Virus record (IMG/VR): IMGVR_UViG_3300046169_000007
Coordinates: 1 to 47,886 of that record
DNA from: a virus
Direction: 5' to 3' (one strand)
Length of the DNA stretch: 47,886 bases
This document shows positions 1-47,886 of this stretch, piece by piece. A program made the translations under genes and the position numbers. How positions within the stretch are numbered: the first letter of the stretch is position 1; every line of letters starts with the position of its first letter. The notes beneath the pieces were generated by a model. The model searched no databases. It saw only the letters and a list, made by a program, of their open reading frames with translations, and was not told the DNA's origin.

Positions 1-114
1 GAGGAACGCAAGGCATCCTTGGAGCGTGAGGAAAAGAATAAGTGGCGCAAATGTGTCAGTTGTGGTAATGCAAGTAGAGGCACATGGTGTGGCTTCTGTC
101 TGGAGGAAGAATGA
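1..114 (+). CDS. C-terminal end of a zinc-ribbon protein (5' truncated)
   Basis: The first bases are an open frame ending in TGA at 112-114. The 37 visible residues are charged (many Glu, Lys and Arg) and end with two CxxC pairs, CVSC and CGFC, spaced 11 residues apart, a typical small zinc ribbon. The stop overlaps the next gene's ATG as ATGA, and the tail carries that gene's ribosome binding site (GGAGGAAG). The start lies outside the window, so family and size cannot be judged. The tight coupling suggests an early-gene operon running in from the left. Confidence is for a real coding end, not for a function. Confidence 0.6.
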   Translation, partial: EERKASLEREEKNKWRKCVSCGNASRGTWCGFCLEEE

Positions 115-437
115 TTAACAGCCAATGGAAGAAACTCATAGCAGAAGAGAAAGCATATAAGGAGAGCGTAATGCGAGATCACGAGTTTAGTAACGCAGTG
201 TTGGCGGAGCATACACCCGATAACGTAAACAACCCAGCACACTATGGTAAGGGTAAGATAGAATGTATTGATTACATTGAGGACTTCCTAACCACAGAGG
301 AATACATAGGCTACCTGCGTGGCAACATTGCCAAGTACCTGCACCGATGGCGTTACAAGAACAAGCAAGAGGATCTACTCAAGTCACAGTGGTACTTGGA
401 TCGCCTGATACATATGGATGGAAAGGATAAGACATGA
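111..437 (+). CDS. DUF3310 protein (T7 gp1.7-like, putative nucleotide kinase)
   Basis: The ATG at 111 is chosen because GGAGGAAG sits just upstream and it overlaps the previous stop. An in-frame start at 84 would read back through the neighbouring gene and has no such site. The 108-residue product carries the DUF3310 pattern: VNNPAHY near residue 40, then IECIDYIE, and the conserved GNIAKYLHRWRYKN helix, ending in QWYLDRLI. T7 gp1.7, in this family, is a nucleotide kinase that helps make dTTP and dGTP; that role is transferred from the family and not visible here. It sits ahead of the replication genes, as in many podoviruses. Family assignment is firm, activity is inferred. Confidence 0.85.
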   Translation: MINSQWKKLIAEEKAYKESVMRDHEFSNAVLAEHTPDNVNNPAHYGKGKIECIDYIEDFLTTEEYIGYLRGNIAKYLHRWRYKNKQEDLLKSQWYLDRLIHMDGKDKT

Positions 438-562
438 TACCTGTAGGTCAACTACGATTGTTACTCACCAAGGCAGGTTTAGAGTATGTCATCACCCGTG
501 TTGAGGGTAACGTGGCGCACGTCAATATTCTTGTAGCGGAGCAGCCTGATGTACACAGTTGA
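434..562 (+). CDS. small hypothetical protein (42 aa)
   Basis: A 42-residue frame starting with an ATGA overlap on the DUF3310 stop and ending 14 bases inside the next gene. An AAGGA site lies upstream. The predicted product (MIPVGQLRLLLTKAGLEYVI...) has one amphipathic helix and a short beta-like end, with no motif I recognise. Without this frame there would be a 110-base hole in an otherwise overlapping gene series, which is the main reason to believe it. Confidence 0.5.
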   Translation: MIPVGQLRLLLTKAGLEYVITRVEGNVAHVNILVAEQPDVHS

Positions 563-785
563 GTTTGAATCAGACGCAGCGATAATCACAACACTAGATC
601 AACAGGATTTGTACGAGGATGTTGAGGTTATCTTGGGTGATGGTGGTGACGTTTACATCCGACAGTATGAGCCGGACATGGATGCATACCAGCTAATACT
701 CATGAGTGCACAGCAATGGCTGGACTTGATGGCTGCGTACAAAAGCTCAGAAGGTTCATACTATGTGGAGGTGAAACATGAATGA
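549..785 (+). CDS. conserved hypothetical phage protein (78 aa)
   Basis: An acidic 78-residue protein (MYTVEFESDAAIITTLDQ...) with alternating hydrophobic residues suggesting a small beta fold, then a helix containing QQWLDLMAAY. The start has GGAG eight bases upstream, and its end overlaps the next start by 8 bases. I recall similar short proteins in marine podoviruses but know no function. Position ahead of the helicase suggests an early or middle protein. No catalytic or metal-binding residues stand out. Confidence 0.6.
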   Translation: MYTVEFESDAAIITTLDQQDLYEDVEVILGDGGDVYIRQYEPDMDAYQLILMSAQQWLDLMAAYKSSEGSYYVEVKHE

Positions 786-1005
786 GTTAGGGCAGGGTTT
801 TTTCGCTGGACTATTTGTGATGTATGTGTTAGCGCTGCCCTTGTTATACCATATGGTAGAGCCAGAGGATGAGGAGATGGACAAATCTGGCCCTATTAAG
901 TTTGCCTTCCTGTGGCCACTGATTGCACTGGAAGTTATATACCGTATCTTTGTAGGAGAGAAAGACAATGATGGAACTAGCACTACTAAAGACGCTACTC
1001 AGTAA
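778..1005 (+). CDS. small membrane protein, two predicted helices
   Basis: A 75-residue protein with two hydrophobic segments, about residues 8-26 (GFFAGLFVMYVLALPLL) and 42-60 (FAFLWPLIALEVIYRIFV), joined by an acidic loop. The tail is polar and charged. A strong GGAGGTG site precedes the ATG, and the last 38 bases overlap the helicase gene, so the two are probably translationally coupled. Position among replication genes fits a host-envelope or replisome-anchoring role, but that is guesswork. It is not near the lysis-like genes of the late region. Confidence 0.6.
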   Translation: MNELGQGFFAGLFVMYVLALPLLYHMVEPEDEEMDKSGPIKFAFLWPLIALEVIYRIFVGEKDNDGTSTTKDATQ

Positions 1006-2188
1006 AGATTTTTACGATCAACACAAAGGCATACGATGCCCTGACAAAATCTTTACCAAGGATGTGCGTAAGATAAAGCAAGCACTAGATGCAGCTATGG
1101 ATACGTATGGTGGTGACCTATCTGTGTCTGACTTACAGGCTGTGTTCAACCGTATCAATGCAAGCATGACCACCGCTACACGTACTGCTTATGAAGATCT
1201 CTTCAAGCGTATTGAGATAGCTGAACCTATCAAAGGTGAGATAGCAGAGGACACATTGTCTCAGTTGTTTCAGCAGCACGTTGGTGACCTTGTAGCTAAC
1301 CTTGGCTTTGACTTTGTGAATGGTGCAGAGAATAGCCTTGAACCTTTACGTCAACTACTAGAGGAATACAAAGATGACTTTACTCCAAATCTTCGTGTCG
1401 AGTGGGATGATCATAGTCTTGATACTATCCTTGATGCAACGGCACTTGAATCGAAATGGAAGTTTAACATATCCAGTCTGGCTCGTAGGGTGGAGGGTAT
1501 CAGTGGCGGTCATCTTATCTTGGTTGGCGCTCGTCCTAATACTGGTAAGACTAGCTTTCACGCCTCACTTGTAGCAGCAGACGGAGGCTTCGCACAACAA
1601 GGTGCAAAGGTTACAGTGCTGTGCAATGAGGAAGCTTACACACGTGTAGCTGCACGATACATCAGTGCCTCATCTAACATGACAATGACTGAGGTACGTA
1701 CCAACAAAGCACTGGCTAACAAGAGATACCACCCTGTGTCAGAGAACATACAGTTCAAGGATAGCACAGGTAAGGGTATGGACTGGGTTGAGTCAGTAGT
1801 AAAGTATGAACGTCCTGATATACTTATCCTGGATATGGGTGATAAGTTTGCAGACATCAGGTCAGAACGCTCAGACATAACTCTCAAGGCAGCAGCTATC
1901 CATGCTCGTAACATAGCCAAGCAGTATGACTGCTCTGTGATATGGATGTCTCAGCTATCAGCAGAAGCAGAGGGCAGGGCTGACCTGAACCAAGCTATGA
2001 TGGAAGGTAGTAAGACAGGCAAGGCAGCAGAGGCTGACCTCATGGTACTAATAGGTAAGACACAACAAGCAGAAGGAGAAGAGGATGATCCTATAAGATA
2101 CTTAAACATAGCCAAGAACAAACTGAATGGCTTCCAAGGTAAGATTACTTGTGTACTTGACGGTTCCAGATCTGTGTACTCAGCATGA
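968..2188 (+). CDS. replicative DNA helicase, DnaB/RecA-like
   Basis: A 406-residue protein whose C-terminal half is a RecA-fold ATPase of the DnaB family. It has Walker A GARPNTGKT at about 187-195 (Lys194), Walker B ILILDMGD with Asp289, and a downstream IWMSQLS motif like the DnaB H3/H4 region. The N-terminal 150 residues are helical and carry no primase zinc finger or TOPRIM motif, so unlike T7 gp4 this looks like a helicase only. A hexamer unwinding DNA ahead of the next gene's polymerase is the expected role. AGGAG precedes ATG 968; ATG 971 is an equal alternative. The end overlaps the polymerase start by four bases. Confidence 0.9.
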   Translation: MMELALLKTLLSKDFYDQHKGIRCPDKIFTKDVRKIKQALDAAMDTYGGDLSVSDLQAVFNRINASMTTATRTAYEDLFKRIEIAEPIKGEIAEDTLSQLFQQHVGDLVANLGFDFVNGAENSLEPLRQLLEEYKDDFTPNLRVEWDDHSLDTILDATALESKWKFNISSLARRVEGISGGHLILVGARPNTGKTSFHASLVAADGGFAQQGAKVTVLCNEEAYTRVAARYISASSNMTMTEVRTNKALANKRYHPVSENIQFKDSTGKGMDWVESVVKYERPDILILDMGDKFADIRSERSDITLKAAAIHARNIAKQYDCSVIWMSQLSAEAEGRADLNQAMMEGSKTGKAAEADLMVLIGKTQQAEGEEDDPIRYLNIAKNKLNGFQGKITCVLDGSRSVYSA

Positions 2189-4236
2189 GATTAGTGTTAG
2201 ACGTAGAGAATACGACAACAAAGCGTGACGATAAGTTACACATGGACCCATTTGAGGCTGACAACTATCTAGTACAGGTAGGCTATCTTGATGCTGATGA
2301 TCCTGAAGCTACACTCTCTATTAGAACACTAGATCATAACGAATCAAAAGATGATATAGGATTTGAAAGACTAGAGATACAGTGGACACTAGATAATACT
2401 AAGCTACTGATAATGCACAACGCACAGCATGACTTGATGTGGTTGTGGGAGTGTGGTTACAAATATGATGGTGACATCTATGACACTATGCTTGGTGAGT
2501 ATATACTAGATCGTGGACAGAGAAGAGGTCTAAGCCTTGAGGCTTGTGCGGAACGTAGGCAGTTAACATTTAAGAAGCAAGACACACTAAAGAAATACTT
2601 TAAGGAAGGAAAGAACACAAATGAAATACCTTATGAGGAGCTTTGTGATTATCTCAAGTATGATTTGCTTACTACTTGCGAGTTGTTCCATGCCCAAGAA
2701 AAAGAATACAGCCAACCCGATGCCGCCTCTCTCAATACCGTTAGACGTGTTACCTTCAACACCTGTAAAACCCTTACAGAAATCTATATGGCTGGATTCA
2801 AAGTCAATCTTCAAGAGTTGGACAGAGTAGCAAAGGAGTACGAGCATGAGAAAGCTGAGATCGAAACACGTCTGCAAAAGAAAGTCAGGGAAGTTATGGG
2901 CGACACTCCGATTAACCTTCGGTCACCTGAACAGAAGTCACAAGTCCTCTTCAGCAGAAGGGTACATGACAAGAAGGAATGGGCTGATCTCTTCGAGTTC
3001 ACACAAACACAAGAAGAGTTTAAGGATGCCGTTGCAGCCAACTCCTCACCGATCTACAGGACAACGGCTTACACCTGCACAAGTTGCGAAGGGCAGGGTA
3101 AGATATTCAGAACTAAGAAAGATGGAACAAAGTTTGCAAGAGCTAATAGATGCAAGGATTGTGATGCACAAGGGTACAAACTAAAGAACACACAACAAGT
3201 AGCAGGGCTACGCTTCACTGCACCTAGTAAGAAGTGGGTCAGTGCCAATGGATTTAACACGGGGAAGGATGAACTAGATGTACTATCTTCAACTGCTAAA
3301 CAAAATAGAATGGACGAAGCTATCAGTTTCCTTTCTGATCTTAAACGTCACAATGCTATCTCTTCTTATCTATCTGCTTTTGTCAACGGAATACGAGCCT
3401 ACACAAAAGACAATGGATTCCTGCACGTTGGACTTACCCAACACATTACAGCCACAGGCCGTTTCAGTGGAAGAAATCCCAACATGCAGAACATGCCAAG
3501 AGGAGGTACATTCCCAGTAAAGAAAGTATTTGTATCAAGATTTGACAACGGATTAATTATGGAGGCAGACTTTGCACAACTCGAATTTAGGACAGCAGCG
3601 TTCTTGGCACAGGATGAAACAGCGATGCAAGAAATTTCAACTGGCTTCGATGTACATGCTTACACAGCAAAAGTTATTACTGAGGCAGGGCAACCAACAT
3701 CACGTCAAGCAGCTAAAGAACACACGTTTGCACCACTCTTTGGAGCAAGCGGTTACGGACGTACAAAAGCAGAGGCTACGTACTACACTCACTTCAACAA
3801 TAAGTACAAAGGCATAGCTAACTGGCACAAGAACCTGGCTGATGAGGCACTACGCTTCCTCAAGATAACAAACATATCTGGTAGGCAGTACGCTTTTCCT
3901 GATGTGACAAGACGTCACAGTGGTGTACCAACGCACTTCACTATGATAAAGAACTATCCAGTGCAAGGCTTTGCTACTGGTGATGTAGTGCCAGTGGTGC
4001 TGAATGAAATGCATGAACGTTTGCGACACATGAAGTCGTGTTTAGTCAATACTGTACACGATTCTATGGTGGTTGATGTCCATCCTGATGAGAAAGACTT
4101 AGTATTGTCAATGGTATGGACTATGAACCAAGACTTAAACAATATAATAGAGGAGACATATGGAATAAAGATGAATGTACCAATGCTTTTAGAAGCAAAG
4201 ATAGGAGAGAATTGGCTTGACACAGTGGATGTTTAG
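2185..4236 (+). CDS. DNA polymerase I family (family A) with 3'-5' exonuclease and DnaJ-like zinc knuckle
   Basis: A 683-residue replicative polymerase. The N-terminal proofreading domain has Asp6 and Glu8 in LDVENT, HNAQHDLMWLW, and YLKYDLLTT as Exo III. The polymerase domain has motif A MEADFAQLEFR (Asp462), motif B RQAAKEHTFAPLFGASGYG (Lys511, Phe515) and motif C VHDSM (Asp626). Phe515 aligns with E. coli Pol I Phe762. Between the thumb motif NLRSPEQKSQVLF and the palm lies an insertion with four cysteines, CTSCEGQG (298, 301) and CKDCDAQG (323, 326), two half-repeats of the DnaJ cysteine-rich domain. A partial DnaJ domain in PolA is the hallmark reported for phage HMO-2011. It starts by ATGA overlap with the helicase. 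Confidence 0.95.
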   Translation: MRLVLDVENTTTKRDDKLHMDPFEADNYLVQVGYLDADDPEATLSIRTLDHNESKDDIGFERLEIQWTLDNTKLLIMHNAQHDLMWLWECGYKYDGDIYDTMLGEYILDRGQRRGLSLEACAERRQLTFKKQDTLKKYFKEGKNTNEIPYEELCDYLKYDLLTTCELFHAQEKEYSQPDAASLNTVRRVTFNTCKTLTEIYMAGFKVNLQELDRVAKEYEHEKAEIETRLQKKVREVMGDTPINLRSPEQKSQVLFSRRVHDKKEWADLFEFTQTQEEFKDAVAANSSPIYRTTAYTCTSCEGQGKIFRTKKDGTKFARANRCKDCDAQGYKLKNTQQVAGLRFTAPSKKWVSANGFNTGKDELDVLSSTAKQNRMDEAISFLSDLKRHNAISSYLSAFVNGIRAYTKDNGFLHVGLTQHITATGRFSGRNPNMQNMPRGGTFPVKKVFVSRFDNGLIMEADFAQLEFRTAAFLAQDETAMQEISTGFDVHAYTAKVITEAGQPTSRQAAKEHTFAPLFGASGYGRTKAEATYYTHFNNKYKGIANWHKNLADEALRFLKITNISGRQYAFPDVTRRHSGVPTHFTMIKNYPVQGFATGDVVPVVLNEMHERLRHMKSCLVNTVHDSMVVDVHPDEKDLVLSMVWTMNQDLNNIIEETYGIKMNVPMLLEAKIGENWLDTVDV

Positions 4237-4279
4237 TGTATAACTAAGATCTCTTTGACTCTATAAAAAAGGATATAGA

Positions 4280-5155
4280 ATGAGTAATGAACTAGCAGTA
4301 GCAAATGAACGTGGTCAATCAATGGCTGAACTAATGGGAGTGTCTGTCAAGACAAGTAACGCAGACTTCCTGCCATCCATATCACGTTTAGGAATGTTAC
4401 ATCAACCTATCATGGGTGAGGTAGATCTCAATGGTAAGAAGATAAAGACAGAGGTAGTACCAGTAGGTGCATTCACCCTCAAGACAGGGGATGATATAGT
4501 CTACAGTAATGGTGCTACAGTTCGTGTCTTTGCCCAACGCAATCAATGGCAGAGATGGAACAGTGAGACAGAAGAGATGGAGAAGTCTGTGATGTCTAAC
4601 TCTCTCAACGGTGACTTGAAGGATAGTATTGGTGGCTTCAACTTAGGTAGACCATCAGGTTACATCGAAGACTTCAACTCACTACCTGATGCAACCAAAC
4701 AACTGATGCGCTCAGTCAAGCGTGTCATGGTGTACTATGGTACTGTGTCTTTGGACAGCCCTATGAATGAGAAGGGTGAGCCAGTGGATGCTGCAGCAAC
4801 TATACCGTTTGTCATGGATGTAAAGAACCGTGACAGCCTGAAGAGTATCAATGGTGTGATGAGTAACTTCAAGAAGAAGAACATGTTACCTATCATGTCT
4901 ACCATCAAGCTAGAAGGTATCGAAGATAGCATACCTACTGGTGCTAAGTTTGGTAAGATACAAGCAAGCACAGGTGACGGTGTTGATCTTGCCAAGGAAG
5001 ACAACGACACACTCAAAGACTTCTTAGAACTTATTGAGTTTAGCAACGGTAAGATACTAGATCTACACCATGAACGTGCCAAGATGGGTACAGATAGTGA
5101 TGCAGAACTTGTCGGTGAGATCCTCAACAATGACTTCGTAGAGGTGGCTGAGTAA
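4280..5155 (+). CDS. putative single-stranded DNA-binding protein
   Basis: A 291-residue protein between polymerase and exonuclease, the usual place of the phage ssDNA-binding protein. I see beta-rich segments (EVVPVGAFTLKTGDDIVY, ATVRVFAQRNQWQRW) rich in aromatic and basic residues, and an acidic C-terminal end (DSDAELVGEILNNDFVEVAE) like the acidic tails of SSB proteins. No classical OB-fold signature can be named by eye, so the call rests on position, tail and composition. AAAAAAGG precedes the start, and a 43-base gap separates it from the polymerase, one of the few gaps here, so a separate promoter is possible. Confidence 0.55.
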   Translation: MSNELAVANERGQSMAELMGVSVKTSNADFLPSISRLGMLHQPIMGEVDLNGKKIKTEVVPVGAFTLKTGDDIVYSNGATVRVFAQRNQWQRWNSETEEMEKSVMSNSLNGDLKDSIGGFNLGRPSGYIEDFNSLPDATKQLMRSVKRVMVYYGTVSLDSPMNEKGEPVDAAATIPFVMDVKNRDSLKSINGVMSNFKKKNMLPIMSTIKLEGIEDSIPTGAKFGKIQASTGDGVDLAKEDNDTLKDFLELIEFSNGKILDLHHERAKMGTDSDAELVGEILNNDFVEVAE

Positions 5156-6022
5156 TGAATCACCCTGCTGAACTACAGGTCTTTAGCTACTTGCAAAAGG
5201 CTATGAAGGGTGAAGCTACAATGACAGAGGAGGTGACCGACTTGGTTGCCTCCGATGTTAAGGCTGCTATGAACAAGCAGTTTAATTCACCACCACGTGA
5301 TGCGTTCAGACTACGTATGTCTAACATAGGCAGACCTAAGTGCCAGTTGTGGTTTGAAAAGAATGACCCTGAAGATAAGTTACCTTTGCCTCCACACTTC
5401 CTGATTAACATGATACTAGGTGATCTAGTTGAAGCTGTGTTCAAAGGGTTACTACGTGCAGCAGGTGCTGAGTTCAAAGACAATGATACTGTTACACTCA
5501 AGCTACCTGATGGACAGGAGATCAAGGGTGAGTACGACATGGAAATGGATGGCAAGATAGATGATGTTAAGTCTGCATCACCCTAGCTCATACACAAATA
5601 AGTTTCGAATCTTTCGAGCATCTAAATAGTGATGATGGCTTCGGATACATACCACAATTAGTAGGTTACTCAAAGGCTGCAGGAAAGGAAGTAGGCGGTT
5701 GGTGGGTGGTCAACAAAGGCAAACGGTGAGTTTAAGTATGTCAGTGCTTCGGAGGTTGACTCTGAGCAGGTAATAGCAGGACATCCAGGAAACGGTAAAT
5801 TATATAGAGAAAGATGAACCGTTTGAAAGATGCTTCAAGCCTGTGCCTGAGACATTCTACAAGAAGCAAACAGGTAACATGGTACTCAATAGTTCCTGTA
5901 GATTTTGTAGCTTCAAGCATAAGTGTTGGGATACTTTAAAGACAATACCATCAAGAGTATCTAAGGCTAAGAACCCACCGCAGATTGACTACGTTTTAAT
6001 AGGTGATGGCCTTGCCGCGTAA
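5155..6022 (+). CDS. Cas4/PD-(D/E)XK-type exonuclease, frame broken by about four single-base insertions
   Basis: Read across frames this is one protein of about 287 residues. The intact frame gives residues 1-143 and stops at 5584-5586. The rest continues in shifted frames: YTNKF, ESFEHLNSDDGFGYIPQLVGY, GEFKYVSASEVD, and finally NYIEKDEPF to the TAA at 6020-6022. The nuclease core includes GEYDMEMDGKIDDVKS, and a likely Fe-S cluster is formed by Cys63 (RPKCQLW) plus the late CRFCSFKHKC, the Cas4/AddB pattern of one distant and three clustered cysteines. Expected role: 5'-end resection or host DNA degradation feeding nucleotides. Shifts sit near 5586, 5607, 5712 and 5790; each is cured by removing one base. 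Sequencing error or recent decay are both possible. Confidence 0.7.
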
Positions 6023-6440
6023 GCACAATAAAAGAACGTATCGCAGTGGCCTTGAAGTTGAGGCTGCTGCGTACCTAAAGGATAGGCAGAAGATTGTAGC
6101 CTATGAAAAGCTAAAGATAGAATGGGAAGACCTCAAGTACCGCACATACACCCCTGACTTTGAGCTAGATAACGGTATCATAATTGAGATGAAGGGCTTG
6201 TTTTCTCCAGGAGACAGGCGTAAACATTTAGAGATACAGCGACAGCATCCTACACTTGATATTCGTTTTGTGTTTTACAATGCTAATTCAAAGCTTTACA
6301 AGGGTGCCAAGAGTAGGTACTGCGATTGGTGTGAGCAGAAAGGTTTCATGTGGGCTAACCGCATCATCCCTGAAGAGTGGCTTAAAGAAAAGGGCAAGCG
6401 TATGAAAGAGCAACGTGTCAAAGTAAAGAGGAGAGAGTGA
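6006..6440 (+). CDS. T7-type endonuclease I (Holliday junction resolvase)
   Basis: Strong match to T7 gp3. With ATG 6006, the 144-residue product has Glu17 in YRSGLE, Asp51 in YTPDF, and Glu61/Lys63 in IIEMKG. The 34/10/2 spacing is close to T7 Glu20, Asp55, Glu65, Lys67. The later blocks HPTLDIRFVF and KLYKGAKSRYCDWCEQKG also follow T7. The enzyme cuts branched DNA during replication and packaging and, with an exonuclease, breaks down host DNA. GTG 6003 is an alternative start. The gene overlaps the exonuclease end by 17 bases. The tail is very basic (KERMKEQRVKVKRRE-like). Confidence in family and catalytic residues is high. Confidence 0.93.
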   Translation: MALPRKHNKRTYRSGLEVEAAAYLKDRQKIVAYEKLKIEWEDLKYRTYTPDFELDNGIIIEMKGLFSPGDRRKHLEIQRQHPTLDIRFVFYNANSKLYKGAKSRYCDWCEQKGFMWANRIIPEEWLKEKGKRMKEQRVKVKRRE

Positions 6441-6793
6441 TGGCCTACGAGATTAAAGCTGGTGACATAGCCATTGTATTATCCCCTATTGTTGAGGACG
6501 GTGAGTGGACAGGTAGGATCAAGACAGGTATGGTTTTTGGTGCTGCTGGTTCTGAAGATGGTATGAGGGCTGCTCTCGATGAGGCACTCACTATGTCAGC
6601 GGCACAACAGTTCTTAGAGGTCTACCCTGATGCATGGGAAGACTTCGTTGAGATACGACAGGATATTCTACAGGAGATGTTCCCAGATCAGTATGCTCAA
6701 GCAGAGGAAGAACTAGAAGCAGACAATGCGGTTGAGGTAGAGGGTAACGTCTACACACTAGGCCGTTGGACTAAGACAGAGGGTAACGCATGA
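6440..6793 (+). CDS. acidic hypothetical protein (117 aa)
   Basis: The ATG at 6440 overlaps the previous stop (TGATG) and has the strong site GAGGAGAG upstream; GTG 6437 is less likely. The product is acidic with a helical C-terminal half (DMFPDQYAQAEEELEADNAVEVEGN-like region) and a beta-like N-terminus (AYEIKAGDIAIVLSPIVEDG). I know no family for it. Its place between endonuclease I and MazG suggests a middle gene, and an acidic small protein here could be a host inhibitor or DNA mimic, but nothing in the sequence proves it. Confidence 0.65.
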   Translation: MAYEIKAGDIAIVLSPIVEDGEWTGRIKTGMVFGAAGSEDGMRAALDEALTMSAAQQFLEVYPDAWEDFVEIRQDILQEMFPDQYAQAEEELEADNAVEVEGNVYTLGRWTKTEGNA

Positions 6794-6957
6794 AGAAGTT
6801 TAGTGTTACGTTTGTAGCTAATGTAGATGACAACAATAATATCCTGTCAGCCTATGAAGACAGTCACGAGCAAGACATATACGATCTCATAACAGATGTC
6901 ATCTATGATGTAGATGATGTAGATATAGAGAACTTACACGTTAAGGAGAGACAATGA
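6790..6957 (+). CDS. small acidic hypothetical protein (55 aa)
   Basis: A 55-residue frame with ATGA overlaps at both ends (6790 with the gene before, 6954 with MazG) and AGAGGG upstream. The sequence begins with a beta strand (KKFSVTFVANVD) and is then strongly acidic, with Asp-rich VIYDVDDVDIENL, ending in the MazG ribosome binding site (AAGGAGAG). The perfect packing supports expression. It resembles the short beta-helix-beta acidic proteins common in phage early regions; function unknown. Confidence 0.6.
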   Translation: MKKFSVTFVANVDDNNNILSAYEDSHEQDIYDLITDVIYDVDDVDIENLHVKERQ

Positions 6958-7313
6958 TTACGCAAGAAGACATAGATGCTTTTGCTGCTATGACAGATGT
7001 CAACCCTCAGGATTATTCCTATTGGGTTGAAGGTAAGATAGTTACAGAGGGAGAGACACGCTTAGTTGAGAACACACTAGGCTTAGTAGGTGAGGCAGGT
7101 GAGGTAGCAGAGAAGATTAAGAAGATGCTACGTGACTCCAACAAAGTCTCACCAGATGAGATAGTAAAGGAGTTAGGTGATGTTGTGTTCTATGCTACAG
7201 CCATAGCTAACTACTTTCACAGCGACCTCACTGAGGTACTACAAACTAACATGGACAAACTAAACAGCCGTGCAAGACGTGGCGTTATCAAAGGATCAGG
7301 GGACAACCGATGA
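6954..7313 (+). CDS. mazG: MazG-like nucleotide pyrophosphohydrolase
   Basis: A 119-residue all-helical protein with the MazG metal-binding pattern: LGLVGEAGEVAEKIKK (Glu-rich helix, ExxE) followed by IVKELGDVVFYATAIA (ExxD). Such enzymes hydrolyse NTPs or dNTPs to monophosphates. Marine phage forms have been proposed to recycle host nucleotides or to lower alarmone levels, but substrate preference cannot be read from sequence. AAGGAG lies seven bases before the ATG, and the end overlaps nrdJ by four bases, so it is transcribed with the dNTP-making genes. Length fits single-domain phage MazG. Confidence 0.85.
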   Translation: MITQEDIDAFAAMTDVNPQDYSYWVEGKIVTEGETRLVENTLGLVGEAGEVAEKIKKMLRDSNKVSPDEIVKELGDVVFYATAIANYFHSDLTEVLQTNMDKLNSRARRGVIKGSGDNR

Positions 7314-9214
7314 GCAATCAACTACCAACAGACTATCAAGCTTTCATTCACAAGTCACGCTATGCTAAATACTTTGACGGCAAAGGTCGTGAGTCGTGGG
7401 GTGAAACAGTAGGCCGCTACATGGATAATGTAGTCCGTAAGGCTCTGGGTGGTGTGGATAACACATACATCAAAGACATTGAGCAGGCTATCATTGGTCA
7501 AGAGATCATGCCATCCATGCGCGCTATGATGACAGCTGGTCCCGCTTTAGATCGTGACAATACAGCAGGATATAATTGTAGTTACCTACCAGTAGATGAT
7601 CCTAAATCTTTTGATGAAGCTATGTATATATTACTCTGTGGTACTGGTGTAGGCTTCTCTGTCGAGAGACAGTTCATAAAGAAGCTACCAGAGATACCTG
7701 AGTTGTTTGATAGTGAGTCTACTGTTGTTGTTAAGGATAGCAAAGAAGGTTGGGCTAAAGGATTCCGTCAAGTTCTAGCACTCTTATGGGCTGGTGAAAT
7801 ACCTAAGTGGGATGTATCTCAAGTTAGACCTGCAGGTGCAAGACTTAAAACGTTTGGTGGTAGAGCATCAGGACCAGCGCCGTTAGTAGAACTATTTAAC
7901 TTCGCTGTAGCTACCTTCAAGGCAGCACAAGGGCGTAAGCTTAGCTCTATGGAATGTCACGACCTTATGTGTTTCATAGGCCAGATAGTTGTTGTTGGCG
8001 GTGTACGCCGTAGTGCTATGATTTCATTGACTAACCTGAGTGATGACCGTATGCGTCACGCTAAGTCAGGACAGTGGTGGGAAACTGCTGGGCATCGTGC
8101 CTTGGCTAACAACTCTGTATCATACACTGAGAAGCCAGACATGGAAACCTTCATGCGTGAGTGGCTATCACTGGTCGAGTCTAAGTCTGGTGAGCGTGGT
8201 ATCTTCAATCGTGAAGCATCCAAGAAGCAAGCAGCTAAGTTTGGGCGGCGTGATCCTAACCATGAGTTTGGTACAAACCCTTGTTCTGAAATAATTTTAC
8301 GCCCATATCAGTTCTGTAACCTAACGGAGTGCGTAGTTCGTGCAACAGATACCATTGAGGATCTTGAGCGTAAGGTAAAGCTGGCTACCATCTTGGGTAC
8401 GATCCAGTCTACTATGATTAAGTTCCCCTACCTACGTAAGGTATGGCATAACAACACTGCAGAAGAGCGGTTGCTTGGTGTGTCTATGACAGGCATCATG
8501 GACAACCCACTAATGACAAACACTAACAAAGGATTGGAGAAAACCCTTGAGCATTTACGATCCATTGCTGTGGCTACTAACGCTGAGTGGGCTGAGTTGC
8601 TTGGCATCCCTGCTAGTGCTAGTATCTCTTGCGTTAAACCTTCGGGTACAGTCTCACAGTTGGTTGATTCCGCTAGTGGTATTCACGCACGTCACAGCCC
8701 CTTCTATATTCGTACTGTGCGTGGTGACAATAAAGACCCTCTAACACAGTTCATGATTGACCAAGGCATTCCTAATGAGCCTTGCGTTATGAAGCCTGAC
8801 TCTACTGTGGTGTTTAGCTTCCCAGTGAAGTCACCTGAGTTGGCAGTTACACGTAACGATATGACAGCAGTAGAGCAGCTTGAGTTGTGGCTTACGTATC
8901 AGCGTCACTGGTGCGAACATAAGCCATCCGTGACTATCTCAGTTCGTGACTCTGAATGGTTAGCCGTAGGTGCGTTTGTGTATGAACACTTCGATGAGAT
9001 GTCGGGTGTGTCATTCTTGCCACACTCAGATCACACCTACCAGCAAGCACCCTATCAGGATTGCACTAAGGAAGAGTATGAAGAGATGCTCACTAAGATG
9101 CCTGACAGCATTAACTGGGAAGATCTCAATGAGTACGAGAATGAAGATAACACAGTGTCTATGCAGACTATGGCTTGCTCAGGTGATAGCTGTGAGATCG
9201 TGGATCTAGTATGA
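7310..9214 (+). CDS. nrdJ: adenosylcobalamin-dependent (class II) ribonucleotide reductase, monomeric type
   Basis: A 634-residue reductase converting ribonucleotides to deoxyribonucleotides. Visible active-site residues: Cys90 (GYNCSYLP) and Cys336 (QFCNL), the pair oxidised in turnover; Cys325 for the thiyl radical and Glu327 in NPCSE; SASISCVKPSGT for phosphate binding; and Cys623/Cys628 in the tail CSGDSC, which re-reduces the site. The spacing of Cys325-Cys336 and of the tail pair matches the Lactobacillus leichmannii enzyme. It is about 100 residues shorter than that 739-residue model. Needing B12 but neither oxygen nor iron, it suits marine alphaproteobacteria. Start by ATGA overlap with mazG; glutaredoxin follows directly. 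Confidence 0.95.
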   Translation: MSNQLPTDYQAFIHKSRYAKYFDGKGRESWGETVGRYMDNVVRKALGGVDNTYIKDIEQAIIGQEIMPSMRAMMTAGPALDRDNTAGYNCSYLPVDDPKSFDEAMYILLCGTGVGFSVERQFIKKLPEIPELFDSESTVVVKDSKEGWAKGFRQVLALLWAGEIPKWDVSQVRPAGARLKTFGGRASGPAPLVELFNFAVATFKAAQGRKLSSMECHDLMCFIGQIVVVGGVRRSAMISLTNLSDDRMRHAKSGQWWETAGHRALANNSVSYTEKPDMETFMREWLSLVESKSGERGIFNREASKKQAAKFGRRDPNHEFGTNPCSEIILRPYQFCNLTECVVRATDTIEDLERKVKLATILGTIQSTMIKFPYLRKVWHNNTAEERLLGVSMTGIMDNPLMTNTNKGLEKTLEHLRSIAVATNAEWAELLGIPASASISCVKPSGTVSQLVDSASGIHARHSPFYIRTVRGDNKDPLTQFMIDQGIPNEPCVMKPDSTVVFSFPVKSPELAVTRNDMTAVEQLELWLTYQRHWCEHKPSVTISVRDSEWLAVGAFVYEHFDEMSGVSFLPHSDHTYQQAPYQDCTKEEYEEMLTKMPDSINWEDLNEYENEDNTVSMQTMACSGDSCEIVDLV

Positions 9215-9438
9215 TGTACGTAGTCTTGGGTACAACTAACTGTGAGTTCTGCACAAAGGCTAAGCATCTACTGCAAAAAGAGGGGGTAGGATTCACGTCC
9301 TACTCTCTTGATACCGTCAGTAGTAAATGGCTATTGACACTAATTAAGCAAGCAGGTATGACTACTGTACCTCAAATATGGGATAACCAAGGTAACTACA
9401 TAGGTGGTTACACAGATCTAAAGGAACATCTAGAATGA
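9211..9438 (+). CDS. glutaredoxin
   Basis: A 75-residue thioredoxin-fold protein with a CEFC redox site (Cys11, Cys14), the cis-proline motif TTVPQIW and the glutathione-side GGYTDL motif near the end, as in phage glutaredoxins such as T4 NrdC. It is the likely electron donor to the tail cysteines of NrdJ, with which it overlaps by four bases (ATGATG; the second ATG is equally possible). Size is typical. The following gene starts on its stop codon. The partnership with NrdJ is inferred from position. Confidence 0.9.
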   Translation: MMYVVLGTTNCEFCTKAKHLLQKEGVGFTSYSLDTVSSKWLLTLIKQAGMTTVPQIWDNQGNYIGGYTDLKEHLE

Positions 9439-9578
9439 TTGAGTTTTTTGTAGCATTTTTCTTTGCTGTAGCAGCAATAGAAGTAACTGCCGATGTAGCG
9501 GGTAAAGCATATGATTATGTAGAACCTAAAGTAACGGAGCTACTAGCCGATGAAGTTACAGAAGAAGTACAAGAGTAA
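9435..9578 (+). CDS. small membrane-anchored protein (47 aa)
   Basis: An ATGA-overlapping frame of 47 residues. Residues 2-18 are hydrophobic (IEFFVAFFFAVAAIEV), followed by an acidic polar tail with EPKVTELLADEVTEEVQE. It could be a single-pass inner-membrane peptide with its tail on one side. No family known. The stop TAA shares its last A with the next ATG (TAATG), so it fits the gene packing of this strand. Confidence 0.55.
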   Translation: MIEFFVAFFFAVAAIEVTADVAGKAYDYVEPKVTELLADEVTEEVQE

Positions 9579-9778
9579 TGTATATCCTTGTGCTAGTAGC
9601 ATTCATGGTAGGGGAGGAGCCATCAGTACGTGCTTCCCCTACTATGTATAACTCTTATGAGGCTTGCGTTGAAGCGGCAGCATTTGCAATGACAGAGGTG
9701 TACTACTATTTACCTGCAGATATCAAAGACGATGTATCTCTTGTACATGTATGTACTACCATACCAAAGGATGCGTAA
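9578..9778 (+). CDS. small hypothetical, possibly exported protein (66 aa)
   Basis: A 66-residue product beginning with a short hydrophobic stretch (MYILVLVAFMVG) and holding two cysteines, one in SYEACVEAAAFAM and one in HVCTTIP. The first 12 residues are too short for a standard signal peptide but could be a membrane anchor. It is joined by TAATG junctions to both neighbours. I do not recognise a family. Similar cysteine-pair small proteins in phages are often periplasmic, which is only a hint. Confidence 0.5.
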   Translation: MYILVLVAFMVGEEPSVRASPTMYNSYEACVEAAAFAMTEVYYYLPADIKDDVSLVHVCTTIPKDA

Positions 9779-10215
9779 TGCAATTAGACTTTTTCAGATC
9801 ATCAGAAGTTGAAGAAGTAACAGAAGACAATAAGCTCTGTGTTGGTTGTAAGCAGGTTAAACCATTACAGAACTTTAGGGTGTTAGTTAAACGTCACGGA
9901 GACAGACATACACTAAGTTCTACCTGTAGTAGTTGTGATGATAAGGCTGCTTCTGTAAAAAAACAGTACAGAAAAGATAACCCTTTACCCAAGGATTACA
10001 AATGTCCTCTATGCAACATGTCACATGATGACTATCTCAAGAGAGGTGTATACAGAACACAAAGCCCTTTCTCTGTAGATCATTGCCAAGACAGCATGAC
10101 AGCTAGAGGATGGATCTGTAATCCCTGCAACTCTGCTATGGGGTTAGCTAAACATGACATCTCTATTTTGGAGAAAATGGTAGACTATTTAAGGGTAAAA
10201 GATGAACAACATTGA
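9778..10215 (+). CDS. recombination endonuclease VII with extra N-terminal zinc ribbon
   Basis: The ATG at 9778 overlaps the previous stop; an upstream ATG at 9751 lies inside the previous gene. The 145-residue product carries the T4 endonuclease VII signature: Cys76/Cys79 (CPLC), Asp101-His102 (VDHC), then Cys114/Cys117-Asn118 (CNPCN). These are the zinc site and HNH-like catalytic residues. An additional four-cysteine ribbon (Cys21/24 and Cys50/53) precedes it. The enzyme resolves four-way junctions and cleaves mismatches and branches before packaging. It is the second resolvase in this genome after endonuclease I. It overlaps phoH by 14 bases. Confidence 0.9.
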   Translation: MQLDFFRSSEVEEVTEDNKLCVGCKQVKPLQNFRVLVKRHGDRHTLSSTCSSCDDKAASVKKQYRKDNPLPKDYKCPLCNMSHDDYLKRGVYRTQSPFSVDHCQDSMTARGWICNPCNSAMGLAKHDISILEKMVDYLRVKDEQH

Positions 10216-10912
10216 ACCACTAGCTAAGCCTACACGTACACGCCGCAAGACAACCTATAAGGGGGCAGCTTCAAAGCCTACCTCTGGCATCGTACCTAAG
10301 ACAGATAACCAAGGAAAGTTAATCAGTGCTATTGCTAACAGCAAGCAAGTGCTTATCCTTGGCCCTGCTGGTACTGGTAAGACTTACGTTACAGCCACCT
10401 GTGCAGCAGACTTGTACACACTAAAAGAGATTGACAAGATTGTTATTACACGCCCTCATGTAGCTGTAGGTAAGGACATTGGTTTCCTGCCAGGTACGCT
10501 TGAAGAGAAGGCACAACCGTGGGCCTTGCCTGTACTAGACGTATTGGTAAAACATCTAGGGCGTGGTGCTGTTGATACAGGTGTAAAGAACGGTAACATT
10601 GAAGTGGCTACACTAGCGCTTATGCGTGGACGTAGCTTTGACAATGCGTTTATCATTGTAGATGAAGCACAGAACATCGACATACCAGAGATCAAGATGC
10701 TGTTGACACGTGTAGGTGAAGGCAGTACTATTGTACTCAATGGTGACATCCAGCAGTCTGACTTAAAGGGTACGTCTGGTCTAGCTAAGATCATACACCT
10801 AGCCAAGAAGCATATGCTTGATGTACCTGTAGTTGAGTTTGGCATTGATGACATTGTGCGTAGTGGTATCTGCGCTGAGTGGGTCAAGGTATTTATGAAG
10901 GAAGGTCTGTGA
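10202..10912 (+). CDS. phoH: PhoH-like ATPase
   Basis: A 236-residue P-loop protein with Walker A LGPAGTGKTYV (residues 53-63), Walker B FIIVDEAQNI, and the PhoH-typical VVLNGD-like block (IVLNGDIQQSDL), followed by GLAKIIHL. The basic first 30 residues are probably disordered. PhoH is one of the commonest host-like genes of marine phages. It was first linked to phosphate starvation and is now often considered an RNA-acting ATPase; its exact job in phages is unsettled. AAGGG lies before the ATG, which is inside the endonuclease VII gene. GAAGGAAGG in its tail serves the next gene. Confidence 0.9.
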   Translation: MNNIEPLAKPTRTRRKTTYKGAASKPTSGIVPKTDNQGKLISAIANSKQVLILGPAGTGKTYVTATCAADLYTLKEIDKIVITRPHVAVGKDIGFLPGTLEEKAQPWALPVLDVLVKHLGRGAVDTGVKNGNIEVATLALMRGRSFDNAFIIVDEAQNIDIPEIKMLLTRVGEGSTIVLNGDIQQSDLKGTSGLAKIIHLAKKHMLDVPVVEFGIDDIVRSGICAEWVKVFMKEGL

Positions 10913-11112
10913 AGTTAGAACAAGAAGCGAAAGCACACGTAGAAGGTACACGTATCAAGTTCTATGATGAGTTAGCCCAACATGCTGAAGCATTAGAGAA
11001 TCACATCAAGAGTAATCTATGGCAGAGTGACGAAAGGAGCAAAGCACTAGAGCATCTTATAGCTACGGTACTATGGGCAAGACACTGTGTTAAGAAACAC
11101 GGCACACAATAA
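10909..11112 (+). CDS. small helical hairpin protein, possible Acb2/Tad1-like cyclic-nucleotide sponge
   Basis: The start is GTG 10909, overlapping the phoH stop (GTGA) with GAAGGAAGG upstream; in-frame starts further left lie inside phoH. The 67-residue product is two helices: FYDELAQHAEALENHI and ERSKALEHLIATVLWARHCV. The second helix follows the pattern A-x-x-x-LE-x-x-V-x-WA-x-x-x-I/V that I associate with the Acb2/Tad1 hairpin family, phage proteins that sequester cyclic nucleotides of CBASS and Thoeris defence. The match is short and made from memory, and many small helical proteins could resemble it. It is the last gene before the terminator, a typical place for accessory genes. Coding status is good, function tentative. 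Confidence 0.6.
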   Translation: MKLEQEAKAHVEGTRIKFYDELAQHAEALENHIKSNLWQSDERSKALEHLIATVLWARHCVKKHGTQ

Positions 11113-11140
11113 AGAAAAGGGGAGCTTAGTGGCTCCCCTC
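11111..11140. terminator. hairpin terminator between convergent gene blocks
   Basis: GGGGAGC (11119-11125) and GCTCCCC (11132-11138) form a perfect 7-pair stem with a six-base loop. On the minus strand the stem is followed by TTTTCTTTATT, a good intrinsic terminator for the long late transcript. On the plus strand the tail TCTCTCGTT is weaker. It lies exactly between the last plus gene (stop 11112) and the last minus gene (stop 11146), so it probably works in both directions. Confidence 0.8.
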
Positions 11141-11145
11141 TCTCG

Positions 11146-14100
11146 TTACAAGTTACTTGCTTCTTCGTATATGTCCTTTAAATAGTCTATATAAGATATA
11201 TACAGAGTTAACTCCTGATAGTTCATATCCTGTGGACTAGCATCAATACCCCGTCTCTCCTTGAGCAAGCGCTTAGCCTCATTGCGTATCTCTTTGTTGG
11301 CTCTCTGCTCTGCTGTGCGTACCAGTGACAGCATGGCATTCTCTGTACCGCCACCTCCAGCCTTCATGTACTTACGTACCTCCGCCTTAGAGTCTGATAC
11401 TACATTCTTTAGCATCATTCTACGCTGAGTGAGGTTACCTTCTTGGAATGCTTTAGTGCGTAGAAGCTGATTTGTTTTCCTCTCTAACATAGGGGCAATG
11501 ATAGAGTTAAACGCCCTATCATAACCTGGGATCTTGCTACGCTCAGATGCCTGCCAAGGAAACATCTCAGCCATAGAGTATGCTTTCTCTGTACCAGTAC
11601 GTGCAGGCTTGATAGTCAAACCAAAGACACGAGCAAAGGGGTTAGCATCATATATCTGCCCCTCACGTGTAGCAACACGTAGCTCCTCACCTGTTACAGC
11701 ATCTACCTTATCGCTGAACACTTCAAACAGATTGTCTACATACTTAGTAGCAGACTGAGTAAAGACTTGGGAAGTTCCGTCTGCTTGACGTACATCCTTG
11801 GCTGCATCAGTACCCATAGCAAAGCCTACTACTTTGTTGACAGCATCTAGCGGTCTAGTGAAGCCTGATACAAAGTTACCGCCTATCTTAGCTAAGCCCA
11901 TAGCAGAAGCTTTACGTGCGCCTGCGTCTTGGTTTATCATGATGTCCAGAAGGTTGTTAATGTCATTACCAAACTGTGCGTCACGTGCCAACTGGCCTAC
12001 AGCTAACTGAGTACCCACCTCCTGTATCAACTCTGGTGGGACATCCTCATCACGAGCCATCATATTTACTATGCGACCTGCAGCTAGGAAGGCAGAGAAG
12101 GGGTAGGTGTTCTTAGCGTCCACAATAGTACCACCACCTACATCAATCTCATTGTAAGCTAGACCCTTATCACGGCGCTCTTGATCATATGCAGCAGCCA
12201 TGCCCAACGCAGATGTACCTATCGTCATACGAGCAACGGCTTCCATCTCTGAGAGATCTGCCTTCTGTCCCTTACGAGCACGTTGAACAAACTTTACAAA
12301 CTGTTCAGGTGCTGCCAAGGGAGACCATTGGTATGCTGTAGCAATAACGTTGTTAAAGAAACGCCCAAACGGCAGGATAGTACCTAAGCCAGGTATGCTT
12401 GAGAATGTCTCAACACCATTTGCTAGTTGCCGCACTAATTCAGGTTGGCTCTTAGCAGTGTAGTCCTTAGAGAACACAGACTTGAGTGTTGTATCTAAGG
12501 CAGACTGCATCACCTCATCATCAAGAAGGGTATCATCTGTACCGTTGATGACTTCTTTGAGGGTCTTGCCATGTTTAAAACGTACTGCCTTATCCAACTC
12601 ACCCATAAACATCTGTGACTTAGTAAAGGTATCTTGAATACGCACACCTGTAATAGTGTTAGCTGCGTTTGTTACCGCTTCTATGTTTTTAAACGCTGTG
12701 TTTGTAGGGTCAATACCGTGACGTTTAGCTGTAGCATCTACACCACCTGCAAAGGTTTCAAACAATGCCTTCTCAATGTCAGGGTTTTGTTCTAACAGTT
12801 TAAGATACGCATCACGTGTTGTATACGGATCTGCAAAGTTACGGATCTTCTGACCTTGAATAGTAGTAAGCGCTCTCATACGGCGGAACGCTTCCTTAGA
12901 TGCAGCCTTATTAGTAACAGATGTACCGATACCTTGAAGCCCATACATACCAGCATTGAATATATCTGCAAGGGTTTGACCTGCAGCAAACTGACCGTAG
13001 CCTGCAATGTTAAGTGCTGTTGTAGCAGGGGATGAAACAAGCAAGCGTTTCCATACACCCTGTGTATACTTGAGGTATTCTTTTTTCTCTGCAGGTGTAG
13101 TGTTCTCTTCTACATTCTTCATGGTAGCTTCAAGTGCGTCAGAGGACGCAACAATGCCGGAGTCTATGGTACGGCGTAGCTGTGACATTACGTTTAATTG
13201 CTTACCAGCATCACTAATACGAGCAGCAATAAGATCACTAAGGTTAATGCCTACCTCATCATAGTCACCTAAGTGTACCCCTATACGTTTCTTTATAATA
13301 GTGTTTGCTTTTGCTAGATCCTCTTGGGGCATGTAACGGATTACGTTAGTAATGAAGTCTGTTGTCTTTAAGTTACGGTCTACCTTGTAGCCCATATCCT
13401 TTACAACTTTACCGACACCACCCTTACCATCTTCACCAATAATGATATGCTTGATAAGTGATGCTGTAATACCACCCTCCCCATCAAAGCTTGCACCACG
13501 TGCTACTTTATCTTCCCATGTAGATACCGCATCTACTATCGCCTTTGACGCCTTCTTAGCTTCCGTAGCTTTAAGGAAAGGTGTAGCCTCTTCAATGGAC
13601 ACGTTAGCTAGTCGCTCAAGAGGATCACCTGCATCAGCAAAACCAGAAGAGCCACGGAACTTACCAAAGCCTAGCTGTGCTGCACCAGCAACACCACCCA
13701 GTAAGGATGAGAATGCAGTTTGTGCTCCACTATATGACTCCTGTGCATTCACCTCTAACCTAGCGTTCTGGTTCATTACATCCTGTAACATAGCAGCACT
13801 AGCATCAAGCGCAGTAGTTTGCTTCAAGGCTCTCTTACCTGCCTGCTTAAACAACTCGTCTTGAGCAGAAAGCATAGACTGTTTAGCTAAAGCACGTGGC
13901 CCTTCAAGTGCCATCTTAGCTTCTACTTGAGCAGCAATCTTGTCTGCTTGTGTCTTAGTGTAGCCTTTAGTCAGCGCACGATCAGCAGCCTCTATGCCTG
14001 CCTTCTTTGCAGCCTCTTGAGCAGCTTTTTTATTAGCACCACTCTTTAGTGCTTCACGTCCAGCATTACGTACAGCAGCTTTGATTACTTGCTTACCACC

Positions 14101-14605
14101 TAAGGATGCACCACCTGCACCAACACGAGCAACACCACCTGTAAGTATAGCCTAAGTAGTTTGTAGGGTCAGTGGCTGCAGCAGTAACGTAATCCCAGAT
14201 ACCACCTACAGCACCTGCAACACCATCGTTGATGAAGACGTTACCTAACTGGTCATAGATCTGATAGGCTTTCTTAGCTTTGAGCTTAGCAGCTTCGTCT
14301 GCCTTACTAACAAAGCGCACCTCACCTGCAGTAGACACAGTGTTAGCGTTGAAGTAACGCATGTGTTCTACAAAGTCATCTACAAGTTTATCGTCTTCTA
14401 CTTCGTTGTAGTCTACACCCTTACGTGCAACCATGTAGTCACGGATAGGATTTATATAGTTGTTCTGCTTCAGGTCATCCTTCTTGAGTGTGACGTTGGG
14501 ATCAATAACAAAGTCATCCTCAGGGTCTAGCTTGAGTGTAGGCAATTCTACTGGCTTGCTAGTCAAGGATGATTTGTAGGCTCTAATATAAGCGCTCTTA
14601 TCCAT
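11146..14605 (-). CDS. large internal virion (core) protein, one frameshift
   Basis: The frame from ATG 14605 (site AGAGGAAT) reads 150 good residues to DPTNYLG and then shifts near 14150. In the next frame the sequence continues ILTGGVARVGAGG... to the stop at 11146. Removing one base joins them into about 1152 residues. An isolated start at 13914 gives the 922-residue C-terminal part. The protein is mostly helical and rich in Ala, Lys and Thr, with moderately hydrophobic stretches (TTALNIAGYGQFAAGQTLA), and it is the last late gene, the place of ejected core proteins such as T7 gp16. I see no lysozyme motif in it; that is in the 16989-18899 gene. The role is inferred from size and position. 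Confidence 0.7.
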
Positions 14606-15205
14606 TACTCTATTCCTCTACTGGCAAAGGGCGACCTGTGGCTGGATCGTGTGTATCTCCATACTGTCTTCATTCCACTCATTGTATAGAGCTTACTTCA
14701 ATACTCACGTCCACCATTAGGTTTTCGTTGCTGTCACGGAAAGTCATCTCTTATGGCAGGCCGCTTGCCTGCTATAATAGGCGCTCCTGTAACGGGATCG
14801 TACTTGCCTCCATACTTTCTGTCCCACTCATCTTGCTACATCAGAATCTAGCAGCTGCATTAAGGAGCTAAGGGAGTCTTCAGTAGCTATCAGGTCGAGC
14901 GGGCTACATCCTGCTGTTTCTGCTTCTGGTGCTTCTGGTATTTCTGCTGCCGCTGTCTTTGTTGCTGCGGATCTTCAACGTCTGCTGCTGCTGCTTCTGA
15001 GGCAGCGGCAGTAGCTTCTATCAGAACTCTACTCAGTTCACCGCGCATCTCTCTTATTTTATCTTTTGTAAAGATACCGTACTGTACATATAACTCATCA
15101 AGATATTCTTGACCCATTACAGCTACAATTCTTTGTGCTACACTAGGGCTCTCCAACATACGAGGGTTCTCTCTTACGCTCTCAGCAATAAGAGGCTCTG
15201 CTGCA

Positions 15206-15610
15206 CTACGTTGTATAGCAGGCCTTAAACTTATCCCTCTCTGGATCACCGGGTGGACCTGCGTTTGTTATTGCAGCTTCATTAGCAGTCACTATGTCTT
15301 TCATAGCCTTAGTGATAATAGCATCAAACTTAGTGTAATCATCCAAGTTAAAACGATCTAGTGTACCGTAGGTAAGAGAAGCATCCTTAATAATATTCTG
15401 ATATTCAGACTGCTCTGCTAGGTCATTGATGTCTGAGATAGACATACCCATACCATACTGCTGTTCGCCTAGCTCTCTATCCACACGTTGCTTTGCACCG
15501 AAACCAAAGAGTTTACCTGCTAAGCTTACCTCTTCTTGTTCTTCTGCTGAACGTATGAGGGAATCTTTACTTGCACCGTAGGTCTGCATAGCAAAGTCTT
15601 CTAAGCCCAT
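15206..15610 (-). CDS. middle fragment of the broken 460-aa virion protein
   Basis: In this frame the sequence is open upstream of the Met at 15610 (VDNKYID precedes it), so the Met is internal and not a true start. The segment is helical (MSISDINDLAEQSEYQNIIKD), and the true sequence leaves this frame near 15222, making the final CYTT an artefact of the shift. Confidence 0.45.
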   Translation of the reverse strand: MGLEDFAMQTYGASKDSLIRSAEEQEEVSLAGKLFGFGAKQRVDRELGEQQYGMGMSISDINDLAEQSEYQNIIKDASLTYGTLDRFNLDDYTKFDAIITKAMKDIVTANEAAITNAGPPGDPERDKFKACYTT

Positions 15611-15623
15611 ATCAATGTACTTA

Positions 15624-16001
15624 TTATCTACTGCCAGGAAGCTCAGGCATATTAATTAAAGCATCAATATCTGCTTCACCTAGCTTACCATTCTGTCCTG
15701 GCTGGTTGGCTGCAGCCTCTAGCTTTTGGTACAAGGTTATAATCTCTGTAGGGCCAGCAGACATAGCTGCTCTTACCATTAAGTCTGCATCATCGTGACT
15801 ACCTAGATATGCTTTGGCCTTACGAGCATAACTAGCAGCTTCTTTAGCCTTAGCGGCACGGTTACGAATAAGCTCTGCGTTACGCGTAGCTGCTGCCTTC
15901 TGCTCTTCTTTATAAGCCCTAGCTTCTTCACCACGGCGCTCAATGTTTTCTGCTGTACCTTCTAGGAATGCAGCCGCAAAATCTTTCCAATCAAATGCCA
16001 T
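15624..16001 (-). CDS. N-terminal fragment of the broken 460-aa virion protein
   Basis: The readable first 125 residues: a helical, strongly charged segment (IERRGEEARAYKEEQKAAATRN) likely to form a coiled coil, then a domain ending LINMPELPG before the first shift at about 15634. The last two residues (SR) and the stop belong to the wrong frame. Confidence 0.55.
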   Translation of the reverse strand: MAFDWKDFAAAFLEGTAENIERRGEEARAYKEEQKAAATRNAELIRNRAAKAKEAASYARKAKAYLGSHDDADLMVRAAMSAGPTEIITLYQKLEAAANQPGQNGKLGEADIDALINMPELPGSR

Positions 16002-16004
16002 GTC

Positions 16005-16557
16005 TTAACCCCTTGCCATTAAGCCCATAGGCTCTTCGTTCATTGTTTCTTCTGGCACTACATCCTCTGCAGGTTGTTCAGCTTCGCCTTCTTCCTCTAG
16101 CATTTCACTAAGCATCTGCTTACCTGGGTCAGACATATCATCGTCTTCCTCAGATAAAAGGTACTTGTTAGCGACTAAGCGGAAGCGATCCATCTCTGCA
16201 GCCTCTGCACGTTTCTCTGGATCATCACTTGTATCTTTAACAGAGATACCCATAGACTCAATAGCCTGCTTTAGAAAGGTGTGGATTACAGGTGCGGCTA
16301 ACATACCTGTATCAAGGCTATGTATACCACGCATTACACCCACCAGATAGACAGACTCTACGATAGGGTGCAAGTGAGATACCAGCCTGAGACAAAGCAC
16401 CAAAGTCATCAATAACATCCTGATTAGCTAACCTATTAATGTAAAACTTTGTTACCTCTTCAACACTGCTCATCTCAGCAGGCTGCTCCCACGGAACATT
16501 GCGAGGCTCTCCTGTGAGAGACTGCCCCGGAATGGGTCTATCAAATGCTGTAGCCAT
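16005..16557 (-). CDS. conserved virion-associated protein (about 183 aa), one frameshift
   Basis: Starting at ATG 16557 (AAGG upstream): MATAFDRPIPGQSLTGEP, then an acidic helical protein. Near 16373 the frame shifts: removing one C of a CCC run joins GISLAP to IVESVYLVGVMRG, and the sequence then runs to the TAA at 16005. The second half has HTFLKQAIESMGI and a very acidic, Glu-rich end. I recall N-termini of the type FDRPIPGQSLT...EP in many marine podovirus and myovirus structural regions, but no function. Position between the membrane protein and internal virion genes suggests a head or core component. Confidence 0.65.
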
Positions 16558-16566
16558 AATAATACC

Positions 16567-16989
16567 TTACTTAGTGAAACCTGCGCCAAAGTATAAACCT
16601 ACAATGGCGGAAACGATGTGTGTGTCTAGGGGTGTGATAACGAACCCACGTGCTGCCTGCCACTGTACTGTGCCATCGCCACCAAAGATCCAATTGAATA
16701 GGCCACCATGTACTTCTGTGTAACCTACAATAACGCTAACCTCAGGATACCATACAGCCACAAGCTTTGGCAAGACTATAATAGCAAAGATTGCAGATAA
16801 AGCAATGAGCCTACGTGTCCATGCGAAGTGTGTGTCTGTCTTGCCATGCTCACGTGCTTGGTTTGTAGCACCGATTAGCATCTCTTGTTGCTTAGCTTTG
16901 TTCTTAGCGTTCTGTCCTACCATAGACATAACCCCACCTAGCACGGTAGAGAATAGCATGGTGATAAGTTCTAGAGGTAGGCCGAACAT
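16567..16989 (-). CDS. membrane protein, holin candidate (140 aa)
   Basis: Hydrophobic segments at about residues 4-24 (LPLELITMLFSTVLGGVMSMV), 60-80 (LIALSAIFAIIVLPKLVAVWY) and 115-137 (FVITPLDTHIVSAIVGLYFG), with a charged loop rich in Lys and Gln between the first two. Three membrane segments and this size fit class I holins. The gene follows the lysozyme-domain protein directly, its ATG overlapping that stop by one base. Conserved GLYFGAGF ends are familiar from marine phages. No holin family can be confirmed by eye, so lysis timing is an inference from topology and neighbourhood. Confidence 0.65.
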   Translation of the reverse strand: MFGLPLELITMLFSTVLGGVMSMVGQNAKNKAKQQEMLIGATNQAREHGKTDTHFAWTRRLIALSAIFAIIVLPKLVAVWYPEVSVIVGYTEVHGGLFNWIFGGDGTVQWQAARGFVITPLDTHIVSAIVGLYFGAGFTK

Positions 16990-18899
16990 TAGTTACGTGC
17001 CTGTGGTCTAGGTGAGAACATCAATTCTTCTTTACCTAGATTATTACCGTTAATGTCAATCCAACCATCAGGTGAAGAAGGCGCGGATGTAGTCTTTATG
17101 GTTTTTAACAGGGTTCCGTCTTTGGTAAACAGCTTGGTCTCTTTACCTCGCTGTTCTATGAAGGCAACTTTCTTATCTAGAGGAAGTAGTCGGTTAGCCA
17201 TCCTAGAACGTCTAGCCACAAGACCTCTAACAGGTTTCCCGCTCTCTGTGTTATGTTTAGTTAGATCTAACACATTATCAACTACTCTATCTTCAGGCTT
17301 TTTGTTTGCTTCCGCTGCCCATGCTTTAATCCCTGACCATCCTAAAGCTCCGCCGCCGCCGTTCCACGCAATATCAAGAAGACCTTCTTTAGCCGCCTCA
17401 GATAAAGTATCCATATCATATACGTCAGCTACCTTCTTGTTAAACTCATTTACTACTGCTGCAGACCATTCCAAGTCGGACTTAAACAAGTTACGATCTA
17501 CACCTTCTTTAGATATGTTTGATGTATCTACATTAGCTTTAGAAAACTTGTTTGTGGCTTTACCGTTAGAGTCAACGTAACCATTCTTTTTAAGCCATTT
17601 TCCTCTACTAGCTCTGTTATCTGGTACATCTAAGCCATCAATTTTTAGACCCTTATCTGGTACAATCCCATATGCAAGTGTTACGTTCTCCCAGTCCTTA
17701 CCTATATGAGGCTCTAAACCCTCTACAGTTTCAAACTCTTTCATGACACTACCTACAGTGTTTCCATAACGAGTTGAAACATCGTCTATATTCTTTAGAT
17801 CAGGTCTAGCTTTAGGGCGTGTCATAAGCCCTGCAGCACCCGTCTCATCATCTATGTCTACAAACTGAAGGTTAGACGTATCAACGTCACCCTCTGCAAA
17901 GTTCATAGTACCTGCAGCCTTCTTGCGTTCTGCTCTACCCTTCATGTACTCAGCAAGCTGTACTTTATCTGGTACATACTTAAAGAAGTCAGGGAGAGAA
18001 CTCTCAGGCTGTGCGTCTAGGAAGTATTCTAGCTCTGATTTAGCTTGCTTCTCTACGTCTGTCTTAGGTGGGAACATACCAAAGAGTTTATTTATACCCT
18101 CCATGATAAGTCCCGCACGTTTCCTACCCATGTAACTCGCAGCCTCTGGGATGCTCAGTACTTCTGGAAGCTCTCGTGCTGGGGTCTCGCCTTTAGTATC
18201 AAACCTACGACTCATCAATCCTTTAGGCTGCTCCTCATCTATGTCTTCAAACATGTAGCTGCCGTCCATGCCTTCAAACATCTTATCTTCAGGTAGTTCA
18301 TCTACAGTGATAGGCTCAGGCTGCAAAGCTGCCTGCAGTACAGACATATCAATGTTAGTCTCTGGTTCTTCCTGTGTCTGCATACCTTGATACACATCAG
18401 GTATACCTAAAGCATCACGTAGTGCATCATCTACTGCAGTGCGTTGTAGATAGTCTTTAATCTCTTGTGTGTTGTCTGGAGCAGCTACATAGGGTGCCTT
18501 AAATATATCACGGCTATATAGATCTATACCTCTACCTGCTCTACCGCCTCTACCTGTATCCTGAGGTAGTGTAGCACCTGCAGCTTCAAACACTCTAGCA
18601 ATACGATCCTGTCTCTCTGCTTCAATCTGTGCAGGTGTAGGTGCAGCAGGGGCAGTTACAGCAGGCGCAGGTGGTTGCACTAAAGATGGAGCTTGGTAGC
18701 TGTTGTTGTCATTATCATTGTTATTGCTATACGTGTTACCAAAGTTTACAGTACTAGCGCCGGGACTAGTCTCTGTAAAGATATTGCCTGAACCGAACTC
18801 ATCGCCAGAGTAATAGGATGAGCTACTTGGCTTAGGTGTAGGTCGCGCTCTAGGTCGTGTAATGCCTGAGGGTTTATATCCATAATCTTGAAATGGCAT
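16989..18899 (-). CDS. virion protein with C-terminal GH24-type lysozyme domain
   Basis: The start is ATG 18899 with AAGGA upstream; earlier in-frame starts lie inside the previous gene. The 636-residue product has a Pro/Ser/Asn-rich disordered first third (PRARPTPKPSSSSYYSG), an acidic middle, and a muramidase-like domain from about residue 380. Glu393 (VEGLEPH), Asp402 (GKDW) and Thr407 (NVTLAYG) mirror the Glu-Asp-Thr triad of T4 lysozyme, and the end RGLVARRSRMANRLL is like the GH24 closing helix with its paired arginines. It may open the cell wall during ejection or serve as the endolysin; no separate endolysin gene is visible. A holin-like gene follows. Confidence 0.75.
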   Translation of the reverse strand: MPFQDYGYKPSGITRPRARPTPKPSSSSYYSGDEFGSGNIFTETSPGASTVNFGNTYSNNNDNDNNSYQAPSLVQPPAPAVTAPAAPTPAQIEAERQDRIARVFEAAGATLPQDTGRGGRAGRGIDLYSRDIFKAPYVAAPDNTQEIKDYLQRTAVDDALRDALGIPDVYQGMQTQEEPETNIDMSVLQAALQPEPITVDELPEDKMFEGMDGSYMFEDIDEEQPKGLMSRRFDTKGETPARELPEVLSIPEAASYMGRKRAGLIMEGINKLFGMFPPKTDVEKQAKSELEYFLDAQPESSLPDFFKYVPDKVQLAEYMKGRAERKKAAGTMNFAEGDVDTSNLQFVDIDDETGAAGLMTRPKARPDLKNIDDVSTRYGNTVGSVMKEFETVEGLEPHIGKDWENVTLAYGIVPDKGLKIDGLDVPDNRASRGKWLKKNGYVDSNGKATNKFSKANVDTSNISKEGVDRNLFKSDLEWSAAVVNEFNKKVADVYDMDTLSEAAKEGLLDIAWNGGGGALGWSGIKAWAAEANKKPEDRVVDNVLDLTKHNTESGKPVRGLVARRSRMANRLLPLDKKVAFIEQRGKETKLFTKDGTLLKTIKTTSAPSSPDGWIDINGNNLGKEELMFSPRPQARN

Positions 18900-18912
18900 A
18901 ATATTATCCTTA

Positions 18913-20964
18913 TTAAACGAATATCTCTTCAAGTGCTCTATCTGCCATTGCAGTAAGTAACTTTCCGCTTGCAGAGGCAAGAGGATCTTCGGCAGAATCA
19001 ACCTTAGCATCAGCAGCAATTTTAGCAACGAGAACATTTGATTCCCTCTCTGCAGCGGATTCACCGGAACTCCATGCCCAGCTAAGTATATCACGTTCTC
19101 GCTGTAACATACTATTATAACCTGTCATTGTAAAGTTATTTGCAGCCAATACTGCATCCCGGTTTGCTTGGTTGTCTGCAGCATTCTCAGCAGTAGTAAA
19201 CTTGTTTATCCACTCAGCATTTGCTTGTGCTACAACTAAATGGTTCTGTGCATTGAACTGGTCACGTGCATTACTCTGCGTAGTGTTAAACTGTGCTAAG
19301 CTGTTAGCTTCACCTGCATTGAAGCGTGCCAAAGCATTAGCTTGCTCTGAGTTAAACTGCGATACTTGTGCAGCAAGAGAGCTAAAGAACTGGTTAGTCT
19401 GATTCTCAGAGGTAGCATTAAACTGTAAAGCAGCGTTCTCAGCGGCTTGGTCACTCAGCATAGCGTTAACCATCTCTTGTGTTTTAAACATAGATGTCTG
19501 TTGCTCGTTGTCTAAGTTACGCATGTCCATACTAAGGAACGCATTAGCTGTCTGTACCTGAGCTTGCTGACGGTTGTTGAGGTTGGTTACATCTACCTGT
19601 GACATAGCTGCAACATCAGCCATGATCTTAGCATTCTTAGCGCTAAGGTTTTCTAGGTCTACAGTCTGTGCCATCTGTGCATTCTCTAGTGCAACCTGTA
19701 CATCTGCACTAAAGTTCATGTTAGCAATATCACTGATCTTAGCAGCGTTAGTAACACGTGTCTGGAAGTCTTGTGTAAACTCTAGGTTAAGAAACTCAGC
19801 ACGTTTCTCTGCAGCAAACACTGCAGCCTGTTGGCGGTTGCTCAGGTTCTGCATCTCAAATGAGGCAGCGGTCTGTGCATCCTGTACAGCGATAGGTAAC
19901 GCACTCTCCATAGCAGCTTGAATAATAGCTTGACCTGCCATAGATGAAGCACCTAGACCACGTGCAGCCATAATAGCTGTAGCAGAACGCATAGCACCAG
20001 CAGCCCATGCAGGAGGTTCATTACCCTCAAACTGCTCCATCAATCCTGCAAGCTGACCCTGTACAGTAGCCTCTGTAGAAGGCGCACCTGTAGCAGCAGC
20101 AAAGTTAGTCTCTGTACGTACACGCTCCATGTCTACAGTAGGGCCAGCAATCATCTCGCCTTCCTGTACAGCACGAGGTGCAGGAGCTTCTACTGTACGA
20201 GCTTGTTCAATAGTCTCTGGTGCTACTTCCAGTTGAGCTAAGTCTGTAGGCTGCATAGTAGCAGCTTGTGCTTGAGCAGCTTCACTAGGAGCACCTGTAG
20301 CAGCAGTTAAATCGCTTACTGCCTCTGCAATAGGATCTGTTACAGTCTGTGCAGTCACTGCAGCAGCAGGTTGAGGTGCAGCAGCTAAGGCAGGTGCAGC
20401 AGGTGTTGCAGCCGTAGGGGTTGCGGTAGCAAGGGGAGCAGTCATCTGGCCTGTAGTAGGATCAATAGTACCCGCTGCAATCTGAGCAGGTGTTGCTGTT
20501 ACTACATCAGCAGTCTGTGTGATAGACATAGGATCTGCAATAGACCTAGCACGTACTTCAGGTGTATCTACCGAGCTAGTTAGATTAGCACGAGCAGAAC
20601 TAAGAGCAGCCTCTGATTGTGTCAGGGCTACTTGTGCAGCATTAACTGCAGACATAAGGGATGTATCTTCTGGGTTAGCAGCAGCAGCAAGTTGAGCAGC
20701 AGATAGGGCATTACGCTTTTCTGTTACAGCAGCTTGTGCTGTGTCTACAGAAGAAGTGAGACCCCCTTCTGCCATACCCATGCGGTTACCCTCAATGCGC
20801 TGTCTTGCAGCAAGAGTGTATCTGCCCATCTTAGCAGCAGCGCTAGGATTAGACGCTAAGAAAGCGTTAATAGACTTTTGATCCATAGGGCCAGTGTACC
20901 CTAAAGCAGGTAGAATCTTCTTCTCCATTGCTTCCTGTTTGAATCCTGCAAACTTCTTAGCCAT
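18913..20964 (-). CDS. Ala/Gln-rich repetitive internal virion protein
   Basis: A 683-residue protein, start at 20964 with AAGGAA. The N-terminus (KKFAGFKQEAMEKKILPALGY, then INAFLASNP) resembles ends I associate with marine podovirus structural proteins. Residues 80-350 are low-complexity Ala/Thr/Gln/Pro, then a long helical part with about 30-residue repeats containing L-x-N-x-QQ and QFN elements (NLSNRQQAAVF, NLNNRQQAQVQ, NLDNEQQTSMF, then QFNSEQANALARFNAGEAN). No catalytic motif. Position beside core proteins suggests it is packed in the head and ejected, like T7 gp14-gp16, but this is inferred. A candidate promoter lies just upstream. Confidence 0.65.
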   Translation of the reverse strand: MAKKFAGFKQEAMEKKILPALGYTGPMDQKSINAFLASNPSAAAKMGRYTLAARQRIEGNRMGMAEGGLTSSVDTAQAAVTEKRNALSAAQLAAAANPEDTSLMSAVNAAQVALTQSEAALSSARANLTSSVDTPEVRARSIADPMSITQTADVVTATPAQIAAGTIDPTTGQMTAPLATATPTAATPAAPALAAAPQPAAAVTAQTVTDPIAEAVSDLTAATGAPSEAAQAQAATMQPTDLAQLEVAPETIEQARTVEAPAPRAVQEGEMIAGPTVDMERVRTETNFAAATGAPSTEATVQGQLAGLMEQFEGNEPPAWAAGAMRSATAIMAARGLGASSMAGQAIIQAAMESALPIAVQDAQTAASFEMQNLSNRQQAAVFAAEKRAEFLNLEFTQDFQTRVTNAAKISDIANMNFSADVQVALENAQMAQTVDLENLSAKNAKIMADVAAMSQVDVTNLNNRQQAQVQTANAFLSMDMRNLDNEQQTSMFKTQEMVNAMLSDQAAENAALQFNATSENQTNQFFSSLAAQVSQFNSEQANALARFNAGEANSLAQFNTTQSNARDQFNAQNHLVVAQANAEWINKFTTAENAADNQANRDAVLAANNFTMTGYNSMLQRERDILSWAWSSGESAAERESNVLVAKIAADAKVDSAEDPLASASGKLLTAMADRALEEIFV

Positions 20965-21000
20965 AATTAGTTTTCCTTACGAAGGTATTCTTTGTACTAT

Positions 21001-21029
21001 GTTATACCATATAGGTTGCATTTGTGCAA
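21001..21029 (-). promoter_or_regulatory. candidate sigma70-like promoter with overlapping hairpin
   Basis: On the minus strand TTGCAC (21029-21024), a 17-base spacer and TATAAC (21006-21001) lie 37 bases before the 683-residue virion gene, in one of the few gaps of the late region. The -10 matches five of six consensus bases, the -35 only three. GTTGCA/TGCAAC (21015-21030) can form a six-pair hairpin over the -35 and might be an operator or end the transcript from upstream. Weak evidence alone; similar TATAAC/TATAAT boxes occur in other late gaps. Confidence 0.35.
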
Positions 21030-21037
21030 CACTTTAA

Positions 21038-21304
21038 TTAGTCTTGTCTTTTAGCCATCTGTTCTACAAGACTACGTATAGCTTTAATATTCTCATCAAT
21101 ACGACCAAGTGATACGGCCTGTGATTGCACAGTCTTTTCTAGTGTATTTATACGTGTCTCTTGCCGTAGCAAATCACGTGCGTTATTCTTAACAGAAGCG
21201 TCAAGAGTTGACACATACCATACCAATGCCATTGTTTGTAAAGCAATACCTACAATAAATGTAATAGGTACTGACTTAGATAGGTGCCAACTCTCTTGCT
21301 TCAT
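21038..21304 (-). CDS. single-pass membrane protein with coiled coil (88 aa), possible lysis accessory
   Basis: The Met at 21304 is preferred because it starts one base after the previous stop; the longer frame has a poor N-terminus inside that gene. The product has one hydrophobic segment (about residues 9-29, SVPITFIVGIALQTMALVWYV) followed by a heptad-like helix (LLRQETRINTLEKTVQSQAV, IDENIKAIRSLVEQMAKR). This architecture is shared by inner-membrane spanins, some holins and phage membrane anchors. Placement among fibre and lysis-like genes favours a lysis role, not proven. It is similar in plan to the larger 41316-41897 protein. Confidence 0.6.
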   Translation of the reverse strand: MKQESWHLSKSVPITFIVGIALQTMALVWYVSTLDASVKNNARDLLRQETRINTLEKTVQSQAVSLGRIDENIKAIRSLVEQMAKRQD

Positions 21305-21305
21305 T

Positions 21306-21515
21306 TTAGTCTTCCGTTTGTTCCAATGATTCAGCCAGCATTTTAACAAAGGCATCTCTGCCCACGTTAAGCTGATCCAAGTTAAACTGTGCAGACCCTA
21401 GCTTACGATCCAAATCATTGATGTGGTTCAGCATAGTTTTCTGTGCGTCAGTCATGTCTTCGATGTTGTATTCGATGTCGTTGACGGTGATGAGGTTCTT
21501 TTCATTTTTACTCAT
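21306..21515 (-). CDS. DUF6447-like small phage protein (69 aa)
   Basis: The start at 21515 has AAAGGAG upstream; the in-frame Met at 21563 overlaps the previous gene and lacks one. The protein begins MSKNEKNLITVNDIEYNIED and is then helical (MTDAQKTMLNHINDLDRKL, FNLDQLNVGRDAFVKML). This V-N-D-I-E-Y-N pattern followed by two helices is what I remember of DUF6447 proteins, common beside fibre genes of cyanophages and other marine phages; their role is unknown. A helper for tail-fibre folding or assembly is plausible from its position. Confidence 0.6.
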   Translation of the reverse strand: MSKNEKNLITVNDIEYNIEDMTDAQKTMLNHINDLDRKLGSAQFNLDQLNVGRDAFVKMLAESLEQTED

Positions 21516-21537
21516 GACAGTCTCCTTTAGGTTTGAG

Positions 21538-21759
21538 TTAAGAGTTGGCTGCGATTGCAGCATTAGCGGCAGTCATGTCTTCTGTAGTCCAGAAGTCTTT
21601 GGCTACCATTAGTTCCAGATGCTCAACATTACGAGCAACTGTGTCTGTCCAGTCGGAATCTTCCATGCCCTCTGGTTGTCCTGCGTTAATCAGATCAACT
21701 GAATGACCCATTGCTGTGTAGTGCTGTGCGATTTCTTCTGTAGTTGGTGTATCAGTCAT
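21538..21759 (-). CDS. small acidic hypothetical protein (73 aa)
   Basis: AAGGAG precedes the ATG. The acidic helical product (MTDTPTTEEIAQHYTAMG...) has a Trp in DSDWTDTVARNVEHLELM and another in DFWTTEDMTAAN. It belongs to a run of four short acidic genes next to the fibre genes; two neighbours look like tail-assembly chaperones, so a related helper role is likely but not shown. I do not recognise a named family. Confidence 0.55.
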   Translation of the reverse strand: MTDTPTTEEIAQHYTAMGHSVDLINAGQPEGMEDSDWTDTVARNVEHLELMVAKDFWTTEDMTAANAAIAANS

Positions 21760-21771
21760 TTGTTATTCTCC

Positions 21772-22011
21772 TTATGACGGTTTAGGGTGAGCCTGCTTCA
21801 CGGCTAAAATGTTAGCTTTCCAAGCATCAATGCCGTTGTGATAGATGTCATCAAGCTGGTCTTCGATGCTAGGATAAGCTGCGGCACGATCAGATTTGTA
21901 TCCATTAGCGGCAAGGTCTGCGGCGTATGCTGCGTTATCAGCATCACGTTGAGCAATGTCTTCCTCTGTCATATCGGTGAGAACACCGTCTACATATTTC
22001 TTACTCATCAT
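21772..22011 (-). CDS. tail-fibre-associated small protein (XkdW-like ending)
   Basis: A 79-residue acidic protein, starting with ATGATG overlapping the fibre gene's stop. The C-terminal half AAYPSIEDQLDDIYHNG...WKANILAVKQAHPKP has the YPSI-x-[ED]QLD-x-[IL]YH signature seen in many phage proteins encoded just after tail fibres, including XkdW-like and tail-assembly chaperone proteins. It probably helps fold or attach the fibre encoded immediately upstream. Metal-binding or catalytic residues are absent. Confidence 0.65.
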   Translation of the reverse strand: MMSKKYVDGVLTDMTEEDIAQRDADNAAYAADLAANGYKSDRAAAYPSIEDQLDDIYHNGIDAWKANILAVKQAHPKPS

Positions 22012-24419
22012 ACAGCCCTTCCATATAATCTAAATGTTCCACCCGATATGTCTAAACTTCCACCGTGGGGGAAGATTAGAATGTTTGTCATAACGGTGTC
22101 ACCATTGTAACCTCCACCATCAACTCTTGCGGAACGGAACTCACCAGTAGTTGTCATTAATACTTGCTCTGAAAAAACTGTAGTTCTAACGCCAGAGTCT
22201 TTGGCACCCTGTATAGTTAAAGCTATGTAAGCCTCATTATTAAAATCATTGTTTGATGTGATGCGAATCTGTGCATCATTAGTGCCATCTACATTGTAAC
22301 TTCCGCTAGACTGATAATAACTGGAGCCGTTATTTGAGCTAAATCTAACACTTAATGTTGAGCTTACACCAGTTGAACTCGGTGCCACTCCATCTAAGAA
22401 AAGCTCGAACGCACCGTACCCTGTGGGCAAAGCAATAGCCACAGACCCTACGTTAGAGGTAACAGTTGTTGTGCTAATCAGGGTAGTCCCACCACCACCA
22501 ATGCCTGTCCAATCACCATTTGAGTCACAGTGCGCCCTTACGTTACCATCCCCATCCGACAACACGATGTTGTTGCTTGAGGTGCGGATGTCCAAGCCAT
22601 CTTGGTTGCCGTCATATGTGCCTAGAATAGTATTCTTAGAACCTGTTGTAATAGCTTTCCCTGCACCATTACCTGCACCAGTTGACGCTCCACCGATAAA
22701 TGTGTTTCCTGTTCCAGTAGTAGTGCTTGCACCTGCATTAACGCCTACCATTGTATTTCTTGCGCCAGTAGTAACAGCCAAACCTGCATATGCGCCAACG
22801 TAAACACCTAAGTCAGAGGTAGTAATATTATACCCCGCCTGATAGCCAACAGCAGTGTTGTTGCTTGCGGTGGTGTTGTTATAGAGTGCCTGATGCCCTA
22901 AAGCAGCGTTGTTTGTACCCGTGGTGTTTTCACGCAGAGCCTCTGTCCCAATCGAAACATTTGAGCCTCCTGTGGTGCTGTTTACCATTGAGTAATAACC
23001 AACAGCCACGTTGCTTGTTGCTGTTTCGTTATTAGCCAATGTACCATAGCCAACAGACGTATTGTACGAGCCTGTCGTGTTGTCTCTAAGGGCAATATAT
23101 CCAAGTGCGGTATTGTAATTACCTGTGGTGTTATATTGCATTGCATTCATGCCAAATGCGGTTACATGACCTGTAGTATTACTATACCCAGCCTGATACC
23201 CAACTGCCGTGTTGTTGCTGGCGGTGGTGTTGGAGGCTAATACCCCATGTCCTATCGCTGTATTGTTACTTCCAGTATTGTAATAAAGAGCTACATGTCC
23301 CATAGCAACATTGTTTGTACCAGTGGTATTTGTGTAGCCTGTTTGATAACCTTGGTAGTGATTATATTGACCAGTAGTATTACTATACCCCGCCTGATAC
23401 CCAACTGCTGTGTTGTTGGATGCGGTAGTGTTGGTTTCTAAAGCAGATCGACCAATAGCTACGTTATTTCCACCAGTAGTGTTTGAGTACAATGCAGCAC
23501 TACCTATCGCTATATTATTTGAAGCCGATGTATTAGAATATGCCGCCCTATCACCAAGAGCCACATTATACTGTCCGCCACCATTTGAACGTAAGGCAGT
23601 ATTACCAAGAGATGTATTTCTTTCACCCGAAATATTACTATATCCAGCTTGATACCCAACTGCTGTGTTGTAGCTAGCGGTGGTGTTGGAGGATAAACTA
23701 TTCATACCCAAAGAAACATTATAACTTCCTGAGGTATTATTTTGAAGGGCTAGTCTACCAATGGCTACATTTTCTGCACCTGTGGTATTGTCGTACATCG
23801 CCTGAAAGCCAACTGCGGTGTTGCTGCTGGCGGTGGTGTTGGTTTTGAGTGCTTGCCTACCTACTGCAACATTATAGTTACCCGTGGTGTTGTTCTCTAA
23901 AGCATTACCACCAACGGCTGTGATGCTTGCGCCAGTAGTATTACTGTATAAGGCTTGAAGCCCCAACCCCGTATTGTTTGAGCCAGTAGTGTTATTGTAT
24001 GCGGTTTGAAAACCAAGGTATGTGCTGTTAGCTCCAGTATTATTACTATGCCCCGCCTGATACCCAACGGCAGTGTTGTTGTCGCCCGTATTGGATTCCA
24101 ATGCCTCACGACCAAAGGCTACGTTGTTGCCGCCAGTTGTTACTGTTTTAAGAGCAAAAGCCCCAAATGCTGTATTTGAACCATCCGTATTTGCGGTCAA
24201 CGCTTGATGCCCAACCGCAGTATTGTAGTTTCCTGCATTTAAGCTGTCTAAGGATGTATCACCCAACGCTACGTTGCCTGTAGCAACAGGATAATTCCCG
24301 TCCAGCTTGATTGTGCCGCCATCGACTGACACGTTGCCAGCAACATCTAGCCCGTCTAATGTAAGTGTGCCAACAATGTCCTTATCAGCACTATCAGCTA
24401 AGTCTCTTGCTCGTGTCAT
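22008..24419 (-). CDS. tail fibre/adhesin with about 31 repeats of 17 residues
   Basis: An 803-residue protein, start with AGAGGAA. Residues 1-48 are a short attachment-like region (LTLDGLDVAGNVSVDGG). Residues 49 to about 575 are tandem 17-residue units of consensus NNTAVGYQAGYSNTTGx, resembling the left-handed beta-roll of YadA-type adhesin heads. Residues 590-803 form a Gly/Ser/Asn-rich beta domain ending GGTFRLYGRAV, probably the receptor-binding tip. I read it as a trimeric fibre shaft plus tip. No S74 peptidase domain is present, unlike the neighbouring large fibre. Almost identical units recur, so recombination could change length. Chaperone-like genes follow directly. Confidence 0.8.
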   Translation of the reverse strand: MTRARDLADSADKDIVGTLTLDGLDVAGNVSVDGGTIKLDGNYPVATGNVALGDTSLDSLNAGNYNTAVGHQALTANTDGSNTAFGAFALKTVTTGGNNVAFGREALESNTGDNNTAVGYQAGHSNNTGANSTYLGFQTAYNNTTGSNNTGLGLQALYSNTTGASITAVGGNALENNTTGNYNVAVGRQALKTNTTASSNTAVGFQAMYDNTTGAENVAIGRLALQNNTSGSYNVSLGMNSLSSNTTASYNTAVGYQAGYSNISGERNTSLGNTALRSNGGGQYNVALGDRAAYSNTSASNNIAIGSAALYSNTTGGNNVAIGRSALETNTTASNNTAVGYQAGYSNTTGQYNHYQGYQTGYTNTTGTNNVAMGHVALYYNTGSNNTAIGHGVLASNTTASNNTAVGYQAGYSNTTGHVTAFGMNAMQYNTTGNYNTALGYIALRDNTTGSYNTSVGYGTLANNETATSNVAVGYYSMVNSTTGGSNVSIGTEALRENTTGTNNAALGHQALYNNTTASNNTAVGYQAGYNITTSDLGVYVGAYAGLAVTTGARNTMVGVNAGASTTTGTGNTFIGGASTGAGNGAGKAITTGSKNTILGTYDGNQDGLDIRTSSNNIVLSDGDGNVRAHCDSNGDWTGIGGGGTTLISTTTVTSNVGSVAIALPTGYGAFELFLDGVAPSSTGVSSTLSVRFSSNNGSSYYQSSGSYNVDGTNDAQIRITSNNDFNNEAYIALTIQGAKDSGVRTTVFSEQVLMTTTGEFRSARVDGGGYNGDTVMTNILIFPHGGSLDISGGTFRLYGRAV
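22690..24275 (-). repeat. 51-bp coding tandem repeats (17-aa units) in fibre gene
   Basis: About 31 in-frame units of 51 bases, each encoding N-x-[AS]-[VILF]-G-x-x-A-L/G-x-x-N-T-T-[GA]. Some units are a base or codon shorter. The unit encoding NNTAVGYQAGYSNTTG recurs nearly unchanged at least four times spaced four to seven units apart, suggesting larger duplicated blocks. Confidence 0.9.
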
Positions 24420-24431
24420 TTATGCGTTCCT

Positions 24432-24659
24432 CTAACTTAGTAAGATGTATGGTAGTACAACTGCACCACCTAAGATTGTTACAACGGCATCCCATACATC
24501 TGGTGTACCTCGCCCTGTGGCGTCATATAGTTCTTTCCCTACAGCAGCTACACAGCATAACAACAAGCCAAGCAGAGGAGTGCTGTACAGCGTCACTGTG
24601 GAAGCTATGGCTGCACCTGCTAAGAAGTGTGCTTGCTTATCTATAGGTATGTTTTTCAT
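24432..24659 (-). CDS. small membrane protein, YfiM/DUF2279-like, possible holin
   Basis: A 75-residue protein with PIDKQAHFLAGAAIAS at the start, GKELYDATGRGTPDVWDAV in the middle, and hydrophobic helices before and after (STVTLYSTPLLGLLLCCVAAV and VTILGGAVVLPYILL). The order H-F-x-A-G ... GKE-x-x-D ... G-T-x-D-x-x-D is that of YfiM/DUF2279 and VanZ-like small membrane proteins, often found in phage lysis regions. Here it lies between fibre and chaperone genes. ATGA overlap with the gene before. Function not established. Confidence 0.6.
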   Translation of the reverse strand: MKNIPIDKQAHFLAGAAIASTVTLYSTPLLGLLLCCVAAVGKELYDATGRGTPDVWDAVVTILGGAVVLPYILLS

Positions 24660-24910
24660 TCTGGTTTAGTGGGCCAAGTAATATTGGTTGGAAAGCCAGA
24701 CTGATCTGTGATGTCACGCAGTGCTTGGCGGTATGCTGTCTGCTCTGCGGTCATCGTGCGGTCAGATGTAGCCCACCAGTCTGTGGCTGCGATTAGGTTG
24801 TCACGTTCAACCCTAATGTGTTCTGGCTTTATTGGTGACGCTACTTGGCAAGCATTTAAATACTCTTGCGTTACCTCAACAAGAACTCCATCTTTTGAAA
24901 TAGTTGGCAT
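24656..24910 (-). CDS. phage tail assembly chaperone-like protein
   Basis: An 84-residue protein whose second half has the pattern RDNLIAATDWWATSDRTMTA, then YRQALRDITDQSGFP and ITWPTKPE. This R-D-x-L-x-x-TDW ... YRQ-x-LRD-[IL]-x-x-Q-x-GFP-x-x-[IV]-xWP series is diagnostic of small tail-fibre assembly proteins that accompany fibre genes. It probably helps assemble the fibre encoded just upstream (24910-25551), with which it shares one base (TAATG). Confidence 0.8.
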   Translation of the reverse strand: MPTISKDGVLVEVTQEYLNACQVASPIKPEHIRVERDNLIAATDWWATSDRTMTAEQTAYRQALRDITDQSGFPTNITWPTKPE

Positions 24911-25551
24911 TAGCTAATCCCCCATACTGAGTATGTTCCGCCTGTAAAATTAAACCCAGCACTCCAATAAAAGAAAAAGGCATTTGTTCTTACGATATTT
25001 CCAGAATTATAATTCATTCCTAGACTGTGAATACCTGAGTTTATTTCTCTTGGATAGTTTGACGTTGGTTGGTCAATAACAATAGAGTGTTCACCCCAGC
25101 TTCTTTCAGTAGTGCTGTAGGGGTTGTAAAACTTAACTATAAAGTCAAGTTCGTTTGTATTTGCATTCATAGGGTCGCCAGTGAAAAATCTAACTTCATC
25201 TTCGTAGGTATAACTACTGCCACCATTGCTTCTACCTACAAAAAAGTTTCTGATGTTGCTAGTAGAAGTAATGGCATTGCCACTAGAGTCTTTGTATCTA
25301 CCTCGAAGGAAATTGCTTGTTCTATTTTGTTTTATCTTACTACCTGTGACGACATAATATTTATGCCCAGTAGTGAAAGAAACTTCAAACTGACTTCCCG
25401 TTCCTACACTTGCATTGTCAACTAGTAGTGTTGTTTCACCGCCTACACCAGCAGCACCCATAGCCGCCACTGTAGTCGCATCAACAGACGCAACATTCTG
25501 CAAAGCCCTGCTGTCATTAATAACAGTCGTGCCGTTTACCTTAATCGCCAT
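24910..25551 (-). CDS. short tail fibre / receptor-binding protein (213 aa)
   Basis: A strong GGAAGGA site precedes the ATG. The N-terminus MAIKVNGTTVINDSRALQNV is a module I know from many marine phage fibre proteins. The rest is beta-rich, with Asn, Ser and aromatic residues, ending TGGTYSVWGIS, similar in form to the end of the 803-residue fibre (GGTFRLYGRAV). It lacks shaft repeats, so it may be a tip protein joined to a longer fibre or an alternative receptor binder. A chaperone-like gene follows immediately. Confidence 0.7.
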   Translation of the reverse strand: MAIKVNGTTVINDSRALQNVASVDATTVAAMGAAGVGGETTLLVDNASVGTGSQFEVSFTTGHKYYVVTGSKIKQNRTSNFLRGRYKDSSGNAITSTSNIRNFFVGRSNGGSSYTYEDEVRFFTGDPMNANTNELDFIVKFYNPYSTTERSWGEHSIVIDQPTSNYPREINSGIHSLGMNYNSGNIVRTNAFFFYWSAGFNFTGGTYSVWGIS

Positions 25552-25569
25552 CTTCGTGTCCTTCCACTA

Positions 25570-28500
25570 TTAGCTGTTAAGTTGTGCTTTAAGCTCGTCA
25601 ATCTGAGCCTGTTGTTCTTTGATTGCTTCGATAAGCACAGCGACCATGTTGCCATACTTAACCGACTTGATGCCTTCGTCATTTGTGCTGACTACATCTG
25701 GCAGTACAGCTTCTACCTCCTGAGCAATGACACCTATCTCTGAGCCACCATTCTCTAGCCAATCGAATGAGACACCACGCAGGGACGTAACGGCGTCCAG
25801 AGAGCCGCTGAGTGTCTCTACGTTGGTCTTGAGTGTGGCGTCTGATGTGGTGTTGAAGTTGGCTGCGTTTACTGTGCCGCTCAAGTAAGCGTCTTTGAAG
25901 CGCACATCAGGCTGACCTAAATCAGTTGTATTATCTGACCCTCCACCAGAAGAAGTACCTGCAAGTAAACCATTATTATTTAATAAGATACCCTTTCCTG
26001 CTTGAGCATAAATATAAAGTTCGTTACTTGATCCACCAGCAGACCCAATACTTCCCACAACATTATCTTGCGCTGCAAACGAAACTATTTCTCCGTTATT
26101 TGTTCTGCGATTTAGAGAAAGAGGAGTATTGCCATCACGAACAAAACTACCTAGCCCACCAAAAATATTGCCACCAGCCGTGGTTGAAGATGTACTCGTC
26201 TTACCCACCAGTAAGTTACCGCTGCTGTCGATGCGCATGCGTTCTGCGGCATTGGTATAAAACAACATAGGTTTGTTTTCACGCATATTTATGAACGCTT
26301 GTTCTGCTGCGTCTAAACCCATCGTGAAGCCATCGGTTCCTGTTGAACCTGTTGCTGAATTAGTGAAGTGAATTAGTGCGTTTGTGCTGTCGTTTTGGTG
26401 GATGTGTAGGTCATAAGCTGGCAAACTTGTGCCAATTCCTACGTTACCGTTCATATAAACTGTACCATCGTGCTTCACTCCGATGTCAGCAGCACCTGAT
26501 CCGCTATAGTTTATATGAAAATCTGAGTTTACCGCAGTGCCGTTGAAGTAAAACTCCATTGCTTCACTTGCAGAGTTACGCAGCCTTAAACCGCCGCCTA
26601 CATTAGCACCGTCTAAATCCAACCGCTCCGCACTACTGTCCCAGAAAAACTTTGGCGTGGTGCCTGTGTCCTCAAAAAAGCTGATATCGCCGCCAGTAGC
26701 AATCTTCAAGCGACTTGCCCCATCCGTTTTAAATGTATGGTTTTTACCGCTTGGTGTGTGATATAAAGCCCCATCGTTAGATGCGCTATCTAGCCTAAAT
26801 TGCTCTGCCCCGCTATTTTTAAACTGTATACCACCGCCATCAGTTCCATCAATATTTACATCTGTAGTATTCGGTAAATCCACAGTCAACCCATCGCTGG
26901 TCAAAGTCCCAGTGATGTCTACACCTGTGCTGCTGGTGGCGAGTTTGGCAGAACCTGCGTAATATAGGTCAACTGCGCCACTATCAGAAGTTTGCAACCG
27001 TAGCGTATTGTCGTTTCTATTACGGATACGAAGATTTGTTCCGTCAATATAAAGATGACCACCAGTTGTGTACTCTTGTATAAAACTATCCGTGCCATTG
27101 CTAAATATAGCTAGGTCAGACCCAGCACCAAAAATGGCTTTGTCGTTGTCGCCAAAGGACAGATCACCCGTCATGCTGTCGCCAGCTACTTCAACGTAAC
27201 GAGCATCTGACTGCAGTTTAGTATAGTGATCTGAGACTACAAATGTACCATAAGCTACAATGTCTACTACGTCACTGACTGCAGCCCCTGTGGTAAGCGT
27301 AATGCTTGTACCATTGGTAGCAGTAAAGTCTGTACCAGAGATAAGTTTAACACCATTGAGGTATACGTCTACATAGCCTGTATCATAGGTAGCAGCAAAG
27401 ACTGTCTGACCTGCAGTGGCAGTGTAAGTACTACGATCAGATGTACCATTGACAGCAGAACCAGCAGACTGCCACCCACTAGAACCATATACGTTCATAA
27501 TGTTAGTTGTACTATTGAAGTACAAAGCACCAATAACAAGTGCGTCACCATCATTATCTACTGTAGGTGCAGAACTCTTAGCACCAAGGTAGCGGTCATC
27601 AAAGTCATCATATGATGCTGCAGCACTGCTGGCACTTGATGCGGCGGCTGTAGCAGAGTTACCTGCGTTAGTCTCGCTGGTAGCTGCGTTAGATGCAGAT
27701 GTAGCAGCGGCTGCGGCACTGGCAGCGGCAGATGTACTGCTACCTGTAATTGTATCTACATACGTTTTAGTAACGGCATCGTTAGCATCAGTAGGAGCAG
27801 CTAAGCCAGTTACTTTGTTGGAACCCATTGCAAGGTTACCGGACATAGTATCACCAGATTTGGCTACACGAGTATCACGCTGAGTATCTGTGTAAGCTTT
27901 AGTTGCTACGTCTTGTGCCGCTGTAGGATCACCTGCACCAGTGATCTTATTAGTGGACATGGCAATAGCACCAGTCATTGTACCACCAGCAAGAGGTAGC
28001 TTAGTGGCAATGCTGTTAGTTACTGTAGTAGCAAAGTCAGGGTCATCACCCAAAGCTGCAGCAAGTTCGTTAAGAGTATCAAGTGTACCCGGTGCTGAGT
28101 CTACAAGGTTAGATACCTGTGTGTCTACATAGCCCTTAGTAGCTGCATCATTTGTATTGGTAGGTGAGGTAAGGTTGGTGATGGTAGCAGTTGTGCCAGC
28201 ATTCATGTTCAGTGTACCATCAATGGTCACGTTGTTGAATGTGGATGTACCAGCAGAAGTTACATTACCTGTGAGATCACCAGTGACATTGCCTGTTACT
28301 GCACCTGTCACGTTCCCTGTGACATTACCTGTTACGTTACCTGTCAGGTTAGCTGTAACACCACCAGAGGCAGTTACTGTAGTAAAGGCACCAGTAGTTG
28401 CAGAGCTTGCACCGATAGTGGTTCCGTCAATAGTACCGCCATTAATATCCGCTGTAGCTAGTGTAGCTTGACCAGAGGTAGACAGTGTAGTGAAGCTACC

Positions 28501-29373
28501 AGCGGCAGTACCTACAGCGCCGATTACAGTACCGTCAATGTTACCACCGTTGATGTCTACAGTATTAAGTGTAGCTTGGCCTGTGGACTGCAGTGTCGTG
28601 AACTTACCAGTAGTGTGGCTAGTAGCACCAATAGTAGTACCATCAATAGTACCACCGTTAATGTCTGCAGTAGTTGCAGTCAGGCTTGTGTTAGCATTAA
28701 GAGTGGTGAATGTACCAGCAACAGGTGTAGCTGAACCAATGACTGAGTTATCAATAGTACCAGAGTTAATGTCACCAGATGTAATAACTGTTGTACCTGT
28801 GGCAGAAAGGTCAACTGCATCAAGATCAGAGAAGGTAGAAGTACCAGTTGATGTAACATCACCAGTCAAGTTACCTGTAACATTACCCGTTACGTTACCT
28901 GTCAAGTTACCTGTAATATTAGCTACGACACCAGCAGGGGCAGTAATAACACCAGTTACGTTAAGTGTACCAGCTACTGTAGCATTTTCATGTACAGCTA
29001 ATGTGTCAATATAACCTACACCGTCAATGTACAAGTCTTTAAACTCAGCACCTGTAGCACCAAGGTCAATGTCGTTGTCTGTGATAGGGCGGATAACACC
29101 ATCACGTACACTGATCTGTTCTACAGGTACACCAGATACTTCAACGTAGAAGTCTACAGTGTTTGCACCAGTGTTTACCTGTACTTTATTCTTAGCATCT
29201 AGGTCAGCGATCAGAGGTACATATTCACCTTCACCTGTTGTACCGTCATGCTTGTGACCACCTGTCGCAGCAAAGGCATCACGCAGAGCGTTGTACTCAG
29301 CGTTAATTGGTGCAGCACGTACCGTTGCTGTAGGGATGATGTCTGCTGTAGATTGTCTTGTATAACCTGCCAC
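25570..29373 (-). CDS. large tail fibre with S74 self-cleaving chaperone domain
   Basis: The start is GTG 29373 with GGAGAT upstream. The 1267-residue protein opens with a virion-attachment-like region (residues 1-150), followed by a shaft with GNVTG/GNLTG runs, several DINGGTIDGTTIG units of about 35 residues, KSGDTMSGNLAMG-type strands and an Ala/Ser coiled stretch. The tip region has repeated G-x-LRIRN and RLKIATGGDIS motifs. The last 91 residues are an S74 intramolecular chaperone: Ser1177 and Lys1182 in TSDATLKTNV, then IGVIAQEVEAVLPDVV, ending in a coiled coil. These domains trimerise the fibre and cut themselves off before the Ser. It is the main adsorption fibre. Confidence 0.9.
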   Translation of the reverse strand: MAGYTRQSTADIIPTATVRAAPINAEYNALRDAFAATGGHKHDGTTGEGEYVPLIADLDAKNKVQVNTGANTVDFYVEVSGVPVEQISVRDGVIRPITDNDIDLGATGAEFKDLYIDGVGYIDTLAVHENATVAGTLNVTGVITAPAGVVANITGNLTGNVTGNVTGNLTGDVTSTGTSTFSDLDAVDLSATGTTVITSGDINSGTIDNSVIGSATPVAGTFTTLNANTSLTATTADINGGTIDGTTIGATSHTTGKFTTLQSTGQATLNTVDINGGNIDGTVIGAVGTAAGSFTTLSTSGQATLATADINGGTIDGTTIGASSATTGAFTTVTASGGVTANLTGNVTGNVTGNVTGAVTGNVTGDLTGNVTSAGTSTFNNVTIDGTLNMNAGTTATITNLTSPTNTNDAATKGYVDTQVSNLVDSAPGTLDTLNELAAALGDDPDFATTVTNSIATKLPLAGGTMTGAIAMSTNKITGAGDPTAAQDVATKAYTDTQRDTRVAKSGDTMSGNLAMGSNKVTGLAAPTDANDAVTKTYVDTITGSSTSAAASAAAAATSASNAATSETNAGNSATAAASSASSAAASYDDFDDRYLGAKSSAPTVDNDGDALVIGALYFNSTTNIMNVYGSSGWQSAGSAVNGTSDRSTYTATAGQTVFAATYDTGYVDVYLNGVKLISGTDFTATNGTSITLTTGAAVSDVVDIVAYGTFVVSDHYTKLQSDARYVEVAGDSMTGDLSFGDNDKAIFGAGSDLAIFSNGTDSFIQEYTTGGHLYIDGTNLRIRNRNDNTLRLQTSDSGAVDLYYAGSAKLATSSTGVDITGTLTSDGLTVDLPNTTDVNIDGTDGGGIQFKNSGAEQFRLDSASNDGALYHTPSGKNHTFKTDGASRLKIATGGDISFFEDTGTTPKFFWDSSAERLDLDGANVGGGLRLRNSASEAMEFYFNGTAVNSDFHINYSGSGAADIGVKHDGTVYMNGNVGIGTSLPAYDLHIHQNDSTNALIHFTNSATGSTGTDGFTMGLDAAEQAFINMRENKPMLFYTNAAERMRIDSSGNLLVGKTSTSSTTAGGNIFGGLGSFVRDGNTPLSLNRRTNNGEIVSFAAQDNVVGSIGSAGGSSNELYIYAQAGKGILLNNNGLLAGTSSGGGSDNTTDLGQPDVRFKDAYLSGTVNAANFNTTSDATLKTNVETLSGSLDAVTSLRGVSFDWLENGGSEIGVIAQEVEAVLPDVVSTNDEGIKSVKYGNMVAVLIEAIKEQQAQIDELKAQLNS
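28250..28925 (-). repeat. coding repeats (GNVTG and DINGGTIDGTTIG) in large fibre gene
   Basis: Two clusters (about 28258-28345 and 28857-28925) encode runs of GN[VL]TG, seen in DNA as repeats of TTACCTGT-like 15-base units. Between them lie four units of about 105 bases encoding ADINGGTIDGTTIGA...FTTL. They explain all the repetitive DNA here, and no non-coding array is needed. Confidence 0.8.
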
Positions 29374-29376
29374 GGT

Positions 29377-30915
29377 TTATCTCCTGTCTGCTGTGCCATA
29401 CGTAAGCGTAATAGCTTGAATAGTATGACTTGCACTTTGATTATTGGTTACGTAACTAATAGAAACAGAGTTACCTGAGCCAGATACATTGGTTAGTTTT
29501 TTAGGTGAAGGGTTACCATCGAAGATGTCACCAGAGTCATAAATGGCTGTACCGTATAGTGCTGCCGCACCTTCTGTAGAAAAGTCGTATGTAGTTGGGT
29601 TGTTAGTGTTTACGTCATCATAGTCATATGAAACACCTACAAAGACTTCTGTAGTACCTTCTGATCGTAGGTACGTGTGGATGTTATAGATATTCTTACG
29701 TATCTCTGGGTCTTCCATGTAGTAGTAAGGTGTTTGATACAGACTAAATACGTCTTGGCCATTAAAAGATGTGCCACGCTCCTGCCTATGTACTTTACCT
29801 GCTGCATCACCGTGTATGACATATTCGTACTGGCCAATGAAACCACTGGCAACGCAGTTAGCCTCAATACCAATAAGCTGACTATACTCAAAGATACTCT
29901 GTTTGTTCTGGCTCTTACGTATAGATCCAATCAAAGACAAAGAAGCATCATTCTTAAAGAAGAACCTAAACTGAGACTTACGTTGTATTACAGCAATACT
30001 AACATCTACAATATCTTCTGACAAGTAATAATTATCAAAGATGTCTTGTATTTCTTTAGATATAGGAGCAAGTTCAACATCACCAATACGGTCAGTACCA
30101 GAAATAGGGCGTATACCGTCTGGCCCTAAGAAGAGCAAGTCACCACCAAATTCCACTACTGTGTCAGGTGCTACGCAACCCAAGTTAGATGTAACGCTTT
30201 GCAATTGAAAGTCAGATAAGTTAGTACCTACAAGCTTCTTAATATTGTTTGCGCCAAAGATAAACAATTCATTACGGAACTTCTTAATGGCTGTAATAGT
30301 ATAGCCTACATTAATGACACCCGAACCGTTAGCGGGGCTATAGTCTGTAGCATTAAGAGGAGCGCTAAAGTACAAATTATATGGATCAGTAGTATCACCA
30401 GCTAGGAATATGTGAGAAGAAAACTCTTCTGAAAACTTAGGACTGTTAGGTGCATTAGCATGAGTGATCTGCGTGTAAGTAGTACCATCATAGGTAGCTG
30501 CAGGGTTCTGCCCGTCTGTGAGAAGCATAACTTCGCCAGACCAGTTATAGTTAACAAACCGTACACGACTAACGTTTGTCATGTCAGGCGTACCAGCAGA
30601 AGTTACAGCATCCCAGCTAGAGGTGCTGTTGTTCCACTTGTGTAGATAGTTATACCCAGAAGAAGGCTTTCTGCAAGCGAAAATACCATCATTAATGTTA
30701 CCATTTACGTTAACACCAAGAACCTGGCCCGTGCCTGTAACAGTACCAAAGTCATTCTGAAAGCCACTAATACGGCGATACCCACCAGATAGAGCAGGTT
30801 CATAGTTAATCATACGAATAGCACTGCCACTTAGAGCAGACGCTTGCGTGATAGGGTCTACGTTAGTGACCAAACCACCAGCGCAAACAGTAAGGTGCGT
30901 TCTGAGATTGTCCAT
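29377..30915 (-). CDS. tail tube/nozzle protein (T7 gp12 or P22 gp10-like role)
   Basis: A 512-residue protein encoded right after the gp11-like gene, the T7 gene 11-12 order. It is beta-rich with propeller-like strands: GYRRISGFQNDFG, then TYDGTTYTQITHANAPNSP, SSHIFLAGDTTDPYNLYFSAP, and FLGPDGIRPISGTDRIG, a pattern I associate with the stabilisation/nozzle proteins of podovirus tails. It would form the tail tip below the adaptor. It is shorter than T7 gp12 (about 790 residues). Assignment rests on synteny and fold-like motifs, so the exact family (gp12 versus P22 gp10) is open. Confidence 0.7.
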   Translation of the reverse strand: MDNLRTHLTVCAGGLVTNVDPITQASALSGSAIRMINYEPALSGGYRRISGFQNDFGTVTGTGQVLGVNVNGNINDGIFACRKPSSGYNYLHKWNNSTSSWDAVTSAGTPDMTNVSRVRFVNYNWSGEVMLLTDGQNPAATYDGTTYTQITHANAPNSPKFSEEFSSHIFLAGDTTDPYNLYFSAPLNATDYSPANGSGVINVGYTITAIKKFRNELFIFGANNIKKLVGTNLSDFQLQSVTSNLGCVAPDTVVEFGGDLLFLGPDGIRPISGTDRIGDVELAPISKEIQDIFDNYYLSEDIVDVSIAVIQRKSQFRFFFKNDASLSLIGSIRKSQNKQSIFEYSQLIGIEANCVASGFIGQYEYVIHGDAAGKVHRQERGTSFNGQDVFSLYQTPYYYMEDPEIRKNIYNIHTYLRSEGTTEVFVGVSYDYDDVNTNNPTTYDFSTEGAAALYGTAIYDSGDIFDGNPSPKKLTNVSGSGNSVSISYVTNNQSASHTIQAITLTYGTADRR

Positions 30916-31617
30916 TTAGAATGTACTTTTTGTTACAGTGTTATTGCGTACTGTAGAGTATAGTTCAGTAGGGCTATCTACGATAAGCCTACGCATAGTC
31001 TTAATACCTTTAAGGAATTTATCTTGATGTACATTTGCAGATTGCTCATTAGAGCGGAAACGCATCATGTACATCATAGCGCCATCCGTAATGATGTGCT
31101 TAAAACGATCAGGTATAATACACACATCCTCTGCCAAGGTTAGATCTGTAGGGTACTTCCAATAGCGATACTCTACTTCGTAAGCCTTATCAGGCACAGG
31201 AGTCACGCCAAACTTATCTTCCATAGTCTTGTATACCCTAGTGGGTACACCACGTCCATCTGAACCACTGCTGTCCTCTGCAGCACGGTACATGCGTGTG
31301 TACATCTCATAGGTGAGTGCAGGAAGAGTACTAGGGGCAGCGCCCTCAACAGCTTTAAGATAGAATGTTTCCCAGTCTGCTTTAGAGAAGTCAGCGGGGA
31401 AGTCGTAAGTGTTAGTACCTGCAGCTAGGGTCTGTGTATACGTAACTAATGTAAAAGGCCACTCTTGTGCCTCTTGCAATATCTCACGTACAGATGAGTT
31501 AACAGCATCTTTAGCGATAGCTTGTACGTTTCTAACACCGTCAAAGTCGGACACGTTAATAGTGACTTCATTAAGCCTACGAAGTAAATCGTTTACCAGT
31601 GTAATGTAAGTTGCCAT
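30916..31617 (-). CDS. tail tubular protein A / head-tail adaptor (T7 gp11-like)
   Basis: The start at 31617 (MATYITLVNDLLRRLNEV) is chosen over an in-frame start at 31668, which would lie in the hairpin after the capsid gene. The 233-residue protein begins with the helical segment typical of adaptors, then YDFPADFSKADWETFYL and a C-terminal helical part (IIPDRFKHIITDGAMMYMMRF). T7 gp11 has the same size and helix-beta-helix layout and sits between portal and nozzle. The next gene starts directly after its stop. Confidence 0.75.
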   Translation of the reverse strand: MATYITLVNDLLRRLNEVTINVSDFDGVRNVQAIAKDAVNSSVREILQEAQEWPFTLVTYTQTLAAGTNTYDFPADFSKADWETFYLKAVEGAAPSTLPALTYEMYTRMYRAAEDSSGSDGRGVPTRVYKTMEDKFGVTPVPDKAYEVEYRYWKYPTDLTLAEDVCIIPDRFKHIITDGAMMYMMRFRSNEQSANVHQDKFLKGIKTMRRLIVDSPTELYSTVRNNTVTKSTF

Positions 31618-31643
31618 TTCATATGCCCTGTAATAAGAGGGAA

Positions 31644-31666
31644 GGGGCCAGCGTGTAGCCAGCCCC
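31644..31666 (-). terminator. hairpin after the capsid gene
   Basis: GGGGCTGGC and GCTGGCCCC (minus strand, 31666-31644) pair over nine positions with two G-T wobbles around a five-base loop, 14 bases beyond the capsid stop. The following bases are pyrimidine-rich (TTCCCTCTTATTA) rather than a pure T run, so partial termination or mRNA protection of the abundant capsid message is likely. Confidence 0.6.
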
Positions 31667-31679
31667 AACTCTAGGTAGT

Positions 31680-32729
31680 TTAAGCAGCGTTGTAACGTAC
31701 TGTGAGGAGTGCCTCTGGACGCAGAATCTTGCGACCATAGAGGTGCATACCACGCACGATGTCAGCAAAACTGTCTGGGTCACGGTAGTTCTCAACTTTG
31801 TTGATCTGCTCAGCAGAAGCAACAGCATCGTCCTGACCAGCTACGATAACACCGTAGTTAGCGTCTTGTGCAGTTGTACCAGAAGTACCAGCACCTGTAC
31901 CTTTAGCAGGAAGAGCATTGGACTGATAAACACGGAAGCCGTGAATGTTGTTCAACACCAGACCGTTTTGCAGGCCAGAACCACCGAAGTCACCGTTCAG
32001 CATACGTGAGTCTTCATCTTTCAGCATCTCAATAAATACTGGATCAAGAACAACCCAACGTCCACGTGATTCTACATTTGCTTGATCCATTTTACGAGCC
32101 ATACGTGCAAGTACAGTCAATGGGGAAACAGTTGTAGCTGACAGGGCAGTTGCACCTGGCAAGCGTGGAGCCAATGGAACGGAATCGCCTGCAGTAGCTG
32201 TACCAGAGATGGTCAAGTTACCGAAGTCAGTTGCGTCCAAGTGGTTTGCAGTGATGTATTCACCAGTAGCTGTCAAAGCAGTTTGCTTGTCGCCAGCAGA
32301 AGTAGTGATGAAAGCACCTGCAGAAGTGTGACCTGAGAGGTAAGACAATACGTCTGTGTCCATTGCGTCTGCCATTTTATATGCAGCACGATCAGCGGCC
32401 AAAGATGTGAAGTCTACGTTTGCAAACTGCTCTTCAATGTCATCCATTTTGAAAGCAAAGTAGTTTGCTTGGTCAATGGTGAGCGAGAAGTCAGAGTCAT
32501 CAAGCTTCTCTACGGAGATACCTGTGTGACGCTGCAGAGCGTTGACGGTTACGTCTGGCTCTTTTTGAATGCGAACAGTATCGCCTTGGTTTGCAATTTC
32601 ACCAAAATATGAATTGTTAGTGATTGCGTTAGTTACAGCAGAGCGGCGCAATGCGATCTGTGCTTGTTTGGAGTAAATAATCGGGGAGAAGTTCCCGTCA
32701 AATCCACCACCAGCGGTTCCAATAGCCAT
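31680..32729 (-). CDS. major capsid protein
   Basis: A 349-residue protein directly after the scaffold gene, with a strong AAAGGAG site. Features match podovirus coat proteins: N-terminal FSPIIYSKQAQIALRRSAV, then GDTVRIQKEPDVTV and ADRAAYKMADAMDTDVLSYL, the WVVLDPVFIEMLKDEDSR block, and ILRPEALLTVRYNAA at the end. Base use is slightly more GC-rich and regular than in neighbouring genes, as expected for the most highly expressed gene. HK97-like fold by family knowledge. A candidate promoter and hairpin lie in its 237-base leader. Confidence 0.9.
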   Translation of the reverse strand: MAIGTAGGGFDGNFSPIIYSKQAQIALRRSAVTNAITNNSYFGEIANQGDTVRIQKEPDVTVNALQRHTGISVEKLDDSDFSLTIDQANYFAFKMDDIEEQFANVDFTSLAADRAAYKMADAMDTDVLSYLSGHTSAGAFITTSAGDKQTALTATGEYITANHLDATDFGNLTISGTATAGDSVPLAPRLPGATALSATTVSPLTVLARMARKMDQANVESRGRWVVLDPVFIEMLKDEDSRMLNGDFGGSGLQNGLVLNNIHGFRVYQSNALPAKGTGAGTSGTTAQDANYGVIVAGQDDAVASAEQINKVENYRDPDSFADIVRGMHLYGRKILRPEALLTVRYNAA

Positions 32730-32895
32730 AATAATTCTCCTTTATAGATATGGCGTGAGATTTAGACACTACATATCCACAATAAAAGAGGCTCTTTGTT
32801 TTAGGGTAGTCAGCTTTGCTTCAAGGATGGCCGTCCTATCTGCGCTGGGCCTATACTCAGAGGTAGTTCTTCGTGTGGCTAGTGCTTATTGAAAA

Positions 32896-32932
32896 GCATG
32901 TACAGGCAGTTAATCCCTGACACTGTACATGC
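32896..32932 (-). terminator. hairpin in the scaffold-capsid gap
   Basis: Perfect ten-base arms GCATGTACAG (32896-32905) and CTGTACATGC (32923-32932) around a 17-base loop. On the minus strand the stem is followed by TTTTC, so it can act as an intrinsic terminator or attenuator. It begins where a transcript from the promoter at 32938-32965 would start, so it may instead form a protective 5' stem on the capsid message. Confidence 0.6.
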
Positions 32933-32937
32933 CTATA

Positions 32938-32965
32938 GTTTTATCTACGATACAAGTATTGTCAA
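32938..32965 (-). promoter_or_regulatory. candidate promoter for the capsid gene
   Basis: Minus strand: TTGACA (32965-32960) is a perfect -35, with a 16-base spacer and TAAAAC (32943-32938), four of six. It lies two bases past the scaffold stop and 209 bases before the capsid start, in an unusually long gap. This would let capsid be made in excess of scaffold. Host RNA polymerase use is assumed because no phage RNA polymerase is visible. Confidence 0.45.
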
Positions 32966-32966
32966 C

Positions 32967-33893
32967 TTATTTCTTTGATACATCGTAAATAAATTTACCA
33001 GAGCGCTGAGCATCAAAGATCTCATCCATGCGCTGCTCGTATTCCTTCATGGACATCTTAGCTACCTGTGACTCCCTAATATACTTAGCTGAGTCATCTG
33101 TGTCAGGGGTAGAACGTCCTTTAGCTTTAACAGAGGATGCTGCTGCTTTATCAGAGCTAGACACCTTCTTAGTCTTAATACCTTGATCTGCTTTATAAAG
33201 ATCAATAACACGTGCAACAGACTTAGCATCTTCACTGTTTTCATAGAGAGCATCCTGTACAACTTTAGGCTGTTTCTCTGCCCAAGTGTGGAATGCATCG
33301 TCTGCACGAATGTCGTGAAAGTCGGGGTGAAGTGAGACTAACTCTGCTTCTGCCTTCTCACGCTTAGCTGTAGCTCGTAGGGATTCAATCTCCTTTAAAC
33401 GCCCATCTAGTTCTGAGGAACGCTCATTAGCTTTTTTATCAGCAATAGCTTCTACAATGCCTGCAATGTCTGGGTATTTCTTAGCCCATGCATCTACTTC
33501 ATCTTCTGACTTAGGTAGTACAAGCTCATTCTTAGTAGCTGCCTCAAGCTGAGACTGTAGTTTATCAAGCTGTGCCTGAAACTCTTTCTCTTTCTCTTGA
33601 GTGTGTCGGCGTAGATCACCATAACGTTTCTTGAAGTTCTTCTCTTCAGCACTTAGATCTTCTTCTTGTGCTTCAGCTTTTGGTTCTTCTTTTTGTTTGG
33701 TAACACTCTCTGCCTGAACTGAGGGTTCGCTAGACTCTGAGCTATCGGGTTCCGCTTCAACAGCTTCTTCTTCTGTTTCATCTTGTGTTGCTCCTGCTTG
33801 TTTAAGCAGTTCCCGTAGCTCCTCCTCATCCCGCTGTACACGAGACAGGTTGCGTTTGTGTGACATTGAGTCCGTTTGAATGGCTTCCGACAT
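32967..33893 (-). CDS. capsid assembly scaffolding protein
   Basis: A 308-residue, strongly charged, helical protein between the portal-side genes and capsid. It has an acidic first third (QDETEEEAVEAEPDSSESSE), a long coiled coil (KEKEFQAQLDKLQSQLEAAT and ERSSELDGRLKEIESLRATA), and a basic C-terminal helix region (EYEQRMDEIFDAQRSGKF), the usual plan of scaffolds whose tail touches the coat protein. AAGGAG lies before the ATG. Scaffold is needed in procapsids and is removed later. Assignment rests on composition and gene order, both typical. Confidence 0.8.
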   Translation of the reverse strand: MSEAIQTDSMSHKRNLSRVQRDEEELRELLKQAGATQDETEEEAVEAEPDSSESSEPSVQAESVTKQKEEPKAEAQEEDLSAEEKNFKKRYGDLRRHTQEKEKEFQAQLDKLQSQLEAATKNELVLPKSEDEVDAWAKKYPDIAGIVEAIADKKANERSSELDGRLKEIESLRATAKREKAEAELVSLHPDFHDIRADDAFHTWAEKQPKVVQDALYENSEDAKSVARVIDLYKADQGIKTKKVSSSDKAAASSVKAKGRSTPDTDDSAKYIRESQVAKMSMKEYEQRMDEIFDAQRSGKFIYDVSKK

Positions 33894-33898
33894 TTTAT

Positions 33899-33930
33899 TC
33901 TCCTTATGTTGGGGCCAGCGTTATTGCTGG
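33899..33930 (-). promoter_or_regulatory. leader hairpin and ribosome binding site before scaffold
   Basis: Minus strand: CCAGC and GCTGG (33930-33915) around a six-base loop, then CCCCAACATAAGGAG just before the scaffold start. Nearly the same order (hairpin with loop AATAxx, then AACATAGGA) occurs before the gene starting at 43642, so it looks like a reused late-gene leader element. Confidence 0.5.
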
Positions 33931-33941
33931 GTAGCCTTATT

Positions 33942-33973
33942 ATTATATGGTAGTCTTAGTAGGTATTAGTCAA
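33942..33973 (-). promoter_or_regulatory. candidate promoter before scaffold
   Basis: Minus strand TATAAT (33947-33942) is a perfect -10. TTGACT (33973-33968) lies 20 bases upstream, a spacing longer than ideal, so the -35 is doubtful. It falls at the end of the 612-residue frame and 49 bases before the scaffold start, in a leader with the conserved hairpin. Confidence 0.35.
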
Positions 33974-35804
33974 AGTACCCTGATTTAGAACCTGCAAGGC
34001 TGCCCTTCTTGGTTTGTGCGCCTAAGCCTGCAGATATGTTTCTTTCTCTAGTAGCTGCAGCAGCCCTAGCATTAGCCATAGCTGTTTCGTATGTACTAGT
34101 ATCGTTGTCATTATTGGCGGAGGATGCGGCTGCAGCCAAGGATGCCTGAGCGCTTACTTGTGCTTGTGCTGCTGCTATAGCTCTTTCTTGTGCTGCTATT
34201 TGTGCATCAATCTCTGCTATTTTAGCCTCACGTTCTGCTTTCTTTTCAGCCATAAGTTTATTAATAGTATCTCTGCGTTGATCTGCAATTACCTTATCTT
34301 CAGAAGCCAAGAAAGCACTCGCGTTATCTGTTTCTGGTGTTGTAACTGTAGGTGCTTCTGGCTGATATACATATGGCTCAGGTGTCCCACCTTTAGTATC
34401 TAACATAGGAGAAAGACCTGCTAATGGGCCTTTGTAGTCTCTAGCACCAGGTTCATCATTTAAAGAGGTAAGCTCAATAGGTTCAGGGTCAGAGATAGGT
34501 GCCATACCCGTAGGCATTTCTCCTGCAAACGCTGCTCTTACACTAGCATCAATAGCTTCAGCATCTACCTGTGCATCAACGGCTTGAGCGGCTTGTTGGG
34601 CAGGTGAGAGGTAATCCCTACCTAGAACTTCCTCTGCTTCACTCTGATCTTTAAATAGCTTATCGGCTAAGCTTGGTTTGTCTGCTCTCTGTATTTCTAG
34701 GAGGTCTTCATAGAAAGTCTTATCATATTCAGATAAATCCTCTTCTTTAAGCCTACGAGCTAATTCATTCTCAACCTGAGTTGCTTGATGCCACATAGCT
34801 GCTTTAACTGCTAGACCCGCAAAAGGGTTCAACAAACCTGCTATAAGAGGCATTGTACGAGGCGCTAGTTCTTGGCCTTGCTTAACCATATCTCTTAACT
34901 CATCAGGTGTCAACTCTTTGTAGTTAATAGCTTCTGTTTTTGGCATGTCAGCGACAGTTATATCATCGCTGTCTCCACCCATAGGTTTAGCTTCGCCTGT
35001 ATAGATAGGTTGCTGTTGTGCAACACTAGACGCTGCAACGTTACCTTGTTCTGCATTCGTAGCAGCAGCAATGTCTGTGTCTGTAACAACAGGTACATAA
35101 CCCTCTGGTATGATAGACATAGGCATACCATTAAAGAACATGATAGTGATCTCTTCCCCTGCAGGATTTCTATACTGACGATACTCCATAAGACCACCAG
35201 CTTGATTAGAAAGGATATCAGAGGCTGAACCTACGACACCACCTTCTGCATAACCATCAACTACCTCAAAGTCACTATCTTCAAACATAATATCTAGATC
35301 GTCTTGAGGCTCTATGATAGCCATACCCACAGCAGGGATAGGCTCACCACCGATACGACCATTAGCTTCCATACTAGCAAAGCCACGCTTAGCTTCCGCA
35401 CGAATGTCCTCAAAGAACTTGACACCAAAGAAGCGTACAACGTCAGCAGGTACAACATACTCACCTTCACTCAGTTGAGCAGGGATGTCATCACGTACTT
35501 CTTCTGGCATAGAGCCGATAGGTACTTCGTTGCCTGACACAGGGTCTACACGTTGACCTTCATCACCGAAGGCCATTTCCATTTGTTCATCCATTACTGC
35601 TCCGCCCTCTGCATAGCCTTTGGTAGGCAATTTGTGTACAGTAACCCCTGCTGCACCTAACTTGTTATTCACTACATCAAAACTTTCACCTAGCGTTTCT
35701 TGTATGTAAGTTTTTAGCTCTGCTTGTGTAAAACCCTTTTGGTAAGTGTCTTTTGTTGTAATGATAGACATATCTTCTGGCCCAGGTTTACCTTTTGCAG
35801 CCAT
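33966..35804 (-). CDS. C-terminal part of a methyltransferase-containing virion-like protein
   Basis: The frame is open upstream of its first Met (35804) to about 35953, where it continues a class I methyltransferase domain begun in the gene before: SYKKITNLNVLNVVP, IGRILEPNGRAVITTRGRDV, then MSIITTKDTYQKGFTQ. After about 75 residues it changes into a virion-type protein: YAEGGAVMDEQMEMAFGDEG, EEVRDDIPAQLSEGEYVVPA, ADVVRFFGVKFFEDI, then low complexity and an Ala-rich coiled coil (IAEIDAQIAAQERAIAAAQA). The YAEGG...VVPADVV block is common in marine phage structural proteins. Gene order (portal, this, scaffold) suggests a head component. The true start is probably ATG 36754 across a frameshift. 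Confidence 0.65.
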   Translation of the reverse strand: MAAKGKPGPEDMSIITTKDTYQKGFTQAELKTYIQETLGESFDVVNNKLGAAGVTVHKLPTKGYAEGGAVMDEQMEMAFGDEGQRVDPVSGNEVPIGSMPEEVRDDIPAQLSEGEYVVPADVVRFFGVKFFEDIRAEAKRGFASMEANGRIGGEPIPAVGMAIIEPQDDLDIMFEDSDFEVVDGYAEGGVVGSASDILSNQAGGLMEYRQYRNPAGEEITIMFFNGMPMSIIPEGYVPVVTDTDIAAATNAEQGNVAASSVAQQQPIYTGEAKPMGGDSDDITVADMPKTEAINYKELTPDELRDMVKQGQELAPRTMPLIAGLLNPFAGLAVKAAMWHQATQVENELARRLKEEDLSEYDKTFYEDLLEIQRADKPSLADKLFKDQSEAEEVLGRDYLSPAQQAAQAVDAQVDAEAIDASVRAAFAGEMPTGMAPISDPEPIELTSLNDEPGARDYKGPLAGLSPMLDTKGGTPEPYVYQPEAPTVTTPETDNASAFLASEDKVIADQRRDTINKLMAEKKAEREAKIAEIDAQIAAQERAIAAAQAQVSAQASLAAAASSANNDNDTSTYETAMANARAAAATRERNISAGLGAQTKKGSLAGSKSGYFD

Positions 35805-35923
35805 AACATCTCTGCCTCTAGTGGTAATAACAGCCCTACCATTAGGTTCTAAGATACGTCCTATGTCTTTTACTATGGTATCTCTTACGTCTTTAGGTAC
35901 TACATTAAGAACATTAAGGTTAG

Positions 35924-36754
35924 TTATCTTTTTGTAGGAGTTCGAGGGTATTTCACTAGATTGTTATAGTCTGGTTTAAAACCTTCTTTAGGAAAAGGCT
36001 CATAAGTATCGAAGTTGAGTTCCTTTTTAGAAAGACCTAAACCTGCACCAAAATCTAAAGTCTTACCCTCCCCAGACAATTCTGTTAAGAGGTTATCTGC
36101 TTTCTTATAAGTAGGGAGTGTACCAGCAATCTGTGTACGAGCAGCATTTTCTGCGGGGGGTAAATCCATAGACATAGGACGAGGAGTAGAAGGAATATCT
36201 CCAGTACCGTAAAACACTCTACCGTCAGGCATCTGTATAGTAAGCGTAGAAGGGTCTGCACTAGGGTTAATACGATCACCTAACTTTATATCAAGATCAC
36301 CTAACTTTTTACGAAGTTTAGCATTGCTAATATCTCCACTTGCCCACTCATCAATAATGTCTTCCACTTTAACAGTAAAGTCATAATCATAAGGCTCACC
36401 CATATCGAAGCCTAGATCCTTTTTACTGGTAACTATCTTTGACGAACTTTTTAATGGCCCTTTTATCATACCTTTAACAACAGGTGCTGCACCGGGTATA
36501 ATACTAGCAGCTTCAACAGCACCCATACCAATAGCTTTTAAGTAGTCAGGATCATCACTACTCAATTCATCTTTGATATCTGAAATACCTTTGACAGTAC
36601 CTACAGGTGTAAAGTCTAACCCAGCTTCCAGCATCTGAACACTTAACGGATCATCTACGTTCTCGTAGTCTTCACTAAACTGCGGAGCGCCGGGTGCTAC
36701 CTCTGCACGTTCTTCATCCGTCATATCAACGAGGCGTTTACGATAATCAGCCAT
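35924..36754 (-). CDS. N-terminal part of the methyltransferase-containing virion-like protein
   Basis: A 276-residue frame, overlapping the small gene before it by eight bases. Residues 1-120 are helical and virion-like (FTPVGTVKGISDIKDELSSD, AAPVVKGMIKGPLKSSSK). Residues 120-220 are acidic with KLGDLDIKLGDRINPSADP. From about 228 comes SAM-binding motif I (TLDFGAGLGLS) and the acidic strand end FDTYEPFP. Near 35953 the frame breaks: adding one base after GTG gives EIPSNSYKKITNLNVLNVVP in the next frame, so the last eight residues (YPRTPTKR) are probably false. Repaired, the protein is about 929 residues. A minus-one programmed shift cannot be excluded, but no classic slippery heptamer is seen. 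Confidence 0.65.
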   Translation of the reverse strand: MADYRKRLVDMTDEERAEVAPGAPQFSEDYENVDDPLSVQMLEAGLDFTPVGTVKGISDIKDELSSDDPDYLKAIGMGAVEAASIIPGAAPVVKGMIKGPLKSSSKIVTSKKDLGFDMGEPYDYDFTVKVEDIIDEWASGDISNAKLRKKLGDLDIKLGDRINPSADPSTLTIQMPDGRVFYGTGDIPSTPRPMSMDLPPAENAARTQIAGTLPTYKKADNLLTELSGEGKTLDFGAGLGLSKKELNFDTYEPFPKEGFKPDYNNLVKYPRTPTKR

Positions 36755-36935
36755 TCACTTTATCCCTCAAGTACTGTAGTTGCCGTAGAGTACGTATAGC
36801 ACCTTGATGCCTATATAACTCAGACGTGTCTGTAACACTCTCCATGCTACGGTGTTGTGTGGAGATGCGCTCCTCAAGCTCAACAAGAAACGCATCCCAG
36901 ATCTGTTTATCGTTAACTAGCTTTTTAAGCGACAT
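36747..36935 (-). CDS. small hypothetical protein after portal (62 aa)
   Basis: ATG 36935 overlaps the portal stop by 11 bases; a longer in-frame start at 36977 is deep in the portal gene. The product is helical and charged (LKKLVNDKQIWDAFLVELEE, HQGAIRTLRQLQYLRDKV), with IRTLRQLQYLRD resembling short proteins found next to portal genes in many podoviruses and siphoviruses. Unknown function; perhaps a head-completion or chaperone factor. Confidence 0.65.
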   Translation of the reverse strand: MSLKKLVNDKQIWDAFLVELEERISTQHRSMESVTDTSELYRHQGAIRTLRQLQYLRDKVNG

Positions 36936-39054
36936 TACCAGTGAACCCTTGCTCACCCGGTGTAGGCGCAGTACCAATACCTATCTGAGAGCCACCACCA
37001 CCTGAGGTGTCCTGTACGCCCTGTGGAGCCTGTCCTTCTGGTGCTGGGCTACCCTGAGGCATATTTACGCCATCTGGCCCTGTAGGAGCCGCTGGTGGCT
37101 GCTGGAACCCTTTGAGGATCTCAGCTTGGATAGCAGCATCCTGCATAGAGTTAGTAACCTTGTCAGGATCAAGATCCATAGACTTAGCAATCTCACGAAT
37201 GATATAGTCCATCTTAGCGAAGGGAGCTAATACTGGATTCTGTGCAACCTGCAAGAACTGCATCAAGCGCTGTGACCGTACTTCGTTAGCCATTAAGCTC
37301 TCTGTACCAGAAGCATGTACCTCTAAGTCACCACGAATCTGACTATCAAAGTCAAACTGCATGTTGAATGAGAAGAAAGCTTTACCTAAGGGGCGGATAA
37401 GATAATCATCAACGTTCTTAACTACCGTCCGAATAGAACCGTTAGCAGCAGACATAAGCATAGAAATACCAGAAGCTGTACGCCCAACGCCAGATACTCC
37501 GGTTTGTCCGTGAGCGAAGCTAGGGAATCCAGTACTCTCATCTGCTAATACTCGTGCCTTATCAAACAGTTGCATGTTCTCCTGTGCAACATTCGGGAAC
37601 TTAGTACCAAAGATGCCTTGACCTGGAGCACCACCTTGGCGGCGGAAGACCTTACCGGGGTACACAGATAAGTCTTGACCGGGAACCATGTTAGTCTCAT
37701 CTACTTCAATGATAAGGTTACCAGACAGTGCAGCGTTGTCAATAGCCATACGCATAAAGCCATTCATCAGAGTCTGTGTGTCATCCATGTTCTCAGCAAT
37801 ACCTACGCCAAAGAAGCTGTAGGGGTTATGCTCATAGGGAACAGCATAGTAAGGAATACGTGTTGGTTTGAATGGGTTAAGTACAAACCGTAGTACCTCA
37901 CCATTACATACCCATACGTTGCAGTTAACTTCATCCAAGTCTTTCAATGACTTAGGAATATCTACACCGTGCTCTTCAAGTACGTCTACGTCTACAAAGC
38001 CCCAGAACTCCAACACTTCCCAGCGTTCAGAGTTTGGCTGTGTATCGTCATCCTCCATAGTCATTTCCCAGTACTTCTGGATGTAGTCTGGCCCTTTATC
38101 AATAGCCAAACCAATAGAGTCAGACATGAAGTAAGGACGCCCTTTAAGCGCACGTAATTGTGTACGTGACATCTTATGGCGCTGAACTACGTATTCTGCA
38201 TCATCCATAGACTTAGCTTCTGGGTCAGGGTAAAAGTCCCATACAGAAACGTGGCTACACTCAGGAACAGTCTTTACTAGAGGGTCATACTCACCTTGGT
38301 CATCCCAATTAGGGTATTCCTTATCTACAGCAAACGGGCCTTTCATAACACCTGTACCAAGCAAAGCCATCTCAAATGCCATAGAGCGTAGGTGTACAGA
38401 AGCACCTGACTCTTGAAGTTGATCGTGGATCTTCTTTTCCATCTTCTTAGCAGCAATCATAGCTGGATGGAATGTTACAGTAGTAGGTGTAGTACCATCA
38501 CCCTCAACGATCTTATCAGATACCGCTTCAAGCTTAGTAGTTAATGGGCCTAAACGCTTAGCTAAGTCAGTAAGAGTTTCACCCGGTTTTAACTGTGTTT
38601 CACCATCTATCAAGTAAGGTTGTGCAGTTTTAGTTTGCATTACATCACTTAGAGCCGAACCTGCTGCTTTAGCATTAGGGTCTAGGTTGATGTGTACAGA
38701 CTCAGACACACCGTCAGGTAATACAGAAGGATTTACGGAGAGAGGAAACTTGTTATTACCAAACAGTACATCTACGATCTGACCGTATGCAGCAAGTGTC
38801 TTGGTCTTAGTAACCTTAACAAACACACGGGACTTCTCAGTATCTGTAAACTGTACATCTTTACCATACAAACCACGATAGTTACGGTAAGCTTTAAGCC
38901 ACCGCTCTTCGTCTGCATAGCGAGAGTCTTCTGCACGTTTATAGCGTTCTGCTACAAAAGACACTACACTGGATTTAGTCTCAAAGATTTTGTCTTCGCT
39001 ATCTTCTGCAGCTACGACTTCATCTGTTTCAAACATTTCTTCTTGTTCTGCCAT
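36925..39054 (-). CDS. portal (head-tail connector) protein
   Basis: A 709-residue protein directly after terminase. ATG 39054 is chosen, two bases after the terminase stop; TTG 39060 is possible. N-terminal acidic region, then KRAEDSRYADEERWLKAYRN, SRVFVKVTKTKTLAAYGQIVD, the central YAVPYEHNPYSFFGVGIAEN with DDTQTLMNGFMRMAIDNAAL, and FVKVT/TASGISMLMSAANGSI in the helical stem. The Gly/Pro/Gln-rich tail (PAPEGQAPQGVQD) is disordered. The residue pattern and length fit the large portal family of P22/HMO-2011-type podoviruses more than the roughly 536-residue T7 gp8. It forms the dodecameric DNA channel. Confidence 0.88.
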   Translation of the reverse strand: MAEQEEMFETDEVVAAEDSEDKIFETKSSVVSFVAERYKRAEDSRYADEERWLKAYRNYRGLYGKDVQFTDTEKSRVFVKVTKTKTLAAYGQIVDVLFGNNKFPLSVNPSVLPDGVSESVHINLDPNAKAAGSALSDVMQTKTAQPYLIDGETQLKPGETLTDLAKRLGPLTTKLEAVSDKIVEGDGTTPTTVTFHPAMIAAKKMEKKIHDQLQESGASVHLRSMAFEMALLGTGVMKGPFAVDKEYPNWDDQGEYDPLVKTVPECSHVSVWDFYPDPEAKSMDDAEYVVQRHKMSRTQLRALKGRPYFMSDSIGLAIDKGPDYIQKYWEMTMEDDDTQPNSERWEVLEFWGFVDVDVLEEHGVDIPKSLKDLDEVNCNVWVCNGEVLRFVLNPFKPTRIPYYAVPYEHNPYSFFGVGIAENMDDTQTLMNGFMRMAIDNAALSGNLIIEVDETNMVPGQDLSVYPGKVFRRQGGAPGQGIFGTKFPNVAQENMQLFDKARVLADESTGFPSFAHGQTGVSGVGRTASGISMLMSAANGSIRTVVKNVDDYLIRPLGKAFFSFNMQFDFDSQIRGDLEVHASGTESLMANEVRSQRLMQFLQVAQNPVLAPFAKMDYIIREIAKSMDLDPDKVTNSMQDAAIQAEILKGFQQPPAAPTGPDGVNMPQGSPAPEGQAPQGVQDTSGGGGSQIGIGTAPTPGEQGFTGNVA

Positions 39055-39056
39055 TA

Positions 39057-40664
39057 TCAATACCCGAATGATGGATCACTAGCTTGAAAACCAGTGCGTT
39101 GTTTTGCTGGGTTGTAATCCCATATGCTGCTACGTGGACGTGTCATTATACCATATCTTAGAGCGTCATAAAGGTGATCCTCTGCGTGAGTATCAACATC
39201 TTCTGGGTTTTTCTTATCCAGAGGAATACTAGGAATCTGTGCAATAGTGTTAGTGCAGTTGTCCATAAACACAAGTTGTGGCTTCTCAGTGAACTCATCC
39301 ACCTTCAATCGCCTATGTATCTCGTTCTTACCTGCGACACGTGAGCCTCTTGACCTGTCAGACGGACGCCAGCGGCATCCCTTTTGATTCATCTGCTCTG
39401 CCAAGCTAGGCCCAGTGTCGCCACGGTTGTGCCATAAAGAACTATCTAGCACCCCGTATCTCATTGTACCATCTTTTGATTCTGCTTCCAAGATTAAATC
39501 TGCTAAGTCAGAAGCTGTAACTTTAGAGACATACATCTCACGGTATACAATTACTTGTTCGTCAGGAGCTACAGCAAACCACAGAACGCCAGTGTAACTA
39601 CCATACCCGTAATCACAAGCCCTAAACTTTGCCCAAGAGTCAGGGATCTCGAATGCGTCCACGACATGTACTTTTCTGTCAAACTCTGGAAAAGCGGCAC
39701 CCTCATTAATATCCCAGTTACCTTCAAGTAGCTGCTTACGCTGATGCTCCGGCAGAGAGAGAAGCATTGCTTCATAGTCTCCAGAGTCAGATAAGTACGG
39801 ATTGTCGAATAGAGAGGCTGGAATAAAGCGTCTTTTAAATAGAGGCTCACCCTCTTTACTGTGACCTTTAGGGAAGGTGATTGTTTCACCTGAGTCGATA
39901 TCTGTTGCCCAAAAAGCTTTGCCTGCTCTTTCAGGGTCAATAAACATTTTCTTAACCCAAGCATGTCCTGCTCCTCCGGGGTTTGTTGTGGCTCTCATGT
40001 AAAGCCCAAGCTCTGACGCATGTGCAGACCTCAAGCGTGATCTCATATAACCCCAAGCGTAAGGGCTAGTCCATTGTGTAAGTTCGTCAAAACCAATCCA
40101 ATTAAAAGCCTGCCCTTGGTAACGGGTAACATCTGTGTCTTTATCCAAGTACGACATCCAGAGGCGACCACCTCTAGGAGATATCCATTGCGACTTACGC
40201 TCCGACCATTTGATTCCCGGTACTGCACGTGGGTACAACTCCTGTGACTTCTGTATTAGTTCTCTTAGTTCTTCTGTAGTGTGACGTACAAGTAGCCCAG
40301 AGAAGTTAGGATCATTCAAACCGTGTAGTGGATCAGCTAACATAGCGTATGACTTACCCCCACCAGCGGCACCACCATAAAGTACTTCACGCTCTGAGGC
40401 ACTAAGGAAGCTTGTTTGGGGGCCGGGGTTTGGCTTGAACACAACATCCATAGCCGCATCTACATCATACTCAGGGGCTTTGACTTGCGCAGGAACAGTC
40501 TCTACCTTGGGGGTGGCGACTACTTCAACTGTCTCTGTCAATTTCTGCGTATGCCCCGACCCCTTTGGCTTCAAGTTTTTCGATTTCCTCAAGGGTTTCT
40601 TTGAGCCACTTGGCAAGCTTGCGTTTAATTGCAATTGTTTTTTTACGTCTTTGCTCAACTTCAA
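39057..40664 (-). CDS. terL: terminase large subunit
   Basis: DNA-packaging motor. The ATPase has YGGAAGGGKSYAML (Walker A), NWIGFDEL (Walker B) and the coupling motif RATTNPGG. The nuclease has ACDYGYGSYTG, YGVLDSSLW and DHLYDALRYG with acidic metal ligands. The ORF start (40664) gives 535 residues, but the first 46 overlap a well-formed upstream gene by 140 bases. The Lys/Pro-rich N-terminus has no conserved motif, so the real start may be further in (TTG near 40540 or ATG 40451). Conserved sequence begins around FKPNPGPQTSFLSASEREV. The portal starts two bases after its stop. Confidence 0.95.
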   Translation of the reverse strand: MKLSKDVKKQLQLNASLPSGSKKPLRKSKNLKPKGSGHTQKLTETVEVVATPKVETVPAQVKAPEYDVDAAMDVVFKPNPGPQTSFLSASEREVLYGGAAGGGKSYAMLADPLHGLNDPNFSGLLVRHTTEELRELIQKSQELYPRAVPGIKWSERKSQWISPRGGRLWMSYLDKDTDVTRYQGQAFNWIGFDELTQWTSPYAWGYMRSRLRSAHASELGLYMRATTNPGGAGHAWVKKMFIDPERAGKAFWATDIDSGETITFPKGHSKEGEPLFKRRFIPASLFDNPYLSDSGDYEAMLLSLPEHQRKQLLEGNWDINEGAAFPEFDRKVHVVDAFEIPDSWAKFRACDYGYGSYTGVLWFAVAPDEQVIVYREMYVSKVTASDLADLILEAESKDGTMRYGVLDSSLWHNRGDTGPSLAEQMNQKGCRWRPSDRSRGSRVAGKNEIHRRLKVDEFTEKPQLVFMDNCTNTIAQIPSIPLDKKNPEDVDTHAEDHLYDALRYGIMTRPRSSIWDYNPAKQRTGFQASDPSFGY

Positions 40665-40941
40665 TTCGCCTCTTTAAGCCTGTATGGCCTATACTACGAC
40701 CAGTTTCTCTGCTTAGCCAGTGGGCTACTGCACGATAACTATACTGCTTTAAGTGGCGCTTGGCAAGTTCTAAAGCTTCTAGTTCAGACTCAATAGGTAC
40801 AAGTAGTTTGTCGTTGTCAGGATGTAGCTCGTAACCAAAGGGGATACGTTTTGTTACCCTTACAATGGTATGCCATTTCTTGTTGTGGTTCTTTGGCGGT
40901 AACGGTAGCTGCCAAAAACCTAGATCTCTTTCAGGTATTAT
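40525..40941 (-). CDS. HTH protein between small and large terminase, apparent ATA start
   Basis: An open frame of 138 codons between terminase genes, without any ATG, GTG or TTG near its beginning. ATA at 40941-40939 overlaps the small terminase stop where an ATGA overlap would be expected, so either a non-standard start or an ATG changed to ATA. The protein is convincing: IPERDLGFWQLPLPPKNHNK, then IPFGYELHPDN and EALELAKRHLKQYSYRAVAHW, with LSRETGRSIGHTGLKRRI forming a resolvase-like helix-turn-helix, and a basic coiled end. I have seen this fold pattern beside terminase genes in marine phages. A DNA-binding role in packaging or regulation is likely. It overlaps terL by 140 bases. Confidence 0.65.
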   Translation of the reverse strand: MIPERDLGFWQLPLPPKNHNKKWHTIVRVTKRIPFGYELHPDNDKLLVPIESELEALELAKRHLKQYSYRAVAHWLSRETGRSIGHTGLKRRIEVEQRRKKTIAIKRKLAKWLKETLEEIEKLEAKGVGAYAEIDRDS

Positions 40942-41306
40942 TCGTTTGAACCTTCTTTTGGCGGCAGATAGAAGATGCCTCCGCCAGATGTTACGTCTAC
41001 TTTGTCTACCTTACCAAGTCCTGCACGATCAAGCAAGTCTTTTGCTGCTACCATCTTTTCTTTAATGCCTAACTCTGTAGGGTCATACAAAGCACCTACC
41101 ATAGCCATAGCTGCCTTAGGTGCAGTACGTGCAAAGTACGTGCGTGTCTTCTCACCAATCTCATCCTTGAGAGCCTCAACAATAGCAGCCGTACTTGAAG
41201 CAGGATCATAACCTGCCAGTTTCTTAGCTGCTACTGCATCACCGTTAGCCTCATCAAAGAGTACCTCTAAGAAGCGCTGTTGCTTTTCTGTTAATGCTCT
41301 AGCCAT
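40938..41306 (-). CDS. terS: terminase small subunit
   Basis: A 122-residue protein, AAGGAA upstream. It starts MARALTEKQQRFLEVLFDEA, followed by AVAAKKLAGYDPASSTAAI, a helix-turn-helix with the KQ-x-x-FLE ... A-x-x-AGY pattern of small terminases (Terminase_2-like), then VGALYDPTELGIKEKMVAAKDLLDRAG, also typical of these proteins. It recognises phage DNA and hands it to the large subunit, encoded after one further gene. Confidence is high from motif and position together. Confidence 0.85.
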   Translation of the reverse strand: MARALTEKQQRFLEVLFDEANGDAVAAKKLAGYDPASSTAAIVEALKDEIGEKTRTYFARTAPKAAMAMVGALYDPTELGIKEKMVAAKDLLDRAGLGKVDKVDVTSGGGIFYLPPKEGSNE

Positions 41307-41315
41307 AGTATTTCC

Positions 41316-41897
41316 TTATAGAGGATTATTAACTAGCTCATCATACGCTTTCCAGATATCATCTACTTCTGTTTGTAGAGTGTCTAGCGTATCGCCTAGT
41401 CCGTCTGTAATAGTTGTAGCCTTATCCACTTGGCTACGAAGGTCTAGTAACAGCTTCTGCTGCTCTAGGATCTGTGTCATGTTTGTGCTTAGCTGTGCAA
41501 GCTTCTGATTCAAACCACGTACATCGTTATCTGCAATAGCCTGCTCTAAGGTTTGTATACGAGATACAAGCTTAGCTTCTAGCTCCTGAGACTTAGTGAG
41601 TAGCATAGAGTCTAAAGCTACAATCTCACCACTAAGGTTATTGTTTACCTCTGTGAGGTTGCGCTGGGCTACAGTTTCTACTGAAGTGACACGTTTGTCT
41701 AGCTGACCCGCCTTAGAGTCAAAGGATGCAGACTTATCTACAACCTCTGCAATACCAGCCTCAACACCGTAGAAGCGTTGCAGTGTATCGTAAGACCACC
41801 ATACACCACCTGCAACTGTAGAAAGAACTGGAAGTGCTACAGCAACCATCCAGCCCTTAATGTTGTAACCACCTACGCTAAACTCAAAGTCCATCAT
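41316..41897 (-). CDS. membrane-anchored coiled-coil protein (193 aa)
   Basis: Start ATGATG overlapping the stop before it. A hydrophobic segment at about residues 15-36 (GWMVAVALPVLSTVAGGVWW) is followed by about 140 residues of continuous coiled coil (SLDKRVTSVETVAQ-type heptads, LVSRIQTLEQAIADND, LAQLSTNMTQILEQQKLLLD). With two exported proteins encoded directly before it, a periplasm-spanning structure is conceivable. The plan is also that of large spanin-like or phage membrane-tether proteins. No family named. Confidence 0.65.
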   Translation of the reverse strand: MMDFEFSVGGYNIKGWMVAVALPVLSTVAGGVWWSYDTLQRFYGVEAGIAEVVDKSASFDSKAGQLDKRVTSVETVAQRNLTEVNNNLSGEIVALDSMLLTKSQELEAKLVSRIQTLEQAIADNDVRGLNQKLAQLSTNMTQILEQQKLLLDLRSQVDKATTITDGLGDTLDTLQTEVDDIWKAYDELVNNPL

Positions 41898-42730
41898 TGT
41901 GTTGGCATTGCCCCATACTGATTAATGTATTCACCAGCAGCGTAGATCTCTGTGGCGTTCTTCATCTCAGGTGTCAGGTAGCCTTGAAAGCCTGTGCCAA
42001 ACCCTGAGTCATCCCAAGTAATAACGAACTCATCAACTGACTGAGTGTAGGTAATAGCTGTGTAGCTACCAACCATGAAGTTACCCTGAGTAGCATAAGT
42101 ATCTACACTAGCTGTAAGTTCATCGTTATTAGCAGCAGCCATAAAAGCACCAGCTTGTTGAGCAAAGTTCTCTACAGCAGCTACAGCTTCATTGTATTCG
42201 TTAACTTCTGCTGTGTCAAGGCTGTATGCGTCTGTCTCTAACATACCCTGCAGTTCAACCTGCTCAGGCTTAGTATCTGCCTCTGCTGCTGTAGAAGCTA
42301 CCTCAACCGCTGTCATAACTACAGTCGTAGCAGCAGTAAGGTTATCTACTGCAGTGTTAAGACTATTCATGTTAGCTGCATGTTCTTGCATAAACATCTG
42401 CTCTGCTGTCTCAGCAATAGCATAGTCATGGTTGAGTACAAGTTCTTTAGCTTCTAGATATGCGCCTATTTCCTCTGTAGTAATGATACCAGCATTAAGT
42501 GCATCATCGTTAATGACACCACCAATAGCAGCATAACCTACAGCACCTACAGCTAGAACAGCACTATCAGTTATACGATCTTGTATATCACCAATAGAAG
42601 CGATAAGCATATCAATCTTCTCTTGCCCTGTCAGTGAGTACTCAGGGGGTGGTGGCGACTCTGCGTTTGCTACTGCGGAAACGGTCACTAAGGCTGAGCT
42701 TAGGAGTAGTGTCTTGAGCGATCTCTTCAT
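41894..42730 (-). CDS. Sec-exported hypothetical protein (278 aa)
   Basis: A clear signal peptide: MKRSLKTLLLSSALVTVSAVANA followed by ESPPPP, with cleavage likely after ANA. The mature part is Ala/Glu-rich helical (YAIAETAEQMFMQEHAANMN, NLTAATTVVMTAVEVASTAA), then ends with aromatic beta-like sequence (TYTQSVDEFVITWDDSGFG). The gene overlaps the previous one by 89 bases. I do not recognise the family. A podovirus protein with a cleaved signal peptide probably acts in the host periplasm, for instance in exclusion of other phages or in lysis; this is inference only. Confidence 0.7.
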   Translation of the reverse strand: MKRSLKTLLLSSALVTVSAVANAESPPPPEYSLTGQEKIDMLIASIGDIQDRITDSAVLAVGAVGYAAIGGVINDDALNAGIITTEEIGAYLEAKELVLNHDYAIAETAEQMFMQEHAANMNSLNTAVDNLTAATTVVMTAVEVASTAAEADTKPEQVELQGMLETDAYSLDTAEVNEYNEAVAAVENFAQQAGAFMAAANNDELTASVDTYATQGNFMVGSYTAITYTQSVDEFVITWDDSGFGTGFQGYLTPEMKNATEIYAAGEYINQYGAMPTQ

Positions 42731-43331
42731 CTGTGTCTTCCTCTCCTACCCGTAACAGGGTATCCCAGAACGGTTGGTCTGTCTCATATCCAACTATGTA
42801 AAGCGCTGGACTCTCTCTGTACTTTTTTATTGCTGCCTTCCCCATGAGCAGCTTTCCCGTCTTACTGTCGTTGATAGGGCATGGTGTATTAGCTAACATC
42901 ATACTCCTGAACACGACAGGGTCTTGACATAACACAGATATAGCAGATACCTGTAACCCTAAGCCACCAACTTGCTGTGGTGCGCCTAAGAGCCTAGCAT
43001 TCTTCCTGCGATTACAAGACTCATCCTGTTGCATCTCACCACGAGATATACCGATAATGCTAACCTGTATCCCTGTAGAGCTAGGTAGTAAGCAACTGTC
43101 GTTACCACCACCACCCATCATAGTAGGTGCTATCGCACTCATGACAGGAGCAGCACTACCAGCACCAGTAGCATTGTAGTTATTAGTTACAGTCTCATCA
43201 CTATTGTTACTATCTACAGTAGAGTTATCATAACCATTAGAGAAGTCACCAGTAACATCACCAGCCTGCGCAGTCATCCCCAATAACATCACGGAGATCA
43301 GGGTCACTGCACATAAGCTGTAGAGCGGCAT
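42642..43331 (-). CDS. Sec-exported cysteine-containing hypothetical protein
   Basis: The Met at 43331 gives a good signal peptide (MPLYSLCAVTLISVMLLGM, cleavage near TAQAG). A start at 43364 is possible. The mature protein has an Asn/Asp/Ser-rich start, SAIAPTMMGGGGNDSCL, and several cysteines (SCLL, SCNRRKNARLLG, VLCQDP, TPCPI) likely forming disulphides in the periplasm. I recall proteins with SAIAPTMM...C...CNRR...C in marine T4-like and T7-like phages, always of unknown function. The end is basic and overlaps the next gene by 89 bases; the start overlaps the lipoprotein gene. Confidence 0.65.
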   Translation of the reverse strand: MPLYSLCAVTLISVMLLGMTAQAGDVTGDFSNGYDNSTVDSNNSDETVTNNYNATGAGSAAPVMSAIAPTMMGGGGNDSCLLPSSTGIQVSIIGISRGEMQQDESCNRRKNARLLGAPQQVGGLGLQVSAISVLCQDPVVFRSMMLANTPCPINDSKTGKLLMGKAAIKKYRESPALYIVGYETDQPFWDTLLRVGEEDTDEEIAQDTTPKLSLSDRFRSSKRRVATTP

Positions 43332-43497
43332 CTTTCTGACCGATATATGTAAGAGTTTGTGCATCTAAGTTCCGTTGGCATTTGCTATCATTAGCTGGGC
43401 AAGAGGAAGGTAAGACCACATTTGAAGTACTACATGCAGTAGTTATACTCATACAAATCAGAAAAGCAAGACTATTTGAGAGCTTCTGCCACGACAT
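43258..43497 (-). CDS. small lipoprotein (79 aa)
   Basis: Start at 43497 inside the end of the DUF1127 gene. MSWQKLSNSLAFLICMSI is a short signal segment ending in TTAC, a plausible lipobox with Cys23 as lipidated residue. The mature part has four more cysteines (SSCPANDSKCQ, LMCSDP, DDCAGW). It overlaps the following exported protein by 74 bases. A lipoprotein overlapping another exported protein recalls spanin pairs, but the composition is not Pro-rich as in Rz1, so I keep it as an outer-membrane lipoprotein of unknown role. Confidence 0.6.
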   Translation of the reverse strand: MSWQKLSNSLAFLICMSITTACSTSNVVLPSSCPANDSKCQRNLDAQTLTYIGQKDAALQLMCSDPDLRDVIGDDCAGW

Positions 43498-43642
43498 TGT
43501 TGATGTCACCACGTGCGATACCAATGTCATGAAGTTCTTTGTCTGACATGTTAGTGAGAATCCAGTAGTCTGCACGAGCTTGCTGTGCCTTTTGTAAGCT
43601 TGCCAAGAAGTCTGTGAAAGTTTTAATAATTAGTGCGAACAT
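43472..43642 (-). CDS. DUF1127 (YjiS-like) small protein
   Basis: A 56-residue frame with AGGAAA upstream, easily missed because of its size. The second half ARADYWILTNMSDKELHDIG followed by IARGDINNVV is the DUF1127 signature (R-x-L-x-x-[LM]-S-D-x-EL-x-DIG-[IL]-x-R-x-[DE]-I). The N-terminal helix is amphipathic. DUF1127 proteins abound in alphaproteobacteria, where members such as Rhodobacter CcaF1 bind RNA and affect stress-response transcripts and small RNAs. A phage copy could act on host RNA turnover; that step is inference. It heads the exported-protein group after a leader with hairpin. Confidence 0.8.
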   Translation of the reverse strand: MFALIIKTFTDFLASLQKAQQARADYWILTNMSDKELHDIGIARGDINNVVAEALK

Positions 43643-43649
43643 GATATGT

Positions 43650-43696
43650 TTCCTATGTTAAGCCCAGCACTATTGCTAGGGACGTACATAGTTATA
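43650..43696 (-). promoter_or_regulatory. late leader: candidate -10 box, hairpin and ribosome binding site
   Basis: Minus strand: TATAAC (43696-43691) as a -10-like box, then CCCTAGCA/TGCTGGG-type hairpin (43681-43663, one bulge) with loop ATAG, then CTTAACATAGGAA before the DUF1127 start. The hairpin-AACATA-AGGA order repeats that before the scaffold gene. No good -35 is visible. Confidence 0.4.
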
Positions 43697-43745
43697 CACA
43701 TATGTCAGACAGTTACCTCTACTAAGTTTGCATACCCGTTATACG

Positions 43746-44105
43746 CTACACGCCTGAGAAAGTCTCTGTAACAGTCAGTATAGTGTCTACATGCCCGGCT
43801 GTTGCAGGTGTTACTTGTATCTTATCGCCAGGAGCTAAAACAATCTCAATATCTGAGAAGGTTATATATTCGTTTGCACCCAAGTTCTTACCTGTGAGGA
43901 AGTGTGATGTATAAGTATCTTCTGCAACATACCACTCAATCTCAAGGCTAACATTACCAAGAGTATTGATAATGTGAAGATAGCTAATCTCAGCCGTACA
44001 GTTAGGAGGACATGTATATACATCCTCTGTAGTAGTACCTGTGTTATGCCCATAGACAGAACGCCTACGAGCAGGTCTACCTGCATGATTGAGTGTAACA
44101 GTCAT
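43746..44105 (-). CDS. beta-rich virion-type small protein (119 aa)
   Basis: Start by TAATGA overlap. The protein (MTVTLNHAGRPARRRSVYGH...) has a basic start then alternating beta strands: ISYLHIINTLGNVSLEIEWY, NEYITFSDIEIVLAPGDKIQ, and TILTVTETFSGV at the end. This jelly-roll-like pattern with LAPGD-x-I is common in phage neck, decoration or fibre-associated proteins. No catalytic residues. It is the last member of the distal late block before the 100-base gap and DUF1127 gene. Confidence 0.65.
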   Translation of the reverse strand: MTVTLNHAGRPARRRSVYGHNTGTTTEDVYTCPPNCTAEISYLHIINTLGNVSLEIEWYVAEDTYTSHFLTGKNLGANEYITFSDIEIVLAPGDKIQVTPATAGHVDTILTVTETFSGV

Positions 44106-44407
44106 TACTCGTCAACCCACGCTTCATTCTCTGGTGTGTTAGGGTCATCCTTAACGTAGTGACCTTTAGCTGTACGAGCACGTTTCTTACCAGGAGGAGG
44201 TGTAGCTTTCTTAGGCTTCTTAGGCTTAGTAGCTGCAATGTCTGCCTCTGCACAGATGTAGTTGATGTTCTCATCTTTACTCTGTACGTTACCATAGTTG
44301 TCTTCACCAGCAGACTGATTACCTGCAGAGTCCCACACGTAGCCGTGCTCATCTACACGGTAGCCCTTAGCTTCTAGGGCATCTTTGTATTTAAGATAAT
44401 ACTTCAT
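44105..44407 (-). CDS. basic-tailed hypothetical protein (100 aa)
   Basis: ATG 44407 overlaps the previous stop by one base; the longer frame has no site. It starts MKYYLKYKDALEAKGYRVDE with a HGYVWDSAGNQ block, then a Lys/Pro-rich part (KPKKPKKATPPPGKKRARTA), ending acidic (NTPENEAWVDE). Lysine-rich segments like this also occur in the neighbouring genes, so this group may coat or bind DNA or RNA. Function unknown. Confidence 0.65.
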   Translation of the reverse strand: MKYYLKYKDALEAKGYRVDEHGYVWDSAGNQSAGEDNYGNVQSKDENINYICAEADIAATKPKKPKKATPPPGKKRARTAKGHYVKDDPNTPENEAWVDE

Positions 44408-44658
44408 TACTTGCCCTTCTTCATAGGACGTGCTGCAGGGTTGGATGCACCACAAGCTAAACCACCGTGAGCATATCCCATTTTCTTAGTCATACCACCC
44501 TTCATGTAACCCATCTTCTTAGCTACTTCTGGTGCCTCTTTCTTGAGAGCTTTCATACCTTTGTTCATCATACCACCTTTGTTCATACCTTCATGATAAC
44601 CTGTTCCACCACAGTGAGAACAACCTTTACCTTTACACTTAGGACATACCTTCTTCAT
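44407..44658 (-). CDS. small protein with DnaJ-type zinc knuckle and Met/Gly/Lys repeats (83 aa)
   Basis: GGGGAG precedes ATG 44658, which overlaps the previous stop (ATGA). The start MKKVCPKCKGKGCSHCGGTGY holds two CxxCxGxG half-sites, a compact DnaJ-like zinc finger. The rest is a Met/Gly/Lys-rich repeat (MNKGGMMNKGMKALKKE, KKMGYMKGGMTKKMGYAHGG), similar to the YAxGGL tags in other virion-type proteins of this genome. Probably a small virion or nucleic-acid-binding protein. Confidence 0.7.
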   Translation of the reverse strand: MKKVCPKCKGKGCSHCGGTGYHEGMNKGGMMNKGMKALKKEAPEVAKKMGYMKGGMTKKMGYAHGGLACGASNPAARPMKKGK

Positions 44659-44927
44659 GTTCGTTTTCTCCCCGATGCTGTCGTAGACCACTTAACTTTC
44701 TTTGGGCCTGTCTTCTTTGCTGCTTCTTGTTTACTAATCTTACTTGCTACTGCCTTTGGTCTACAAGCTGGGTAGGATCTACCGTCACCCTTTTGCCTAC
44801 CACACTCTTTACCCGTCTTAACGTCCGTCCACTCTTCACCAAACCACTTACCTAAGCCACCTTTAGCATAACCTCGGGTGCTTGGCAGTACGTGTTGACT
44901 ACGAGACTTTATTGTTCTTCGTGCCAC
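44655..44927 (-). CDS. basic DUF5872-like protein (90 aa), GTG start
   Basis: GTG 44927 is chosen for the perfect GGAGGT site seven bases upstream, overlapping the gene before by 29 bases. The product is very basic, with GYAKGGLGKWFGEEWTDVKT and GKECGRQKGDGRSYPACRP, the GLGKWF-x-E-x-W-x-D ... CGR ... YP-x-CRP pattern I remember from small phage proteins grouped as DUF5872. The two cysteines may bind metal. The C-terminus is KKTGPKKVKWSTTASGRKR. Function unknown; nucleic acid binding is plausible from charge. Confidence 0.7.
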   Translation of the reverse strand: MARRTIKSRSQHVLPSTRGYAKGGLGKWFGEEWTDVKTGKECGRQKGDGRSYPACRPKAVASKISKQEAAKKTGPKKVKWSTTASGRKRT

Positions 44928-45066
44928 TGTACTTACCTCCACGTGCTTTGTATGTCTTAGTAAGCCAAGCAGAGCCATAAGCGCTGGGCCATACGTCAAA
45001 CTTCTTCTTAGCTTCTGCCTTTACTTTAGCGTACAGCTTCTTGTTTGTAGGGGTAGGGGATGCCAT
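44899..45066 (-). CDS. small basic protein (55 aa), DUF5872-like first half
   Basis: A 55-residue gene sharing one base with the stop before it. MASPTPTNKKLYAKVKAEAK, then KKFDVWPSAYGSAWLTKTYK and ARGGKY, is a motif common in marine phage small proteins: LYA-x-VK-x-EAK-x-KF-x-VWPSAY-x-S-x-WL. In some phages this unit and the GLGKWF unit of the next gene are, as I recall, parts of one protein, so here the two may be a split pair. No function known. Confidence 0.7.
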   Translation of the reverse strand: MASPTPTNKKLYAKVKAEAKKKFDVWPSAYGSAWLTKTYKARGGKYSGTKNNKVS

Positions 45067-45344
45067 TACCATTTCACCTTATCTGCCCAGTAAGCTGCTG
45101 AGAGCTTACCCTTCTTGATGTTCTTAGCGTGTCTAGCTTTAAAGCTTGCACGTTTCTTCTTCATCTTGTCAGACTCACCCGCTTTAGGCTTGCCTGCTGT
45201 GGATGCTCCCTGCTCACCAAAGCGGATGAGCTTGATGGTGTCACCCTCCTTGGCAAGTACAGCGTGGGATTTAGTTGGATGCTTTGGTGTACGCTTGGGT
45301 TTGTTGTAACCCTCAAACTTCTCACCTCTATATTCAATCGCCAT
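45066..45344 (-). CDS. basic DUF6321-like protein (92 aa)
   Basis: A 92-residue lysine-rich protein: MAIEYRGEKFEGYNKPKRTP, then THPTKSHAVLAKEG-like text with IKLIRFGEQGAST, and MKKKRASFKARHAKNI ending AAYWADKVKW. The block YNKPKRTP...KSHAVLA...KLIRFGEQG...KRASFKARH...AAYWADK(V)KW is highly conserved in marine phages (DUF6321 in my memory). Role unknown; strong conservation and positive charge suggest a virion or nucleic-acid-binding protein. Overlaps the gene before by 11 bases. Confidence 0.75.
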   Translation of the reverse strand: MAIEYRGEKFEGYNKPKRTPKHPTKSHAVLAKEGDTIKLIRFGEQGASTAGKPKAGESDKMKKKRASFKARHAKNIKKGKLSAAYWADKVKW

Positions 45345-45594
45345 AAGGTCTTTTCCTATCAGGGTCTAGTACATCGTTACGACTTAACATGCCCTCAAGA
45401 TACATAGCTCTCTCTACATGATCTAAAGTGTAACGCACTCCAGTGTCAGCCTCTATAGCAGCACGTACATAGAACACATCACTGCGTGGAATGTGAATAC
45501 GGCGTATACGATTGGCACTACCGTCAGCTAACGCAGAGTAAAACTCTTCAAGTACGTTATCATCTGCGTATAGTTGTACGGGTTTAGTAGTCAT
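45334..45594 (-). CDS. conserved hypothetical protein, first gene of the late strand (86 aa)
   Basis: ATG 45594 is preferred over TTG 45600; neither has a strong ribosome binding site. The product contains VLEEFYSALADGSANRIRRI, then HIPRSDVFYVRAAIEADTG and DHVERAMYLEGML, a very conserved small protein of marine phages with no assigned function. It is helical with a central basic IRRIHIPR patch. It is the first minus gene after the 1.4-kb non-coding region, so transcription of the late block may start just before it. Confidence 0.75.
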   Translation of the reverse strand: MTTKPVQLYADDNVLEEFYSALADGSANRIRRIHIPRSDVFYVRAAIEADTGVRYTLDHVERAMYLEGMLSRNDVLDPDRKRPYGD

Positions 45595-45620
45595 TGTCAA
45601 TACTTTTCTTGGTAAAGAAG

Positions 45621-45738
45621 TGGTACGTGTCGCAAACTACGTGTTAGGAGAGAGGAGACAGGAGGAGAGTTACACATAATGTTTGTAACACGTACCAGTA
45701 GTGTAACACTTATATGTTTATACAAGTTTATGTGTGTT
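45621..45738. repeat. GTGTTAC/GTAACAC motif cluster with 10-bp inverted repeat
   Basis: TGGTACGTGT (45621-45630) and ACACGTACCA (45688-45697) are exact inverted repeats 57 bases apart. GTGTTA, GTTACAC, GTAACAC (twice) and GTGTTAC occur within 110 bases. It lies 25-140 bases upstream of the first late gene and looks like binding sites of a regulator. Confidence 0.5.
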
Positions 45739-45783
45739 ACATACCTATAGTGTACAAACTATAAAGAAGAGTGTCAACCCTAT

Positions 45784-45903
45784 AGTTAAACTTTCTATAG
45801 TTAAACTCTTCCTATGTCCAGTATCTTTATTAACACACTCTTTATATAGTTTAACTATTTATTATTTATTACTTGTATTAAGTTAAACTAAGAAAGTTAA
45901 ACT
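45784..45903. repeat. five AGTTAAACT boxes (candidate iterons/operators)
   Basis: Exact AGTTAAACT at 45784-45792, 45799-45807, 45881-45889 and 45895-45903, and inverted AGTTTAACT at 45848-45856. The spacing between starts is 15 and 14 bases in the two pairs. Another inverted copy is at 47325-47333 before the 35-residue gene. Flanks are very AT-rich, as expected for an origin or control region. Confidence 0.7.
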
Positions 45904-46258
45904 CTGTCTGCTCCTGCTCCGCAGTTATACTCATGGAAACACCCTAGTCAACCCATAAAATACGTATATTCGTAAAGATTTTACTAAATGTTACGACTTT
46001 GTAACATATTGTGATAATAATACCACACATGTACTACTAAATATGGCAAAACCTGGGCAAAGCTAAAAACCCCGTGTGTGTATTTGTGTATATACGTATA
46101 CCTCATACCCCCCACTGGCCCTCGCACCCCCTCGTTTTTGCCTGTGTTTCGCATTATGTGGGGGCATTTCCTTGCAAGCGCTTGATTTTGTTGTAATCCT
46201 TAACTGTTACCGCGTCAGATTCTGCGTGAAATAGGGCGTTTTTAGGGTGGTTTCAGAG

Positions 46259-46339
46259 TTTGTGATCACAAATAGCAAAGGGATGCATCTAAACCATACC
46301 GCCACCCCCTAACGTGATCACAAATATGCCACCCCCTAA
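46259..46339. repeat. palindromes GTGATCAC with paired GCCACCCCCTAA repeats
   Basis: GTGATCACAAATA occurs at 46262-46274 and 46314-46326; the first copy sits in the perfect 14-base palindrome TTTGTGATCACAAA. GCCACCCCCTAA follows at 46301-46312 and 46328-46339. An inverted, imperfect relative (TTTAGGGTGG) is at about 46240-46250. Dyad symmetry suggests a dimeric protein's binding site. Confidence 0.65.
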
Positions 46340-46564
46340 ACGCCATGCCGATTGCGTTAGGTAATAGATTCGCGCGTGTAGTATTACATCCGCGAGGCAG
46401 TAATTAGTTTATCAAGTAAGATCAACGCCTTAGCTAAACTCTGCCTAAGTCCAAATGAAATGTTACAGTTTAAAACTAAACAAAACAAAGAGTTAACTTT
46501 ATTTCGTGATCGGTTAAAGTTTTTTATTGAATATCTGAAAACCCATTGCTAGGTTGAATACATC

Positions 46565-47010
46565 GAAAGCGACAAGGCGAAACGCACAAGGTTCAGACCT
46601 AGCACAAGCCAGCGTCCTAGACGATCAAGCCGCATAGAAGAGCCGCATAGAATATAAGACCGAATACGCAGACCGAATATAAAACTTGACTAACAAAACC
46701 GAATCTGCCCAAGATAGGGCAACACAATAGGCCCCCACACTTCAGGCCAAGCGAATGAGTGGTTTAAGCAACCACAGTGACGATACCCGATTGGATCAGG
46801 CATGACAAAACCTGTGACATTGAGCAAGGGAAGTAGGCACAGAATGTCCTTGAGAACGGGGCTTGAGAGCGGTGACTTGAATCAGTCCGCCTATAGTGCT
46901 GGTCAAAGATATAGCTAGGATAGGCGCGTCCAGGATTGTGCCTATCTCATGGTGTATCTTCACCAATCTATGACCGACCAACCTTAACCACTAGACATAA
47001 GATAGGACAG
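46565..47010. ncRNA. hairpin-rich region, candidate structured RNA
   Basis: No coding frame of note, yet base composition resembles genes and several stems are present: TGCCC/GGGCA (46706-46721), GTGGTT/AACCAC (46759-46775), a bulged GCGG..ACT/AGTCCGC (about 46870-46892), GATAGGC/GCCTATC (46919-46946) and TGGTG/CACCA (46950-46965). Tandem 13-base units (AGCCGCATAGAA twice, AGACCGAAT twice) lie near 46628-46680. This could be a plus-strand leader or a structured RNA. Without comparison to relatives it stays a suggestion. Confidence 0.35.
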
Positions 47011-47013
47011 ACC

Positions 47014-47280
47014 ATGTATAAAATCGAAAAGAACGTACCCCTTCACAACTCACCACGCAACGGCCACGCATTCTATAAGTACCCTTTCTTCGATATGAAA
47101 GTGAATGATAGCTTTGCTGTGCCAGTGGATCCAACCACCACGCTAAACTATATCCGTGTGGCTAATCGTGTGGCGATTGCTATCTGCACCCAATACAAGC
47201 GATCCAATAACAATAGCATGAAATTCTGCTACCGCACAGATAAAGTCAACCGCGTGATCCGTGTCTGGCGCACAGCGTAA
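47014..47280 (+). CDS. DUF7303-like small phage protein (88 aa)
   Basis: ATG 47014 with AGGACAG upstream; upstream in-frame codons are in the hairpin-rich region. The product MYKIEKNVPLHNSPRNGHAF, then KYPFFDMKVNDSFAVPVD and ICTQYKRSNNNSMKFCYRTD, ending VIRVWRTA, follows the pattern IEKNVP...YPF-x-x-M-x-VGDSF-x-VP...R-x-WR, common in phages (DUF7303 in my memory). It is an early-type gene, the first on the plus strand right of the control region. Molecular role unknown. Confidence 0.75.
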   Translation: MYKIEKNVPLHNSPRNGHAFYKYPFFDMKVNDSFAVPVDPTTTLNYIRVANRVAIAICTQYKRSNNNSMKFCYRTDKVNRVIRVWRTA

Positions 47281-47287
47281 AAACTTT

Positions 47288-47333
47288 CTTGACAGGTAGG
47301 CGCTGCGGTGCCTACTCTCTGGATAGTTTAACT
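47288..47333 (+). promoter_or_regulatory. candidate promoter, hairpin and AGTTTAACT box
   Basis: TTGACA (47290-47295) is a perfect -35, but the bases 17-18 later (CTACTC/TACTCT) match -10 poorly. GTAGGC/GCCTAC form a six-pair stem in the same stretch. AGTTTAACT (47325-47333), the box of the big control region, follows just before the next ribosome binding site. Confidence 0.35.
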
Positions 47334-47347
47334 TTGGAGAGAGACCC

Positions 47348-47455
47348 ATGTTCAACATTTGCACTCGTAAAGTAGGCGGCATTCGCTTTGTAAAGATTGG
47401 CAAGCTATGTTTTAGCTTTTGTATTACCGCTAAATATAAACCGATTGGAGGTTGA
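47348..47455 (+). CDS. small hydrophobic-basic peptide (35 aa)
   Basis: GGAGAGAGA precedes ATG 47348. The peptide MFNICTRKVGGIRFVKIGKL then CFSFCITAKYKPIG has basic and hydrophobic residues and three cysteines. Similar very short proteins (VRK...G-x-x-FVKIGKL-x-x-SFC) occur in many phages and alphaproteobacterial prophages. GGAGG in its tail is the ribosome binding site of the next gene, so the two are coupled. Function unknown. Confidence 0.65.
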   Translation: MFNICTRKVGGIRFVKIGKLCFSFCITAKYKPIGG

Positions 47456-47458
47456 CCC

Positions 47459-47886
47459 ATGTCAAATTATAAATTGCTAGGCGTAGGCACTAACGCAAAA
47501 ACTGTCAAAGGTGACGGGGATGAATACCTGACCGCTATTTTGTATATGACACCCTATAAAGTCATGGTTGACAACAAGTTGTATAACTCATGCAGCATGG
47601 CAGTTTTGGCTGGATGCATTGAAGCTTGCCTAAATACCGCTGGGCGTGGTGCAATGAATAGCGTCCAATCAGCACGAGAACGCAAAGCGCAATGGTTTTA
47701 TAGTGATCGTGATGGTTTCATGCGCCAAGTCATGCAGGACATTGCCAAGTTTCAAACATACTGTAACAAGCGCGATATTCAGCCTGTGGTCAGACTAAAC
47801 GGCACTACGGATATACGCTGGGAATTGATAAAGCTTGATGGCTATACCATCTTTGAATTATTCCCACGGGTGCAATTCTATGACTA
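47459..47886 (+). CDS. GP88-domain phage protein (3' truncated)
   Basis: The start ATG 47459 has GGAGG upstream. The visible 142 residues contain the GP88 pattern: SNYKLLGVGTNAKTVKGD, CIEACLNTAGRGAMNSVQSA followed by RERKAQWFYSDRDGFMRQV, then VVRLNGTTDIRWE and FELFPRVQFYD at the cut end. GP88 proteins (first named in mycobacteriophages) are widespread in phages near early genes; I know of no established function. The C-terminal part, normally starting with YTK, lies beyond the window. It shows that plus-strand genes continue past the right end. Confidence 0.8.
   Translation, partial: MSNYKLLGVGTNAKTVKGDGDEYLTAILYMTPYKVMVDNKLYNSCSMAVLAGCIEACLNTAGRGAMNSVQSARERKAQWFYSDRDGFMRQVMQDIAKFQTYCNKRDIQPVVRLNGTTDIRWELIKLDGYTIFELFPRVQFYD

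What the first reader, a model, noticed from the sequence alone, without database searches (positions are those of the whole stretch)
33966..36754. SAM methyltransferase embedded in a virion-type protein, split by a frameshift
Joining two adjacent frames gives about 929 residues: a virion-like N-terminus, then a class I methyltransferase (motif I LDFGAGLGLS, YEP, NLNVLNVV, motif with LEPNGRAVITTRG), then YAEGG...VVPADVV and a coiled coil typical of structural proteins, placed between portal and scaffold. The NL-VLNVV part resembles methyltransferases linked to DNA phosphorothioation loci. A methyltransferase carried in the head could modify host or phage nucleic acid or protein at ejection. 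The two halves differ by a minus-one frame near 35953; an added G after GTG restores it.
Basis: partly seen in the sequence, partly recalled or inferred. Interest (0 to 1): 0.65.

Follow-up and report, generated by a model that had tools for sequence, protein, structure and literature searches.

The report
Swappable methyltransferase cargo in phage head gene
An abundant group of ocean phages has a head-region gene with a swappable slot that sometimes carries a small methyltransferase, probably packed in the virus particle and delivered into the bacterium; the copy in this window is split by a one-base frameshift that intact relatives lack.

Summary
Two minus-strand ORFs (35924-36754; open 33966-35963) together encode an N-terminal hydrophobic segment, a class I SAM methyltransferase (MTase, 35631-36160) and a conserved 'YAEGG...EGEYVVPADVV' core, between portal and scaffold of an HMO-2011-type podovirus. 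The split is private to this copy: 79 of 80 IMG/VR relatives carry the whole MTase in one ORF and the 80th is cut by its contig end. Both halves are under strong purifying selection, so the shift is very recent or an assembly error. An AlphaFold model of an intact relative is confident (pLDDT 94.9) and has the MTase fold.

The wider finding is that the MTase is cargo in a variable slot. In 58 portal-centred loci the same gene has no cassette (24), the MTase (4) or other cargo: a second MTase, cell-wall hydrolase, ADP-ribosyltransferase-like and polyvalent-type domains. Phages 98-99% identical on both sides differ only in the cassette, including this window versus L002. The MTase also occurs beside or inside head-maturation, lysozyme and internal-virion proteins in unrelated phages.

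Best reading: a virion-delivered, polyvalent-type effector, substrate unknown and unlikely to be a DNA base. Packaging and activity are inferred, not shown. New variant of a known kind.

The parts
35924..36754 (-). ORF A: N-terminal region plus first part of the methyltransferase
   Evidence: intact single-ORF homologues
33966..35963 (-). ORF B frame (open from 35963, first ATG 35804): rest of the methyltransferase, YAEGG core, C-terminal coiled coil
35945..35965 (-). zone of the one-base frame change
   Evidence: comparison with intact relatives
36458..36619 (-). N-terminal hydrophobic Gly/Pro-rich segment that travels with cassettes (26 of 27 fused cassettes, 0 of 31 bare cores)
   Evidence: DUF4112 just below cut-off in relatives
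35631..36160 (-). class I SAM methyltransferase domain (split by the frameshift)
   Evidence: alignments; model of intact relative; Foldseek
35623..36449 (-). cassette region replaced by an unrelated LPD-like insert in the otherwise 98.6-99.2% identical phage L002
35340..35615 (-). conserved core: YAEGG...DPVSGNEVP...VRDDIPAQLSEGEYVVPADVVRFFG...
   Evidence: weak tape-measure PHROG match in relative L010
34104..34334 (-). C-terminal coiled-coil-like stretch
   Evidence: sub-threshold FlxA/PV-1 matches
36925..39060 (-). portal protein (upstream neighbour)
   Evidence: PHROGs portal E=1.8e-36
32967..33893 (-). putative scaffold (downstream neighbour)
   Evidence: synteny; phrog_13678 of unknown function
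31680..32729 (-). major head protein
   Evidence: PHROGs E=2.8e-54

Best explanation
The gene encodes a virion protein whose C-terminal core (YAEGG/VPADVV plus coiled coil) ties it to the capsid/portal interior, and whose N-terminal part is a replaceable cargo cassette: a hydrophobic segment followed by an effector domain. Here the effector is a compact class I SAM-dependent methyltransferase. Most likely the protein is built into the head during assembly and released with the DNA, so the methyltransferase acts on a host molecule (protein, RNA or small molecule rather than a DNA base) in the first minutes of infection. Phages exchange the cassette by recombination, as in polyvalent proteins. 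Shown by computation: the domain, its conserved SAM site, single-ORF architecture in relatives, genomic position, and cassette exchange between near-identical phages. Inferred: packaging, delivery, enzymatic activity and substrate. In this particular genome the enzyme would be broken if the frameshift is real; intact relatives exist.
For: Fold and SAM site: AF2 pLDDT 94.9 for an intact relative, with Foldseek hits to many SAM methyltransferases, best METTL6 E=1e-8; DxGxGxG, EP, LNV and QKGF motifs in all 48 distinct sequences. Position: portal | MTase ORF | scaffold | MCP across most IMG/VR loci with readable context. Virion context in unrelated phages: Myrna gp97 is a head-maturation-protease (E=9e-18) fusion just before minor and major capsid genes; HTVC103P gp52 ends in a phage lysozyme with an internal-virion-lysozyme match; CRP-3 gp36 has an N-terminal cell-wall hydrolase E=6e-16; L074 MTase ORF is followed by an internal virion protein E=4e-16. 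Polyvalent partners: ART-PolyVal and DUF7178 in one giant protein. Cassette exchange: window vs L002 (98.6-99.2% flanks), L109 vs L110 (MTase A vs B), L133 vs L136 (cassette vs none). Phage-specific: 302 IMG/VR relatives against 4 in 84,980 cellular genomes, two of those distant TIGR04096-like proteins. Precedents for virion-delivered effectors and polyvalent proteins: PMC5512222.
Against: No virion proteomics for any carrier was found. The core has no solved or annotated homologue, and the full-length model is uninformative (pLDDT 38). In some phages the MTase is a small stand-alone ORF beside the portal gene (L072, L073, L088, MJing1), which need not be packaged. No substrate evidence.
Confidence: 0.62

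Rival explanations
1. The MTase works during assembly, methylating a phage structural protein or the packaged genome inside the producing cell, and is not a delivered effector.
For: Position inside the head operon and fusion to a head-maturation protease in Myrna.
Against: Near-identical phages lack it and carry unrelated cargo or none at the same place, so assembly does not need it; partners include cell-wall hydrolase, lysozyme and ART-type domains that fit entry or host attack.
Confidence: 0.15
2. Anti-restriction DNA methylation at entry, like phage P1 DarB.
For: DarB is a head-borne methyltransferase in polyvalent proteins (PMC5512222).
Against: No D/N/S-PP-Y/F catalytic motif in the 30-sequence alignment, no target-recognition or helicase domain, only a bare Rossmann core; PDB neighbours are tRNA, small-molecule and protein MTases.
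Confidence: 0.08
3. Passenger: an ordinary cytoplasmic accessory MTase parked in a permissive, highly expressed head gene, with no role in the virion.
For: Stand-alone ORF versions exist next to portal.
Against: Repeated in-frame fusion to virion-type proteins in several unrelated phage groups, in the same class of genomic position.
Confidence: 0.12
4. The split is a real loss-of-function or programmed frameshift in this phage rather than a sequence error.
For: The shift is in the assembled contig; pseudogenisation of accessory cargo is plausible, as cassettes come and go.
Against: All readable relatives are unsplit, the junction is unseen elsewhere, and strong purifying selection acts on both halves; there is no need for programmed shifting when relatives use one frame.
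Confidence: 0.2
5. Assembly chimera: the MTase cassette of one phage was joined by the assembler into the backbone of another (L002-like).
For: Flanks are 98.6-99.2% identical to L002 up to sharp edges.
Against: The same order and the same C-terminal junction (VTVHKLP.KGYAEGG) occur in independently assembled relatives L005-L010, and two other near-identical pairs show comparable exchanges.
Confidence: 0.07

Closest known systems
Phage-type polyvalent proteins (Iyer et al. 2017, PMC5512222)
   Same: Multidomain phage proteins encoded among virion genes, with exchangeable effector domains; relatives contain ART-PolyVal, cell-wall hydrolase, lysozyme and LPD-like parts next to this MTase.
   Different: The MTase described there is a DarB-type DNA adenine MTase fused to a helicase; this is a different, compact class I MTase without DNA MTase motif. 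Packaging is untested here.
TIGR04096, DNA phosphorothioation-associated putative methyltransferase
   Same: Shared NxxLNV and (F/Y)QKGF..EL motifs; weak profile match (E=4.5e-5 to 0.0014).
   Different: 22 bits or less against a cut-off of 150; no dnd genes nearby; phage-specific; lacks the C-terminal half of TIGR04096.
P1 DarB / head-borne antirestriction MTase
   Same: MTase fused in a head protein.
   Different: DarB has an EcoKI/TaqI-like adenine MTase plus SWI2/SNF2 helicase; neither is present.
Mycobacteriophage Myrna gp97 (phrog_2774)
   Same: 48% identical MTase domain in a large head-operon protein.
   Different: Joined to a head-maturation protease domain instead of the YAEGG core; annotated 'tape measure'.
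HMO-2011-type phages (HMO-2011 gp49, CRP-207, CRP-3, CRP-738)
   Same: Same gene position and core; CRP-3 and CRP-738 carry the MTase.
   Different: HMO-2011 gp49 is the bare core without cassette; all annotated only as hypothetical protein.

Membership tests
Class I SAM-dependent methyltransferase | Rossmann-type MTase fold | tested here: met
   AF2 pLDDT 94.9 on intact relative L012; 660 PDB matches at E<=0.001, the 50 listed being mainly MTases
Class I SAM-dependent methyltransferase | SAM-binding motif I and acidic residue after strand 2 | tested here: met
   D36, G40, G42, E54 invariant in 30 sequences; motifs in 48/48
Class I SAM-dependent methyltransferase | methyl transfer activity | not testable with these tools
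   needs purified protein
Phage-type polyvalent protein | several functional domains in one large protein, with domains typical of the class | tested here: met
   in relatives: Hydrolase_2+MTase+DUF7178 (CRP-3), ART-PolyVal+MTase+DUF7178 (LS06), both; ART-PolyVal matches are below the gathering score. In the window itself only the MTase and core are recognised
Phage-type polyvalent protein | encoded among virion morphogenesis genes | tested here: met
   portal|X|scaffold|MCP
Phage-type polyvalent protein | packaged in the capsid and delivered | not testable with these tools
   no proteomics of a carrier found
DarB-like antirestriction MTase | DNA adenine MTase catalytic motif and SF2 helicase | tested here: not met
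   no such motif in alignment A2; no helicase match
TIGR04096 dnd_rel_methyl | score above curated cut-off of 150 bits | tested here: not met
   17.5 and 22.4 bits
TIGR04096 dnd_rel_methyl | neighbouring dnd genes | tested here: not met
   phage head operon only
Bacterial polymorphic toxin | recognised pre-toxin domain before the effector | tested here: not met
   N-terminal segment has no pre-toxin match; DUF4112 just below cut-off
HMO-2011-type phage | homologous terminase, portal and coat with same gene order | tested here: met
   CRP-207 81% DNA identity over terminase/portal; layouts

The most novel reading that the evidence does not exclude
HMO-2011-type phages have a dedicated, population-level swappable effector slot in a virion gene, and it delivers non-DNA methyltransferases (two divergent families) that modify a host molecule at entry as an undescribed host-takeover or counter-defence strategy.
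Probability: 0.4. Interest if true: 0.8.

Novelty: new variant of a known kind. Interest (0 to 1): 0.6.

Why it matters
HMO-2011-type phages are among the dominant marine phage groups (PMC9038755), and this gene is annotated only as a hypothetical protein in its isolates. Near-identical phages that differ only in this cassette form natural isogenic sets for asking what a virion-delivered effector does. If the protein is in the head, it adds a compact non-DNA methyltransferase to the known cargo of phage particles and shows that cargo is exchanged quickly in nature.

Tried and rejected
Two separate genes or a programmed frameshift: rejected because intact relatives read one frame. DNA MTase / DarB: no motif or helicase. 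Full TIGR04096 membership: far below cut-off. Pre-toxin domain at the N-terminus: suspected by eye, not supported by Pfam. Solved-structure homologue of the core: none. AlphaFold of the full-length intact protein: pLDDT 38, discarded. Search for the window's exact junction in other contigs: none. A search for TIGR04096 members by genome class failed on its input.

Full report
OBSERVATION. ORF A (35924-36754) ends inside a methyltransferase; ORF B is open from 35963 to 33966 and continues the same domain in the neighbouring frame. The window is an HMO-2011-type podovirus: Roseobacter phage CRP-207 is 81% identical over terminase and portal, and the gene order TerS-TerL-portal-X-scaffold-coat matches HMO-2011, CRP-3 and CRP-738. 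PHROGs supports portal and major head protein; the scaffold is named by synteny only.

THE SPLIT. Relatives from IMG/VR carry the whole MTase in one ORF within long proteins. Of 80 viral loci retrieved with the MTase profile, 79 have the full 177-position domain in one ORF and the last is cut by the end of its contig. Residue alignment puts the frame change of the window at about 35945-35965. The junction was not found in any other viral contig, with the caveat that records very near the window may be left out. The two halves match intact relatives at 80-95% identity, with dN/dS of 0.04-0.09 where synonymous sites were not saturated. The break is therefore very recent or an assembly error. Intact copies exist; I did not write out a mended version.

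THE ENZYME. The AlphaFold model of the domain from an intact relative (L012, 30-sequence alignment) has mean pLDDT 94.9 and a class I MTase fold. Foldseek finds many SAM methyltransferases, best METTL6 (E=1e-8, TM 0.64), then small-molecule and protein N-terminal MTases. D36, G40, G42 and E54 are invariant, and all 48 distinct sequences keep DxGxGxG, EP, LNV and QKGF. There is no DNA amino-MTase motif and no recognition domain. A distant link to TIGR04096 (phosphorothioation-associated) exists (E=4.5e-5 at best) but is far below that family's cut-off. The family is essentially viral: 302 IMG/VR relatives and 12 of 50,697 phage records, against 4 hits in genomes of 84,980 species, two of which are distant TIGR04096-like proteins.

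THE SLOT. I sampled the locus without regard to the MTase by starting from the portal. In 58 scorable loci the gene after the portal is a bare core in 24; 34 cassettes precede the core in the rest, fused to it or as a separate ORF. Four cassettes are this MTase. Others contain a second, divergent MTase (23% identity over 83 residues to the first; Pfam Methyltransf_23 E=9e-5 in L168), a SleB-type cell-wall hydrolase (E=2e-11), ART-PolyVal-like domains (E about 0.001, below gathering score), phrog_30118, and LPD-like inserts named by eye. A hydrophobic N-terminal segment accompanies 26 of 27 fused cassettes and none of 31 cassette-free cores, so it travels with the cargo; it lies just below the Pfam cut-off for DUF4112 in relatives. 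I infer, without proof, a role in membrane passage or packaging.

RAPID EXCHANGE. The window and L002 are 99.2% identical from 41306 to 36450 and 98.6% from 35622 to 31680; between them the window has the 827-bp MTase cassette and L002 an unrelated 1242-bp insert. L109 and L110 (about 96% flanks) exchange MTase A for MTase B after the same residue run ...KKVSRTD. L133 and L136 (99% flanks) differ by presence or absence of the cassette. This is exchange at strain level, confined to the N-terminal part of a head gene.

OTHER CARRIERS. In Mycobacterium phage Myrna the MTase sits in gp97 between a head-maturation-protease domain (E=9e-18) and a long tail, two genes before the major capsid gene. 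In pelagiphage HTVC103P it is in a 1671-aa protein ending in lysozyme with an internal-virion match. In CRP-3 it follows a cell-wall hydrolase, in LS06-2018-MD07 it is in a >3000-aa protein with ART-PolyVal-like and DUF7178 domains, and in L074 it is followed by an internal virion protein. In MJing1 and L073 it is a stand-alone ORF beside the portal gene. Different virion proteins have acquired the same enzyme repeatedly, which is the main indirect evidence that it belongs to the particle.

MECHANISM. Most likely the core anchors the protein in the head and the cargo is released with the DNA, as proposed for polyvalent proteins (PMC5512222), and the MTase then modifies a host molecule. Packaging, delivery, activity and substrate are inferred. 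I found no virion proteomics on any carrier; the Myrna capsid paper reports no MTase-bearing protein but did not look for one.

VERDICT. It is a new variant of a known kind: a polyvalent-type, swappable virion cargo with a methyltransferase not described in the passages of the polyvalent catalogue I read.

Noticed in passing
L107 3888-4418, L110 8691-9221, L168 5828-6349: A second, divergent class I methyltransferase (VVDIGGGRFDN, YDPFNR, NVLNVI) occupies the same cassette slot; L110 and L109 are about 96% identical around it but carry different MTases.
   Followed up: partly
L133 and L136: Two phages about 99% identical in portal and scaffold differ by presence or absence of the whole N-terminal cassette.
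   Followed up: partly
L113 3462-4190: Cassette with an HEYRH zinc-peptidase-like motif, without Pfam or PHROG match.
   Followed up: no
L118 9271-10980, L155 6591-8828, CRP-3 gp36 (L015 6645-10523): SleB-type cell wall hydrolase (PF07486) at the very N-terminus of the slot protein, suggesting a peptidoglycan-crossing activity on the same polypeptide.
   Followed up: partly
L017 3810-7445 (Myrna gp97): Annotated 'tape measure' but contains a head-maturation-protease domain and lies just upstream of the minor and major capsid genes; the annotation looks wrong.
   Followed up: partly
window 36747-36977: Small 76-aa ORF overlapping the portal end and the start of ORF A; similar small ORFs lie there in CRP-3 and CRP-738.
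   Followed up: no
window 11146-13914 and 16989-20964: Large minus-strand ORFs (922, 701, 683 aa) without any Pfam match in the late region.
   Followed up: no
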